64,000 nucleotides of DNA from assembly GCA_020637165.1 (NCBI GenBank), contig JACJWN010000008.1:1-64000 (forward strand). Reading direction: 5' to 3'. Source of the stretch: Mycolicibacterium sp. GTDB taxonomy: Bacteria > Actinomycetota > Actinomycetes > Mycobacteriales > Mycobacteriaceae. How positions within the stretch are numbered: the first letter of the stretch is position 1; each line of letters opens with the position of its first letter. The notes under the pieces were generated by a model. The model had not been told where the DNA came from. It searched no databases and saw only the letters and a program-made list of their open reading frames with translations. The position numbers and the translations under genes are program-made. This document shows, one piece after another, positions 1 through 64,000 of this stretch.

Positions 1-47
1 GGGTCGAACTCCGGATCGGGGTCGAACTCCGGATCGGGCTGGTTCAC
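1..47 (-). CDS. 5' end of a gene running off the left edge (Rv0028-like position)
   Basis: A GTG at 47-45 on the minus strand overlaps the stop of the preceding gene (GTGA, positions 47-44), the coupling style used throughout this cassette. The 15 complete codons visible read VNQPDPEFDPDPEFD, an acidic Pro-rich start made of an 18-bp unit repeated almost twice. In M. tuberculosis the gene after Rv0027 is Rv0028, a small protein of unknown function; equivalence is inferred from position only. Function unknown; only the N-terminus is in the window. Confidence 0.55.
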   Translation of the reverse strand, partial: MNQPDPEFDPDPEFD

Positions 48-361
48 GGGCTGTCCTCGGTGACCGCACGCAGCCGTCGGGCGGCGTCGGCGTCGTGTTG
101 CTCCCAGGCGTCGGCGGCCAGATTGAGCCGCTCGGCGAGATCGGCGTGCGCGGCAGCCTGTTGTTCGTAACAGGCCCGCCGCTGGTCGAGCAGGGCGCGT
201 CCAGCGTCGCGCAGTTCGGCGAAAACCGGCCCCAGCGACTCCAGGCTGGCCAGCACCGCGGCGTTGGCCGAGGGCGCCGCCGCGAGCAGCTCGGCGGCCT
301 GTCGATGTTCGCCAGCGGACCGGCGCAGCTCCTCTGGCACCACGTGGAGCCGTTCAGTCAT
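44..361 (-). CDS. Type VII secretion target-like small helical protein (Rv0027-like)
   Basis: This 105-residue all-helical protein opens with MTERLHVVPEELRRSAGEH and has regularly spaced Ala/Leu with a late Asp/Arg-rich helix. The pattern fits the EspC-like family of ESX secretion targets (helical hairpin, no signal peptide), and the length equals that of M. tuberculosis Rv0027 as remembered. It lies 13 bp downstream of the large Pro-rich gene and its stop overlaps the start of the next gene, so it belongs to the same transcript as the NlpC/P60 gene at 2291-3088. A role as secretion partner or chaperone for the cassette's larger proteins is inference. Confidence 0.7.
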   Translation of the reverse strand: MTERLHVVPEELRRSAGEHRQAAELLAAAPSANAAVLASLESLGPVFAELRDAGRALLDQRRACYEQQAAAHADLAERLNLAADAWEQHDADAARRLRAVTEDSP

Positions 362-374
362 TGCTCACTCCTCC

Positions 375-1802
375 TCAGGACGGGGCCGTCTGGACCGGCT
401 GGCTGGTGGTCGACATCTGCTTCTCCGGTGCCGGTGGATGTTGCCAGCCTAGAAAGGTCGGCCCCGCAACCGCAGCAAGGGGCTGGATTTGCTGGTCGAG
501 AAGGCCTTTGCCATTCCCGAGCGCCACGGCGTGCCGGTCGGTGAAAACTCCGATATCCCCGGGAGTCAGGACCTCGGGCGCCAGCGGCTCGGTGACCGGG
601 CTTCCGGGAGCCGGGATCGTGATGCCCTGGCGACCGAAGGCCTCCGGGATGGGTGTGCCGGCGACCGCGGCCGTGATCGCCTCGGCCAGTTCCGGGCTCG
701 GTGCGGTGACGATATCCCCATCCGGCAGCCACACGGTGGTCGCCTCGTCAATCGCGGTCTGCTCCCCTGGCTCGTCGACGCCGACCTCCTCAGGCATCTG
801 CTCCGGTTCCTGTTCGGGCTCCGCACGCCCGCCGTCCGCGCCCGCGTCGAACAGTGGCTCGCGTGGCAGGTTCGGCAGAGTCGTTGGGGTCGACGACGGC
901 ATCCCGCCGCCGAAGCCCGTTCCAGCCGGGAAACCGCCGCCCCATCCGCCCTGCGGTGCCATGGCCGAGGGCGGAACGGCGGGTATGGGCGGTGCCGTCA
1001 TCAGGTCCTGCGCCGGCATCGGATCGGGTGGCGTCAGAAGGCCGATGTCCTCATCGAACCCCGCCAGCGGGTCCACAGTGGGGAGACTCCTCGAAACCGG
1101 TTCGGGCCGCACTCCGGTGTCGGACCGCTTGGCCACAGGGTCATCGGTGTCTCCGCTCCGTGATGTACTCCCAGAGTCATCTTCCGTCGAGGACGGCTGG
1201 GCCGGTTTCGGTTCTGCCGCAGCAGATTCCGACCCGGACGCGGCGTACAGGTCGGCCAGCGCCACGGCCAGCGCCGCCTTGGAGGCGGAATCCAATCCCG
1301 CGGTCTCGACCACGGCGCGGATATCGCGCATCTTGTCGATCAGATACCGCTGGAGGGCGCGGGCTCCCGCCGGGGTGTCCAAGTCGGAGCGGGCTGCCAC
1401 CGCGCCCTCGACCTCACGCTGCAGCCGGGCGAGTTCATCGATACCGTCGGTTTGGGTGGAGTGAGCGTTGAGAACCGCGGTGACGACGCGGAGGTCTACC
1501 TGCGCGGCGCTCGTTTTCTGCTGTCCGAGCGCGTTTTCGGCCTCCCGGAGCGCCTCAGCCGCCACTCCCTCGGAACGGGCCGGCGACGTCGCTGCGTTTC
1601 CCGGCGGGGGCACAGCCTGAAACGATGCAGGATGGGCGGCGATCATCTTGGCGAGCACCGCAGCAATCGCGCCCGGCGGGCTCAACGGGTTGGTGACCAC
1701 CGCGATGTCCGCACCGGATAGTCCGGTCTTCCAGCCGTCCGGCTCACCGGTGGCCGCCCTGATTCGCGCTATGGCGTCGAGCAGATCGTGGTGTGTGGCC
1801 AC
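375..1802 (-). CDS. Large Pro/Ala-rich helical protein (Rv0026-like; possibly DUF4226 family)
   Basis: The product has 475 residues. The N-terminal ~195 residues are helical (starting MATHHDLLDAIARIRAAT, with a later segment ending near ALADLYAA) and resemble the neighbouring 115-residue protein; I associate this with the DUF4226-type domain, from memory. Residues ~200-345 are a disordered Pro/Gly/Ser linker. The C-terminal ~130 residues form a second domain with TTVWLPDGDIVTAPSPELA and end in a low-complexity tail. There is no signal peptide or membrane segment. Position, size (Mtb Rv0026 is about 448) and strand match the Rv0023-Rv0028 cassette. The helical head, linker and globular tail recall type VII effectors, but no catalytic motif is recognised, so the function is unknown. 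Confidence 0.75.
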   Translation of the reverse strand: MATHHDLLDAIARIRAATGEPDGWKTGLSGADIAVVTNPLSPPGAIAAVLAKMIAAHPASFQAVPPPGNAATSPARSEGVAAEALREAENALGQQKTSAAQVDLRVVTAVLNAHSTQTDGIDELARLQREVEGAVAARSDLDTPAGARALQRYLIDKMRDIRAVVETAGLDSASKAALAVALADLYAASGSESAAAEPKPAQPSSTEDDSGSTSRSGDTDDPVAKRSDTGVRPEPVSRSLPTVDPLAGFDEDIGLLTPPDPMPAQDLMTAPPIPAVPPSAMAPQGGWGGGFPAGTGFGGGMPSSTPTTLPNLPREPLFDAGADGGRAEPEQEPEQMPEEVGVDEPGEQTAIDEATTVWLPDGDIVTAPSPELAEAITAAVAGTPIPEAFGRQGITIPAPGSPVTEPLAPEVLTPGDIGVFTDRHAVALGNGKGLLDQQIQPLAAVAGPTFLGWQHPPAPEKQMSTTSQPVQTAPS

Positions 1803-1874
1803 CGTTCGCCTCTCATGCCCGGGACTCTAGACAGCAGTGCGGCCGCGCACAATTCACCATCGCGGCGGCGCTGA

Positions 1875-2222
1875 TCAACCTGCCGTAGGACGCTGATAAT
1901 TCTGCATGAGATGCTGGAGCACAACGGTTTTCGCGTGCGCCGACGCCTGCGCATCAGCCACGACAGCAGCGAGTTCGCGCTGTAGGCCGATAAGGAAACG
2001 GCTGAGTTCGCGGCCAGCTGCCGGGTGGTCCACGAACCGATCCGATATGGCCGTCTCGATCTCGGCGCGGATCGCCTCGATGCGGCTGATCGACTCAATG
2101 GCCGCCCGGTACGCCGAATCTACGACATCGGCCAACACCCGATCGGACTCGGTGAGTTCGGCATCGCGCGCAAACAGCGCCGAGCCGGCAGACTGCAGCC
2201 CCTCACCCGACTCCCCCGCCAT
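1875..2222 (-). CDS. Small helical protein (Rv0025-like)
   Basis: From ATG 2222 the protein has 115 residues; an in-frame TTG at 2258 would add 12. Neither start has an obvious well-spaced ribosome site, so the start is uncertain. The body is alpha-helical (DSAYRAAIESISRIEAIRAE, later RELSRFLIGLQRELAAVVAD) and resembles the N-terminal domain of the larger gene downstream, suggesting the two arose by duplication. It sits between the NlpC/P60 gene and the Pro-rich gene in one orientation. The size fits M. tuberculosis Rv0025. Proposed role: small type VII-associated partner protein; this rests on context alone. Confidence 0.65.
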   Translation of the reverse strand: MAGESGEGLQSAGSALFARDAELTESDRVLADVVDSAYRAAIESISRIEAIRAEIETAISDRFVDHPAAGRELSRFLIGLQRELAAVVADAQASAHAKTVVLQHLMQNYQRPTAG

Positions 2223-2290
2223 AGGCTTGACCGTACCGAGGGCCCCTCCGGGCGACAACTCACGGCCCCGAGGTGTGCGATGTCAGTCGG

Positions 2291-3088
2291 CTACACCGGC
2301 CGGCGGATCGCTTCGGCCGGACCCAGACGGCTGATCTGAACCGTGGCACCGGCGTGCGGCGCCTCCACGACCAGGCCCCCGCCGATCGCCATTTGAACGT
2401 GACCGTTGTGCGGGAACACCAGATCGCCCGCCCGGACTCGGGACGGCGCGACCGGCACTCCATCGAGGATCTGTTCGTAGGTGGTGCGGCGCAACGGCAC
2501 CCCGGCCTGTGCGTAGGCCCACTGCACCAGGCCCGAGCAATCGAAGCGGTCGGGCCCGGTGGCACCCCAGACGTAGGGGCGGCCCAGTTTGCCCAGCGCC
2601 GCGCGTACCGCGATCGCCGATCGTCCGTCCCGCACCGCCCTGGGATGACCGGTCATCCGGTAGCGAAGCCGGCGCAGCGCTGCGCGGCGCCGTGCCGCGC
2701 GCCGGCGGGCGGCCACCACGTGGGCGCGCTGGGCGCGCAACCGATAAACCCTGCGGCGCAACAACTCCCGCGTGGCGATCGGGTTGTCGGGTAGGGCTCC
2801 GGCGTCGGAACGGGCCGCTGCTAGCACCGCCGCCGTGGCTCGACGGGCATCGAGGTGGTCGCGGCGGGCTCGGTCGAGGATGCCGCTCAACTCCGCATCA
2901 ACCCTGCCCGCCGCGTCGAGGTGCGTTCGGCGGTTCGCCTTCTCTGCGCGGTAGGCGGCCAACGTCGCACCGCCGTCGGACTGCGTGACACCGGCGGTCG
3001 GGGTGGTTACGCCGTGAAGCGGGCGGACTTCGCCCGGTTCGGGGAACAGCGCGTGCGCCCGGCTCAGGATCTGCAATTCGGCGGTCAC
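2291..3088 (-). CDS. NlpC/P60 cysteine peptidase with helical N-terminal domain (Rv0024-like)
   Basis: The product has 265 residues. GTG 3088 overlaps the stop of the XRE regulator (GTGA), which fixes the start. Residues ~1-145 are helical, very Arg/Ala-rich and without a Sec signal peptide. Residues ~155-265 are an NlpC/P60 domain with Cys184 in RFDCSGLVQWAY, His230 in PHNGHVQMAIGG and a third polar residue around His245 in EAPHAG, so the triad looks intact. Such domains cleave D-glutamyl-diaminopimelate bonds in peptidoglycan stems. Lack of a signal peptide together with EspC-like neighbours suggests type VII export, either as a wall hydrolase or an antibacterial effector; that is inference. 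No immunity gene is recognised. Confidence 0.8.
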   Translation of the reverse strand: MTAELQILSRAHALFPEPGEVRPLHGVTTPTAGVTQSDGGATLAAYRAEKANRRTHLDAAGRVDAELSGILDRARRDHLDARRATAAVLAAARSDAGALPDNPIATRELLRRRVYRLRAQRAHVVAARRRAARRRAALRRLRYRMTGHPRAVRDGRSAIAVRAALGKLGRPYVWGATGPDRFDCSGLVQWAYAQAGVPLRRTTYEQILDGVPVAPSRVRAGDLVFPHNGHVQMAIGGGLVVEAPHAGATVQISRLGPAEAIRRPV

Positions 3089-3825
3089 GGATGGGCCTCG
3101 ACGAACGCCCGCACCCGGGGCAGCACACCGGGCGGCACCCGCCCGCGGTTGCGGATGTCCCACGTCTCTTCGGGGCTCACCCCCAGCAGGCCCGCGATAA
3201 CCATTGCGGGCAACCCGCTGTTCCGGCAAGCCCGGTCGAACCGGGAGCCGATGCCGGACGGCATCCGCTCGAGAAGCCGGGCGCGGATGTCCTCGAGCGT
3301 TCTGAGTTGGACCATCAGGCGGCCGGTGGTATCCGCTCCGGCGTTGACGGCCACCCGCCAGGAGTTCGCAGTCAGCATCTCGGCGGTCACGCACTGTCCG
3401 ATCACAGAAAGAATATATGTCTCGTATTCGTTTGACGTCTCCGCTGGCAGATGGTCGATCAACGAGGTGAGTGAATCGATGTGCGCCTGGGCATGCGCCT
3501 CGAGAACGTCGGCGTCGCTGTGCCGGGTGACCACAACGGCTCCGGAGTCTGAGCGATCGGGCTTCGCGGGCCCCGCGGTCACCGTCAGCTGGGCCAGTTC
3601 AGCCCGAGGATCATCGGCGGCCAGCAGCCGCGCGTAGGTGCCCGGAGGCAGCCCGAGACCATTCTCAACCTTCTGAACTGTGCCTTTGTGCGGTTTACGG
3701 GCGCCGCGCTCCAGGTAGCTCAATCCCATGATGCTGACGCCGGTCGCCGCCGCCAGATCCGCCAGCGACCAATCGCGAGACTCCCGCAGAGCCCGGAGGG
3801 CGGCACCCGCCTCCTCGCGGCTCAC
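3085..3825 (-). CDS. XRE-family transcriptional regulator (Rv0023-like)
   Basis: The product has 246 residues, starting at GTG 3825. The N-terminal HTH_3 domain (residues ~5-65) contains SLADLAAATGVSIMGLSYLE, a typical helix-turn-helix, followed by GARKPHKGTVQKVENGLGLP. The remaining ~180 residues contain a second helical module near the C-terminus (AMVIAGLLGVSPEETWDIRN) that also looks like an HTH, so the protein may contact DNA at both ends. It is the first gene of the minus-strand cassette and is divergent from whiB5 across a 128-bp AT-rich spacer with repeated motifs, the natural place for autoregulation. Regulated genes are inferred, not shown. Confidence 0.8.
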   Translation of the reverse strand: MSREEAGAALRALRESRDWSLADLAAATGVSIMGLSYLERGARKPHKGTVQKVENGLGLPPGTYARLLAADDPRAELAQLTVTAGPAKPDRSDSGAVVVTRHSDADVLEAHAQAHIDSLTSLIDHLPAETSNEYETYILSVIGQCVTAEMLTANSWRVAVNAGADTTGRLMVQLRTLEDIRARLLERMPSGIGSRFDRACRNSGLPAMVIAGLLGVSPEETWDIRNRGRVPPGVLPRVRAFVEAHP

Positions 3826-3868
3826 CGCACTGCTCCGGGCATGGCCGAATCGTACACAGACCAGTACT

Positions 3869-3931
3869 CGTATACGTTTCTGTTTATGTTTTGTTACTCT
3901 CGTGCCGGCATTGCATATACGCTTCTGTCTA
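3869..3931. promoter_or_regulatory. Repeated operator-like motifs between the XRE gene and whiB5
   Basis: Two 16-bp direct repeats, TATACGTTTCTGTTTA at 3871-3886 and TATACGCTTCTGTCTA at 3916-3931, match at 14 of 16 positions and start 45 bp apart. The first is part of the palindrome CGTATACG at 3869-3876. The spacer (3826-3953) is markedly AT-rich for this genome. The placement suits a shared operator for the XRE regulator, WhiB5 or both. Binding is inference. Confidence 0.5.
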
Positions 3932-3953
3932 CGAATCTACTCAAGGAGGCCCT

Positions 3954-4373
3954 GTGGACATCCGCCCCTGCTCCGCCGATCCGGACCTGTGGTTCGGATA
4001 CGCCGATGACGACGCCAGCGACGGGGCCGCCAAGGCCCGCGTCTACGAGCAATCGGCCATCCGCGCCCGGACTATTTGTCTGCGCCGCTGCCCACTCGCC
4101 CAACAACGGCAGTGCGCCCGCCAGGCGGTTGAGGCCGGTGAGGAGTACGGAGTCTGGGCCGGGGTGAAGCTCCCCGGCGGGCAGTACCGCAAGCGCCATG
4201 AATTGGCCCACGCCCACGCCGTGCTGCTGTTGATCGCCGAAGGCCTGGTCAATCCGCGTGAGCTGCCGGAGAGCGCCGAGCTGCTTTCCGGCGCGGAGTC
4301 GCAGCCCGTCGGACTGCCGTCCAACACCATCGTTCACGTCCCCGTCGGACCCCGTCCGGTTACGGCGGCGTGA
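3954..4373 (+). CDS. whiB5: WhiB-family iron-sulfur regulator WhiB5
   Basis: The product has 139 residues, the length of M. tuberculosis WhiB5 as remembered. GTG 3954 follows AAGGAGG at 3943-3949, so this start is preferred over any upstream codon. Four cysteines can ligate a [4Fe-4S] cluster: Cys6 in VDIRPC and three in ICLRRCPLAQQRQC. The central pair is spaced CX3C rather than the usual CX2C, a peculiarity I recall for WhiB5. The turn motif appears as YGVWAG and is followed by a basic stretch (QYRKRH) for DNA contact. WhiB proteins bind sigma-factor domain 4 and respond to redox or nitric oxide. Divergent from the XRE gene as in Mtb Rv0022c/Rv0023. Confidence 0.88.
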   Translation: MDIRPCSADPDLWFGYADDDASDGAAKARVYEQSAIRARTICLRRCPLAQQRQCARQAVEAGEEYGVWAGVKLPGGQYRKRHELAHAHAVLLLIAEGLVNPRELPESAELLSGAESQPVGLPSNTIVHVPVGPRPVTAA

Positions 4374-4426
4374 CGCTTCGGATAAGCCTGCGGGCCGACG
4401 TGCCCGACCGGGAGCAGACTGGTCTG

Positions 4427-4717
4427 GTGCGCCCCGTCGTTCTGTTGGCATTGGCCGGTCTGTTCGCGCTGGTGCTCGCCCTCGTCACCGGCAGTACCTT
4501 GATGGCCCTGGTGGTGGTGGGCCTGGCCATCGCGGGGCTGGTCGTGCTGATGCGCGACTGGCGCGGCGAGGGGAGCCGCCTGGAGGAGGATTCCGGGCCG
4601 CCCCCGTTCGAGGAGTTCGACATCGACAGCTCACGCTCGCCGCTCAAGCCCGACGAGTTCGCCCCGGATATCTCCACCGACCCCAACGGGCCGTCATCGA
4701 ACGCCAGGGCGGACTGA
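4427..4717 (+). CDS. Small two-TM membrane protein, unknown
   Basis: From GTG 4427 the protein has 96 residues, starting with a membrane-inserting stretch (VRPVVLLALAGLFALVLALV) and a second hydrophobic segment (LMALVVVGLAIAGLVVLM), then MRDWRGEG and an acidic Pro-rich tail of ~55 residues, probably cytoplasmic. An in-frame GTG at 4370 overlaps the whiB5 stop (GTGA) and would add 19 polar residues; GGGAGC at 4410-4415 favours 4427 weakly. Probably cotranscribed with whiB5. No family recognised. Confidence 0.6.
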   Translation: MRPVVLLALAGLFALVLALVTGSTLMALVVVGLAIAGLVVLMRDWRGEGSRLEEDSGPPPFEEFDIDSSRSPLKPDEFAPDISTDPNGPSSNARAD

Positions 4718-4730
4718 GGCCTCAGCCGAA

Positions 4731-5798
4731 CTAGTCCAGGGTGCCAAGATCCCTGATGGCCCGGCTGCCCCTGCGTAGCATCGTCAGGAACATCTCGTCG
4801 CCCCGCTCCGTTGGCGCGGAGAAGGCGAATCCGAGCGTGGTGATCAGCGGCACCTGCAGCATTCCCGAGCGATAGTCCTGCCAACAGGTTTCGGCGTCGT
4901 AATCGCCCACCCCGTACCCGGTCAGCGCATGGTGATAGTTCTGCACGAGCGCGCGCTCAGCAGTGGCGCGATCGTCGGGATGCAGGCTGGTCGCGACGAA
5001 ATACGCCAGATCCCGGGCCGGCAGCCCGACGGCCAGCGTCTGCCAGTCGACCACGGTGACGGCGGAGCGGGTCGGGTCGAAGAGCAGATTGTCGAGTCGG
5101 TAGTCACCGTGCAGCAGACTGAATCGTTCCGGGGCGGCGAGCAGCCAGTCGGCGATGCGCTCGGCGGAGTCCAGCACCGTCTCACGGTCGGCGGGGGTCA
5201 TCCGGTCGCCGAGTTCCTCGACCGTGCTGCGTGCCGCCATGATGGTGATCTCGCCCAGCCCTCGGGCGGTCGGTTCGTCCGCTTTGGGCATCACCGTCCC
5301 GGTGAATTCGAGCCAGTTCGGATCGCACCAGCGGGGGCCGTGAAGTCCTGCCAGGGCGATGACGGCGACGCGGGCTTCGGCGGGGGAGCAGCCCCGGATC
5401 TGGTCGCCTTGGCGGGCCGGTGCCATATCGGCGAGCAGCAGTACGAACCGGGTGCCGTCATCGCTGATGCCGCAGTGATAGCAGCGGGGGAGCGGTACCG
5501 CGAGAGTGTCGGCGACCTCGGTGTAGAACGCGTGCTCGGATCGGTAACTCAGGGCCACCCGGTCGCGCACGGCCGCGTCCTGGGCGGGCAGCTTGATGAC
5601 GAAGGAGTCCGGTAGCCCCGGCGCGGGCGTGCCGTAGCGGACACCGATCCGATAGGTGGCGCCGGTCTGGCCGGTGCCGATCGGTGTGAGAACGGCGTCG
5701 GTGACGCTGACCCGGCGACCGTCGACACCGAGCACCTCCGAAAGCCACCGCGGGGTGACCTCGGCCGGCGAACCGGGGATCGGCACTTCCGGGCCCAT
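4731..5798 (-). CDS. Phosphotransferase family protein (APH/ecdysteroid-kinase-like)
   Basis: The product has 355 residues from ATG 5798. The fold is that of a small-molecule kinase: an ATP-lobe around TPIGTGQTGATYRI, a Lys in FVIKLPAQD, the Brenner-type catalytic loop LLHGDYRLDNLLFD (His-Gly-Asp, then Asn) and the Mg-binding VVDWQ. These are the motifs of the APH/ecdysteroid kinase superfamily, which in mycobacteria is often near lipid or sterol catabolism genes; the substrate cannot be read from sequence. It is divergent from the cyclase gene with only 35 bp between starts, so they probably share a control region. An antibiotic-resistance role is not supported by similarity to a known determinant. 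Confidence 0.8.
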   Translation of the reverse strand: MGPEVPIPGSPAEVTPRWLSEVLGVDGRRVSVTDAVLTPIGTGQTGATYRIGVRYGTPAPGLPDSFVIKLPAQDAAVRDRVALSYRSEHAFYTEVADTLAVPLPRCYHCGISDDGTRFVLLLADMAPARQGDQIRGCSPAEARVAVIALAGLHGPRWCDPNWLEFTGTVMPKADEPTARGLGEITIMAARSTVEELGDRMTPADRETVLDSAERIADWLLAAPERFSLLHGDYRLDNLLFDPTRSAVTVVDWQTLAVGLPARDLAYFVATSLHPDDRATAERALVQNYHHALTGYGVGDYDAETCWQDYRSGMLQVPLITTLGFAFSAPTERGDEMFLTMLRRGSRAIRDLGTLD

Positions 5799-5833
5799 GC
5801 CGCCGATTAGACCACTGGATAAGATCAGCCGCC

Positions 5834-6613
5834 ATGACCCGGCGTCGCTTCGTCGACCTCTCGGTATCGCTGCAGGCCGGGATCGCCTCCGATCCACCGG
5901 GCCACCTTCCGGAGGTCGACTACTACGACCACCGCCAGACCGCGGCCGAGGTGGTGTCGTACTTCCCGGGCGCGAGTGTGGATGACCTGCCCGATGGCGA
6001 GGGCTGGGCGATCGAGCGGGTTCGCATCACCACCCACAACGGCACCCATCTCGACGCTCCGTACCACTACGCCTCGACCATGGACGGCGGCAAACGTGCG
6101 ATCACGATCGACGAGGTGCCCCTCGAGTGGTGCATGCAGCCCGCGGTGAAGTTGGACTTCCGTCACCTGCCGGACGGCTATGTGGCCACGGCCACCGACG
6201 TCGCCGGCGAACTGGACCGGATCGGGCACACCCTTCAGCCGTTGGAGATCGTGCTCGTCAACACCAGCGCGGGAACGCGGTACGGGCAGCCCGACTACGT
6301 CGGTAAGGGCTGCGGCATGGGCCGCGAGGCGACCTTGTACCTGCTCGAGCGCGGGGTGCGGCTGACCGGCACCGACGCCTGGAGTTGGGACGCGCCGTTC
6401 ACCTTCACCGCCGCGCGGTATGCGCGCGACCACGATCCGTCGATCATCTGGGAGGGACACCGGGCCGGCCGGACCGTTGGCTACTGCCACATCGAGAAGT
6501 TGCACAGCCTCGAATCGCTACCAGCGGACGGCTTCGAGGTGGCCTGTTTTCCGGTCAAGGTCCACGCGGCCTCGGCCGGGTGGACCCGCGCGGTGGCCAT
6601 TTTCGAGGACTGA
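5834..6613 (+). CDS. Cyclase-family / kynurenine formamidase-like metal hydrolase
   Basis: The product has 259 residues. The signature is HNGTHLDAPYHY (HxGTHxD), the metal-binding motif of the cyclase/KynB family, preceded by FVDLSVSL near the N-terminus as is usual. A conserved later segment, TDAWSWD, also fits. Members hydrolyse N-formylkynurenine or are polyketide cyclases and isatin hydrolases; no other tryptophan-catabolic gene is nearby, so the substrate stays open. Length is normal for the family. The gene ends in a 16-bp repeat unit that continues into the spacer downstream. Confidence 0.8.
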   Translation: MTRRRFVDLSVSLQAGIASDPPGHLPEVDYYDHRQTAAEVVSYFPGASVDDLPDGEGWAIERVRITTHNGTHLDAPYHYASTMDGGKRAITIDEVPLEWCMQPAVKLDFRHLPDGYVATATDVAGELDRIGHTLQPLEIVLVNTSAGTRYGQPDYVGKGCGMGREATLYLLERGVRLTGTDAWSWDAPFTFTAARYARDHDPSIIWEGHRAGRTVGYCHIEKLHSLESLPADGFEVACFPVKVHAASAGWTRAVAIFED

Positions 6614-6645
6614 GCTTTTCAAGGACCGAGCTTTTCAAGGACTGA
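6595..6645. repeat. 16-bp tandem repeat spilling out of the cyclase gene 3' end
   Basis: Two exact 15-bp units (GAGCTTTTCAAGGAC at 6612-6626 and 6628-6642), period 16, follow a degenerate unit (ATTTTCGAGGAC at 6599-6610) that encodes the last residues of the cyclase. Each unit is followed by TGA or CGA, so the repeat duplicates the gene's tail. This is a slippage-type duplication. Confidence 0.7.
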
Positions 6646-6669
6646 CCGCTGCGGCAGGGGACCGACCGG

Positions 6670-6939
6670 CTAGGGCCAGACGCCGCCCGGCGGGGGACCG
6701 CCCCCCGGCGGGGACTGGTTCTGCAGGATTCCCAGGCAGGTGCCCAGCGACTTGCCCGGAATGCAGGGGATACCCCCCACGGTCGGCAGCGAATTGGGCG
6801 TGTAGCACTGGCCGGTCATCGGGTCGGACACGAAGCCACTCGGACAGGCCTCCGCCGGAGGGGCCGCCAGTACCGGCAGGGCCAGAAACCCCGCCGTCGC
6901 GGCGATCGCCAGCACCAGCCTTCCCGCCCGTCGCACCAC
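6670..6939 (-). CDS. Small secreted Cys-containing protein, unknown
   Basis: The product has 89 residues. A clear Sec signal peptide (RLVLAIAATAGFLALPVLA, cleavage around AAPPAEA) precedes a mature part of ~60 residues with four cysteines (ACPSGF, GQCYTP, IPCIPG, GTCLG) that could make two disulfides, ending in a Pro/Gly-rich tail. Mycobacteria encode many such small exported proteins; I do not recognise this one. It is divergent from the antiporter gene, with about 77 bp between the starts. Confidence 0.65.
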   Translation of the reverse strand: MVRRAGRLVLAIAATAGFLALPVLAAPPAEACPSGFVSDPMTGQCYTPNSLPTVGGIPCIPGKSLGTCLGILQNQSPPGGGPPPGGVWP

Positions 6940-7021
6940 ACCGCGATCCTATGCCCAGGGGGCCCTCAGGGAGCGCCCGTACCCTGGGGCGCCGGACAAG
7001 CCCGGCAGGAGAGGGGTGGCT

Positions 7022-8584
7022 GTGGACGCGCTGGCGAATATCGTCTGGATTTCGTTGATCGCCGCACTGATCGCCCTGTTCGTGCGGTCCCGCGGTTGGG
7101 GTATCGCGTTCCCGCTGCTGGCCTGCGGGCTGGTGGTCGGGATGGTGCCGTGGGGCCCCTCGGCACCGGATGATCCGGAACTGCTCCAGGTGCTGGTGCT
7201 GGCCCCGCTGGTCTTCGGTGAGGCCCTCTCGTCGTCGTATGTGGACCTGAAATCCGTGCGCCGGCCGGTGCTCGCCCTGGCCGTCGGGCTGGTCGCCATC
7301 TCGACGCTGGCCATCGGGGGGCTGACTTCGGTGCTGATCACCGGTATCCCGGTGGCAATGGCGCTGGCCCTGGGCGCCATCCTGGCGCCGACCGACGCGG
7401 TCGTGGTGGCGGCGTCGGCGCGGAGGGCCAATCTCCCGCCGCGGCTGGTCCACATCCTCGAGGGGGAGAGCCTGCTCAATGACGGCACCGGGCTGACGGC
7501 CCTGCGCGTCGCGACGCTGGCCGCGCTGGCCGGCTCGGTCAGTAGCGGGCAGGCGACGGCGCTGTTGCTGCAGACGGTGGCGGTGGGCGTGGCCTTCGGC
7601 CTGCTCGGCGGGTGGCTGCTGGTGTTGCTGCTGCGCCGCAGCGACGACGCCGCCGCGCACGGCGCCGTGCTGCTCATGGCGCCGGTGCCGCTGTACCTCA
7701 GCGCCGAAACGGCGGGCGGATCGGGAATCCTGGCGGTCGTCCTGGCCGCGCTGATGGCCTCGCAGGCGACCTACGCCGATCCCGCCTACGAGGGCCGTCT
7801 CCAGGTGACGGCGCTGTGGCGGGCGATCACAGTGCTGCTGCAGGCGGCCGCCTTCTTCCTGCTGGGCCTGGAACTTCCCGAATCGCTGCGGCAGCTGCCG
7901 CCCGAGGACCGCGCGACGTTGTGGTGGGCCGTTCCCGCTATCGTCGCGGGCCTCATCGTGGTGCGCATGGTGGTGGTCTGGGCGGGGTTCGGGCTCCGGC
8001 GGCTGACCGGTCTGGATGCACCACATCGCTGGCGCGCCGCCACCCTGGTGGGCTGGGCCGGGTCACGCGGCCCGGTGTCGGCGCTGGCGGCCTTCTCGCT
8101 GCCGCTGGTCACCGCCGATGGACTGCCGCTTCCCGCCCGCGACATGGTGGTGTCGGCCACCCTGCTGGCGGTCGCGGTGACATTGGTGCTGTCGACCACC
8201 CTGACCCCGGTGGCCCGGATGCTGAAAATTCAGTCGCCGGACACCGGCGCGGTCGAGAGCCGGCTGCGGCTGGCCATGGCACGGGCGGCTCTGGCGACCC
8301 TTGACGCCGCGACTGCCGAGGCCGACCAGCGAAACGAGCCGTTCCCGACCGCGGCCATCACGGCGTTGCGAACCGCCACCGTCCACCGCGTGGGGGCGTC
8401 CAGGGGCGGATCGGTCACCCGTCAGGACCAGGAACGCCTGCGGGCGTTGCAGGTGGAGATGTTCGAGGCCGAGCAACACGAACTGCATCGGCTGCGTTCC
8501 GAGGAGGGGCTGCCTGACTCGGCGGTGCGGCCGCTGCTTGCGGAAATCGACCGGCGTCTGGCGGCGGTGCGGAGCACCGGGTAA
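7022..8584 (+). CDS. Na+/H+ antiporter, CPA1 (NhaP-type) family
   Basis: About 520 residues. GTG 7022 is placed 7 nt after AGGAGAGG (7007-7014); GTG 7016 is possible. Roughly 12 membrane segments span residues ~5-400, with the CPA1 ion-binding hallmark ILAPTDAVVV and EGESLLNDGTG that carry the transport aspartates. A hydrophilic ~115-residue C-terminal domain (from SPDTGAVESRL on) is helical and probably cytoplasmic, likely regulatory. It exchanges monovalent cations for protons for pH or salt homeostasis. Ends 49 bp from the convergent sulfatase gene. Confidence 0.88.
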   Translation: MDALANIVWISLIAALIALFVRSRGWGIAFPLLACGLVVGMVPWGPSAPDDPELLQVLVLAPLVFGEALSSSYVDLKSVRRPVLALAVGLVAISTLAIGGLTSVLITGIPVAMALALGAILAPTDAVVVAASARRANLPPRLVHILEGESLLNDGTGLTALRVATLAALAGSVSSGQATALLLQTVAVGVAFGLLGGWLLVLLLRRSDDAAAHGAVLLMAPVPLYLSAETAGGSGILAVVLAALMASQATYADPAYEGRLQVTALWRAITVLLQAAAFFLLGLELPESLRQLPPEDRATLWWAVPAIVAGLIVVRMVVVWAGFGLRRLTGLDAPHRWRAATLVGWAGSRGPVSALAAFSLPLVTADGLPLPARDMVVSATLLAVAVTLVLSTTLTPVARMLKIQSPDTGAVESRLRLAMARAALATLDAATAEADQRNEPFPTAAITALRTATVHRVGASRGGSVTRQDQERLRALQVEMFEAEQHELHRLRSEEGLPDSAVRPLLAEIDRRLAAVRSTG

Positions 8585-8614
8585 CCAGGGCGGCTTGTCC
8601 GCGGTCGATCGCGT

Positions 8615-8633
8615 GCCGGCTTGACTTGCCGGC
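8615..8633. terminator. Hairpin between convergent genes
   Basis: GCCGGC at 8615-8620 and at 8628-8633 form a self-complementary stem around TTGACTT, in the 49-bp gap between the convergent antiporter and sulfatase genes. No T-tract on either side, so it is at best a weak or bidirectional terminator. Confidence 0.35.
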
Positions 8634-11156
8634 TCAGTCGGTGGCGAAGGCCGCCGCGGCGTCGCGTTGGAGATCGACGTAGGCCTCCTCGCTGACGTCG
8701 AACGCGACACCCTGGATCTCGCCGCCGGTGAACCTGCCGGGAGTCGTGTACTGATCGGACACATTGTCCCCGCTGTCATAACCCACGCAGAGGCCGTCCC
8801 CGGAGAGGGTGAACTTGCCGATCTGGGCCCGCATCGGCCCCCTGGCGACCTCGTTGCCGTCGACGTACAACACGGTGGTGCCCAGCGATTCGCCGTATTC
8901 ACCGGCTTTCTCCCGGGTGAACTCCATGCCCAGCGAGTGCTTGCCGGGTGTCAGCGGCGGGGAGACGAAATCCTGTTCGGGCTTGATCCCCAGGAAGTTG
9001 TAGACATAGTGCAGCCGGCCGTCCTTGATGAACAGGGTGTGCCCGCCGAACCGGGAACCGTGGGCGAAGATCACCCCGGCGGCGTCGGCCTGCAGATCGA
9101 CGTTGGCGATGATCTTGTAGGAACGGCCCCTGATGCTGACCGCCACGCCCTCGGGCACCGGCGCGGTGTCGGGGTAGTAGATGTAGCGGTCCCGCGGCGG
9201 CTCGGCCTGGGGCCTCGGGTTGGTCAGCACCTCGGTGGCGGACCGGTCATCCAGGGGCAGTACGAAATTATTCTTGGCCTCTTCGAACCAGACGTCGATG
9301 AGTTCCTTGAGCTTGTCGGGGTTCTGGTCGGCGAGGTTGGTCGACTCCGAACGGTCCTCCTCGACGTGGTAAAGCTCCCAACGGTCCTGATCGAAGTGGC
9401 CCTTGTTGCTGATCGGGGCGTGTAGCGCGGCGGCCTTCCAGCCGTCTTTCCAGATACCGCGGGTACCCAGCATCGCGTAGTACTGCTGCTCGCGAGTGGT
9501 GGGTGCCTTGGGGTCGTCGAAGCTGTAGCGCATCGACACCCCGTTGAGCGGGTACTGCTTGACACCGTTGTACTCCTGCGGCATTTCGAGCCCGGCCACG
9601 TCGAGCACGGTGGCGGCCACATCGGTGGCGTGGTGGTACTGATTGCGGACCTCGCCTTTGGCCTTGATCCCCTTGGGCCACGAGATGACCATGGGATCAC
9701 ACGTTCCCCCGGCGAACTGGCTGTAGCGCTTGAACATCTGGAACGGGGTGGAGAAGGCCACCGCCCAGCCGGTCGGGTAGTGGTTGTAGGTGTCCGGGCT
9801 GCCCAGGGTGTTGAGGTACTTCATGTTCTCCGACAGTTCATCGGGGTAGCCGTTGAAGAACTTGTTCTCGTTGACCGACCCGTTGGGCGAGCCCTCCCCG
9901 GAGGCGCCGTTGTCGGCGCAGTAGAACACGATGGTGTTCTCCAACTGCCCGGTCTGTTCCAAGTAGTCGATGATCCGGCCGACCTGGGCGTCGGTGTACT
10001 CCGAAAAGCCGGCGTACACCTCGGCCATCTTCGAGAACAGTTCCTTCTCCTCGGCGCTGAGCGTATTCCACGGCCGCACATCGTCATTGGCCACCGCAAT
10101 GTCCTCGGGCAGCGGGTTGATCGGGGTCATCTTGGTGCCCGCGGGCATTACGCCCTTTTCGATCATCCGCGGCAGCACCCACTCCCGGTAGGCCTCGTAG
10201 CCATCATCGAACTTGCCCTTGTATTTGTCGATGTAATCCTGCGGAGCATGATGCGGCGCGTGGTTGGCACCCGGGCAGAACCACATGAACCACGGCTTGG
10301 ACGGGTTAGACGACTGCTGGTCGCGCAGCATCCGGATCGCGTTGTCGGCCAGATCCTTCGACAGGTGATAGCCCTCGTCAGGGCCATAGGGCTGCTCGAT
10401 GAATCGGTTGTCCTCGACCAGATCGGGGAACCACTGATTGGTCTCCCCGCCCAGGAACCCGTAGAACCGGTCGAAGCCCATCTGCAGCGGCCACTCAGAT
10501 TTGCTGCCGCCGCTGGAGACGTCCTCCTCGGGAACGTTGTGATTCTTGCCGATCCAGAAAGTGCTGTAGCCGTTGTCCTGGAGCACTCGCGGAACCGGGG
10601 CGCACTGCGCCGGCAGCCGGGCCGCAGAACCCGGGAACCCGGTCGAGGCCTCGGTGATGGCCGAGAACCGGTTGACGTGGTGGTTGCGTCCGGTCAGAAA
10701 GCAGGACCGCGTCGGTGAACACAGCGCGGTGGTGTGCCACTGGGAGTACATGACCCCGTTGTCGGCCAGCTTCTGCATGACCGGCATCTCGATCCGCCCG
10801 CCGTAGGGCGACCACGCCGCCAGCCCGGTGTCGTCGTAGAGCACCACAAGGATGTTCGGCGCATCCTCGGGCGCCTTCTTCAGCTCGAAGGGCGTCCAGT
10901 CCTCCTTTGAATCACGAACATCCAACTCGATCTTGCCGTCGAAGCCCTCGTTGATCCCGGTGCCGTAGCCGGGTGGTCCCTCGCCGCCGGCGCTGGCCCC
11001 CTCGGAGCCCTTGTTGTCGCAGCCGGCAACCAGTGTCCCCGCCGCGGCGACGCCGACTCCGGCCGCCAAGCCACCGAGAACGGTACGTCTGGGAACTCCG
11101 GGGCGGCCCGGTCCCTCGTCCCGCGCATCAACGGAATCCACAGCTGGAACGGTCAT
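8634..11156 (-). CDS. Tat-exported lipoprotein arylsulfatase (Cys-type)
   Basis: The product has 840 residues; ATG 11156 follows GGGGAGG by 7 nt. The leader has the twin-Arg RR23-24 in VPRRTVLGG, a hydrophobic core and a lipobox LVAGC (Cys46), so the folded enzyme is likely exported by Tat and lipid-anchored. The sulfatase core starts at NILVVLYDDTG (metal Asp pair) and contains Cys146 in CSPTRS, the C-x-P-x-R formylglycine motif, followed by LTGR. The C-terminal ~190 residues (from AVSIRGRSYKII) form a jelly-roll, lectin-like module. Related to Mtb AtsD/AtsB-type enzymes. It needs a formylglycine-generating enzyme, not in this window. The substrate (sulfated glycan or lipid) is unknown. Adjacent genes give no pathway hint. 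Confidence 0.87.
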   Translation of the reverse strand: MTVPAVDSVDARDEGPGRPGVPRRTVLGGLAAGVGVAAAGTLVAGCDNKGSEGASAGGEGPPGYGTGINEGFDGKIELDVRDSKEDWTPFELKKAPEDAPNILVVLYDDTGLAAWSPYGGRIEMPVMQKLADNGVMYSQWHTTALCSPTRSCFLTGRNHHVNRFSAITEASTGFPGSAARLPAQCAPVPRVLQDNGYSTFWIGKNHNVPEEDVSSGGSKSEWPLQMGFDRFYGFLGGETNQWFPDLVEDNRFIEQPYGPDEGYHLSKDLADNAIRMLRDQQSSNPSKPWFMWFCPGANHAPHHAPQDYIDKYKGKFDDGYEAYREWVLPRMIEKGVMPAGTKMTPINPLPEDIAVANDDVRPWNTLSAEEKELFSKMAEVYAGFSEYTDAQVGRIIDYLEQTGQLENTIVFYCADNGASGEGSPNGSVNENKFFNGYPDELSENMKYLNTLGSPDTYNHYPTGWAVAFSTPFQMFKRYSQFAGGTCDPMVISWPKGIKAKGEVRNQYHHATDVAATVLDVAGLEMPQEYNGVKQYPLNGVSMRYSFDDPKAPTTREQQYYAMLGTRGIWKDGWKAAALHAPISNKGHFDQDRWELYHVEEDRSESTNLADQNPDKLKELIDVWFEEAKNNFVLPLDDRSATEVLTNPRPQAEPPRDRYIYYPDTAPVPEGVAVSIRGRSYKIIANVDLQADAAGVIFAHGSRFGGHTLFIKDGRLHYVYNFLGIKPEQDFVSPPLTPGKHSLGMEFTREKAGEYGESLGTTVLYVDGNEVARGPMRAQIGKFTLSGDGLCVGYDSGDNVSDQYTTPGRFTGGEIQGVAFDVSEEAYVDLQRDAAAAFATD

Positions 11157-11449
11157 CGTCGAACCTCCCCTAGGACCTATCCACCCACGCGGTGGGCCGA
11201 ATTCTCAACTTAGTCTCAGCGGTCTGCCATGCGTCGGCGTTCAAACCAGATCGGACGTTTCCCTGCCCGAGTCTTCAGCCGGGTCACAACGATGCTCCTA
11301 ACGGCATCCCCATCCCAGGCAATACCGGCCGAATTGGACCTCGGGGTCGTCCAGGGTCCAGGGTGCCCCAGGTGGACGGGTTCGCCCGAGGACTTGTGAA
11401 ATTTTTCCCTGCGCAGATCCTGAACTTTCCCACTGTGCGGCAGACGAAT
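11157..11449. other. Spacer upstream of the sulfatase gene
   Basis: No convincing gene. It holds the sulfatase 5' region, with a small dyad CCCAC/GTGGG at 11184-11196. The rest looks like decayed sequence next to the Doc relic. Confidence 0.4.
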
Positions 11450-11818
11450 TCATTGCGACACGGTGGTGGCTTCGAATCGGCCACCTATCTTCTCGGCGGT
11501 GTCAAGCTGTCGGGTTGCAGCGGCAATGCTCAGATCGAAGCGCCCTTGCTCCGTCGGGCAAACGCCATAGCTGTTCAAGCCGCAAAACAGCCGCGTCACC
11601 GACCGGGCGGTTCGCCTGTTGCCATCCGCCAGAACACGGTTGGTCTCCTTTGACTGCAGTAACGCTGCTGCCTTCAGCTGGATCGTCACGTAGGCGTCCA
11701 CGCCAAACACCGAGGCTCGCGGCCGGTTGAGCGCGGACTCAACAAGTCCGTGGTCGGCAACGGTGAACCCGGGCTTCGCGGTCACGGCGAGAATATCGGG
11801 CGCTGCGACCCCGGTCCG
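11450..11818 (-). pseudogene. Relic of a Doc (Fic-fold) toxin gene
   Basis: The minus-strand frame reads as the body of a Doc-type toxin: LVESALNRPRASVFGVDAY, then KAAALLQS, then NRVLADGNRRTA, then GRFDLSIAAATRQLD. These line up with Doc segments (ESALARPRA.VFG.DAY, KAAALLHSLARNH.L.DGNKR, FDLVIAVATG.LD), recalled from the family. A TAA at 11821-11819 cuts the frame upstream, removing the usual first ~20 residues, and no plausible start lies there; GTG 11785 is too late. The first His of the Fic motif is Arg (CGT, one base from CAT). No Phd-like antitoxin is seen upstream. Inactive remnant most likely. Confidence 0.6.
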
Positions 11819-11874
11819 TTAACACGTGGCCGCACCCCAGAGGCGCTGTCGCGGGGCTTTCTTGCCGTGGCGAC

Positions 11875-12609
11875 TCAGTGGCTCCGGTTACGGCGGTCTC
11901 GCCGTGGCTCGGGGGTCTGGCCGCCGAGGTGGTGGGCCCCGGTGGGTTCGGCCGCGGCCACGGGGGGATATCCGGCGATGCGCGAGCTCTTCCTGCCCGC
12001 TGGGGCGGGTTCGAGGATGCCGAGTTTGCGGGCTTTTTCGATCCAGCTGACGATGGTGCGGGGGGTGACGTTGTGGTTGGCGGCCATGGTTTGGGGGTAG
12101 GGCCGCTCGGCGGTGAGGTACTCGCGGGCGATGTCGGTGAGGAATTCCCGAGTCAGCCGATAACCGGGGCGGGGGCGGGTCACCTCGGGGTAGTGGTCGG
12201 TGGGCAGGTCGGCGGTGAAGGGGTCCTGGCCGCTGTCGATGAGGCGGGGCACCAGGCGGGTGACGATCTCCACCGGGGTGTGCCACCGAAAGTGCTCTTG
12301 CAGGTACAGGGTGTCCAGGCCGCCGTCGAGGTGGTCACCAGCCTGGATAGCGATCGCGAGCAGCACGGGTTGGTCGTTGCGCAGTCCCACGGTGGCTTCG
12401 ACCGACCAATTCAGCTGCCCGTCGGGGTCGATGTCGATGATGTCGACGATCAGCGGCATCGGTACCGGAGTGCCGCCGGGACTGGTCCAGATCTGCCGCG
12501 GGGCGTCGGTGTCGAGCCGGACGCGCGAGGAGCGGCCGACCGGACGGCCGCCGAAACCGGCCTCTGCGGCGCGTGGGGCTTCCGGGGACAGGTCGCGGTC
12601 GGAGGACAT
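11875..12609 (-). CDS. Hypothetical protein with C-terminal helix-turn-helix
   Basis: The product has 244 residues. Residues ~45-120 look like a beta-rich domain (MPLIVDIIDIDPDGQLNW, later TVGLRNDQPVLLAIAI). Residues ~155-205 hold a clear HTH: TREFLTDIAREYLTAER followed by AANHNVTPRTIVSWIEKA, as in site-specific DNA-binding proteins. The tail is basic and Pro-rich. I do not recognise the family; similar layouts occur in actinobacterial proteins of mobile or accessory regions (memory, low certainty). It sits between a toxin relic and the PGRS gene, divergent from the latter, so it might regulate it. Confidence 0.6.
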   Translation of the reverse strand: MSSDRDLSPEAPRAAEAGFGGRPVGRSSRVRLDTDAPRQIWTSPGGTPVPMPLIVDIIDIDPDGQLNWSVEATVGLRNDQPVLLAIAIQAGDHLDGGLDTLYLQEHFRWHTPVEIVTRLVPRLIDSGQDPFTADLPTDHYPEVTRPRPGYRLTREFLTDIAREYLTAERPYPQTMAANHNVTPRTIVSWIEKARKLGILEPAPAGRKSSRIAGYPPVAAAEPTGAHHLGGQTPEPRRDRRNRSH

Positions 12610-12803
12610 ATTCGCTAGTAAACCGGGGCGCTGATGCCATCACCCGGAGGCTTCGCGCACCAACCCTCCATCTTTGGCCGGCGACTCTCCATATCTTTCG
12701 AGTCTTGGGTCTGTCGGCCGTCGCCTGAGGAAAGACTGAGCACGTTCTAGGTGGCGCAGCGGGTCGGCCTGCGGCGGGATTTCAGTGTGAGGAGAGTGCT
12801 GTG
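12610..12803. promoter_or_regulatory. Divergent spacer upstream of the PGRS gene
   Basis: 194 bp between divergent starts, so it must carry the promoter of the PGRS gene and probably of the HTH gene. GAGGAGAG at 12789-12796 is a strong ribosome site 7 nt before ATG 12804. I could not pick a confident -10/-35 pair. Confidence 0.4.
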
Positions 12804-15800
12804 ATGGGTGCTGCGGTGAACAGTCGGCCGGTGACTAGTGGTCGCGCCGCGGCCTATGTGGGCCGGATCGGGGCGTTGGCGGTGGCCCTCGGGGTGGGCT
12901 CGGCCATCGCGGCGATGCCACTGGCCGCCGCTGACCGCCAAGGCGGGCAGGGCTCGACCGGATCCTCGCAAACCGGGTCCTCGCAAACCGGGTCCTCGCG
13001 GACGGTCTCATCAGCAAGCCGGGCCGCCTCAGCGTCGCGCGCCATGCCCTCGGCCGCCGCCGCTGACCTCGATCGGGCCTCGGCTGCCGAACTCTCCCAA
13101 CCCGACGTCCCCTCGTCGCACAGCGGCTCCTCGCGGGCGCGCGGCGGATCGTCCAGGGTTGCCGCCGCGGTGCCCGACGGTGCTGACCGCAGATCGACCG
13201 GCGGCGGTGGGCCAGCTCAATCCGCACCCTCAGGTGATACGGGATCTCAGCACGGCGTGACTACCGATGCGCTCGTCGGTCTCGTCGCCGCCTCGGGTGC
13301 GGCTTCCACGCTGCCGACGGTCGATGACGAAGTTTCAGTGGGTTCGGCGCCAGCGATGAGCGTCGCCACGTCAGCGGCGTCGGTGGTGGTGGCTCCCGCG
13401 ACGGTGAACCCCGGCAACGCCGCTCAGGCCGCCCCGACCGCACCGGCGGACGCAGTGGCCCCGGCCGGTGGTGCGCTTCGCGGCGTGGGCAGCCGTCTGC
13501 TGGCCTGGCTGGGCGGCGGCAGCGGCGGTGATGGGCCCGCGGCGGCGGCGCTGGCGTGGACGGTGGCCGCTGCCAGCCGCCGGGAGTTGGGCCGCCCGAC
13601 GGCTGCGGGCAGCGCCGCGGCCGCGACAAGCCTGGGCGAGCCGGCGGGCCTGACGGCGATCCCAACTGCCTCGGCGTCGGCGGTCACCGCGGCCGCGGTG
13701 GGTAACCCGCTGGCCGATCTGTTCCGGTTCTTCATCGGTGACGGCACCGCCGACAACCCCAACGCCGGCATCCTGTTCGGCAACGGCTACACCTACACCC
13801 AATACGAGGGTGCGTGCACCAGCGGGGCCTGCAACGGCGGCAACGGCGGCCTGATCGGCAACGGCGGCGGCGGCTACGCCGGCGGTAACGGCGGGGCCGC
13901 TGGCTGGTTCGGCACCGGCGGGGCCGGCGGAGCCGGGGTGGCCTCAGTTAATGGCGGTGTGGGCGGTAACGGCGGGGCCGGTGGGTTGCTGCTGGGCAAC
14001 GGCGGTGCCGGCGGTAGCGGCGCGGCGTCGTCCACCTCCGGCGCGGCGGGCGGCAACGGCGGCAACACCGGCCTGCTGTCCTTGTGGGGCACCGGCGGCA
14101 AGGGTGGTGCGGGCGGTGCTGGAGGCATGCGCGGCGGCGACGGCGGCAAAGGCGGCAGTGCCGGCCTGGTGAACGGCGTCGGCGGCATTGGCGGCGCTGG
14201 AGGGGACATTTCAGGCACCGGCGGAGAGGGCGGCAACGGCGGCGCCGGTGGCACGGGCGGATTGCTGCTCGGCGAAGGCGGCAACGGCGGCAACGGCGGC
14301 GCTGCACTCGATTCCGCCGGGGCGGGCAACGGCGGCAACGGCGGCGCCGGGGGCGACGCGGGGCAGCTGTCGCTCAACGGAGCCGGCGGAACCGGTGGCG
14401 CCGGCGGAGCCGGCGGGGACCTGGGCCTAGGTGGTGGCGGTGGGGTCGGCGGCCGGGCGGGCGTGGTCGGCAACGGCGGCACCGGTGGAGACGGTGGGGT
14501 TGCGGGCGGCAACGGTGGCGAGGGCGGTGGCGGTGGACTGCTGCTCGGCGACGGCGGCGGCGGCGGTATCGGCGGCGCTGCGCGTAATTCCGGCGGCGCC
14601 GGCAACGGCGGCAATGGTGGGAGCACAGGCCTGTTGTCGATCCTGGGATACGGCGGCTACGGCGGCGATGGCGGAGTCGGAGGGGTTGGCACCAACGGAC
14701 AAAACGCGACGACGCCCGGCGGTAACGGCGGCGATGCGACCGGCGCCGGAGTCGGCGGAAACGGTGGGAATGGCGGTGACGGCAGCTGGGTCTTCGGCGC
14801 CGGCGGCAACGGCGGGGCCGGTGGGTCCGGCGGGACGGGCGGCAACGGCGGCAACGGTGCGGACGGGGCTGACGGCACCAACCCCGGCCAGGCCGGACAG
14901 AACGGCGGCAACGGCGGGGCCGGCGGCAGCGCTGCCGGCGGGCAGGGCGGAGTCGGCGGCGAAGGCCGGTTCCTGTTATTGATCTCCAGTCCCGGTACCA
15001 CCGGTAACGCCGGAACCAGCGGAAGCGGTGGTGTCGGCGGCAACGGCGGCGCGGGCGGCAGAGGTGCGGCTGGAGATGCCACCACGCCCGATGGCGGCGC
15101 GGGCGGCAAGGGCGGGACCGGCGGCAATTCGGCGACCGGTCAGGCCGGTGACGGCGGTGGCGGCGGGGCTGGCGGTGACGGCTATTCCCTTGCGGGCGTG
15201 GCGGTGGCCGGCGGTGACGGCGGGGCTGGCGGTGACGGCGGCGCCGGCGGGACCGGCGCAACTGTCGGAGGCCAGGGCGGCAACGGAGGGCTGGGGGGTA
15301 GCGGCGGCAACGGCGGAACCACCTCGGCGGCTGGCAGCTCCGGGGCTGATGGCGGTGCGGGCGGCAAGGGCGGCGCGGGCGGGGCCGGCGGATCGGTCAG
15401 CGCATCTACGGGCGTCGGCGGGGCCGGCGGAAACGGTGGAGCCGGCGGTGCCGGCGGCAGTGGTGGTGACGGCGTTGATGGGCAGGACGGCAAGCCGGCC
15501 GGTTTGGCGTTCACCACCCGCACCACTGCCAACGGTCTGGGTTCAACTCTCGTGCAGGGCGTGTACGCGGTGGGCTCCACCGTCTACGCGGCCACAAGTG
15601 CAGACACCCAGAGCAGCGGCGGGTTGAGCATCTCCACCGACGGCGGGGCGACGTTCGTCAACCGCACCACCGCCAACGGCCTCGGCTCCAACGAGGTGGC
15701 GGCGGTCTACGCCGAGGGCAGCAGCGTCTACGCGGCAACCGGCCCGAGCTTCGGCGTGGGGGGCGGTCTGGGCATTTCCACCGATGGCGGGGTGACGTTC

Positions 15801-18566
15801 ACCAACCGCACCACTGCCAACGGTTTGGGTTCTAACGACGTGCGCGGAGTGTTTGCGCAAGGCAACGCAGTGTTCGCCGCCACAGCGCCGTTCTTCGGCG
15901 TGGGCGGCGGGCTGAGCATCTCCACCGACGGCGGTCAGACTTTTGACAACCGCACCAACGCCAACAGCAACCTGGGGGACGACTTCGTCTCTGCGGTGTA
16001 CGTCGTGGGCGCCACCGTGTACGCCGCCACCGGCGGTGGGTTGAGCATCTCCACCGACAGCGGGACCACCTTCACCAACCGCACCACCGCCGACGGACTG
16101 GGCAACAACCTGGTGCACGGGGTCTACACCGAAGGCACCATCGTGTACGCCGCCACCGGCGGTGGGTTGAGCATCTCCACCGACGGCGGAACAACCTTCA
16201 CCAACCGCACCACCGCCGATGGACTGGGCAACAACGACGTACTCGGCGTGTATGCCCAAGGGTCCAGCATCTACGCCGCCACCGACGGCGGGTTGAGCAT
16301 CTCCACCGACGGCGGAACAACCTTCACCAACTACACCACCGCCGACGGCTTGGGCAGCAACCTGCTGTTCGGCGTTTTCGCGGTGGGCAGCACCGTCTAC
16401 GCGGCCACCTCCGAACCCGGCGGGCTGGGCATTGGCATCCCCTCTGCCGCGGTCGCGGCAGGGCAGAAGGGCGGCAACGGCGGCAACGGTGCGGCCGGGG
16501 GGGCCGGTGGTGCCGGCGGCGCCGGCGGAGCGGCCCCAACTGGGGGTTCGGCGGGAGCGGCCGGTGACGGCGGTGACGGCGGTGACGCCGGTGCGGGAGG
16601 TGCGGGCGGCACCGGGGGCAACGGAGCCGAGGGCTCTACCGCCGCCCTCGATGGCGGTGCCGGCGGCGACGGGGGCAACGGCGGTCTCGCGGGCTCGGCC
16701 GGCCAGGGAGGCGCGGCAGGTGGACCCGGTGCCAATCCCGGCACCACCGGTGCCGCGGGCACGGGCGGCAACGGGGGCAACGGCGGCATGGGCGGCAAAG
16801 GCACGAACGGCGATGCCACCACTCCCAACGGCGGGACCGGCGGGACCGGCGGGACCGGCGGTAACGCGACCGGCACGGGCACTGTCGCGGGGAACGGCGG
16901 GACCGGCGGTGCCGGTGGTGACGGCGCGGCGGGAACGGCCGGCTCGGCGGGGTCAGCTGGCGCCACTGCCGGTGCCGACGGCACAAACGGCGGCGACGGC
17001 GGGACCGGCGGCGACGGCGGGACCGGCGGCAACGGCGGTGCCGCCGGCACCGCCAGCCAGGGAGCCTCGGCCGGGACGGCCGGCAATGGCGGCGACGGGG
17101 GTGCCGCCGGCGTGGGCGGCGCAGGCGGCGCCGGGGGCAACGGGGCCGCCGGCTCTGCCGCCGCCCCGGACGGCGGTGACGGCGGCGACGGGGGCGCCGT
17201 CGGTCTCTGGGGCTCGGCCGGCCAGGGAGGCGCCGCGGGTGGCCCCGGTGCAAATCCCGGTGCCACCGGTGCCATCCCCACCACCGAGGCGAACGGAGGC
17301 CGCGGCGGGAACGGCGGGGTGGGGAACACGTCACAAGGAAGCCTCCCGACGCTGGACACCAGCATCGATGTGGGGGGCTTCCCCGACGTCTCGGCGCTCA
17401 CTCTGGACGGGAGCCGCCTTTATGTCACGAACAACTCCGGCCCCGGCAACAGACCGCAGATCATGGTTATCGACACCGCAACCAACACGTTCTTGCAGGG
17501 AATCCAGTTCACCAACGACAGAGTCCCTTCCTCCCTCGCGTTCGCGCCAGACGGGATGCGACTCTGGGTGACGCGGTACGACACCACGAACCTGGCCATC
17601 CCGGGTGACGTGGTCGTGATCGATACCGTTCCGGGCAGCCCGACCTACAACACGGTGATCCAAACCCTGCCGGCGGTCACTCTGGAACCCGTTGCGGTCG
17701 TATTCAGCACCGATGGGTCCACCGCCTACGTCGCCAGCAAGTCTGCTGCCAGCCCGCAGGTGGTCGTGATCAACACCGCCACCGGAACCACCACAACGAC
17801 CATCAACCTGTCGGGCCCGGTACAAGCGCTCGCAATCAACCCGGTCAGTCCGCGCCTGTACGCGGCGACGTCTGCCGGGCTCTCTCCGGGCATCGTGGAA
17901 ACGATCGATACGGCCACCAACACCACCGTCGGCGCCGGCGTGGCGGTGGGGCTCTTCCCGACAGGATTGGCGGTCACTCCTAGCGGCGCCAGCCTCTACG
18001 TCACCAACACCGCAAGTGACACGGTGACAGTGATCGATACCGCCACCCAGACCGTCACGGACACCATCCCCGTCAGTGGCGGCCCGACCGCCGTGGCGAT
18101 CACCCCGGACGGCACGCTCGCCTATGTCGCCAACGGCGGCGGCGGAACGCTGTCGACGATCAGCATCCCCAGCAACGTGGCACTGGGCACGACCACGATC
18201 GGCCCGCTCCAACGCTGGGTGACGGTCAATGCGACAGGAACGAAACTGTATGTCAGCTATGCGGGCAGTGATGGCAAGGTGGCGGTACTCACTGGCAGCG
18301 CGTTGACCCCGGCGGGCAACGGCGGTGCGGGCGGTGATGGCGGCAATGCAGGCCGCTACGGCGACGGCGGGAGCGGCGCCCCCGGCGGAAACGGCGGAGA
18401 CAGCGCCGGCACCGGCAGCGGCACAGCCGGAACCGCTGGCAGCCCCGGAACCGCCACCCCTTACGGCTTCGGCGGAAGCAGGGGAGTGGGCGGCTTCGGC
18501 GGAACCGGCGCAATCGCCGGTAACGGCGGCAACGGCGGTGACGGCGGTGACGGGGGCACCGGGTAG
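12804..18566 (+). CDS. Giant Sec-secreted PGRS protein with two beta-propeller-like domains, no PE domain
   Basis: 1,920 residues from ATG 12804 (GTG 12801 lies directly before). Residues ~15-45 form a signal peptide ([19 protein letters not shown], Ala-rich cleavage region before DRQGG). Then come a Ser/Ala-rich disordered stretch to ~295; a junction motif with [20 protein letters not shown] (~305-330) and a CTSGAC pair; PGRS block 1 (GGxGGx, ~345-895); six Asp-boxes (STDGGxTF) with seven (V/I)(Y/F)AAT strands (~900-1213); PGRS block 2 to ~1510; seven YVTN-like strands ([42 protein letters not shown]; ~1513-1833); and PGRS block 3 to the end. PE_PGRS proteins normally start with a ~100-residue PE domain for ESX export; here a Sec leader replaces it. 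Function unknown; a surface-displayed binding protein is likely. Confidence 0.85.
15505..16440 (+). repeat. Asp-box repeat region inside the PGRS gene
   Basis: Seven units of ~41-52 codons, six with STD(G/S)GxTF followed by xNRTTAxGLG and a VYAAT strand. Units 4-6 are nearly identical at DNA level (for example GGCGGTGGGTTGAGCATC at 16031 and at 16160), pointing to recent tandem duplication. Seven units suit a seven-bladed propeller. Confidence 0.75.
17340..18300 (+). repeat. YVTN-type beta-propeller repeat region inside the PGRS gene
   Basis: Seven degenerate units of ~40-50 codons carrying an LYVTN-like strand, several followed by (V/M)VIDTAT and by xxLAxxPDG. This is the YVTN/YncE seven-bladed propeller pattern. 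It sits between the second and third GGxGGx blocks. Confidence 0.75.
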
Positions 18567-18780
18567 GGCTGGGCTATCCGGCTCTGCCGTATCTGGGTAC
18601 AACACGCACGAATGGAACCGGGGTGGCAACGGCCGACCCGGTCAGCGCCGACGGCACCAGGGGCGATTCCACGACCCCAAGATAGCGAGATCTCAACGAC
18701 CACCAGCGGGTAGAAAGGGGACTCGGCAGCCCAGGTCCCCAATCCGCGGCGAAATGACGGTTGGAACCACCCAACCCTCA
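18567..18780. other. Spacer after the PGRS gene
   Basis: No gene supported. It separates the PGRS stop from the terminator of the oppositely oriented tRNA-Leu. GC content is lower than in the flanking genes. Confidence 0.4.
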
Positions 18781-18820
18781 CCAAACACAAAGGTCACGAC
18801 CTCTTTAGAGTTCGTGACCT
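18781..18820 (-). terminator. Intrinsic terminator of tRNA-Leu
   Basis: AGGTCACGA (18791-18799) and TCGTGACCT (18812-18820) make a 9-bp stem, extended inside by CTCT/AGAG. On the minus strand it is followed by TTTGTGTTTGG. It lies 28 bp downstream of the tRNA and is one of the clearest hairpin-plus-T terminators in the window. Confidence 0.75.
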
Positions 18821-18848
18821 CAGCGCTCGCAGTTCGTGGAACCGCTCG

Positions 18849-18934
18849 TGGTGGGCGAAGGGGGACTTGAACCCCCACGTCCCGAAGGACACTGGCACCT
18901 GAAGCCAGCGCGTCTGCCATTCCGCCACTCGCCC
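18849..18934 (-). tRNA. leuT: tRNA-Leu (CAG)
   Basis: 86 nt with encoded CCA at 18851-18849. The acceptor GGGCGAG pairs with TTCGCCC. The anticodon stem CTGGC/GCCAG encloses loop TTCAGGT (anticodon CAG). A long variable arm (TGTCCTTCGGGAC) marks a class II tRNA, and the T arm is GGGGGTTCAAGTCCCCC. M. tuberculosis has leuT at the same place near fhaA. Confidence 0.95.
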
Positions 18935-19150
18935 AGAACGACTGCGGGAGCCTATCACGGGGATCCCCCCTGCCCCCAACCGCGCTGAGCGGAGAAGGCA
19001 CCACCGGGCGCCGGGAAAATCCTCAATGAACTGGGTCAATCCGAATCCGGGAGGTGTCCTGCGGGTTTGTCGCCGGCCTCGGCCGATATCATGGCGAAAA
19101 CGGTGCAGCCCCGTGGTGGAAGTCGGGGCGCTATCGAGGTAGGCGGTCCG

Positions 19151-20536
19151 ATGGGAAACCAGAGGGGTCTGGCTCAACGCATCGAGCGCATGCTCGAGGA
19201 CGGCGTGGGGGATGCCTTCGCCCGGGTTTTCGGCGGGCCGATCGTTCCCCAGGAGATCGAATCGTTGCTGAGGCGGGAGGCCTCCGACGGTGTGCGGAGG
19301 CTGGCAGGCGAACGGTTTTTGGCTCCCAACGACTACGTCATTACCCTCAGTGCGTCCGACTACAACAACGTAATCGCCGATCTTGATATCACCTCGGACA
19401 CATTTGCCAAGCACCTGGCGGGATATATAGGTGATCAGGGCTGGCAGACGTACGGTGAGGTGGTCGTCCGGTTCGAGCAGGCCGACGGGCTGCATACCGG
19501 CCAGTTCCGCGCTCGAGCCGTCGTCAACCCTGACGCCGACCCCCGCCCGTCCGCTTCCACATCCCGACCGCCAGAATCGAAACGTGCGTCCACTGCAGAA
19601 CCAGGAGTGCCAGCGATGACCGACAACCCCAGCTACCGCGGCCAGGGTCGCCCCGGCGACGAGTATTACGACGAGCAGTATGGTCGGCCGCAGGAGGATC
19701 CCCGCGCGGGCGCACCGGAGCAGCAGCGGCCTCCGTACCCGCCGGAGCAGGGCTACGCACCGGGCTATGAGCAGGGCGGCTACCCGCCCCGGCAGGGGTA
19801 CGCCGAGCAGGGCTACGGCTATCCGCAGCAGCCGGCCGGCTACGGCCCCGGCCATGACCAGGGGTACCGGCCCGCGCCACAGGGCTACGGGCCTCCGCCC
19901 CAGTACGGCCCGCCCCCCGGCACCGGCTACCCGCCCCCGGCAGGGGACTACGACTACGGTCGGCAGGCACCTGGCCGCCACGAGGAGCCGGCGCACGGCC
20001 GCCACGACCAGCGCCCCGGCTACCCCGAACCCGGCTATCAGCAGCCCGGCTATCAACAGCCCGGGTACCCCCGGCCCGAATACGGGCAGCCCGAGTATGG
20101 ACGTTACGAGCAGGGCGGCTACCCGCCCCCGCCGCCGGCCCCGGCGCCGGCCGCTCCTGACTACGACTACGGGCAACAGTCGCCGAGTGGGTACGGCAGT
20201 TTCGCCCCACCCGCCGCCCCGGCAGCGGAGAGCGAGTACGCGGCCGGTGGCCACGGTGTCACCCTGCAGCTCGACGACGGCAGCGGCCGCACCTACCAGC
20301 TCCGCGAGGGCGCCAATGTGATCGGCCGCGGCCAGGACGCCCAGTTCAGGCTTCCCGACACCGGGGTCTCGCGCCGGCATCTGGAGATCCGCTGGGACGG
20401 ACAGGTCGCGATGTTGCAGGACCTGAACTCGACCAACGGCACTACGGTCAACAACGCACCGGTCCAGGAATGGCAGCTAGCCGACGGCGACGTCATCCGG
20501 CTCGGGCATTCCGAGATCGTCGTTCGTCTGCACTGA
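19151..20536 (+). CDS. fhaA: FHA-domain protein FhaA
   Basis: 461 residues; ATG 19151 is chosen because MGNQRGLAQRIERMLED matches the known FhaA start. Residues ~1-125 are the DUF3662 domain (DAFARVFGGPIVPQEIESLL). Residues ~160-365 are a disordered Tyr/Gly/Pro/Gln-rich repeat region (QQPGYQQPGYPRPEYG type). The C-terminal ~95 residues are an FHA domain with VIGRGQDAQ, VSRRHLEI and DLNSTNGTTVN, which bind phosphothreonine. In M. tuberculosis FhaA is a PknB target that docks phosphorylated MurJ and CwlM and modulates lipid II export; both partners are encoded at 56625-60029 and 52967-54214 here. First gene of the fhaA-pknB run. Confidence 0.93.
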   Translation: MGNQRGLAQRIERMLEDGVGDAFARVFGGPIVPQEIESLLRREASDGVRRLAGERFLAPNDYVITLSASDYNNVIADLDITSDTFAKHLAGYIGDQGWQTYGEVVVRFEQADGLHTGQFRARAVVNPDADPRPSASTSRPPESKRASTAEPGVPAMTDNPSYRGQGRPGDEYYDEQYGRPQEDPRAGAPEQQRPPYPPEQGYAPGYEQGGYPPRQGYAEQGYGYPQQPAGYGPGHDQGYRPAPQGYGPPPQYGPPPGTGYPPPAGDYDYGRQAPGRHEEPAHGRHDQRPGYPEPGYQQPGYQQPGYPRPEYGQPEYGRYEQGGYPPPPPAPAPAAPDYDYGQQSPSGYGSFAPPAAPAAESEYAAGGHGVTLQLDDGSGRTYQLREGANVIGRGQDAQFRLPDTGVSRRHLEIRWDGQVAMLQDLNSTNGTTVNNAPVQEWQLADGDVIRLGHSEIVVRLH

Positions 20537-20572
20537 AGCCACCCCGGACTCGGGCACTCGGAGACGGGCGCG

Positions 20573-20586
20573 GGCCGGGCCCGGCC
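20573..20586. repeat. 14-bp perfect palindrome between fhaA and fhaB
   Basis: GGCCGGGCCCGGCC in the 139-bp fhaA-fhaB spacer. It could fold as a GC hairpin, but there is no T-tract, so transcription attenuation is only a possibility. Confidence 0.35.
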
Positions 20587-20675
20587 GCTTCACCCCCAAG
20601 CGGTCGGGCACCCCAGTATCCTGTGACGTTGCCGAAGCCGGCTACGGGCACGACAGGAGAACGGAGGGCCGTCGC

Positions 20676-21143
20676 ATACAGGGTTTAGTTCTGCAGCTGA
20701 CGCGCGCCGGCTTCCTGCTGTTGCTGTGGCTGTTCATCTGGTCGGTGTTGCGTATCCTGCGCACCGACATCTACGCCCCCACCGGGGCGGTCATGGTGCG
20801 GCGCGGCCTGCCGTTGCGCGGAGCCCGCTCACCCCGTCGTCACAACCGGAGCGCCGCGCGCTACCTGGTGGTGACCGAGGGCGCGCTGGCCGGCACCCGG
20901 ATCAGCTTGGGCTCCCAGCCGGTGCTGCTCGGTCGTGCCGATGACTCGACACTGGTACTCACCGACGACTACGCCTCGACCCGTCACGCCCGGCTGTCAC
21001 CCCGCGGCCAGGACTGGTTCGTCGAGGATCTCGGCTCCACCAACGGCACCTACCTGGACCGCTCGAAGGTGACCACCGCGGTCCGGGTGCCGATCGGTAC
21101 GCCGGTGCACGTCGGCAAGACGGTAATCGAGTTGCGTCCGTGA
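20676..21143 (+). CDS. fhaB: FHA-domain protein FhaB (FipA), apparent ATA start
   Basis: Starting at ATA 20676 the product has 155 residues, the size of M. tuberculosis FhaB, and begins (I/M)QGLVLQLTRAGF as that protein does. GGAGGG at 20663-20668 sits 7 nt upstream, ideal spacing. No ATG, GTG or TTG occurs in frame between the upstream region and TTG 20721, which would remove 15 residues and part of the membrane anchor (FLLLLWLFIWSVL). The C-terminal FHA domain has LLGRADDSTL, STRHARLS and DLGSTNGTYLD. FhaB/FipA links PknA/PknB signalling to FtsZ and FtsQ. Its stop overlaps the pstP start. Confidence 0.85.
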   Translation: MQGLVLQLTRAGFLLLLWLFIWSVLRILRTDIYAPTGAVMVRRGLPLRGARSPRRHNRSAARYLVVTEGALAGTRISLGSQPVLLGRADDSTLVLTDDYASTRHARLSPRGQDWFVEDLGSTNGTYLDRSKVTTAVRVPIGTPVHVGKTVIELRP

Positions 21144-22687
21144 CACTGACCCTGCGCTACGCCGCCCGCAGCGACCGCGGACTTGTCCGCGCCAACAACG
21201 AGGATTCGGTCTACGCCGGCCCGCGTCTACTGGCACTGGCCGACGGCATGGGTGGGCACGCCGCCGGCGAAGTGGCCTCGCAGTTGGTGATCGCCGCGCT
21301 GGCTCAACTCGACAACGACGATCCGGGCGGCGATCTGCTCGGCAAGCTCGACCGTGCAGTACGGGTGGGCAATTCCGCGATCGGCGAGCAGGTCGAGCAG
21401 GACCCTGACCTTGACGGGATGGGCACGACGCTCACTGCGATCCTGTTCGCCGGCGACCGGCTGGGCCTGGTCCACATCGGCGATTCCCGCGGCTATCTTC
21501 TGCGCGACGGTGAACTGACCCAGATCACCAAGGACGACACCTTCGTCCAGACACTCGTCGACGAGGGCCGGATTACCGCGGACGAGGCCCACAGCCACCC
21601 GCAGCGGTCATTGATCATGCGGGCGCTGACCGGACATGAGGTTGAGCCGACGCTGATCATGCGTGAGGCCCGGGAAGGGGATCGCTACCTGCTGTGCTCG
21701 GACGGTCTGTCGGATCCGGTCAGGCACGACACCATTCTCGAAGCGATGCAGATCCCGGAGGTCGAGGCGGCCGCTGAGCGACTCATCGAACTGGCCTTGC
21801 GCGGCGGCGGACCGGACAACGTCACGGTCGTGGTGGCCGATGTGGTCGACAACGACTACGCCGGGCAGACCCAGCCCATCCTGGCCGGCGCGGTGTCCGC
21901 CGACGATGACGACGATGCCGCCCCGCCGAACACCGCCGCCGGCCGTGCCTCGGCGATCGCCCCCCGCCCCCCCGCGGCGAAGAAGGTCGCTCCTGAACAG
22001 GATCCACCGCCCAAGCCCCGGTCACGGAAGCGAACCCTGCTGGCCGCCGCCCTGGTGCTGCTGATCGCCCTTGGCGGGCTGGGCATCGGCTACAAGATCA
22101 TCCGCGGCTACTACTACGTCAGCGCCGACGGCGAGACCGTCGCCATTATGCGCGGCGTCCAGGGCTCGGTCCTCGGAATCCCGCTGCAGAGCCCGTACCT
22201 GCTCGGCTGTATCAACGACCGCGGTGAGCTGTCCCAGATCAGCTACGGCCAGGACCACGCCGGGATGGGCTGTGAACTGATGCGGCTGCAGGATCTGCGC
22301 CCCTCGGCCCGTGAACAGGTATCCACCGGGCTGCCGGCCGGAAGCCTCGACGAGGCGATCGGCCAGTTGAACGAACTGGCTCGCGGTTCCCTGCTGCCGT
22401 TGTGCGCGCCGCCGCCGACCCCGTCGCGAAGTACCGCCTCCACTTCCCCACGCAGCGTGACGCCCTCGCCGCCGAGCTCGACGAGCACGGAGACCACGAC
22501 CACTACAACCGCGGCGCCCGCTACAACCACGGCGCCGGGTACGACGACGACAACCTCGACGACCGCGCCGACCACAACGGCGTCCGGAACGGGGACATCA
22601 GGGACGCCGGCGTCGCCGACCTCCCCGGTGACCACCCTGCCCGCCGCACCGCAGAAACCGGGCACCGACTGCCGGGCGGCGGCATGA
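21140..22687 (+). CDS. pstP: PP2C-type Ser/Thr phosphatase PstP
   Basis: 515 residues. GTG 21140 overlaps the fhaB stop (GTGA). The cytosolic PP2C domain (residues 1-~240) has RANNEDSV, ADGMGGHAAGE, HIGDSRGY and GGPDNVTVVVAD with the metal-binding aspartates. A basic Pro linker precedes one membrane helix (TLLAAALVLLIALGGLGIG, ~298-318), followed by an extracellular domain of ~110 residues. The last ~75 residues are almost only Thr, Ser, Ala and Pro, a mucin-like tail likely O-mannosylated. PstP removes phosphates placed by PknA and PknB, encoded downstream in the same operon, and acts on CwlM and PbpA. Confidence 0.93.
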   Translation: MTLTLRYAARSDRGLVRANNEDSVYAGPRLLALADGMGGHAAGEVASQLVIAALAQLDNDDPGGDLLGKLDRAVRVGNSAIGEQVEQDPDLDGMGTTLTAILFAGDRLGLVHIGDSRGYLLRDGELTQITKDDTFVQTLVDEGRITADEAHSHPQRSLIMRALTGHEVEPTLIMREAREGDRYLLCSDGLSDPVRHDTILEAMQIPEVEAAAERLIELALRGGGPDNVTVVVADVVDNDYAGQTQPILAGAVSADDDDDAAPPNTAAGRASAIAPRPPAAKKVAPEQDPPPKPRSRKRTLLAAALVLLIALGGLGIGYKIIRGYYYVSADGETVAIMRGVQGSVLGIPLQSPYLLGCINDRGELSQISYGQDHAGMGCELMRLQDLRPSAREQVSTGLPAGSLDEAIGQLNELARGSLLPLCAPPPTPSRSTASTSPRSVTPSPPSSTSTETTTTTTAAPATTTAPGTTTTTSTTAPTTTASGTGTSGTPASPTSPVTTLPAAPQKPGTDCRAAA

Positions 22688-22712
22688 CGGTAAACCCGGA
22701 GGCTGCGCGGTT

Positions 22713-24107
22713 ATGACGACGGCGCCCCAGTCTCCCGTTCGCATCACCCCGCCACTTCCGAACCGCCGCAACTCCGAACTGGTGTTGCTGTGCTTCGCCA
22801 CGTTCATTACCGGCGTCGCCCTGCTGATCGTGGAGGCCAACCAGGAACAGGGCGTGCGCTGGGACCTGCTCAGCTACACCCTGGCGTTTCTGACCCTGTT
22901 CGTCTGCGCGCACCTGGTGATCCGGCGCTACGCCCCCTATGCCGACCCGCTGCTGCTGCCCGTGGTGGCGTTGCTGAACGGTCTGGGGCTGGTGCTCATC
23001 CACCGACTCGACCTGGTCCCGGGCTCATCGGAGGGGCCCAGCGCGCAACAGCAGATGCTGTGGACACTGGTCGGGGTCATCGGCTTCTCCCTGGTGGTGG
23101 CCTTCCTCAACGACCACCGGATGCTGGCCCGCTACGACTACATCTGCGGGGCGGTCGGTCTGGTGCTGCTGGCCATCCCCGCCCTGCTGCCGGCCAGCCT
23201 GTCCGAGACCAACGGCGCCAAGATCTGGATTCGCCTGCCCGGCTTCAGCATTCAGCCCGCAGAGTTCTCGAAGATACTGCTACTGATCTTCTTCGCCGGG
23301 GTGCTGGTAGCCAAACGCCACCTGTTCACCAGCGCGGGCAAGCATTTCCTCGGCATGGATCTGCCGCGTCCGCGCGACCTGGCGCCGCTCTTGGCCGCCT
23401 GGATCATCTCGGTCGGGGTGATGGTCTTCGAGAAGGACCTCGGTACCTCCCTTCTGCTGTACGCCTCGTTCCTTGTGATGGTCTACATCGCGACGGAACG
23501 GCTCAGCTGGGTGGTGATCGGACTCGGTCTGTTCGCGGCGGGAAGTGTGATGGCCTATCACCTTTTCGGCCACGTTCGCGACCGGGTGCAGACCTGGCTG
23601 GACCCGTTCGCCGATCCGGAAGGCGCCGGTTACCAGGTGGTGCAGTCCCAGTTCAGCTTCGCAACCGGGGGAGTGTTCGGCACCGGGTTGGGCAACGGGC
23701 AGCCCGGAACAGTGCCGGCCGCGTCGACCGACTTCATCATCGCCGTCGTCGGCGAGGAGCTCGGGCTGGTGGGTCTGGCCGGCGTCCTGATGCTCTACAC
23801 CATCGTGATCGTGCGCGGCCTGCGCACCGCCATCGCGGTGCGGGACAGTTTCGGCAAACTGCTGGCGGCGGGGCTGGCCTCGACGTTGGGCATCCAGCTG
23901 TTCATCGTCGTCGGTGGCGTCACCGGGCTCATCCCGCTCACCGGACTGACCACTCCGTGGATGTCCTACGGCGGTTCCTCCCTGGTCGCCAACTACCTGC
24001 TGCTGGCCATCCTGGTCCGGATCTCTCACGCGGCTCGCCGGCCGCTGAACACCAGTCAGCGCACCCCGATCGCGGCCGCGCACACCGAGGTGATCGGCCG
24101 GTCATGA
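22713..24107 (+). CDS. rodA: SEDS peptidoglycan glycosyltransferase RodA
   Basis: 464 residues; ATG 22713 lies 10 nt after GGAGG (22698-22702). About ten to twelve membrane helices carry SEDS-family signatures: GAKIWIRLPGFSIQPAEFSK and, late, the GLTTPWMSYGGSS motif. RodA polymerises lipid II for wall elongation and works with the class B PBP encoded next, whose start overlaps its stop (ATGA). Mtb Rv0017c equivalent. Confidence 0.93.
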   Translation: MTTAPQSPVRITPPLPNRRNSELVLLCFATFITGVALLIVEANQEQGVRWDLLSYTLAFLTLFVCAHLVIRRYAPYADPLLLPVVALLNGLGLVLIHRLDLVPGSSEGPSAQQQMLWTLVGVIGFSLVVAFLNDHRMLARYDYICGAVGLVLLAIPALLPASLSETNGAKIWIRLPGFSIQPAEFSKILLLIFFAGVLVAKRHLFTSAGKHFLGMDLPRPRDLAPLLAAWIISVGVMVFEKDLGTSLLLYASFLVMVYIATERLSWVVIGLGLFAAGSVMAYHLFGHVRDRVQTWLDPFADPEGAGYQVVQSQFSFATGGVFGTGLGNGQPGTVPAASTDFIIAVVGEELGLVGLAGVLMLYTIVIVRGLRTAIAVRDSFGKLLAAGLASTLGIQLFIVVGGVTGLIPLTGLTTPWMSYGGSSLVANYLLLAILVRISHAARRPLNTSQRTPIAAAHTEVIGRS

Positions 24108-25579
24108 ATACCTCGCTGCGACGGGTCTCGATGATGGTGATGACGCTGGTGGTGCTACTGCTGATCAACGCCACGGTCACCCAGGTGTTCCGGGCCGACG
24201 GGTTACGGTCGGACCCGCGCAACCAGCGGGTGTTGCTCGACGAGTACTCCCGTCAGCGCGGACAGATCACCGCCGGCGGAGAGCTGCTGGCCTACTCGGT
24301 GTCCACCAACGGCCGGTACCGGTTCCTGAGGGTCTACCCGGAACCGTTCGCCTACGCCCCGGTGACCGGCTTCTATTCGCTGCGGTTCTCCAGCACCGGA
24401 CTCGAGCGTGCCGAGGACCCGGTGCTAAACGGCTCCGACGAGCGGCTGTTCGGTCGGCGGCTGGCCGATTTTTTCACTGGCCGCGACCCCCGCGGGGGGA
24501 ACGTCGACACGACGATCCTCCCGCGGGTGCAGCAGGCCGCCTGGCGTGGGCTGCAGCAGAGCTGCGACGGCGGGTGCCGGGGATCGGTGGTGGCTCTGGA
24601 ACCTTCCACCGGGAAGATCCTGGCGATGGTGTCCGCACCGTCCTATGACCCGAACCTGCTCGCCACCCACGACCCTGAGGCGCAGGGGCAGGACTGGGAG
24701 AGGCTGCGCGACGAGGCCGGATCACCACTCACCAACCGCGCCATTGCCGAGCGCTACCCACCGGGCTCGACGTTCAAGGTGATCACCACCGCAGCCGCGC
24801 TGCAAGCCGGGATGTCCGAGGACGAACAGCTGACGGCCGCCCCGAAGATGACACTTCCCAACAGCACCGCGACTCTGGAGAACTACGGCGGCATGCCCTG
24901 CGGGAACGCCCCCACGGCACCGTTGCGGGAGGCCTTCGAGCGGTCCTGCAACACCGCGTTCGTCGAGCTCGGCATCCGCATCGGCCCCGAGGCGCTGCGC
25001 AGCACGGCCGAGGCGTTCGGATTCGACAATCCGCCGGAGCCGATTCCGCTGCAGGTCGTGGAGTCCACGGTCGGACCGATGGGCGATGCCGCCGCGGTCG
25101 GCATGTCAGCCATGGGGCAGAAGGACGTGGCGGTGACCCCGCTGCAGAACGCGATGGTTGCCGCCGCGATCGCCAATTCCGGTGTGGTGATGAAGCCCTA
25201 TCTGGTGGATCGCCTCGTGGGGCCTGATCTCACCGATGTCAACACCACATCGCCGAGCGAGCAGCGCCGTGCGATCTCGGCGCAGGTCGCCGCTAAGCTA
25301 ACAGATTTGATGGTCGGCGCGGAGAAGTTCACCCAACGGGACGGGGCGATCCCCGGTGTCCAGATCGCCTCCAAGACGGGTACCGCCGAACACGGCACCG
25401 ATCCCCGGAACACGCCGCCGCACGCCTGGTACATCGCCTTCGCACCGGCGCAGGACCCGAAGGTCGCCGTCGCGGTCATGGTGGAAAACGGGGGAGACCG
25501 GCTCTCGGCGACCGGCGGCGCCCTGGCCGCGCCGATCGGACGTGCAACCATCGCGGCGGCGCTGCAGGGGGCCTCATGA
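24104..25579 (+). CDS. pbpA: Penicillin-binding protein PbpA (class B transpeptidase)
   Basis: 491 residues, the Mtb length. ATG 24104 overlaps the rodA stop. One N-terminal anchor (MMVMTLVVLLLINATVTQVF) precedes an extracytoplasmic dimerisation region and the transpeptidase domain: STFK (active Ser, in PPGSTFKVITT), SCN (in FERSCNTAF) and KTG (in ASKTGTAEH). It crosslinks peptidoglycan stems at the septum. In mycobacteria PbpA is a PknB substrate. The stop overlaps the first 35-bp repeat that separates it from pknA. Confidence 0.93.
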   Translation: MNTSLRRVSMMVMTLVVLLLINATVTQVFRADGLRSDPRNQRVLLDEYSRQRGQITAGGELLAYSVSTNGRYRFLRVYPEPFAYAPVTGFYSLRFSSTGLERAEDPVLNGSDERLFGRRLADFFTGRDPRGGNVDTTILPRVQQAAWRGLQQSCDGGCRGSVVALEPSTGKILAMVSAPSYDPNLLATHDPEAQGQDWERLRDEAGSPLTNRAIAERYPPGSTFKVITTAAALQAGMSEDEQLTAAPKMTLPNSTATLENYGGMPCGNAPTAPLREAFERSCNTAFVELGIRIGPEALRSTAEAFGFDNPPEPIPLQVVESTVGPMGDAAAVGMSAMGQKDVAVTPLQNAMVAAAIANSGVVMKPYLVDRLVGPDLTDVNTTSPSEQRRAISAQVAAKLTDLMVGAEKFTQRDGAIPGVQIASKTGTAEHGTDPRNTPPHAWYIAFAPAQDPKVAVAVMVENGGDRLSATGGALAAPIGRATIAAALQGAS

Positions 25580-25645
25580 GCCCCCGCAGCCGAGCGAAGC
25601 GAGGCAAGCAATGAGCCCCCGCAGCCGAGCGAAGCGAGGCAAGCA
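25576..25645 (+). repeat. Exact 35-bp tandem duplication between pbpA and pknA, encoding overlapping 12-codon ORFs
   Basis: 25576-25610 and 25611-25645 are identical, and the next 8 bases repeat the beginning again as the pknA start (ATGAGCCC). Each unit begins ATGA and reads [12 protein letters not shown] then stops: the first mini-ORF ends at 25614 inside the second ATGA, and the second ends at 25649 inside the pknA ATGA. pbpA itself stops at 25579 within the first ATGA. Since 35 is not a multiple of three, each step changes frame. GAGGCA before each ATG is the ribosome site. Confidence 0.9.
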
Positions 25646-26932
25646 ATGAGCCCGCGCGTGGGGGTGACGCTGTCCGGTCGCTACCGGTTGCAGCGTCTCA
25701 TCGCGACCGGCGGCATGGGCCAGGTCTGGGAGGCCGTCGACAGCCGTTTGGGTCGCCGCGTTGCCGTCAAGGTGCTCAAGCAGGAGTTCTCCTCCGACCC
25801 CGAGTTTCTGGAACGCTTCCGCGCCGAGGCCCGCACCGTCGCCATGCTCAACCACCCGGGGATCGCGGCCGTGCACGACTACGGTGAGACCGATATCGAC
25901 GGCGAAGGCCGGACCGCCTATCTGGTGATGGAACTGATCAACGGCGAGCCGCTGAATTCGGTGATCAAGCGCACCGGCCGGCTGTCGCTTCGGCACGCTC
26001 TGGACATGCTCGAGCAGACCGGCCGGGCACTGCAGGTGGCCCACGCAGCCGGCCTGGTGCACCGCGACGTCAAGCCCGGCAACATCCTGATCACGCCCAC
26101 CGGGCAGGTGAAGCTGACCGACTTCGGGATCGCCAAGGCGGTCGACGCCGCCCCGGTGACCCAGACCGGCATGGTGATGGGCACCGCGCAGTACATCGCC
26201 CCGGAACAGGCGCTGGGCCAGGACGCCACCGCGGCCAGTGACGTCTACTCCTTGGGAGTGGTCGGCTACGAAGCGGTGTCGGGCAAACGCCCGTTCATGG
26301 GCGACGGTGCCCTGACGGTGGCGATGAAGCACATCAAGGAGACGCCGCCTCCGCTGCCGCCGGACCTGCCGCCGAACGTTCGCGAACTCATCGAGATAAC
26401 GCTGGTGAAGAACCCCGGTGTGCGCTACCGGTCCGGCGGGCAGTTCGCCGACGCGGTTGCCGCGGTGCGCTCGGGACGCCGCCCGCCGCGGCCGAATTCC
26501 GCACCCACCATCAAGGCCACCCCGGCGGCGATCCCCGGGTCCCAACGGGCCGCGGTGGAGGCGGCCCGCGCGGCCGCCGTCGCCCGGCCGCGAACGGGTA
26601 CCGGGCATCGGACCCCGCCACCGGCGCGGCGCAGTTTCAGTTCCGGGCAGCGGGCGCTGCTGTGGGCCGCCGGCGTGCTCGGCGCGCTGGCCATCATCAG
26701 CGCGATCCTGATCGTGCTGGCGGATCGGGAGCGCCGCTCGAACACACCGGTCGAACAGACCGTCACCGACACGATCACCCCGGACGCGCCGGAGGTGGCG
26801 GTGGAGCCCGGCGCTTTCACCGAACCGGCTGCACCCGATGGCGACGGCGCAGCGGTGCTGCCCGCCGCACTGTGGCACGCCGGCACCGCTCCGGCGGCCA
26901 TGATCGCCCCCGACGACGAGACACCGCGATGA
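25646..26932 (+). CDS. pknA: Ser/Thr protein kinase PknA
   Basis: 428 residues. The kinase domain (residues ~10-275) has [16 protein letters not shown], the catalytic loop [11 protein letters not shown] and the activation loop [17 protein letters not shown] Pro/Ala-rich juxtamembrane stretch, one membrane helix ([20 protein letters not shown], ~340-360) and a ~70-residue extracellular tail follow; unlike PknB it has no PASTA domains. PknA controls cell shape and division (Wag31, FtsZ, FhaB). Its ATG is the last in a chain of three ATGA junctions, and its stop overlaps the pknB start. Confidence 0.93.
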
Positions 26933-28800
26933 CCACACCTCCGCACTTGTCCGACCGCTACGAGTTGGGGGAGATCCTGGGCTTCGGCGGCATGTCCGAA
27001 GTCCACCTGGCCCGTGACCTGCGGTTGCACCGTGACGTGGCGGTCAAGGTGCTGCGCGCCGATCTGGCCCGGGACCCGAGCTTCTACCTGAGGTTCCGGC
27101 GTGAGGCCCAGAACGCCGCGGCCCTCAACCATCCCGCAATCGTCGCGGTCTACGACACCGGCGAGGCCGCCATGCCTAGCGGTCCGCTGCCCTACATCGT
27201 GATGGAGTACGTCGACGGCGTCACGCTGCGCGACATCGTCCACACCGACGGCCCGATGCCGCCGCGGCGTGCCCTCGAGGTGATCGCCGACGCTTGCCAG
27301 GCCCTGAACTTCAGCCACCAGCACGGGATCATCCACCGGGACGTCAAACCCGCCAACATCATGATCTCCAAGACCGGCGCGGTGAAGGTGATGGACTTCG
27401 GCATCGCGCGTGCCATCGCCGACGGCAGCAACAGCGTCACCCAGACAGCCGCCGTGATCGGCACCGCGCAGTACCTTTCACCCGAACAGGCCCGCGGGGA
27501 ACCCGTCGACCCCCGCTCCGACGTCTACTCGCTGGGGTGCGTGCTCTACGAGGTCCTCACCGGCCAGCCGCCGTTCGTCGGCGACACCCCCGTTTCGGTG
27601 GCCTACCAGCACGTTCGCGAGGATCCTGTGCCGCCGTCGCAACGGCGGGCCGGTATCTCGCCGGAACTCGACGCGGTCGTGCTCAAGGCGCTGGCCAAGA
27701 ATCCCGACAACCGCTATCAGAGCGCGGCGGAGATGCGTGCGGATCTGGTTCGGGTTCACAGCGGGGAGAAGCCCGAGGCGCCCAGGGTGCTGACGTCGGC
27801 CGAACGGACGGTCATGATGACCTCTGGACGGCCGCACCGCGGCGAGGGTGGCCCCGTGCCGGTCGCCTATGACTACAGCGATGCCGACGGCGCCCGCGGA
27901 TCGGTCCGGAAGTGGCTGGTGGCACTGGCGATATTGACGGTGCTGACCGTCGTGGTGACCGTGGCGATCACAATGGTCGGCGGCAAGGTGCGTGCCGTCC
28001 AGGTTCCCGACGTTCGCGGTCAACTGTCCGCCGACGCCATTGCCCAGTTGCAGAACAAGGGCTTCAAGATCCGGACCCAGCAGAAGCCGGACAACGTGGT
28101 GGCACCCGACCATGTGATCAGCACCGACCCGTCCGGCAACACGTCGGCAGGCGCAGGCGACGAGATTCAGATCAACGTCTCCACCGGGCCGGAACAGCGG
28201 GAGGTGCCGGACGTCTCCGATCTGAGCTACGCCGATGCGGTCAAGAAGCTGACCGCCGCCGGGTTCGGCAGGTTTCGGCAGACCGATGCGCCCTCGGATG
28301 TCGATCAGAAGGACAAGGTGCTCAGCACCATCCCGCCGGCGAACCAGACCTCGGCGCTGACCAACGAGATCACCATCGTCGTCGGTTCCGGCCCGGCGAC
28401 CCGGGACCTACCCGATCTCGTCGGCCAGTCCGTCGATGTCGCCACCAAGAACCTCAACACCCTGGGTTTCCCGACCATCCTCACCGTTCAGGTCGATAGC
28501 CCCGAGCCGGCCGGGCAGGTGCTGGGGATGGATCCGTCGGCCGGAACGTCGGCCACCCTGGACACCGCGATCACGCTGAAAGTCTCCAAGGCCAATCAGT
28601 TCATCATGCCCAACCTGACGGGCCAGTTCTGGGTGGACGCGGAGCCCAACCTTCGGGCGCTGGGCTGGACCGGCGTTCTGGTGAAGGGTCCCGACATCCC
28701 CAACAGCGGTCAGCGCACCAACGCGGTGGTCACGCAGAGCCCGCCGCCGGGCGCCGGGGTCAACTTCGGCGGTTCGGTCACGCTGAGCTTTGCGTCATAG
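26929..28800 (+). CDS. pknB: PASTA Ser/Thr protein kinase PknB
   Basis: 623 residues (626 in Mtb). ATG 26929 overlaps the pknA stop. The kinase domain has [33 protein letters not shown] and the loop [20 protein letters not shown] with the Thr pair that is autophosphorylated. A membrane helix ([20 protein letters not shown], ~330-350) is followed by four PASTA domains (VPDVRGQ, VPDVSDL, LPDLVGQ, MPNLTGQ starts) that sense muropeptides or lipid II. PknB governs wall synthesis through CwlM, MurJ and FhaA. The last 23 bp overlap the convergent trpG. Confidence 0.94.
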
Positions 28801-29452
28801 CCGCCCGCACGGTGTCGGCGACCTCCTGCTCAAGGCGGCGAACCAGCGACTCCGCCGGCGCCGAACCGCAGTAACCGAGCCAGTTGGCCAACATGCGGTG
28901 GCCACCCTCGGTCAGGATGGACTCCGGATGGAACTGCACACCGTGAATCGGCAGGTCGCGATGGCGCACCGCCATGATGACCCCGCCCCGTGTGCGGGCG
29001 GTCACCTCGAGTTCGGTGGGGACGGTGTGCGGCAGGATCGTCAGCGAGTGGTACCGGGTTGCGGTGAAGGGATCCGGAAGGCCATGCAGCACACCGACAT
29101 TGGTGTGATAGACCGAACTGGTCTTGCCATGCAGGAGTTCCGGTGCGCGGTCCACGGTGGCGCCGAACGCCACCCCGATCGCCTGGTGGCCCAGACACAC
29201 CCCGAGCAACGGGGTGCCCGCTGCGGCGCACGCCTCGACCAGCCCGATCGACGCGCCGGCCCGCTCCGGGGTGCCCGGACCCGGGCTGAGAAGCACGCCG
29301 TCGAAGTCCTCGGCCACGGCGGCGATCTCGACGGTTCCGCCGATCCGGGGGTCGTCATTGCGCCAGACCTCCGCGTCCACCCCGAGCTGGCCCAGGTACT
29401 GAACCAGGTTGAACACGAAGCTGTCGTAGTTGTCGACGACCAGGATCCGCAC
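28778..29452 (-). CDS. trpG: Anthranilate/aminodeoxychorismate synthase glutamine amidotransferase subunit
   Basis: 224 residues from GTG 29452. Class I glutamine amidotransferase: MRILVVDNYDSFVFNLVQYL start, nucleophile Cys in LLGVCLGHQAIG, and His-Glu of the triad in HGVQFHPES. It supplies ammonia to TrpE and probably to PabB, serving tryptophan and folate, as for Mtb Rv0013. The 3' end overlaps pknB on the other strand by 23 bp. The gene lies 22 bp downstream of the DUF881 gene, likely in one transcript. Confidence 0.92.
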   Translation of the reverse strand: MRILVVDNYDSFVFNLVQYLGQLGVDAEVWRNDDPRIGGTVEIAAVAEDFDGVLLSPGPGTPERAGASIGLVEACAAAGTPLLGVCLGHQAIGVAFGATVDRAPELLHGKTSSVYHTNVGVLHGLPDPFTATRYHSLTILPHTVPTELEVTARTRGGVIMAVRHRDLPIHGVQFHPESILTEGGHRMLANWLGYCGSAPAESLVRRLEQEVADTVRAAMTQSSA

Positions 29453-29474
29453 GCCTGACAGGCTACCGGCCGGT

Positions 29475-30275
29475 TCAGTAGGTCAATGGGCCGGTCGGGC
29501 TGGCGTAGCGCATGCGGATCGGTTCGGTGTAGCCGTTCACCTCCACCTGTTCGCGCGACTCTTCGCGGTATCCGAGCCCGAACCGAACCACGTATTGCTT
29601 GTAGAGGCGCAGGACCTCGGACTCGGCGAGTGCGGCCTCCATGGCGGCCGGGTCGCCGACTGCGGTGATGGTGTAGGGCGGGCTGTAGGTGCGGCCGTTG
29701 AGCAGCAGGGTGTTACCCACGCATCTGGGGGCGGAGGTGGCGATGATTCGCTGGTCCTGCATCTGCACCGCTTCGGCCCCGGCGCTCAGCAGTGCGTTGA
29801 GCACCGCCTCGACGTCCTGCTGATGGACGACGAGGTCATCGGGTGAGGCATCGCCCGGGAAGCGGCCGTCGGCGTCGCGCTGCGCATCGGTGAGCGTGAC
29901 GACGATTCCCGGACCGCGTGCCGGGTCCAGACCGGCCTCGGCACCGAGTGCCGCTGCCCGCTCCTGGATGGCCGCGAGCGCCGATCCGGCGTGTGCGCCG
30001 TGGGTGGTGTTGATCCGCGCCGCCAGCGAGCCACGCTCGGCGCTGAGGCGGTCAACCGACCGCTGGGCTTCCCGAACCAGGTTGACCAGACGGGGGGAGT
30101 CACTGCCCCGGATCTCCCCGCCCCCGGAGACACCGTGGGTGGCGGCCAGCAGAAGCCCAGCGAACAGACAGACCACCGGCACACCAAACCGCCACGGCGA
30201 GCGGCGAGACTCCGGTTCTGCCTGTTCGCCGCCCTGCCGGGTTGTCCGCCGGGCCGTTCGCTGGGTTATCCTCAT
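29475..30275 (-). CDS. DUF881 membrane-anchored protein (Rv0012-like)
   Basis: 266 residues. A basic cytosolic start, one membrane helix ([20 protein letters not shown]) and a coiled-coil-like stretch ([19 protein letters not shown]) lead into an extracytoplasmic alpha/beta DUF881 domain ([46 protein letters not shown]). DUF881 proteins occur near division genes in Gram-positives; the mycobacterial one is of unknown function. Divergent from crgA with only 49 bp between starts, so the promoters are shared or overlapping. Confidence 0.88.
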
Positions 30276-30324
30276 GTGCGATCCGGCACCATCGTCTCAC
30301 CGACGACCGTCTGCGAAGGTAGCC

Positions 30325-30606
30325 ATGCCCAAGTCCAAGGTCCGCAAGAAGAACGACTTCACCATCAACCCGGTGAGCCGCACCCCGGTGAAGGTCAAGG
30401 CCGGCCCGTCCAGCGTGTGGTTCGTCGTGCTGTTCGTCGGCCTGATGCTCATCGGCCTGGTGTGGCTGCTGGTCTTCCAACTCGCCGCCTCCGGGTACGA
30501 CACCCCTGAGCCGCTGATGTGGATGGCCGATCTGGGCCCGTGGAATTACGCGATCGCATTCGGCTTCATGATTTTCGGCCTCCTGCTGACGATGCGGTGG
30601 CGCTGA
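30325..30606 (+). CDS. crgA: Cell division protein CrgA
   Basis: 93 residues, identical in length to Mtb CrgA. The basic N-terminus [16 protein letters not shown] is the family signature. Two membrane helices ([20 protein letters not shown] and [20 protein letters not shown]) form a hairpin with both ends cytosolic. CrgA recruits FtsI, PbpA and other septal proteins. Its known partner gene cwsA is not found at its usual place in this window. Confidence 0.95.
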
Positions 30607-30648
30607 AGACAATCACGCGTGTGATTCATCCCCACTGTGTATAGCTCC

Positions 30649-30657
30649 TGTGGATAA
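30649..30657. promoter_or_regulatory. Isolated perfect DnaA box
   Basis: TGTGGATAA is the exact complement of the consensus box TTATCCACA. It lies in the 53-bp gap between crgA and the PH-like gene, 2 bp before that gene's ATG and about 14 kb from oriC. Confidence 0.5.
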
Positions 30658-30659
30658 CT

Positions 30660-31073
30660 ATGGACCGCGTTGAATGGGGACCGCCGACCGCGGGTATCGC
30701 AGCGATCGCCGTGGCCGGAATCATCATGGCCATCGGCGCCATGAGTGTCGCCGCCGACGCGGCCGGCCGGATTCTCACCGCCATCGCCGCGGTCGGGTTG
30801 GCGATCTTCGCGGCGGGTTCATGGCGCGCTCGGCCACGCTTGGCGATCACTGGCGAAGGTTTGGTCTATCGAGGTTGGCTGTCCACCACGACGCTGCGCC
30901 GGCCCGACATCGAACTGATCCGGATCACCGAGTTCCGCCGCTGGGGGCGAAAGGTCCGGCTGCTGGAGATCGACACAACTGCCGACCGGCTCATCGTGCT
31001 CAGCCGTTGGGACCTGGGCGGGGATCCGCTGGAGGTCCTGGACGCGCTGACCGAAGCCGGCTACGCCGGCTGA
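30660..31073 (+). CDS. PH-like membrane protein (Rv0010c-like)
   Basis: 137 residues. Two hydrophobic helices (AGIAAIAVAGIIMAIGAMSV and ILTAIAAVGLAIFAAGSW) precede a ~85-residue soluble beta-rich domain (LAITGEGLVYRGW, KVRLLEIDTTADRLIVLSRW) of bacterial PH type. Position and size match Mtb Rv0010c, function unknown. Possibly cotranscribed with crgA. A DnaA box abuts the start. Confidence 0.82.
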   Translation: MDRVEWGPPTAGIAAIAVAGIIMAIGAMSVAADAAGRILTAIAAVGLAIFAAGSWRARPRLAITGEGLVYRGWLSTTTLRRPDIELIRITEFRRWGRKVRLLEIDTTADRLIVLSRWDLGGDPLEVLDALTEAGYAG

Positions 31074-31135
31074 TTCGGACCCGCCCCTGCGTCAGGACTC
31101 GGTTATCGACGCGTCAGGAGACGGTGTCCTCCACG

Positions 31136-31666
31136 TCAAGAGACGGTGATCGACTCGATCACCACGTCCTCGGACGGGCGATCATTGCGATCGACGGGCG
31201 TCGCGGCGATCGCGTCGACCACTTTCTGGGACTCCGGGTCGACTACCTCGCCGAAGATCGTGTGCCTCCGGTTGAGGTGCGGGGTCTTCCCGACGGTGAT
31301 GAAGAACTGTGATCCGTTGGTCGCGGGCCCGGCGTTGGCCATCGCCAGCAGGTAGGGCTTGTCGAACTGCAACTCGGGATGGAACTCGTCGGCGAACTGG
31401 TAACCGGGGCCTCCGCGGCCGGTACCGGTGGGGTCGCCGCCCTGAATCATGAAGCCGTCAATGACCCGGTGGAAAATGGCGCCGTCATAGAACGGGCCGG
31501 AGCTGCCGCCCGAGGCGTTCTGCCTGGAGTATTCCTTGGTGCCCTGGGCCAGGCCGACGAAGTTGGCGACGGTCTTGGGCGCATGGTTTCCGAACAGGGC
31601 GATCTTGATGTCGCCGCGGTTGGTGTGCAGGGTCGCAGTCGCAGTCGCGATGGGGCTCGTGGTCAC
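31136..31666 (-). CDS. ppiA: Cyclophilin-type peptidyl-prolyl isomerase PpiA
   Basis: 176 residues from GTG 31666 ([19 protein letters not shown]); the frame stays open upstream through tRNA-Ala, but that extension is not credible. The cyclophilin core shows [20 protein letters not shown] (catalytic Arg in FHRV), [17 protein letters not shown] and HTIFGEV. It catalyses proline isomerisation in the cytosol. Mtb Rv0009 equivalent. Only 80 bp separate it from tRNA-Ala, where Mtb has cwsA. Confidence 0.93.
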
Positions 31667-31746
31667 GCGCCACAGTGTGCCATTAGCGGCGGACGGCACG
31701 TTGGGGCGGGGTGCCGGGTCCGCGGTGTGCACCCGGTCGAGACCTG

Positions 31747-31819
31747 TGGAGCCTAGGAGATTCGAACTCCTGACATCTGCCTTGCAAAGGCAGCGCTCTA
31801 CCAACTGAGCTAAGGCCCC
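31747..31819 (-). tRNA. alaT: tRNA-Ala (TGC)
   Basis: 73 nt, no encoded CCA. Acceptor GGGGCCT/AGGCTCC, D arm TAGCTCAGTTGGTAGAGC, anticodon stem CTGCC/GGCAG with loop TTTGCAA (anticodon TGC), T arm AGGAGTTCGAATCTCCT. Next to tRNA-Ile, as in Mtb ileT-alaT. Confidence 0.95.
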
Positions 31820-31959
31820 GTAGCGCTGTCCCGGCCGGCCAGGGTGTGCCAGACCTCGCCGCGGTCGCGGGAGGCGAGCAGCACTGCCGCTCCGACCATC
31901 GCCACCACGACGACGGGCACTGTCAGCCGCAAGGGCCGACCCGGTAACGACCAGGACAT
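31810..31959 (-). CDS. 49-residue membrane-protein ORF squeezed between tRNA-Ile and tRNA-Ala
   Basis: The ATG at 31959-31957 begins two bases after the tRNA-Ile 3' end and the TAG at 31812-31810 lies inside the first ten bases of tRNA-Ala. The product starts [12 protein letters not shown], has one hydrophobic segment ([18 protein letters not shown]) with a basic N-flank, and ends [19 protein letters not shown]. No ribosome site exists unless tRNA sequence serves, so translation would need uncoupled or leaderless initiation after tRNA processing. I recall very short actinobacterial proteins (the DLW-39 type) encoded near these tRNAs and the DUF3566 gene; the EVWHTL segment may relate, unverified. 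It fills the gap between the tRNAs almost exactly. Confidence 0.45.
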
Positions 31960-31961
31960 CG

Positions 31962-32035
31962 TGGGCCTAGGAGGACTCGAACCTCCGACCTCTTCGTTAT
32001 CAGCGAAGCGCTCTAACCGCCTGAGCTATAGGCCC
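31962..32035 (-). tRNA. ileT: tRNA-Ile (GAT)
   Basis: 74 nt, no encoded CCA. Acceptor GGGCCTA/TAGGCCC, anticodon stem TTCGC/GCGAA on opposite sides of loop TGATAAC (anticodon GAT), T arm GGAGGTTCGAGTCCTCC. First of the pair downstream of the DUF3566 gene. Confidence 0.95.
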
Positions 32036-32093
32036 GTGTCGCGCGAGGAAGATTACCGCACCCGAAGCGGCTGTCCCAAATAACGTCGCAGTC

Positions 32094-32936
32094 TTAATCC
32101 AGGTCGGCGAGTGTGACCTCGACGCCGCCGACGATGTCGGTGCTCAGGTTGTAGATGTAGGCACCGATGGCGGCCATCGCCGTCAGCAGGACGATGTTGA
32201 TCAACCCGATCAGCGCCGCGCCGCCGAAAATCGAACCGGCCGAAACCAGATCGCCACCACTGCCGCCGCTGGTGCTGCTCAGCAGATCGCCAACGTTGCT
32301 GTTCAGCTTGTTCCACACGCCCATCGCGCCGAGCACCAGGTAGAGGAAAGCCACCGCGATCATCCACACGAAGAACAGGGCGACGTTGAGCAGCAGCGAC
32401 ACTTTCAGCGCGCTCCAGGGGTCGATACGCCGGATCTGCATGGTGGCCCGCACCGGACCACGGGGGCGCCCCCCGACCTGAAGGCGCGCGGCGAGTCCTG
32501 ACGCCGGCGCCACCGCGGGCACTGCGGGCCGCCCCGGCTCGGCCACCGCGCTCTTTCGCGGCTGCGGCACCTTGGCCGGCGAACCCGACAGGTCCGGCAA
32601 TTCACTGGGATACGGCTCGATGGCGGCGACCTCGGTGCGGTCCGTTCGCGGCTCGCCGCGCACCGGGTCGGGGTCCGCGCGCTGGGCCCGCGACTCCACC
32701 GACGACACATCCGGCGCCGCGTATCCGGTCACGTAGCGGCTCGGGTCCCCCGTTCCGGATCCACCGCCCGCCGGGGGAGCGGGCGGGCGAACCGGCGAGT
32801 CACCGGCCGGGCGACCCGTCGAGCCCTCCGGGCGGGTTCTGGTCGGGTTCTGCCACGGCGGGGTCTCGCTCGGGGTGTCGCCGTTCTCCGGGCGGTCGGC
32901 CGGCGCCGACTGACCCGGCTCGTTCGGTGAACTCAC
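32094..32936 (-). CDS. DUF3566 transmembrane protein (Rv0007-like)
   Basis: 280 residues from GTG 32936. The first ~165 residues are disordered and Pro/Glu/Arg-rich. The C-terminal ~115 residues are the DUF3566 domain: MQIRRIDPWSALKVSLLLNV, two membrane helices (VALFFVWMIAVAFLYLVLGA and AALIGLINIVLLTAMAAIGA) and the ending EVTLADLD. The gene always follows gyrA in mycobacteria; function unknown, a membrane-division role is suspected. A 67-bp gap separates it from gyrA. Confidence 0.88.
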   Translation of the reverse strand: MSSPNEPGQSAPADRPENGDTPSETPPWQNPTRTRPEGSTGRPAGDSPVRPPAPPAGGGSGTGDPSRYVTGYAAPDVSSVESRAQRADPDPVRGEPRTDRTEVAAIEPYPSELPDLSGSPAKVPQPRKSAVAEPGRPAVPAVAPASGLAARLQVGGRPRGPVRATMQIRRIDPWSALKVSLLLNVALFFVWMIAVAFLYLVLGAMGVWNKLNSNVGDLLSSTSGGSGGDLVSAGSIFGGAALIGLINIVLLTAMAAIGAYIYNLSTDIVGGVEVTLADLD

Positions 32937-33003
32937 CGCTGCTCCTCACTTCGTCCGCCCATCACTGTGTCCGCCGCCGGGGAATCCCGGCCCCGGTCGC
33001 GGA

Positions 33004-36000
33004 TCACGACTGGTCCGGCTCCTCGGGTTGTTCCTCGGCATTCCGGGCAATGGCTAACAGTGTGTCGCCCTCACCCAGGTTCATCAAGCGAACACCCTTG
33101 GTTTGCCGCCCCGCCCGACGCACCTGGCGCGCGGCGGTGCGGATCACCCCGCCACCGGAGGTGATCGCGTACAACTCGGTGTCGTCGTCGACGATCAGGG
33201 CACCCACCAGCCTGCCGCGCTTCTCGTCGTACTGAATGGTCAGGATGCCCTTGCCGCCGCGGCCCTGCGGGGTGTACTCCTCAATCGCCGTCCGCTTGGC
33301 GTACCCGCCGGAGGTCGCCACCAGCAGGTAGGTGTTTTCGGAGACCACGTTGAGCGACAGCAACCGGTCGTCGGCGTTGAACCTCATGCCCTGCACCCCG
33401 GAGGTCGCCCGGCCCATCGGGCGCAAGGCCTCGTCGGTGGCCGAGAACCGGATCGACTGCCCCTTGGCGCTGACCAGGAGCAGATCGTCCTCCGCCGAGC
33501 ACAGCACCGCGCCCACCAGTTCGTCACCATCGCGCAGGTTGACCGCAACGATCCCGCCGGAGCGGTTGGAGTCGAAATCGGTGAGCCGTGACTTCTTCAC
33601 CAGGCCGTTGCGAGTCGCCAGCACCAGGTAGGGCGCATCCTCGTAGGTCTTGATCACGATGACCTGCGCGATGCGCTCCTCGGGCTGGAAGGCCAGCAGG
33701 TTCGCCACGTGCTGGCCTCGCGCGGCGCGCAAGGCCTCGGGCAGCTCATAGGCCTTGATCCGGTACACCCGGCCCTGCGTGGTGAAGAACAGGATCCAGT
33801 CGTGCGTCGAGCAGACGAAGAAGTGCCGGACGATGTCATCCTGCTTGAGCGCCGCGCCCTGCACCCCTTTACCGCCGCGCTTCTGGCTGCGGTAGAGGTC
33901 GGTCTTGGTGCGTTTCGCGTAGCCCGTCTCGGTGATCGTGACGACCACCTCTTCGCGCGCGATCAGGTCCTCGTCGGCGACATCGCCCTCCGCGGCCACG
34001 ATCCGGGTACGGCGATCGTCGCCGTGCTTCTCCACCACCTCGGCAAGCTCGTCGCGCACGATGATGCGCTGGCGTTCCGGCTTGGCAAGGATGTCCTCGA
34101 GGTCGGCGATCTCCGCCTCGATCTTGGCCAGGTCGTCGACGATGCGCTGTCGCTCCAACGCGGCCAGGCGCCGCAACTGCATGTCCAGGATCGCCTGAGC
34201 CTGGATCTCGTCGATGTCGAGGAGTTCGATCAACCCCGCACGGGCGATGTCGACGGTCGCCGACGCGCGGATCAGTGCGATCACCTCGTCGAGGGCGTCG
34301 AGCGCCTTGACCAGGCCGCGCAGGATATGGGCCCGTTCGTTGGCCTTGCGCAGCCGGTAGGTGGTGCGGCGGATGATCACGTCGAGTTGGTGCTCGACGT
34401 AGTAGCGGATCATCTGGTCCAGCCGCAGGGTGCGCGGCACCCCGTCGACGATGGACAGCATGTTGGCGCCGAAGCTGGTCTGCAGCTGGGTGTGCTTGTA
34501 GAGGTTGTTCAGCACCACCTTCGCCACGGCGTCACGCTTGAGTTCCACGACGATCCGCAGACCCACCCGATCGCTGGACTGGTCCTCGATATTGGAGATC
34601 CCGCCCAACTTCCCATCGCGGACCTGTTCGGCGATCGAGGTGATGAAGTTGTCGTGGTTCACCTGGTACGGCAACTCTGTGATGACGATGGACGTGCGCC
34701 CGCGCGCGTCCTCCTCGGTCGTCGCCACACCGCGCATCCGGATCGAACCGCGACCGGTGGTGTAGGCGTCCTGGATTCCCTGGCTGCCGACGATCAGGCC
34801 GTGGGTCGGGAAGTCCGGGCCCTTAACCCGTTCGATGACCGCCGCCAGAGTGGCCTCCTCGTCAGCCTCGTAGTTCTCCAGGCACCAGTAGACCGCCTCG
34901 GCCAACTCGCGCAGATTGTGCGGCGGGATATTGGTGGCCATGCCCACCGCGATACCGCCCGACCCGTTGGCGAGCAGGTTCGGGAATCGGCTCGGCAGAA
35001 CCGTCGGCTCCTGCACCCGGCCGTCGTAGTTCGGGATGAAATCGACTGTCTCCTCGTCGATCTCGCGGAGCATCTCCATCGCCAGCGGGGTGAGTCGGGC
35101 CTCGGTGTTGTGGCTGACGAAACCGTTGGTGATGAAGGCGTGGTCCGCGGTGTCGACCCGCAGGCTGTAGACCGGACGGATGCCGGCGTCGACGACGGAG
35201 GCCACCTCCGCGAAGTAGAAACGGCCGTCAGTCAGTTCGGCGGCGATCGCCCGGACGTCCGGATCGGCAATGTGGGCAAGGATCTGCCGGCCCTCGCGGC
35301 GCCAACACTGCACACCGTCGATGTTGTGCTTGCGCAGCCACTCCTTGTCGGCCCAGCCGCCCCCACCGTGACGGCGGATGAATCGCGCCAGACCGGGAAC
35401 CCGATCGGAGTCCGATCCTGCGGGCCGCTGCGGCAAGGCCTCGAGCAGCGCGCGCAACTTGTCCTGCTTTGCACCCCCGAATCCGATCTGGGCGGCAAAG
35501 AGTTCGGCTTGCGCGCGGTTGGTGATCACGACCTTGTACTCACCAGTCGCATGGTGGTACTTGCGGGATACGACACCGAACTCCAGCAGCATCTGCTGAA
35601 CATCGGATGCCAACCGTGAGCTGCGCGTGGAGTAGGAGACCTGAATGGTGTTGCGCGGCAGCTCCGAACACGATCCGTCGCCTTCGAACAGTGCTTGAAG
35701 AAACGCACGTTTGACGGCGCCCGGAGCATGCCACACACAGTCCGGGATGAATTTCCCGGCCGAACGGATGCCGATGAATTCCGCGAGCGGGCTGTCGGTG
35801 ATGGGATCGAGGTTGTGTATGTCCAACTCGAACAATCGCGAACCGGAGGCGATCGTCCGCTCGGAGAGATAGCGGGCTCCACCGATCACCGCGTCGTAGG
35901 CGGCCACCACCGTGTCGAAGTAGTCGCGGTCGAGATTGTTGAAACCGGCACGGTTCTCAGAGACGAACCCTTCACTGATGAAAGCTCCGAGCAACAAACC

Positions 36001-36756
36001 GGTCAGGGTCTCCTCCCAGTTCGCAGAGCCGACTTCGGTGGGCAGAGACCGTTGCAGAGCGACATGATCTCCGGGCCGGATCTCCTCGATGAGTTTCCAC
36101 AGCAACGTCGGAACACCGCCGACGTCGACCAAACACAGCAGCGGGTGATTCCGGGTGCCCGTTACCGAATAACCCTCCTTTGTCGTCACCTCGAAGGTCG
36201 AGTGGTCGCCGGAATGGAACAGCCGATCCGCCGTGACCGGATCTCCATGCCGATCAAGAACTTTGAGGTCGATCACCGAATCGCTGTTCGGCCGGTTGGG
36301 CGCGACGTCGGCGATGCGCACGGTCTGCCCCATAGGAAGGCGCACCAACGCATCCCCGGTCACGCAGTAGCGCATCGCCGCCGGTGGATCGTTGCCCGGC
36401 GAACCGAAGTTGCCCTGGCCGTCGACCAACGGGTAGCGCAGCGACCACGGCTGAGCCATCCGGACCAGGGTGTCGTAGATGGAGGCGTCACCATGGGGGT
36501 GGTAGTTGCCCATGGTCTCGGCCACCGACCGCGCTGATTTGGCGTGACTGCGGTCGGGCCGGAAACCCGAGTCGTACATCGCGTAGAGCACGCGGCGGTG
36601 CACCGGCTTGAGACCGTCGCGAACCTCCGGCAGGGCCCGGCCGACGATCACGCTCATCGCGTAGTCGATGTAGCTGTTCTGCATCTCCTGCTGGATGTCG
36701 ACCGGTTCGATCCGATCGCCGGCGGTTCCCTCAGGGGGCAGAGTGGTATCAGTCAT
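33004..36756 (-). CDS. gyrA: DNA gyrase subunit A, interrupted by an intein
   Basis: 1,250 codons: 830 for GyrA and 420 for an intein. The N-extein ends at the catalytic Tyr130 (PPAAMRY) and the C-extein resumes [10 protein letters not shown], so splicing must occur to give active enzyme. The quinolone-determining region reads [16 protein letters not shown], with Ala and Asp at the Mtb 90 and 94 positions, the usual susceptible residues. The C-terminal pinwheel domain carries the GyrA box (QKRGGKG). GyrA cuts and passes DNA to introduce negative supercoils with GyrB, encoded 31 bp upstream in the same operon. Confidence 0.95.
35107..36366 (-). mobile_element. GyrA intein with LAGLIDADG homing endonuclease (420 residues)
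   Basis: The intein starts at Cys ([11 protein letters not shown]) directly after catalytic Tyr130 and ends in [10 protein letters not shown] before Thr of the C-extein, which provides the +1 nucleophile. Splicing block B is [10 protein letters not shown] (TxxH type, His74), and blocks F/G are [17 protein letters not shown] and VSHN. Two dodecapeptides, [10 protein letters not shown] (~126-135) and [11 protein letters not shown] (~222-232), mark a LAGLIDADG endonuclease that seems intact. The length equals that of the M. leprae GyrA intein as remembered; M. xenopi has only a mini-intein. Protein-level mobile element. Confidence 0.95.
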
Positions 36757-36787
36757 TGATGCGGGTCCCTAACTGGAGAAGTCTCGA

Positions 36788-39123
<2,336 letters not shown>

Positions 39124-40221
39124 GTGCGGCCGATGATGAACCTGGCGGCACCGGCAATCCGTCGGACCCTGACGGCGCTGAACCGGTGTTTCGACCGTGC
39201 CGACCAATGGTCCGCCCGCCCTTTCGACGAGCCGGACATCATGGTGCCCAACGTCGAGTCGAGAAAATACGGCTGGACGCACTTCGGCGTCATGATCCCC
39301 GACCTTCCCGAACCCCACCGCTTCTTCTCCGCCATGTCGCTCATCGGAGCCACCGGATCGCTGGCCTTCGACAACGACCACGCGCTGGCTGATCTCCCGC
39401 GGCGTAATGCCTCGATAGTTGCCGGCACCGCGGCCTCACATCCCGCTCATTTCGGAAACTACTCGACCGCAAGCGATTTCGTCTCACACCCCGACGGTTC
39501 ACTGCTGCGCTTCGGTGACGATCTGACGATCTCCGGCCGCTACCCGGACTATCACCTGCGCGGGCGGCTCGGGGGAGTCGACGTCGACCTCCGGCTGACC
39601 AACACCGACAAGGTAAACTGGTTTTTCCGCAACCCCGTCTACAAGCACTTCAGCCTGCTCACCGAGTATCGCGGGTGCTTCACCGAAATGGACTCGGGCC
39701 GGCGCACGGACGCCGAGGGGCTGTGCGCGTTCGAATACGGGGCGTGCCCGAGTCTGTACCAGTTGCGCTCCACACCGCGGCCGTCAGGGCTCAAGGCGCC
39801 GCTGGACTACTTCGTCTACCAGATCATCAATCTGGGCTCCGACGATCAGGTGCTGCTGAGTCATTACTGTCTAGGTGGCCAGCCGTTCATGACCACCGCT
39901 CTGGCACGCAACCGCACCGATTTCGGACGCCGGTTCGAGCACGCGCACTTCCGCGTCGAGAAGTTCCAGTCGGCAGCCGTGGAAACCCCGTACGGAGTCC
40001 CTATGCGCATACCCGCTGCCACCACGTTCACCGCGATGGATTCCGACGGCATGGTCCTGGAGGTTCGGGCGGAACTGGACACCAGTCTCACCTTCGGACT
40101 GGGCAGTGGATTCGTGACCGGATTTCGGCACCGGACCATGTGGAAAGGACGACAGCTCGAGGGCCGCGGCTATATGGAGTACATCGATCGACGGGCATCG
40201 GCCCATAGTGATATACCCTGA
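39124..40221 (+). CDS. Conserved hypothetical protein, beta-rich, unknown
   Basis: 365 residues from GTG 39124, 5 nt after AAGGAG; ATG 39109 lies before the ribosome site and is disfavoured. No signal peptide or membrane helix. Conserved-looking segments: SRKYGWTHFGVMIPDLPEPH, then HYCLGGQPFMTTA and later FGLGSGFVTGFRH. The alternation of strands suggests a lipocalin- or AttH/CrtC-like double barrel, but I do not recognise the family. It lies between gyrB and the rhodanese gene, where Mtb has no gene, and ends 5 bp before the rhodanese ATG, its stop lying inside the palindrome that overlaps that start. Confidence 0.65.
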   Translation: MRPMMNLAAPAIRRTLTALNRCFDRADQWSARPFDEPDIMVPNVESRKYGWTHFGVMIPDLPEPHRFFSAMSLIGATGSLAFDNDHALADLPRRNASIVAGTAASHPAHFGNYSTASDFVSHPDGSLLRFGDDLTISGRYPDYHLRGRLGGVDVDLRLTNTDKVNWFFRNPVYKHFSLLTEYRGCFTEMDSGRRTDAEGLCAFEYGACPSLYQLRSTPRPSGLKAPLDYFVYQIINLGSDDQVLLSHYCLGGQPFMTTALARNRTDFGRRFEHAHFRVEKFQSAAVETPYGVPMRIPAATTFTAMDSDGMVLEVRAELDTSLTFGLGSGFVTGFRHRTMWKGRQLEGRGYMEYIDRRASAHSDIP

Positions 40222-40228
40222 GGGGTAT
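40213..40228 (+). promoter_or_regulatory. CsoR/CstR-like operator overlapping the rhodanese start codon
   Basis: ATACCCTGAGGGGTAT is a perfect 6+6 bp dyad (ATACCC/GGGTAT) with a 4-base centre. Its last two bases are the AT of the rhodanese ATG (40227). This closely resembles operators of CsoR-family sensors (ATACCCC...GGGGTAT), of which CstR types respond to persulfide and control rhodanese genes. The regulator is not in the window. Confidence 0.6.
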
Positions 40229-40661
40229 GAAGAAGGTTCTGGTTTCCCTTGTCGTCGCCGTCACGGGCCTTACCGGCGGCGTGGGTCTGACAGCCTGTTC
40301 CTCGCAATCTGCTGCCGAGACCGTCTCCGCCGTCCAGGCCGCCGGAGTCACCCGGGTGGACCCGCAGGCATTTGCCGAGGTGCTGGCCGAGCCGGGGGTG
40401 ACCATCATCGACGTTCGCACGCCCGAGGAGTTTGCCGAGGGCCACATCGACGGGGCCGTGAACATCCCGGTTCAGTCCGCCGATTTCACTGAACGGATCT
40501 CCCAACTCGACCCGGCGGTCACCTACGCGGTGTACTGCCGCAGCGGCAATCGGTCGCGGCCCGCGGTCGCGGCGATGCGCGACGCCGGCATCACCGAGAT
40601 CGTGGAGTTGGAAAGCGGTACGAAGGGCTGGATCTCCCAAGGTCAGACACTGGTTCGCTGA
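40227..40661 (+). CDS. Rhodanese-domain lipoprotein
   Basis: 144 residues. N-terminal MKKVLVSLVVAVTGLTGG signal with lipobox LTAC (Cys24), so membrane-anchored on the outer face. The rhodanese domain (~38-140) has DVRTPEEFAEGHIDGAVNIP and the active-site loop CRSGNRS (catalytic Cys), followed by GTKGWISQG. It transfers sulfane sulfur or senses it. GAGGGG ends one base before the ATG, too close for a normal ribosome site, so initiation may be leaderless. A CsoR/CstR-like palindrome overlaps the start. Confidence 0.85.
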   Translation: MKKVLVSLVVAVTGLTGGVGLTACSSQSAAETVSAVQAAGVTRVDPQAFAEVLAEPGVTIIDVRTPEEFAEGHIDGAVNIPVQSADFTERISQLDPAVTYAVYCRSGNRSRPAVAAMRDAGITEIVELESGTKGWISQGQTLVR

Positions 40662-40674
40662 GACGGCCGTTCGC

Positions 40675-41232
40675 TCAACCGTAGGTGTCGCGCGGGCCGC
40701 GCCCCGAGATGTGTCGCGGGCCCTTGCGCCACGACGGTGCGGTGGGACCGGTGATTCGCATCGAACTCACCACCCTGTTGCCGACCGCCGCGGCGATCTT
40801 GGCCAACAGTTGGCTCTGCACCATCCGAAGCTGAGTCGCCCATGCCGTGGACTCGGCCGACACGGTGAGCACCCCGTCCCGCAACGCGGTGGGCGCTGCG
40901 TGTTCGGCGATCTGATCACCCACCACCTCTGCCCACTGGGCAAAAACGGCACCCTCGGCCACCCGTGACGACCAGCCCCGAGTGTTGGCCAGGTCCCGAG
41001 TCAGCCGACCCAACGGTTGCGGATCACGGGAATCCGGACCCGGACCGGACCAACGTCGCCGCGTCCCCGGTGACGCTGCCCGGCGCGGTGTCGGTGAGCG
41101 CCGCCCCTGGCCGACATGTTTTCCGCGCTCGCGAGCGGCAGCGCGGGCGTCCTCGAGAGCACGCCGCACCAGATCCATTCCCTGCAGATCCGATAGATGG
41201 TCCGGGGGAGCGGGTTTTTCGGCATCACTCAT
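40675..41232 (-). CDS. DUF721/DciA-like protein (Rv0004-like)
   Basis: 185 residues. ATG 41232 overlaps the recF stop (ATGA). A disordered basic region (~30-80) precedes a KH-like DUF721 domain ([22 protein letters not shown] then [20 protein letters not shown]). DUF721 proteins are related to DciA, the ancestral bacterial helicase loader, fitting the dnaA-dnaN-recF neighbourhood; Mtb Rv0004 counterpart. Confidence 0.88.
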
Positions 41233-42395
41233 GGTTCCACCACCTCCGACATCCGACTGTCCTCATCGTCGCGCAACACAACACCGATGCGCCTGGCATC
41301 CCAGTCATCAGGGATGTCCTCGCCGACAGCCGCAGTCACGAGAACCTGCTCGGCACCGGCCGCCACCTCCGCCAGCGCTCGTCGACGCGCGGTGTCGAGT
41401 TCAGCGAAAACGTCATCGAGAATCAGCACCGGCTCACTGCCTTCACCGCGTAACAACTCATAGGCCGCCAACCGCAACGACAACGCCATCGACCACGACT
41501 CTCCGTGGCTGGCGAATCCCTTGGCCGGCTGATCGCCGAGATGTAGCTCAAGGTCGTCGCGATGCGGACCGACCAGGCACACACCGCGCTCAAGCTCAGC
41601 CTGACGGCGCCGGCCCAAGGCCGCCAACAACGCCGCCTCGAGGTACTCAACCGAATCGTCCCGATCGGCCGGGTAATCTCCGGCAATTCCGTCGATACTG
41701 CTCCGATATCCGATCGCGGCAAGCCGGGAGGCCGGTGCCAGGATCTGATAGGCCTTTTCAACCTCGGGTGCCAACTCGTTGACCAACTCCAGCCGAGCCG
41801 CCATCAACTGGGCCCCGTGCCCGGCGAGATATCCGTCCCAGACATCGAGGGTGTCGAGGACGTCGGGGTCCGGCCGTAGTCGAGTACCGCCAGCGGATTT
41901 CAACAGTGCCGTGCGTTGCCGCAGAACCTTGTCATAATCGGCCCGAACCCCGGCGATCCGTGGGCGCCGAACTGTTGCGAGTTCGTCGAGGTAACGCCGT
42001 CGCTCACCTGGATCACCCCGCACCAGGGAAAGATCCTCCGGTGCGAACAACACCGCACGCACCGCACCGAGGACTTCGCGGGTGCTGCGCACCGGAGAAC
42101 GATTGAGCCTGGCCTTGTTCGCCCGACCGGCGGCAATCTCGATGTCCACCGCGAGTTCCCGGCCCTCGTTGACGACGATTGTCGAGACGACCGCCCGTTG
42201 TGCGCCGCTACGAATCAGCGGCGCGTCCGTGGCCACCCGATGCGATCCGAGCGTGGCGCAATACCACAGCGCCTCAACAAGATTGGTCTTGCCGAAGCCG
42301 TTCGCTCCAACGAACACCGTTCGGCCCGGCGTCAGTTCCAGATCGATATGCGACCAAGAACGAAAATCTCGCAGGGCCAGACGACGGACATACAT
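41229..42395 (-). CDS. recF: DNA replication and repair protein RecF
   Basis: 388 residues. SMC-like ATPase: N-terminal [14 protein letters not shown], Walker A in [16 protein letters not shown], signature motif in the region [18 protein letters not shown] and Walker B in [13 protein letters not shown]. RecF loads RecA at ssDNA gaps with RecO and RecR. It lies 3 bp after gnd and overlaps the DUF721 gene. Confidence 0.94.
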
Positions 42396-42398
42396 GTG

Positions 42399-43292
42399 CT
42401 ATCCGGACAGTGGAACCCGTTTGACCGCGTGACCGCCGAACTGGTTGCGCAGAGCCGACACCGCCTTCATCGTCGGCGATTGTTCCTGCCGGGAGGCGAA
42501 GCGTGCGAACAGCGATGCGGCGATCACCGGCATCGGCACCCGATGGTGAATCGCCTCCTCGACGGTCCAACGACCCTCGCCGGAGTCCTCGGTGTAATCG
42601 GAGATCTCAGCGAAATCCGGATCCTCTTTCAGAGCCTTGGCCAGCAACTGCTGCAACCAGGAACGCACCACCGTCCCGTTGGTCCAGGCCTGAATCACCG
42701 CCTGGGTGTCCTTGATCAAGGATTCGGCGGCCAGCAATTCGTACCCCTCGGCATAAGCCATCATCAGGCCGTATTCGATGCCGTTGTGCACCATCTTCGC
42801 GTAGTGACCCGCTCCAACCGGCCCCGCGTGGACAAAACCGTCGGCCACCTCACCGGCGGGACGAAGGGCGTCGAAAATCGGCATCATCCGTGCGATGTCC
42901 GCATCACTTCCGCCGACCATCAGGCCGTACCCCTCGGTCAGACCCCAAACACCACCGGATACGCCGGCATCGACGAAGGAAATCCCGCGCTCGCCTAGGA
43001 GTTCGGCATGCGGGCCGTCCTCGGTGTAACGCGAGTTTCCACCGTCGACTACCAGATCGCCGGGACTGAGCACATCCGCCAGAGAGGCGATGGTCTCGTG
43101 GGTGACCGGCCCGGACGGCACCATTACCCAGACCGCCCGCGGAGCGGTCAGGGCCTCGGCCAGTGCAGCCAAACTGGCGACGTCGGAGACTTCCGGTCGA
43201 GGGTCATAACCGATGACTTCGTGGCCGGCGTCGCGCATCCGCTGACGCATATTGAAGCCCATTTTTCCCAGACCGACCAGACCCAGTTGCAT
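42399..43292 (-). CDS. gnd: 6-phosphogluconate dehydrogenase (decarboxylating, short type)
   Basis: 297 residues; ATG 43292 has GGAGG 8 nt before it. The Rossmann start is LGLVGLGKMGFNM. The substrate motif is VDGGNSRYTED, the catalytic Lys segment is GAGHYAKMVHNGIEYG, and the C-terminal helical domain is short as in YqeC/GndA-type enzymes. It oxidises 6-phosphogluconate to ribulose 5-phosphate in the pentose phosphate route. The location between dnaN and recF is as in M. smegmatis, not Mtb. Confidence 0.92.
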   Translation of the reverse strand: MQLGLVGLGKMGFNMRQRMRDAGHEVIGYDPRPEVSDVASLAALAEALTAPRAVWVMVPSGPVTHETIASLADVLSPGDLVVDGGNSRYTEDGPHAELLGERGISFVDAGVSGGVWGLTEGYGLMVGGSDADIARMMPIFDALRPAGEVADGFVHAGPVGAGHYAKMVHNGIEYGLMMAYAEGYELLAAESLIKDTQAVIQAWTNGTVVRSWLQQLLAKALKEDPDFAEISDYTEDSGEGRWTVEEAIHHRVPMPVIAASLFARFASRQEQSPTMKAVSALRNQFGGHAVKRVPLSG

Positions 43293-43323
43293 TGACAGCC
43301 TCCTTGTCGACGGAAGTTTCCGG

Positions 43324-44517
43324 TCAGCCCGGTAGCCGGACCGGCATAAGCAGATAGACGTAATCGGTGTCGATCGCGGGGAAGGGACCCGGACCCGACA
43401 GCTCCGAACCCTCCGGCGCCGGCCGCAGGACAGCGGGCTTACTCGGTGTGGTGAACCCGAAGGTCACCCGATCGGAATGCAGCGAGGCCAAGCCGTCGGT
43501 GAGATAACTCGGGTTGAAGGCGATTGTCAGCGGTTCGCCGGCGAAGTCGACGGCCAGTTCCTCCTCAGCGAGGCCAACTCCGTCAGCGCCCGCCGACAGC
43601 CGCACCGCACCGTCGCCGAATTCCATTCGCACCTGCGCACCCCGGTCAGCGACCAGCGCGACACGCTTGATCGCTTCGGCCAACTCCGCAACACCGATCG
43701 TGGCGACCGCCGTGTGCTCCGTCGGCAACAGTTGCCGGTATTTCGGGAACTCGGTGTCCAACAACCGGGTGGTGCTGCGCCGACCACCGCTGCTGACACC
43801 CAGCAGCCGTTCCTCGCCGACGGCTTCACCGGCACCCAGCGCCAAGTGAACCTCTGTTCCGGTGGTAACGGACTTGGCCGCCTCGGCCAGCGTCTTGGCC
43901 GGTACCAAAACCGCGGCCTCCAAACCGGGGGTGTTGGTCGACCAAGTCAATTCGCGCACCGCCAGCCGGAACCGGTCGGTGGCAGCGAGCACGACCTTGT
44001 CCCCGAAGATCTCCACCCGGATACCGGTCAGCATGGGCAGGGTGTCATCCTTGCCGGCTGCGATGGCAACCTGGCTGACCGCCTCGGTGAACAGGTCCGC
44101 ACCCACCACACCGGTCTCATCCGGCAGAGCAGGCAAGGTCGGATAATCCTCGACCGGCATCGCCGGCAACGAAAACTTGGCACTGCCGCAGGTCAAAAGC
44201 ATTCGGGATCCCTCGACGCCGACTTCGACCGGCTTGCCCGGCAGCGCCCTGGTGATCTCGGACAACAGGCGACCCGAAACCAGAACGGTGCCCGGCGAGG
44301 CGATCTCCGCCGGCACCCACACCTCGGCCGAGACATCGAAGTCGAATCCGGCGATCCGCAGGCCATCCTCGGATCCGCTGATCAAAACGCCGGCCAGCAC
44401 CGGATTCGACGGTGGCTTAGTGGGCAGGCTGCGTGCGACCCAGGCGACCGCCTCAGCGAAGTCCTCCCGAACAAGGCGAAACTTCAAGTCGGAGCCAACC
44501 GTCATGGTCGCGTCCAT
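43324..44517 (-). CDS. dnaN: DNA polymerase III beta sliding clamp
   Basis: 397 residues. The three-domain clamp is recognised by SISR-type strands such as [43 protein letters not shown] and the C-terminal [13 protein letters not shown] 44517 matches the Mtb start (MDA...); an internal ATG lies at 44505. It encircles DNA and tethers polymerase, and recruits repair enzymes. Confidence 0.95.
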
Positions 44518-44990
44518 GTCGTCCCTTCGTCATCCCAGCCACAGTCGGACAGCCAACAACGGCGGTCAGTTCACCAACCGTAGAGCGTCAACCGCCATCT
44601 TCAAAGCTATTCGCCAGCGGTGACAGACCGATCGGGGCGGTGTGCGATTCGCTCGTCGGTGAGGCTGTGTACGGGCTTTCCCCAAGGGTGTTCTTCTGAG
44701 AAGAAATCATGGGAGAGATATAGGTATCAGTAGTAGGGCCTGTGCAGGTTGGGGATGAACGTGACCAAAGCCTGCTCGGACGGGTCGGTCGGATGTTGAT
44801 TTTATGTGGAGCAGTCGGTCGGATCCGAACGGGCGACTGTGGAAAACGCCATTCTGCTCATAGCGATGCGCACGATGCCGATCGGTGATCCCACCGTTAT
44901 CCACATGTTGTTCAGGTGGATAGGGCTGTGACGAGCGATATGGAAGTGAACAGAGTTTTTTCGGGCGCCGGACCGCAAACCGGCGGATCT
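44518..44990. other. oriC: oriC, dnaA-dnaN intergenic region
   Basis: 473 bp without a gene and poorer in GC than its flanks. DnaA boxes: TTATCCACA (perfect) at 44897-44905; TGTGGAAAA at 44838-44846 (one mismatch to TGTGGATAA); TGTGGAGCA at 44805-44813 and GGTGGATAG at 44915-44923 (two mismatches). An A/T-richer segment lies at 44690-44740. In mycobacteria the dnaA-dnaN spacer is the functional origin. Confidence 0.85.
44691..44705. repeat. Perfect 15-bp palindrome in oriC
   Basis: TTCTTCT-G-AGAAGAA, two 7-bp arms around one base, at the edge of the A/T-richer part of the origin. Candidate binding site for an origin regulator; no protein is assigned. Confidence 0.5.
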
Positions 44991-46487
44991 TCAGCGTTTG
45001 GACCGCTGCCGGATGCGGGTGGTGAGTTCCTTGACGTTGTCGAAGACTTCCCGCCGGGAGGCCATTTCGCTGCGGATCTTCTTCTGCGCGTACATCACGG
45101 TGGTGTGATCGCGCCCGAAGGCCTGGCCGATTTTGGGAAGCGATAGGTCGGTGAGCTCGCGGCACAGATACATCGCAATCTGACGAGACTGAGCCAGTGC
45201 CCGGGTCTTGCCGGGTCCGCGAAGTTCTTCGACGGTGGTGTCGAAATACTCCGCGGTAACGGCCATGATCGTGGCAGTGCTGATCTGCATGGTGCTGGCG
45301 TCTGCGATGAGATCCCGCAGCACGATTTCGGCGAGGGCCACATTGATCGGCGTCTTGTTCAGGGAAGCGAAGGCCGTCACACGAATGAGGGCGCCCTCGA
45401 GTTCCCTGATATTCCGCTCGATGCTGCTGGCGATCAGTTCGAGAACATCGTCGGGGACCGCGAGGCGCTCCATCTGCGCCTTCTTGCGGAGGATGGCGAT
45501 TCGGGTTTCCAATTCCGGAGGTTGAACGTCGGTGATCAGACCCCATTCGAATCGGGTCCGGAGGCGGTCTTCCAGAGTGGCGAGTTGTTTTGGAGGGCGG
45601 TCGGAGGAGATCACGATCTGCTTGTTGGCGTTGTGCAGTGTGTTGAAGGTGTGGAAGAACTCCTCCTGAATGCCTTCCTTGCCCTCGATGAATTGGATGT
45701 CGTCGACCAGCAGGACGTCGATGTCGCGGTAACTGCGTTTGAAGGCGACCTTGCGGTCATCGCGCAAAGAGTTGATGAAGTCGTTGGTGAATTCCTCGGT
45801 GGAGACGTACTTGACCCGCATACCGGGAAACAGGCGCTGGGCATAGTTACCGGCGGCGTGCAGGAGGTGAGTTTTTCCCAAACCCGACTCGCCCCAGATG
45901 AACAGCGGGTTGTAGGCCCGGGCGGGTGCCTCGGCGATCGCCAGGGCGGCGGCGTGGGCGAAGCGATTGGAGGAGCCGATGATGAACGTGTCGAAGGTAT
46001 AGCGCCGATTGAGGCTGTTGCCGGCCGGTTCGGCGGAGCTGGTGGGACGTTGCCGCTCGGTGAAATAGCTGGGCCAATTTTCGGATGCCTCAGCGGGAGT
46101 CGCGTCGGTGTTTTCGATGTCGTCGGGATCGTGATCAGTGAACGGGACATCGTGATCGGCGGATTGCTCATGGTGATCGTTAACCGGTTCGATACGCACG
46201 CCGAGTTCCACTCGCTGACCGAGACGCCGACTTAGAGCGTCGACGATCGGGATGCGGAGGTGGCGCTCGATCTCGTTTTGCACGAACGGACTGGGAACAG
46301 AGAGCAGCGCGAAACCTTCGGCAAAGGTCAGCGGGTGGACGAGTTTGAGCCAGGCACGTTGTTGCGGTGTCAGCGGCGGGTCGAGTGGCGCGCCGTGATA
46401 GTCGCCGGAGGAATCCGGGGAGCCGTTGAGTTCGGCGACGACCGAACTCCACACGGCGGCGAAGTCGGAACCGGGAACATCGGTCAA
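44991..46487 (-). CDS. dnaA: Chromosomal replication initiator DnaA
   Basis: 498 residues, TTG start at 46487 ([20 protein letters not shown]). Domain I (~1-90), disordered linker (~90-160), AAA+ domain with Walker [16 protein letters not shown] and Walker [16 protein letters not shown], and the C-terminal DNA-binding domain with signature [18 protein letters not shown]. It opens oriC as DnaA-ATP. Boxes lie on both sides of the gene, allowing autoregulation. Confidence 0.96.
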
Positions 46488-46541
46488 CGACTGTTTCCCC
46501 CTGGTTCACTTTCAGGCTACGGGCGTTCGAGTCGTCCATAA

Positions 46542-46562
46542 CTGTCCACATGGTTATCCACA
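46542..46562. promoter_or_regulatory. DnaA boxes upstream of dnaA
   Basis: CTGTCCACA (46542-46550, one mismatch to TTGTCCACA) and TTATCCACA (46554-46562, perfect), in direct orientation 12 bp apart and 55-75 bp before the dnaA start. Suited to autoregulation of dnaA. Confidence 0.75.
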
Positions 46563-46596
46563 AATGTGTACAGAGTTTGGCGGTCTCTCGGTGCGC

Positions 46597-46626
46597 AGCG
46601 TATGGGCGTTAACGATCTAATAACAA
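46597..46626 (-). promoter_or_regulatory. Candidate dnaA promoter
   Basis: On the minus strand TTGTTA (46626-46621) and TACGCT (46602-46597) are 18 bp apart, a possible -35/-10 pair about 110 bp before the dnaA start, with the two DnaA boxes between it and the gene. Weak -35 match. Confidence 0.35.
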
Positions 46627-46748
46627 CGAAACCGGCTAACAGTCTGTCGGAGTCTCTGCTGAGCCAGAAGCTAACAGGTTTTACCCAGTGTGCCAACAGG
46701 GGGTGGGGTCTGGGATTGTCGTGAAAATTGTGAACAAAAGGACGTGGT

Positions 46749-46777
46749 TTGACCTGCCTGGGCGTGGTCAGTACCCT
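46749..46777 (+). promoter_or_regulatory. Candidate rpmH promoter (SigA-like)
   Basis: TTGACC (46749-46754), a 17-bp spacer and TACCCT (46772-46777), followed by a leader of ~147 bp to the rpmH start. Fits mycobacterial housekeeping promoters (TTGACw / TAnnnT). The rest of the 46488-46930 gap shows no gene. Confidence 0.6.
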
Positions 46778-46930
46778 CGAACAGTCGCCCGAACGCTGGC
46801 GACACGGCTGCGACCGGTGTTCCGGGACCGCGCCGGTTCGAGCGGAGCTTAGCAACGGCAGTCGCGGTATCCGGGGACTTGATGATTGTCCGCCGGCCGA
46901 GTCTGCCTGACGTGACAGGAGAGTGGAGCC

Positions 46931-47074
46931 GTGGCCAAGGGCAAGCGGACCTTCCAGCCGAATAACCGACGCCGTGCCCGGGTGCATGGCTTCCGCTTGC
47001 GGATGCGCACCCGTGCCGGGCGCGCCATCGTGTCGGGCCGTCGGCGCAAGGGCCGTCGTTCATTGACTGCCTGA
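46931..47074 (+). CDS. rpmH: 50S ribosomal protein L34
   Basis: 47 residues from GTG 46931: begins [20 protein letters not shown] and ends in the basic [12 protein letters not shown], the diagnostic L34 pattern and the Mtb length. The tail binds 23S rRNA. First gene of the rpmH-rnpA-yidD-yidC-khpB-rsmG-parAB run, opposite to dnaA. Confidence 0.96.
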
Positions 47075-47091
47075 CCCACGGGTCGAGCGGA

Positions 47092-47451
47092 GTGCTCCCA
47101 GCCGGGAACCGGATGACGCGGTCTGCGGAGTTCAGCTACGCCGTCAAGCACGGTGTGCGGGCCTCCCAGCCGGACTTGGTGGTGCACGCCTGTCGCGATG
47201 CCGATGGGTCTGCTGCTGCTCCTCGGATCGGTTTTATCGTTTCGAAGTCCGTGGGTAACGCTGTCGACCGCCATCGGGTGGCGCGGCGGTTGCGGCACGC
47301 GGTCCGGGCAGTGATCACGGAGTTGGATCCCGGGGATCGTGTCGTGGTGCGAGCGCTGCCGGGTAGCCGGACTGCGATTTCGGCTCGCCTGCGAGAGGAA
47401 CTTCGAGTAGGGCTGCGCCGCGCGCATGATCTTCTGGAGAGGCGCCGGTGA
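47092..47451 (+). CDS. rnpA: Ribonuclease P protein component
   Basis: 119 residues from GTG 47092. The RNR motif region reads [20 protein letters not shown], and [15 protein letters not shown] is the conserved N-terminal strand. It assists RNase P RNA in maturing tRNA 5' ends. Its stop overlaps the yidD start (GTGA at 47448). Confidence 0.93.
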
Positions 47452-47741
47452 CGACAACGCGGAATGCAGGACGGTCGGCCGGGGTGCTGATCGCAGTGGT
47501 TCAGTGGTACCGGCATATGATTTCCCCGCTGCGGCCTCCGTCTTGTCGGTTTGTGCCCACCTGCAGTCAGTATGCCGTCGATGCCCTTACCGAGTACGGG
47601 CTGATCCGGGGTTCTTGGCTGAGCCTGGTTCGCCTGGCCAAGTGCGGTCCGTGGCACAGCGGCGGATGGGATCCGATACCCCCACGGTGTGCGCACACCG
47701 GCAACGGTCCACAACCGGAGGTCAACAGCGCAGATGTTTAA
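47448..47741 (+). CDS. yidD: Membrane protein insertion efficiency factor YidD
   Basis: 97 residues. The family core is [19 protein letters not shown] then [15 protein letters not shown] and [14 protein letters not shown], with three conserved cysteines. An amphipathic peripheral membrane protein acting with YidC. Overlaps rnpA by 4 bp and yidC by 8 bp. Confidence 0.92.
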
Positions 47742-48831
47742 TTGGTTCAGCCTCGACTTCATCTACTACCCGGTGTCGGGGATCATGTGGCTTTGGTACA
47801 AGCTGTTCGCCTTGTTCCTAGGGCCGAGCAACTTCTTCGCATGGGCCCTGACGGTCATGTTCCTGGTGTTCACGCTGAGAGCCCTGCTCTACAAGCCGTT
47901 CGTCCGGCAGATCCGGACCACACGCCAGATGCAGGAGCTACAGCCGCAGATCAAGGCGCTGCAGAAGAAATACGGCAAGGACCGCCAGCGTATGGCGATG
48001 GAGATGCAGAAGCTGCAGCGAGAGCACGGGTTCAACCCCGTCCTGGGCTGTCTGCCAATGCTGGCGCAGATCCCGGTGTTCCTGGGCCTCTACCACGTAC
48101 TGATGTCGTTCAACCGGACTCAGACGGGCATCGGCCGGCTGGGGTTGTCGGTGGAGGAGAACCGATCGCTGGGGAATTACTTCTTCAGCGCCACCGACGT
48201 GGGCCATTTCCTGGACGCGAACTTGTTCGGGGCGCCCATTGGCGCCGCAATCACCCAGCAGCACGGTTTGGCCGCTTACACCGAATTCAGCCGAACGGCG
48301 GTGGCCGGTGTCTCGATCCCGTTGATGATCGCGGCGGGTATCGCTACGTATTTCAACAGCCGTGCTTCGATCGCCCGGCAGAGCCCGGAAGCTGCTGCTA
48401 ATCCTCAAACCGCGCTGATGAACAAGTTGGCGCTATACGTCTTCCCGCTGGGGGTCGTCGTGGGCGGTCCCTTCCTGCCGATCGCGATCATCATCTACTG
48501 GGTGTCGAACAACATTTGGACCTTCGGTCAGCAGCACATTGTTTTCGGCAAGATCGCGAAGGAAGAAGAGGCCAAGAAAGAGGAGGCGTTGGCACGACGT
48601 TCGGCCAATGCCCCGGCACCGGGAGCCAAGCCCCAGAAGAGTCGGAAGGCGGGGCAATCCGGTGAGACACCGGGTGAAGTCACTGGAGAGCCGTCCGACG
48701 AGGTGACCGATGCCAGCACGGCGGGCGAGCAGCAGAAGCCTCCGGCGCCGGCGGGGCCCGCCAAGTCCAAACCGACCACGTCGAGCCGCACACCGCGGCC
48801 GGGTGCGCGGCCGAAGAAACGCAAACGCTGA
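47734..48831 (+). CDS. yidC: Membrane insertase YidC
   Basis: 365 residues from ATG 47734. Five membrane segments: [20 protein letters not shown] first, then [15 protein letters not shown] with the conserved groove Arg; the segment [20 protein letters not shown] is the family hallmark. The tail (~95 residues) is charged and Pro/Lys-rich, ending RPKKRKR, and probably binds ribosomes. Inserts membrane proteins with or without SecYEG. Confidence 0.93.
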
Positions 48832-48854
48832 TCCATCGGTGAAGAGGAGAGACG

Positions 48855-49382
48855 ATGACTGAAACTGAGGCACAGGAGGCCATGCCGGCCGAGGTTCGCC
48901 GTGGGAAATCCGAGGACCTCGAGGAGAGGTTGGTTGCTGAGGGTGAGATCGCCGGCGACTATCTGGAAGAGCTCCTGGACCTTTTGGATTTCGATGGCGA
49001 CATCGATCTGGACGTCGAAGGTGACCGCGCGATTGTGAGCATCGACGGGGGCGACGACCTTTCCAAACTCGTCGGTCGGCGCGGCGAGGTGCTCGACGCG
49101 CTCCAGGAGTTGACTCGGCTGGCTGTACACCAGAAGACCGGCGAACGGAGCCGGTTGATGCTGGACATCGCCAGTTGGCGGCGCCGGCGCCGCGATGAAC
49201 TGTCGTCGCTGGGGGACAAGGTGGCCCGGCGGGTGCGTGAGAGCGGCGAGCGTGAGGAGCTTGCCCCGATGACACCGTTTGAACGAAAAATCGTCCACGA
49301 TGCGGTCGCAGCGATAGATGGTGTGCACAGTGAGAGCGAGGGCGTTGAGCCGTCTCGTCGTGTGGTTGTTCTGAAGGACTGA
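48855..49382 (+). CDS. khpB: KH/R3H RNA-binding protein KhpB (Jag)
   Basis: 175 residues; GAGGAGAG precedes ATG 48855. A KH-II-like domain contains VSIDGGDDLSKLVGRRGEVL and the C-terminal R3H domain has TPFERKIVHDAVAAIDGVHS with the usual REPxRRVVV-like ending EPSRRVVVLKD. Jag proteins bind RNA and are tied to cell elongation and to Ser/Thr kinase signalling in Gram-positives. Mtb Rv3920c. Confidence 0.9.
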   Translation: MTETEAQEAMPAEVRRGKSEDLEERLVAEGEIAGDYLEELLDLLDFDGDIDLDVEGDRAIVSIDGGDDLSKLVGRRGEVLDALQELTRLAVHQKTGERSRLMLDIASWRRRRRDELSSLGDKVARRVRESGEREELAPMTPFERKIVHDAVAAIDGVHSESEGVEPSRRVVVLKD

Positions 49383-49398
49383 AGTTACACCGCTGTAG

Positions 49399-51050
<1,652 letters not shown>

Positions 51051-51067
51051 GGGGAGAGCAGGGGTTG

Positions 51068-52027
51068 ATGTCGCAGTCATCACGCCGCAAAGGTGGACTC
51101 GGCCGTGGGTTGGCATCGCTGATACCCACCGGACCGGCCGACGGGGGACCGCGGCTGGGTGACGCTGCCGCGGACGTCGTGATCGGTGGCCCCGTCGCTG
51201 CCGCGGCGGAGGTTGGTGCTGTCTACCGAGAGATCAAGCCTTCGGACATCGAACCAAACCCTCGTCAGCCGAGGCAGGTGTTCGACGAGGAGGCGTTGTC
51301 TGAGCTGGTTCACTCCATTCGTGAACTGGGCGTCATGCAGCCGATCGTTGTCCGGGAAACCCCGAACGGAGACCGCCCGTACCAATTGGTGATGGGGGAG
51401 CGGCGCTGGCGGGCGGCGCAGCAGGCCGACCTCGCTGCGATCCCCTCGATCGTCCGGCAGACCGCCGACGAGAACCTGCTTCGGGAAGCGCTGCTGGAGA
51501 ACATTCACCGGGCGCAGTTGAACCCTTTGGAAGAGGCCGCGGCCTATCAGCAGTTGCTCGACGAGTTCGCGGTTACCCATGAAGAACTTGCCGACCGCAT
51601 CGGTCGTTCGCGTCCGGTGATCACCAACATGATTCGTCTGTTGCGGTTGCCGGTCCCCGTACAGCGCAGGGTCGCGGCGGGTGTCTTGTCAGCCGGCCAC
51701 GCTCGGGCACTGCTGGCTCTGGACGCCGGTGCGGAAGCGCAAGAGGAGCTTGCCGCACGGATCGTGGCAGAGGGCTTGTCGGTTCGGGCAACCGAAGAGG
51801 CTGTCACGCTGGCTAACCGGGGAGGTTCCCGGCCAACGGGTCCGCAGCGGCGTAAGCCGATACAGATGCCTGGGCTTCAAGATGTTGCTGAGAGGCTATC
51901 GGGTACCTATGACACCCGTGTGACAGTGAGCTTGGGTAAGCGCAAGGGGAAGATCGTCGTGGAGTTCGGATCGGTGGACGATTTGCAGCGGATTGTCGGT
52001 CTTATGGATCCTGCGGCCGCCAAATAG
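51068..52027 (+). CDS. parB: Chromosome partitioning protein ParB
   Basis: 319 residues from ATG 51068. It starts [15 protein letters not shown], which contacts ParA; the CTPase/ParB box is [20 protein letters not shown] and GERRWRAAQ; the HTH is [20 protein letters not shown]. It loads on parS and slides as a CTP clamp. 17 bp after parA, both upstream parS sites near at hand. Confidence 0.95.
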
Positions 52028-52053
52028 CGACGACCTATCACACCGGGGCGTTA

Positions 52054-52066
52054 CGTCACAGTGACG
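52054..52066. repeat. 13-bp palindrome after parB
   Basis: CGTCAC-A-GTGACG, two perfect 6-bp arms, 27 bp after the parB stop and ~190 bp before the next gene. No T-tract. Possible operator or weak hairpin. Confidence 0.4.
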
Positions 52067-52247
52067 GATCTGCGATCTGGACCGGTCGGTTGTGGCAGAC
52101 TGCGATGAATCCCGTTCAGCAACAAGCCATTTCGCCTCTAGCGCTGGCGCGGTGTTTCGCCCAGCCGGATTCGGACCGCGGACGGTCCGGCTCTCCTATT
52201 CTGGGAGTGCTGTGCGTCTCCGCACCGCCGGACAACCGGGGGACTTA

Positions 52248-52952
52248 GTGTCGGTTCACATCGGGCCGCTTCGGCTCGAGGCATTCGAGCAGTTGCCAAA
52301 GCATGCGCGGCGGTGTGTGTTCTGGGAGGTCGACCCTCCGACCCTGGGTGGCGACATCCTTCCAGACCCGGAGTTTGAGAAAGAGGCGTGGCTGTCGATG
52401 GTCATGCTGGAGTGGGGATCCTGCGGGCAGGTGGCCATCGGTCCGTCGGCTTCGGCATCACTCGGAGACGAGGAGTCGTGTTTGGGTTACGCCCTCTACG
52501 CGCCACCGCGCGCGGTCCCGCGAGCGCAGCGATTTCCCACCGGGCCGGTCAGTGCCGACGCGGTGCTACTGACCTCGATGGGCGTCGAACCCGGCAGCGA
52601 CGAGGGCCTTCCGGAGCTGTTGCTCAGTCATGTTGTCAACGAATTGGTGCGTCGCGGGGTGCGGGCGCTGGAGGCGTTCGGTCGCACGACCCAGGCCACG
52701 GAATTGCTCGGCCCCGTGCCGGTCGGCCCGGAGTTGCAGCCAGCGATCGACGCATTGGCGGAGTGCTCCATCGAGTCATGCATGATCGACGCCGACTTTC
52801 TCATCGACGTCGGGTTCACCGTCGTCGCACCGCACCGCTACTTTCCGCGGTTGCGGCTCGAACTCGACAAAGGACTTGGCTGGAAGGCCGAAGTGGAGGC
52901 GGCGCTGGAGCGTCTGCTGGAGAGCGTTGAGGTACAACCGGTCGGCAACTGA
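52248..52952 (+). CDS. GNAT-like protein (Rv3916c-like), function unknown
   Basis: 234 residues from GTG 52248, with GGGGGA 5 nt upstream; the frame is open further back, but the codons are unlike a gene and the Rv3916c-type start VSVHIGPLRLEAFEQLPKH fits here. Possible acetyl-CoA fold around VSADAVLLTSMGVEP and GLPELLLSHVVNELVRRGVR. The C-terminus repeats FLIDVGFTVVAPHRYFPRLR, a typical GNAT ending. Next to the par genes in all mycobacteria as far as I recall. Confidence 0.8.
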   Translation: MSVHIGPLRLEAFEQLPKHARRCVFWEVDPPTLGGDILPDPEFEKEAWLSMVMLEWGSCGQVAIGPSASASLGDEESCLGYALYAPPRAVPRAQRFPTGPVSADAVLLTSMGVEPGSDEGLPELLLSHVVNELVRRGVRALEAFGRTTQATELLGPVPVGPELQPAIDALAECSIESCMIDADFLIDVGFTVVAPHRYFPRLRLELDKGLGWKAEVEAALERLLESVEVQPVGN

Positions 52953-52966
52953 GTCCGAACCGAGCG

Positions 52967-54214
52967 TCAGACCGCCGAGCGGCCCTGATCGACGGACTGC
53001 TCATGGGCGAGCAGTTCGGCGAAGGTGAAGGTCCCGGTGGGACGGTCATTCTTGCCGAGAAGGTAGAGGCGTTTCACCGCGGCCAGAATGCCTTCGGCGA
53101 TCGCGTCCCGGCCCTCCCTGGTCACGACCATCGCTTGGTCGTGCGGGTTGGTGATGTAGCCGACGTCGACCTGGACCGTCGGCATGCGGGTCAGTCGTAG
53201 CAGATCCCAGGTCCGTCCGTGAGTACGGCAGTCGGGTAAACCACTGCGCGCCACCACTTCTCGTTGGATGAAGTCGGCGAGATTGCGGCCGATGGTGGAA
53301 ACCGAACCGTGCGCACTGCCGAAGTAGAACGAGGCGACACCGCCGGCCGCTGGACTGCTCTGTCGGTCAAAACGCAGACTGATCATCAGATCGGCGCCGA
53401 CGGTGTTCGCCGTGGCGGCGCGTTCGGCGTCCGAGGGGCTGTGATTGAACGGACGGGACAGGAAGGTTTCCATGCCGATGGCGGCCATCCGTCCCTCGAG
53501 GCGACTGGCGAGATCCCAAAGGATGTCGGCCTCGCTCATCGGGCCCTGTCGGCCGTTGACGATCAATCCTCGGTCACCACCGCCTCGGCCTGGGTCGATA
53601 ATGATCCGCTTGCCGGTCAACCGTGGTCCGGAGCGGCGGACGTGCTCCTCTTCACGGATGGCGTGCAGCGATCCACCGGTAACCCGGGAGCCCAGGAAAT
53701 ACAGGGACCGCAAAGTCTCCGGACCGCAGATGCCATCCGGTGCCAGCCCGTACTCGCGTTGGTAGGACATCAGACCGTTGTGGGTTTGCAACCCGAAATA
53801 CCCATCGACCAATGCGGTGTAAAAACCCAGATCCTGCAGGCGTGCTTGCAGTGTTGCGACATCGTCGCCGTACATCGGAGCACCGAATTGGTGGGCCAGC
53901 GTTCGCGCCCCGAGCCGGTAGGAGGCTTCCTTCAAAGCACGGTAGGTCGCTCCGCCGACGATACCGTCCACCAGCAGTCCGCGGCGTTGCTGGAAGGCCC
54001 GAACGGCATGGTCAAGTTCATCGTCGAACAAGTCCATCGCCACGTGCTTGCCGGTGGTGAGGTCCTCGTCGGGGTTTTCCAGGAATCCGAGCGCGGTCAA
54101 TCCGGCGCGGATTTCCAACACTGCACTGCCACGGTCGCCGCGGCGCAGAACGTCCCCGGGCGCGCCGGCATTGTTGCCGGCAGCGTCGTCGTGGCCGTGG
54201 CCGGGACTCGACAT
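52967..54214 (-). CDS. cwlM: CwlM, catalytically dead amidase homologue
   Basis: 415 residues from ATG 54214 (an in-frame ATG at 54223 would add three). Two PG-binding repeats (DHAVRAFQQRRGLLVDGIVG and DDVATLQARLQDLGFYTALV) precede an amidase_3 domain. The first metal-ligand His of amidases is Arg (IIIDPGRGGGDRG for IDPGHGG), and no signal peptide exists, in keeping with Mtb CwlM as a cytoplasmic regulator of MurA rather than an enzyme. PknB phosphorylates it and FhaA binds it. Confidence 0.92.
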   Translation of the reverse strand: MSSPGHGHDDAAGNNAGAPGDVLRRGDRGSAVLEIRAGLTALGFLENPDEDLTTGKHVAMDLFDDELDHAVRAFQQRRGLLVDGIVGGATYRALKEASYRLGARTLAHQFGAPMYGDDVATLQARLQDLGFYTALVDGYFGLQTHNGLMSYQREYGLAPDGICGPETLRSLYFLGSRVTGGSLHAIREEEHVRRSGPRLTGKRIIIDPGRGGGDRGLIVNGRQGPMSEADILWDLASRLEGRMAAIGMETFLSRPFNHSPSDAERAATANTVGADLMISLRFDRQSSPAAGGVASFYFGSAHGSVSTIGRNLADFIQREVVARSGLPDCRTHGRTWDLLRLTRMPTVQVDVGYITNPHDQAMVVTREGRDAIAEGILAAVKRLYLLGKNDRPTGTFTFAELLAHEQSVDQGRSAV

Positions 54215-54322
54215 GACAAGCATTGTCGCAGAAGATGGCCGGTTTCAGGAAACGGATCGGTCCGAGCCGCCGATAACGAATCCGTCGCCGTCGCGGGACC
54301 GTGCGGCTACGGCAATGGGTTG

Positions 54323-54655
54323 CTAGAGGGCGTCGGCAAGCTCTCGCAGCAACGCGGGTTTGCTCTTCGCCCCGACGATGCGCTTCACCGGCTGACCGTC
54401 TTTGAACAGGATCAGGGTCGGGATCGACACCACCTGGAAATCACGTGCGGTGCCGGGATTAGCGTCTACGTCGATCTTGGCCACCGTCAGGGTACCGGCC
54501 TTCTCCTTGGCGATCTCCTCCAGGACGGGGGCCACCATCCGGCACGGACCGCACCAGCTGGCCCAGAAGTCCACCAGCACGGGAAGCGGGCTCATCAGCA
54601 CCGCATCGGCGAAAGTTCCGTCCGAAACGTCGACTGTGCTCGCCTTGTCGTTCAT
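54323..54655 (-). CDS. trxA: Thioredoxin
   Basis: 110 residues, active site WCGPC in [14 protein letters not shown], cis-Pro loop [12 protein letters not shown] small cytosolic dithiol reductant regenerated by the reductase encoded directly upstream; ATG 54655 overlaps that stop by 4 bp. Mtb TrxC (Rv3914) position. Confidence 0.95.
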
Positions 54656-55626
54656 TGTGCCCCGATCATCTCTGTGGCGGTCTCGCTGGCATGCGGATGG
54701 GCCAGCCAGCGTTCGGCGTCGATGGCGGCGGCGCAGCCGCTTCCGGCGGCGGTGATGGCCTGCCGGTAGGTCCGGTCCACCAGGTCGCCGGCGGCAAAGA
54801 CGCCGGGCAACGAGGTGGCGGTGGTGCGGTCGCGAACCAGAACGTAGCCGTCGGCATCGACCTCGACGGACTCCCGGACGAGTTCGGAACGTGGATCGTG
54901 GCCGATGGCCACGAAAACTCCCGTGACGGGCAGGGTGGACTCCTCGCCGGTGAGGACATTGCGGACTTTCAGCCCCGTCACGGTGGTGGCACCCTCGACC
55001 GCCACCACGGTGGTGTTGGTCAAAAAGGTGATTTTCTCGTCGTTACGAGCTCTTTCCAGCATGATCTTGGATGCGCGGAACTCGTCGCGGCGGTGGACCA
55101 GGGTGACGCTGCGCGCGAACCGGGTCAGGAAGGTGGCCTCCTCCATGGCCGAGTCACCGCCGCCGATCACGGCGATGTCCTGGTCCTTGAAGAAAAATCC
55201 GTCACAGGTGGCGCACGCACTGACCCCGCGGCCCAGCAGCTCCTGCTCTCCGGGCACGCCGAGGTAGCGGGCCGCGGCACCCATCGCCAGGATCACCGCA
55301 CGAGCGCGGTGTGTTTCACCGCCGGCAGTGACGACCTCCTTGATCGGCCCGTCCAGCGATACCGACTCGACGTCCTCCATCTGCAGGTCGGCGCCGAAGC
55401 GCAGGGCTTGCTCACGCATCTCGTCCATCAGTTCCGGGCCCATGATCCCGGAGCGGAAGCCTGGGTAGTTCTCCACCTCGGTGGTGGTCATCAGTGCGCC
55501 GCCGAAGGACGTTCCCTCGAATACCAGCGGCCGTAGTTCGGCACGCGCGGTGTAGATGGCGGCGGTATAACCGGCCGGGCCGGATCCGATGACGATGACG
55601 TCATGTGGGGGGGTTTGGTCGCTCAT
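54652..55626 (-). CDS. trxB: Thioredoxin reductase
   Basis: 324 residues. FAD site [20 protein letters not shown], redox Cys pair [14 protein letters not shown] site [11 protein letters not shown], and C-terminal FAD motif [16 protein letters not shown]. Homodimeric flavoprotein that reduces thioredoxin. Next to sigM, which controls it in related actinobacteria. Confidence 0.95.
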
Positions 55627-55745
55627 GCCAGCCTTTCTGCGCCACTAACGCTCGACCTCGCCGAAGCGGAGGACGATACGCCTTAAGAACAACAGGGTAG
55701 GCGCGGGTGTTCCCGGCCGCCCACCAAGGGCCGGGGACGCGCCCA

Positions 55746-56030
55746 CTAGGGACCCTGGAGAGGGGTGTGCGCGCCGCTGAGTGTCGCGGGTGCCACCGTG
55801 ATGGACCGGGCGCTGGTGGGGGTGCTGGTGAACGGCCCGAGTCGGTTCAGGCATGACGCGGCCCCCACTCCGACAGCGGCCAGTAGCGCGCAGGCCGCGG
55901 CAACCGCGCCGATCAACCGAGCAGTCCGAACCGTTGGCCGGGCGGCGTGGGTGGCCGGACCGACCCTGGGCGGTCCGGTGACGCGGTGCATCGGGGAATG
56001 GGGCTGCACCCGACCAGTGTGCCCGCTCAT
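55746..56030 (-). CDS. Shortened anti-sigma-M factor (RsmA remnant)
   Basis: 94 residues from ATG 56030 (ATGA overlap with sigM). It matches only the middle of Mtb Rv3912 (254 residues as I recall): ATHAARPTVRTARLIG, one membrane helix (LIGAVAAACALLAAVGVGAA) and SARSITVAPA. The N-terminal anti-sigma domain and the C-terminal extracytoplasmic domain are absent, and only ~100 bp remain before trxB, so this is not a frameshift easily repaired. Still possibly expressed, but unlikely to hold SigM by the usual contacts. Confidence 0.6.
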   Translation of the reverse strand: MSGHTGRVQPHSPMHRVTGPPRVGPATHAARPTVRTARLIGAVAAACALLAAVGVGAASCLNRLGPFTSTPTSARSITVAPATLSGAHTPLQGP

Positions 56031-56608
56031 CGGGGTGAGCTGCCCAGCAGCGCGGTGAGCCGGGCGCGGGCGCGGGAGCAGCGGCTCTTGACGGTGCCCT
56101 CGGCAACCTCGAGCAGTCTGGCCGCCTCGGCGACCGAGTAGCCGTGCATGTCGACGGCGACCACCGCCGCGCGCTGTGCCGCCGGGAGCTGCATCAGCGC
56201 GCCGCGAACCACGACCGCCGTTTCCACTCGCCCGGCGTGATCGGGCACCGTAGCGCAGTCATCGTCGTCGAGTACCACGGTCGGTCGGATCACGTTGTGG
56301 CGCAGACGATCCCGGCAGGCGTTGACGACGATCCGGTGCAGCCAACTCTGTACGGCGGAATCGTGGCGGAAGGATCCAGCGCCGCGGTGCGCCGAAAGCA
56401 TTGCCTCCTGCACCGCGTCATCGGCGTCCTCCGCCGTCTGGCTGCGGCCGCGGGCCAGGTGGTAGAGCTGGGCGCGGTGGCGGCGGAATAGTTCGTCGAA
56501 GGCGTGACGGTCCCCGGCTACATGGGCGAAGAGGAGCTCGGAGTCGGTGCGGTCGGTGGCGAAACTGGGCACGACGCGGACAGTAGAGAGCCGATCGCCC
56601 TTCGGCAC
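56027..56608 (-). CDS. sigM: ECF sigma factor SigM
   Basis: 193 residues from GTG 56608. Region 2 reads DAFDELFRRHRAQLYHLARG and DADDAVQEAMLSAHRGAGSF; region 4 reads LPAAQRAAVVAVDMHGYSVA and EVAEGTVKSRCSRARARLTA. SigM controls ESX-family and envelope genes in mycobacteria. Downstream are its anti-sigma relic and trxB, and upstream murJ. Confidence 0.93.
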   Translation of the reverse strand: MPKGDRLSTVRVVPSFATDRTDSELLFAHVAGDRHAFDELFRRHRAQLYHLARGRSQTAEDADDAVQEAMLSAHRGAGSFRHDSAVQSWLHRIVVNACRDRLRHNVIRPTVVLDDDDCATVPDHAGRVETAVVVRGALMQLPAAQRAAVVAVDMHGYSVAEAARLLEVAEGTVKSRCSRARARLTALLGSSPR

Positions 56609-56624
56609 TTCACCCCGAGGCTGG

Positions 56625-59600
56625 TTAGGAGGCCGCGCGAACGCCGATCTCGGAAACGTCCGTGCGGCTCTCGCCTCCGGTCTGGCCCAACGTCGAAATC
56701 CACACCAGCAGATAGGAGGTCGGCGCTGCCTTCGGCACGTCGATTGTGTTCGTACCGGGTTTGAGCAGGGTGGGCCCGGTGAGCAGTGTGGTGTCCGCCA
56801 GGCTGTCCGGGTCGGATGACTCCGCCGAGCGGATTTGCACCTGCGTTCCGGTACTCGACACGCCCACCGTGACGCTACCGATCTCGGTCGGCTCGGGCAG
56901 TTGGAGCATCAGCCCCACACCATTCTTGAAGTTAGGGAACGGCACCGCATCGGTGTAGGTGTCGGTCGGCCAGACCGTCGCCGGATCCCCGTCGATCGCC
57001 AATCCCGCGAGATCCGGCGCATCGGCTCCGCCCTCTGGTGAGAACACCGTTGCCGCAACGGGTTTGACGGCGCCTCCAGCGGCCTGATCGCCCGCCGACG
57101 TGGTGGGGGAGTTGAGTCCCAACTGGTCGCCCTTGAGCTTGCCGCCGTCGTCGTTGAGGATCCCGCCGAGGAACGAGGCCAGCGCGATGAGGCCGACGAC
57201 GAGAATGACGGCCGCCACGCCGCCGCCGATCATCAGGTTGCGTCGCCGCTGCGCCTCGGCGGCCGGATCCTTGGAGCGGGCCGCCGACCGCCCGGGTGGG
57301 GGGGCGGCTTGGGTGACAGGTTCGATCAAGTCGGTGCGGTCAGCCGCGGCGGTCGCCTGCTGCAGCAGGTGCAGCAACGTGGGGGCCGTGCTGATACCAC
57401 CGCCCGGTTCGACCGCGCGGACTGCCGCCGCGGAGATCTGGAAGGGGATCTCGGCGTTGATGGCGCGGGGTTCCACCGGGGCGCCGGACGGACCCCTCTC
57501 GGCGGGCCGCAAACCACTGGGGGAACCGCTCTCCGGCAGCGGCCAACGGTCGACCAACAGCGCATAGAGCGCGGCCCCGATGCCGCGAACATCGCCGGAG
57601 GGAGTGGCGTCGGCCAGCGTGGCCGGGAAGGCGAGGGCCACGTCGCCACCCATGCTGACGCGGATCCGGCTCGGGTGGTCGATCGACAGCGACACCCCGG
57701 CACGATGGGCTTCATCGGCGGCCGCGGCCAGAGACTGAATCGCCCGGGCACCACCGAGGGCCGAGGGTGACGTGGCGGCCACCTCTTTGAGCGATCCACC
57801 GCGGATCCACTCGGCGACGATCAGGCCGCTGCCGTTGCTGATCGTCGTCGCATCGAGTACCCGGGCCACGCCGGGCCCGTCAACCTGGCTCAGCCGCTGG
57901 GTCCGGGCCAGGATCTCCTCGACCTCCTCATCGGGCAGCACCCGGTCGGGGTCGATGAAGGTCAGGGCCACCTGGCGATCCAGTGACGTGTCCAGCGCCT
58001 GCCAGAATTGCAAACCCTCGGGTCCGCCATGTGGAACCAGCAGCCGGTAGCGGCCGCTGGCGACGGTGGCACCGGCCCCGAGCGTCAGGCCACTTCGACC
58101 GGCGTGCCGAGCGCTCCGGCCGGGTGGGGGAGCGGGCGGCGCGCCGGGGACGTCGGGCTGGAAGTCGTCGGCAAAGTGGCGCGGCGGCTTGTTTGTCGCA
58201 TCTTCGGGGGAGCCGGCGGACCGGGCGCCCGGGGGTTGATCGCTCAGTTCCGGTCCTTTCCGCGTCACAGCCCCGGCAGCCTGCGCCGGTTTGCTGGATT
58301 CAGGGTACGTGACATGAGGTGCCTCGTGTGGCAGTTGTGAGTCCGGTGGCGTCGCCGGGTGGGGTTTGCGCACCAGCCGCCGCTGGACCGCAGACCAGCC
58401 CGCCATCGCGTCGGGCACCCGGGCGGCCAGCATCACCGCCACCAGGATCGGCAGCATCACGGCCGTCAGGATGAGCAGGCGAAGCAGGGAACCCCCACCG
58501 CCGCCGCGCACCGTCAGCACCTCCTGCAGCCCGAGCCCATGGTCGAGCCCTGCGGCGGCGACGGCCGCCAGGATCGCCGCCGCCGAGGTGACTACGACGG
58601 TCCGGACCACCGCCGCGTCGATCAGCCGGCCACCCGGCGGGCGAAGTGACCGGCGCAGTAGCAGGTAACCCAGGATCGCCCCGGCGAGGAAACCGATCCC
58701 GTTGGCCGTGCCCAGATATCCGGCAACCAGGTCGGGGTCGTCGGTGGCATGCGGAGCCAGCAGCGACATCACGATCTTCACCGCCGTGATCACGACGATG
58801 ATCAGAATCGGGGTCCACGGCTCGTCCCGCGCGTAGAACACTCGCAGTTGCAGGAGCACCAGAGCGTAGGGAATGAGGGTGAACGCCGAGAGCGCGATCG
58901 CCATGCCGAGGTAGTTGGCATCGACCTCGCCGAACTTGCCGTAGGCGAAGAGCGCGCTGCCGATCGCCGGTCCGCCGACCGTCATGAACGCCACCACCGG
59001 GATCAGGGTGACCAGGGTCAGCCGGGTCGCCAGGGAAAGATCGGCGAGGACGGCCGGGTTGTCGCCGGCGGCGGCATTGCGGCTCAGCCGGGGCATCACC
59101 ACCGTCAGGATCGTCACGCCGATCATCCCGAACGGAAGCTGCAGCACCAGCCAGGTGTAGTTGTAGATCGCGGGCCCGGAAGCCGCCGAAGTACTGGCGA
59201 TCTGATTGCCGACCACCAGACCGACCTGGCTGATCAGCACGTAGAGGACCATCGCCGCAGCCATCGTCCCGAACCGCTTGAGGCGGTCGTCGATGCCCCA
59301 CAACGGCCGCAGGCTGATCCGTTCGGCCCGGATCGCGATGAACAGCACCGCGGCCTGGGCGACCACGCCGAGGGTGGTCCCGATGCCGAGCACCAGCAGT
59401 TTCGCGTTACCCATCCGCACCGGGTCCACCGACAACTCGCCGGGCACAACCAGGTACAGCCCCAGGGTCGCGATGGCCACGACATTGTTGACCACCGGCG
59501 CCCAGGCCGGCGGCCCGAAGATGTTCCGGTTGGTCAGGATCGCCATGAACACCGACGTCAAGCCGTAGAAAATCACCTGCGGTAGAAGCAGATACGCGAA

Positions 59601-60029
59601 TGCCGTGGTCAGCGGCTGGTTGACCTTCGGGTCGGCACCGAGCATCAGCCGCACCAGCACCGGCGCGGCGGCGACCGACAACACGGTCGCGATCAGCAAC
59701 AGCGTGGTGGCCAGGGTGAACAGCCGGCGCACGAACGCTTCGCCGCCGTCGCTGTCGTCGCGCTCGGCGCGCGCCAGCACCGGAACGAAGATCGCGGTGA
59801 AGGTGGCTTCGAGAACCAACGCGGCGATCAGGTTGGGTAGCTGGTTGGCCACGGAGAAGGCACTGGAGAGCGCCGCGCCCAGGATGGCGGCGAGCAGCAC
59901 GATGCGGGCGAATCCGGTGATTCGGCTGACCAGGGTGGCCAGCGCCATCCCCCAGGACCGCGACACCACGGCGGCGTCGGTCAGTTCCTCGCGTGCCGGG
60001 CGGGCCTGTGGCTGCGGCGCCGAGGTCAT
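56625..60029 (-). CDS. murJ: Lipid II flippase MurJ (MviN) with pseudokinase and exported domain
   Basis: 1,134 residues. Residues ~1-540 form the 14-helix MOP flippase (WGMALATLVSRITGFARIVL start, with charged cavity residues). Residues ~655-880 are a kinase-like fold (VALTFIDPDRVLPDEEVEEI, HRAGVSLSIDHPSRIRVSMG, without catalytic loop Asp or DFG), a pseudokinase. A helix (~928-950) and a ~180-residue external domain with discoidin-like strands follow. In Mtb PknB phosphorylates the pseudokinase and FhaA docks to it. Overlaps the next gene by 4 bp. Confidence 0.93.
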   Translation of the reverse strand: MTSAPQPQARPAREELTDAAVVSRSWGMALATLVSRITGFARIVLLAAILGAALSSAFSVANQLPNLIAALVLEATFTAIFVPVLARAERDDSDGGEAFVRRLFTLATTLLLIATVLSVAAAPVLVRLMLGADPKVNQPLTTAFAYLLLPQVIFYGLTSVFMAILTNRNIFGPPAWAPVVNNVVAIATLGLYLVVPGELSVDPVRMGNAKLLVLGIGTTLGVVAQAAVLFIAIRAERISLRPLWGIDDRLKRFGTMAAAMVLYVLISQVGLVVGNQIASTSAASGPAIYNYTWLVLQLPFGMIGVTILTVVMPRLSRNAAAGDNPAVLADLSLATRLTLVTLIPVVAFMTVGGPAIGSALFAYGKFGEVDANYLGMAIALSAFTLIPYALVLLQLRVFYARDEPWTPILIIVVITAVKIVMSLLAPHATDDPDLVAGYLGTANGIGFLAGAILGYLLLRRSLRPPGGRLIDAAVVRTVVVTSAAAILAAVAAAGLDHGLGLQEVLTVRGGGGGSLLRLLILTAVMLPILVAVMLAARVPDAMAGWSAVQRRLVRKPHPATPPDSQLPHEAPHVTYPESSKPAQAAGAVTRKGPELSDQPPGARSAGSPEDATNKPPRHFADDFQPDVPGAPPAPPPGRSARHAGRSGLTLGAGATVASGRYRLLVPHGGPEGLQFWQALDTSLDRQVALTFIDPDRVLPDEEVEEILARTQRLSQVDGPGVARVLDATTISNGSGLIVAEWIRGGSLKEVAATSPSALGGARAIQSLAAAADEAHRAGVSLSIDHPSRIRVSMGGDVALAFPATLADATPSGDVRGIGAALYALLVDRWPLPESGSPSGLRPAERGPSGAPVEPRAINAEIPFQISAAAVRAVEPGGGISTAPTLLHLLQQATAAADRTDLIEPVTQAAPPPGRSAARSKDPAAEAQRRRNLMIGGGVAAVILVVGLIALASFLGGILNDDGGKLKGDQLGLNSPTTSAGDQAAGGAVKPVAATVFSPEGGADAPDLAGLAIDGDPATVWPTDTYTDAVPFPNFKNGVGLMLQLPEPTEIGSVTVGVSSTGTQVQIRSAESSDPDSLADTTLLTGPTLLKPGTNTIDVPKAAPTSYLLVWISTLGQTGGESRTDVSEIGVRAAS

Positions 60030-62338
60030 CGGTCCTCCCAGGAGGGGTCACGGGGACGGTCGAAGTCGGCCCGGTCGGGCTGACCGCGGAACCGGTGGTA
60101 GAGGCGGCGTCCGACGAGAAGCGCCAGCACTGCTCCACCGCCCAGGGTGATGGTGAAGAGCAGCTTGCCGTAGGCGTTGGAGTGCACCGAGAGCCGCACC
60201 GGTTCACCGAGTTGGAGCCCCTCGGGCGTGCGCAGCGTGACGTCCACGGCGACGCGCTGGGTGACGTGGACCTCGACCGGTACCCGCAGCGGAAGGTAGC
60301 CCGGGGGCAGCTCCTGCTCGCCGATGTCGGTGACGCTCATGGCCGGCGGTGCATCGACCTGCAGCCTCACCCGGATCGGCACGGCCAGGTCGTTTCGCAG
60401 CGCCAGTGGCAGCGCGCTGCGCTCGGTGGCCAGTGTGTAGGAACCTCCGGGATTGACGATCGTCACCGACCGGAAGAGGTCTTCCACCGTCGAGGAGACG
60501 ACGGCCACCCGCCGGCGGGCGATGTCATTGCGGGTTGCGGGCGGCTCGGTCTGGCTCAAGGCCCGCAGCATGTCCTCCCGCAGCGGCGCGGTGTACTGCG
60601 CTCCGGTCAGCCCGGTGCGGGGGTCGGTGGTCAGTGCGGCGCCCAGGCCTGACAGCCGCGTGACGGTGGCCCGGATGGCTTCGATGACATCGTCGTCGAA
60701 GCGGCCGCGCGGGTCGGTGGGCAGGCCGGGCCCCGATGGTTCGGGTGGCGCGGCCGCCACCGACTCGGCGATCAGCGCGGGCAGTGGCCGCGGTGTGGTC
60801 AGACCGGCGCGCGTCAGGGTCGCCAGCACGGTCAGGATCGCTCGGGCGTCATCGGGCTGCGGGCTCCACTTCAGCGGCGGCAATAGGATCTGCGTTCGTG
60901 GCTCGGTGGCGGGTTGAAGGGCCCGCCAGACGATGGCGGAGGTCGCATCCTGGCGCCGGGCAACCGGTGAGTCGTGGCTGACGGGCACACTGAGCGCATC
61001 GTCGAGGTAGCCCGGTGTGCCGGGGTCGTTGCCCACCCCGGCCAGCGCCGCGCCGACGGCTGGATCGAACGGGGCCATCACCACCATCGATGAGACTCGT
61101 TGCACCGCCAAGTCGGCCGTCACCGGGGCACCGGAGGTCTGCGCCGCGCCGATCGCCACGGTGGGAGGCTGGGTATCGAGGAGTTCGGCCGCTGCGGCGG
61201 TCAGAGGGCCGTCGCCGAGGATGGTCGCTCCGCGGGTGGATTCGATACCGAGGATGCGGTCGACGATGTCGGGGGGACTGATGGTGGCGGTCGAACTCAG
61301 GGTTGGGTCGCCGACGCGATGCAGAGCGCCCAGATCGGCCTGGGCGTAGGGCGTGGCGACCACGCACATGCGCCGCGCCAGGGCGCGCAGCCGGTCCAGC
61401 CAGGCGACGGCGGCGCCCTGGCCGGTGCCGGGGTGGGCCGCCGTGCCCAGTCCGTCAGGCGCGTCGGCCACCACGTAGCCGGCGGTCATGGCGTTGACGG
61501 TGACCACCAGGTCGGGATCGACCGCCAGACAAAGCGCCCGGTCGACTCCGGCGGCCGGATCCAGGGCGTCCGGGCTCATGGCGAATTCGGCTGCGGCAAG
61601 CAGCGTGTCGAGCCGGCCGCCACCGCCCAGCGAGACCGCGAGGTCATCGTTCATCAGGCGGACCGGCGTGGTGCCGCCGGGCACTCCCGGTGCCAGTCGT
61701 GGTTTGTCGGCGAGTGGCCAGAGCATCGTCACCGCAACGGGCCGGGTGGTGTCGGGGGCGACCACATCGGTGAGCGGGTTGGCCTCAGCGGCCTCCGGGT
61801 CGCGCGGGACGCCGGTGACCGGCAGCAGAAACCGGGCCTGGTCGAGGCTGGCGACCTCGCCGTTCTCCGGCGTGCCGTTGACGTTGATCAGTAGGGGGTA
61901 GACACCGGGTTCCTCGATGCCGAGCGAAGGTTGAGCCGCCGAGCGGATCGGCACCGAGAACTGAAAGCCGGCAGCCTGTCCGCGATCCAGTTGGCTTGTG
62001 ACGCCGATGAATTCACCGACCCCCTCGAACCCCCCGCCGACCGCCAGGCTGGTGCGCAGCGACGACGACGAGGTCAAAGCCGGGCCGTGCTCGAGGCGTG
62101 CCAGCACATCGCGCACCGGGCGGTCGCCGGTGTTGGTCACCGTGGCGGTCACCGTGACCGTCGGGTCGCTGGAGGTGGTCACCACATCGGGGGTGACGCT
62201 GTCCAGGCGGATGGTCAGCAGTGGAGGGGGCTCGGGGTCGGCCGCGGCGCTCGGCTGGATCAGCGGCAGGGCCAGCAGTGCGAGCGCCGCGAGAATGCGC
62301 GGCAGCCGCTGCGGCACGCTCAACCCGCCGGTCCGCAA
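60026..62338 (-). CDS. DUF6049-type secreted/membrane protein (Rv3909-like)
   Basis: 770 residues. Signal peptide ([18 protein letters not shown]), large extracytoplasmic region with [20 protein letters not shown] (Ig-like), a middle alpha/beta part, and a C-terminal anchor ([20 protein letters not shown]). Always upstream of murJ in actinobacteria, hence presumed to help lipid II transport or wall synthesis; function not established. Confidence 0.85.
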
Positions 62339-63039
62339 CCGTTCGAACGGCGGTTGCGGGTGTGGGAATGAGTCTGGGGGTGGCGCCGTGGTTCCGACGG
62401 GGGGAGCGGAGGCAGAGCGGCGGGCCCGTCGGACTGCAGCAGAGCGATCAGTTCGTGGGCGACCACGGCCAGTCGCCTTTCGTCGGCATAGGCCAGGCGA
62501 TTGGGGAGTTCGGCCAACGGCACCCAGGCCACCTCGGTGACCTCGAGGTCCTCATCGCACAGTTCACCTCCCGAGAACCGCATCAGATAATGGTGGACGG
62601 TCTTGTGCACCCGCCGGCCCTCGGTCACGAACCAGTAGTCGATGCTGCCCAGCGCGGCCAGCACGTGTCCGTGGATGCCAGTCTCCTCGGCGACCTCCCG
62701 GATGGCGGTTTGCTCGGCAGTCTCGCCCTGTTCGATGTGCCCTTTCGGCAGCGACCACAGCATCCGCCCGCGCCGGTCGGTACGGCCGATCAGCGCGGCC
62801 ACCTGCTCATGGCGGGGCCGGTCCAGCCCGTCGACGACAAGCCCACCTGCGGAGGTCTCGTGCACGGTGCGCAGCCGCGCGGCGGGGCGCCGGCGCGGGC
62901 GCTGCTGATCGGGCTGGACTGATGGGGTCGGTTGCGGGGAATTCTCCGTCTCCGGGAGCGCTGGCGGGGGACCGGCCGCGCGAGAGCCACGGCGTCGACC
63001 GCGACGCCGTCGTGGCTTGGCCCGTTCGCCCTCCGACAC
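62320..63039 (-). CDS. mutT4: Nudix hydrolase MutT4
   Basis: 239 residues from GTG 63039. A basic disordered head ([16 protein letters not shown]) precedes the Nudix fold, whose box [20 protein letters not shown] (plus TGI) is intact. It hydrolyses nucleoside diphosphate-linked substrates; Mtb MutT4 (Rv3908) has anti-mutator interest. The last 19 bp overlap the DUF6049 gene start. Confidence 0.92.
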
Positions 63040-63126
63040 CCAAGCGATAGTAGCTGGACCGCATGGGGCAATCCTGGGCGCACTCGCCGGTCGGGCCCGG
63101 ACCGCGGCGCACTAGGCTCACCGGAC

Positions 63127-64000
63127 GTGTCCGACGCCACCGATGACGCCGAGCTGCTGACGCGAGCCGCCGTCGAGCTCAATCGGCACAACCACCTGCT
63201 TCGTGAGATCGGCGGGCGGTTCGCCCTCGCCGGCCGCGAGCTGTACCTCGTCGGCGGAAGTGTGCGCGACGCCGTGCTGGGTCGGTTGACCTCCGACCTC
63301 GACTTCACTACCGACGCCCGTCCGGAGGAGGTGCAGCACATCGTCCAGCCGTGGGCTGACGCGATGTGGGACACCGGGATCGACTTCGGCACCGTCGGGG
63401 CGGCCAAGGCTGGGCATCGGCTGGAGATCACCACCTTTCGGGCCGACAGCTACGACCAGGTGTCGCGCAATCCCCAGGTGCGTTTCGGCGACAGCCTCGC
63501 CGAGGATCTGGTGCGCCGTGATTTCACCGCCAACGCGATGGCGGTCCGGATCACGGCCACCGGCCCTGGGGAGTTCCAGGACCCACTGGGCGGGCTGACG
63601 GCGATACGCAACCGCATCCTGGACACCCCGGCGGAACCATCGGTGTCGTTCGGTGACGATCCGCTGCGGATGTTGCGAGCCGCCCGCTTCGTCTCCCAGT
63701 TGCGGTTCGGGGTGGCCGACCGGGTGCAGGAGGCCATCGTCGCGATGGCATCGCAGCTGTCCCGGATCACCGTCGAGCGGGTAGCGGTCGAACTGGACAA
63801 GATGCTGCTCGGCGCTGACCCGGTGGCCGGCATCGAGTTGATGGTGCGGACCGGGCTCGGCGAGGTGGTGTTGCCCGAGGTCGGCGGGATGCGGATGGCG
63901 ATCGACGAACACCACCAGCACAAGGACGTCTACCAGCATTCCCTGACCGTGTTGCGGCAGGCGATCGCCCTGGAGGACGCCGGTCCCGATCTGGTGCTGC
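63127..64000 (+). CDS. pcnA: CCA tRNA nucleotidyltransferase / poly(A) polymerase family (PcnA), cut by window end
   Basis: 291 codons visible from GTG 63127, open to the last base; the full protein is ~480 residues in Mtb. Pol-beta head: LYLVGGSVRDAVLGR with DLDFTTDARP (metal Asp-x-Asp), then RRDFTANAMAV and DPLRMLRAARFVSQL. The HD domain begins at EHHQHKDVYQHSL just before the edge. Adds or repairs tRNA CCA ends. Divergent from mutT4 across 87 bp. Confidence 0.93.
   Translation, partial: MSDATDDAELLTRAAVELNRHNHLLREIGGRFALAGRELYLVGGSVRDAVLGRLTSDLDFTTDARPEEVQHIVQPWADAMWDTGIDFGTVGAAKAGHRLEITTFRADSYDQVSRNPQVRFGDSLAEDLVRRDFTANAMAVRITATGPGEFQDPLGGLTAIRNRILDTPAEPSVSFGDDPLRMLRAARFVSQLRFGVADRVQEAIVAMASQLSRITVERVAVELDKMLLGADPVAGIELMVRTGLGEVVLPEVGGMRMAIDEHHQHKDVYQHSLTVLRQAIALEDAGPDLVL

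Follow-up and report, generated by a model that had tools for sequence, protein, structure and literature searches.

A PGRS protein of Mycolicibacterium with a signal-peptide-like start in place of a PE domain and two putative seven-bladed propellers

Discussion of PGRS proteins usually centres on pathogens, in which they are led by PE and depend on ESX-5. A gene at 12804-18566 of the window (the whole stretch of DNA analysed here, 64,000 nucleotides of a Mycolicibacterium sp.) encodes a PGRS protein with a different start.

The open frame spans 12801-18566 on the + strand and, read from the ATG at 12804, gives 1920 residues plus a stop (12804..18566), with GTG codons at 12801 and 12816 as alternative starts. 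The start codon is preceded by GAGGAGAG; a scan of 12600-12850 for a sigma-70-type promoter and a terminator found neither. GC3 is 0.78-0.87 across every part of the gene. The gene lies upstream of genes for a PP2C phosphatase, an FtsW/RodA protein and a protein kinase (21140-26932), an order that we take to resemble the pstP-rodA-pkn cluster near the origin. Its product, encoded throughout on the + strand, begins with a signal-peptide-like N-terminus (residues 1-44, 12804..12935), followed by a linker rich in Ser, Ala and Pro (residues 45-299, 12936..13700) that belongs to no Pfam family and contains a conserved 13-residue motif (13548..13586; consensus PLxWxxxAxxRRE from 76 sequences). A conserved junction (13701..13853) holds the protein's only two cysteines, 338 and 343. 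The remainder consists of a first PGRS (GGx) block (residues 346-895, 13839..15488), an Asp-box array (residues 903-1216, 15510..16451), a second PGRS block (residues ~1217-1510, 16452..17333), a YVTN array (residues 1514-1832, 17343..18299) and a third, short PGRS block (residues 1837-1920, 18312..18563); no hydrophobic C-terminal anchor is seen in the translated 1920-aa sequence. The three GGx blocks described in an earlier note on this DNA hold as a layout, and in all three the glycine autocorrelation is maximal at lag 3 (0.71-0.76). GGx counts above those of all 500 shuffles are confined to the first two, the count of 13 in the third lying below the shuffle maximum of 15. The first block contains recurring hydrophobic doublets, 6 of whose 12 spacings measure 25-32 residues; such doublets could form the hydrophobic edge that the PGRS sail model has in the excerpts consulted of PMC9436101.

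The window gene is one of many. When the genome was searched with the junction, ten places were found, namely the window gene and nine paralogues, all nine of which have the signal (by alignment), a low-complexity linker, the junction, GGx sequence and then differing ends: a YVTN array in L040, long helical-looking sequence in L037, other ends in L042 and L043, and GGx repeats for the rest of a 3132-residue frame in L044. The cysteine pair is present in all ten and, counting from the signal motif onward, is the sole pair in seven. The signal also exists without the junction, with 26 signal matches versus 10 junctions in this genome. L037 and L044 are adjacent and divergent members (G000:C28 near 415000-421577), one frame reaching the contig end and the other exceeding 3100 residues. 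A search of genome contigs found 115 stretches that encode a relative, and the best 80 of the 115 were analysed, 75 of them having an upstream frame uncut by the contig. Record titles start with MAG for 69 of these best 80, several naming lakes or groundwater; the others come from M. pinniadriaticum, M. litorale F4 (two), M. frederiksbergense AC80, M. rhodesiae JS60, M. sphagni ENV482, Mycobacterium sp. M26 (two), Mycobacterium sp. ENV421, Mycolicibacterium sp. CH28 and an uncultured Williamsia. Six records titled as Bifidobacterium breve MAGs (L073, L080, L083, L102, L108, L113) hold mycobacterial-type family genes and look mislabelled. Plasmid carriage was considered and rejected: the 352-aa N-terminal piece and the Asp-box domain had no match in 72,556 plasmid records. 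PGRS proteins with a signal-like start, a linker and a two-cysteine junction form a family, apparently an unnamed one. The arrangement, put forward initially as undescribed, was indeed not met among the matches listed in open-licence PMC papers, but it is no singleton, given the ten paralogues and the wider family; moreover, a second frame, L164, has both propeller types between GGx-rich flanks (its start is cut by the contig).

When the window protein is aligned with its nine paralogues, its N-terminus displays a basic n-region, a hydrophobic core and an A-x-A site. These are the features of a Sec-exported protein, with a putative cleavage site, and the alignment supports the suggestion that a Sec-type signal stands in the place of PE, at least as a signal-peptide-like start. 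A signal motif pattern fits 55 of 76 N-termini (54 of 75 without the window), versus a mean of 0.0 in shuffles; a cruder hydropathy rule finds signals in 72 of the 76, but in a mean of 20.4 of 76 after shuffling. Several paralogues carry long stretches ahead of the hydrophobic core, and their starts are uncertain. Residues 1-299 match no family in Pfam or NCBIfam, and the junction matches none in Pfam and only one, by chance (E 0.17), in NCBIfam. Neither the window protein nor any of its nine paralogues or of the 80 relatives has the pattern GRPLI/GRPLV.

Could a PE domain have gone unseen because the start was misassigned, the frame shifted or the assembly faulty? The excerpts consulted of PMC11939664 do mention that PGRS genes suffer from sequence errors and that N-termini are in doubt. 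However, Pfam searches with residues 1-299, the junction piece and residues 1-319 found no PE domain in the window protein, just as had been claimed of it, and the same library detects the one PE of this genome. That sole PE above the cut-off is on another contig, C27, and the start without PE recurs in nine paralogues and in 75 N-termini from other records, with no PE in any of the 76 N-termini (the window and the 75 relatives with an uncut upstream frame) at E 0.01. A missed PE domain was accordingly rejected, and a concealed one is scarcely credible. Another way out would be the type VII system that remains in this genome, acting through an unrecognised signal. An ESX-3-like cluster (L184, G000:C27:423500-443400), to which the sole PE belongs, does contain PE, PPE, WXG100, EspG, EccD, subtilase, EccE and EccA genes. 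However, EccB was not found in the 94.3% complete assembly, while 96 of 98 sampled genus genomes have at least one, the exceptions being this genome and G005 (84% complete). The places where eccB and eccC would be expected from the usual gene order hold other genes, e.g., one resembling succinate dehydrogenase/fumarate reductase. Of three matches to FtsK_SpoIIIE, two fall below the cut-off and the strong one lies in a frame of 906 residues that is interpreted as FtsK, leaving no clear EccC; PPE-SVP matches number 0. Furthermore, the only YxxxD/E within residues 1-340 falls at 331, inside the junction, and classical signal features are present instead. At this completeness eccB and eccC may be absent from the assembly and not from the organism, and L184 possibly reflects either an assembly gap or a mycobacterium that lacks a functional type VII system. 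Type VII export seems quite unlikely for this protein, and the different export route proposed in the earlier note is rated likely on sequence grounds, because EccB, a clear EccC and PPE-SVP were not found in the 94% complete assembly.

The distribution of the junction across mycobacteria was also examined. In a genus sample the junction occurs in 23 of 98 genomes. PPE-SVP is an ESX-5-linked family, and the junction is found in 0 of 42 genomes with at least five PPE-SVP versus 23 of the 56 others (Fisher 2.7e-7, uncorrected for descent), being missing in 33 of those 56. Likewise, it is found in 0 of 37 genomes with at least ten PE matches versus 23 of 61 others (Fisher 3.2e-6, uncorrected for descent; at most 46 candidates were scored per genome in the PE tally). 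At least three copies of the signal module are present in 1 of the 42 PPE-SVP-rich genomes versus 43 of the 56 others (5e-15, again uncorrected for descent). Such tallies ignore descent and thus show how the junction is distributed, not how often the association arose independently; most PE-rich mycobacteria belong to a single clade, and consequently few independent events stand behind the numbers. A family-wide sample yielded the junction in 10 of 201 genomes and 3 of 31 genera, four of the ten only at E 8.7e-5 to 8.7e-4. ESX-5 itself is present in slow growers only, according to the excerpts consulted of PMC4418733.

What the PGRS blocks would carry was addressed by counting units, with profiles built from the arrays themselves. 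The window Asp-box region has 7 units and six boxes, as first described, except that five boxes, rather than six, read STDGGxTF, the sixth being STDSGTTF. PF02012 (BNR) matches this region in five stretches, at 23.7 versus a cut-off of 27 bits. The seven-unit YVTN region that had been claimed is confirmed by the profile count, and it matches TIGR02276 (beta_rpt_yvtn) at 54.2 versus a cut-off of 27.85 bits. Further arrays were sought across 396 genus genomes; a match was present in 15 (in six of them only at 1e-5 to 1e-3), and 13 stretches were taken. With Asp-box units counted at a unit score >10 and no match dropped by hand, complete arrays have 7 units in the window, L080, L110 (one contig with L170, counted once), L161, L164, L165, L167 and L171, and 14 in L160 and L169. 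Arrays cut by the contig, in L162 (4 units) and L163 (5 units), were left out, and L166, L168 and L172 have <3 units each. YVTN arrays have 7 units in the window, L164 (leaving out one match of score 2), L073, L127 and L104, and 14 in L093; L040 and L077, which are 83% identical, reach 7 only when the half-units at the two ends are combined and the parts of a unit that a glycine insert interrupts are counted as one. The YVTN arrays of L057 (interrupted), L085 and L053 (both cut) were left out, and stretches found by tblastn in other frames of L041, L070 and L084 lie outside the count. In all, 10 of 10 complete Asp-box arrays and 8 of 8 YVTN arrays have 7 or 14 units, although the arrays are homologous and so not independent. 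A tree of the eight complete 7-unit Asp-box arrays had support for 0 of 5 inner branches. Among the tree arrays, the one closest in identity to that of the window is L167 (G311:C115), at 64%. The stretch around it has 56.9% GC and the N-terminus is unlike the family, which points either to contamination during binning or to horizontal transfer.

Do the arrays close? The window Asp-box unit starts are 41 to 50 residues apart, as might be expected if the arrays were open solenoids or antigens of variable unit number. However, the number is 7 or 14 in 18 of 18 complete arrays, and the Asp-box arrays share the position of the seam. The last unit of all ten complete Asp-box arrays ends at profile position 20-32 of 40, and inspection by eye shows the type of strand that this unit lacks (FTTRTT, FTNKTT, FANKT, etc.) directly before the first unit. 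The partial last unit and the preceding strand look like the velcro seam of a closed propeller. Solved homologues also exist. In phmmer searches against the PDB, the best match of the YVTN array is 1l0q (2.3e-45), and those of the Asp-box array are 2cn2/2cn3 (5.2e-8) and 4a2l (2.3e-5), all of which we take to be propeller structures; other Asp-box matches (E >=0.035) look like chance. The longest exact DNA match between two window Asp-box units is 43 bases, which makes a short-read artefact in the unit number unlikely, and a repeat-number artefact was rejected for this reason. Given the unit numbers, the seam and the solved homologues, open arrays are highly unlikely, and the earlier view that the unit numbers suit seven-bladed propellers stands up to counting. 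A different question is whether the heads are enzymes, with the Asp-box array acting on glucans as a xyloglucanase- or F510_1955-type glycosylhydrolase-like domain. The phmmer match to the 2cn2/2cn3 xyloglucanase and a match of NF045728 glycosylhydrolase to the Asp-box region (E 3.4e-13) would agree with this idea; however, the NF045728 score is 49.4 versus a cut-off of 175 bits, and the domain has four Glu, no Trp and no FRIP-like motif in 322 residues. Sialidases are marked by a FRIP motif and a catalytic Arg triad. A sialidase was rejected, since no FRIP-like motif is present and six of the seven Arg of the domain recur at the same place in successive units. The absence of these marks (no FRIP, no Trp, four Glu) favours binding over catalysis. 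The likeness to glycosylhydrolases leaves an enzyme possible for the Asp-box head, but enzymatic heads are, on balance, doubtful.

Comparison with the relatives shows that heads, stalks and export signals can be exchanged as modules. The Asp-box head stands between PGRS blocks in the window and L161, and after a YVTN array with GGx-rich flanks in L164 (left end cut by the contig). It is borne on collagen-like GPT/GAT or GPAGPQG stalks after the same junction and a short PGRS in L080 and L110 and, with a variant signal, in L163, L165 and L171; in L160 and L169 it follows cadherin-like repeats (a likeness judged by eye). PGRS and collagen-like rods thus look interchangeable. Other heads occur as well. 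In L101 (a Mycolicibacterium MAG, 9617-10459), the aspartyl peptidase domain PF20729 PE-PGRS_C (7.5e-70), presumably the domain type of PecA, stands behind signal and junction on a PGRS protein. PecA is described, in the excerpts consulted of PMC6819658, as an aspartic protease of the cell surface, with PE_PGRS proteins among its substrates. Relatives also end in a PF00144 beta-lactamase-family domain (L099), PhoX (L111) or cadherin/Ig domains (L121), and in L057 (12197-14152) the YVTN array is interrupted by a pectate-lyase-like stretch. The ends of L125 and L114 match no family, and that of L051 only a weak one.

Taken together, these results have led to a reading of the protein that we consider reasonably probable, in which a PGRS family member would be exported by Sec and displayed in the mycomembrane, with two seven-bladed propellers as its binding heads. 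Export would use the general Sec pathway rather than ESX-5, and the signal peptide would be cut after A-x-A. The linker and the junction, the latter presumably closed by a disulphide between the conserved cysteine pair, would lead into the PGRS, which, if the published PE_PGRS model applies, would pack as a polyglycine-II sail in the outer mycomembrane. The two propellers would then lie outside and bind most likely a polysaccharide or another surface ligand. A broader proposal, offered tentatively and with somewhat more doubt than belief, is that two parallel routes of PGRS display exist: PE-rich species would use PE and ESX-5, and species without the PE/PPE expansion would use a Sec signal, linker and disulphide-loop junction. 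The two routes would share a pool of heads (the YVTN propeller and the PE-PGRS_C protease), and the Sec side would also swap PGRS for a collagen-like stalk. If so, the junction would replace PE in getting the protein across the mycomembrane or in fixing it there. With ten genes in one genome, a family that lacks PE and has a Sec-type signal would make the PGRS sail a general mycobacterial display device, independent of ESX-5 and of infection. It would also provide non-pathogen systems for the study of how PGRS is seated in the outer membrane, and a testable answer to a question left open in the consulted text of PMC11939664, namely, which N-termini precede PGRS in fast growers and where these proteins end up.

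Among known systems, the surface layer protein 1l0q has a similar YVTN array (2.3e-45), presumably in a different host protein with a different anchor. The xyloglucan hydrolase 2cn2/2cn3 has similar repeat units (5.2e-8); it is an enzyme, whereas the window head has no recognised catalytic residues. PE_PGRS proteins, which are ESX-5 substrates, share the PGRS (GGx) rod, the variable cargo and, in relative L101, PE-PGRS_C. They differ in having PE and GRPLI where a signal-like start, a linker and a cysteine junction are found here, and the present family occurs in genomes without PE/PPE expansion. Among the matches listed in open-licence PMC papers, a set apart from subscription journals and preprints, there was no signal-peptide PGRS family, no Asp-box propeller in a PGRS protein and no collagen-like-stalk family. 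Thus, in the sources as consulted, PGRS in fast growers and YVTN on PE proteins are already known, while a family combining signal, junction, Asp-box head and collagen-like stalk was not met. The excerpts of PMC4758615 report PE proteins that carry YVTN propellers and aspartic proteinase domains; the YVTN cargo is alike, but those proteins are PE-led and the term 'Asp-box' is absent from that text. A review of 2025 (PMC11939664, in excerpts) reports PGRS-domain proteins in the fast growers M. smegmatis and Mycolicibacterium, whose annotated N-termini are questionable, whose PE needs experimental confirmation and whose localisation is disputable. Like the present protein, these carry PGRS outside the PE-rich pathogens with a doubtful N-terminal PE, and they possibly belong to the same family; the difference is that no signal, junction, family or propeller is described in those excerpts. 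Finally, the lipase domain of LipY follows PE, PPE or a signal peptide, depending on the species (PMC7550000, in excerpts), and thus provides a precedent for the exchange of PE and a signal peptide, but in a single enzyme rather than in a PGRS family.
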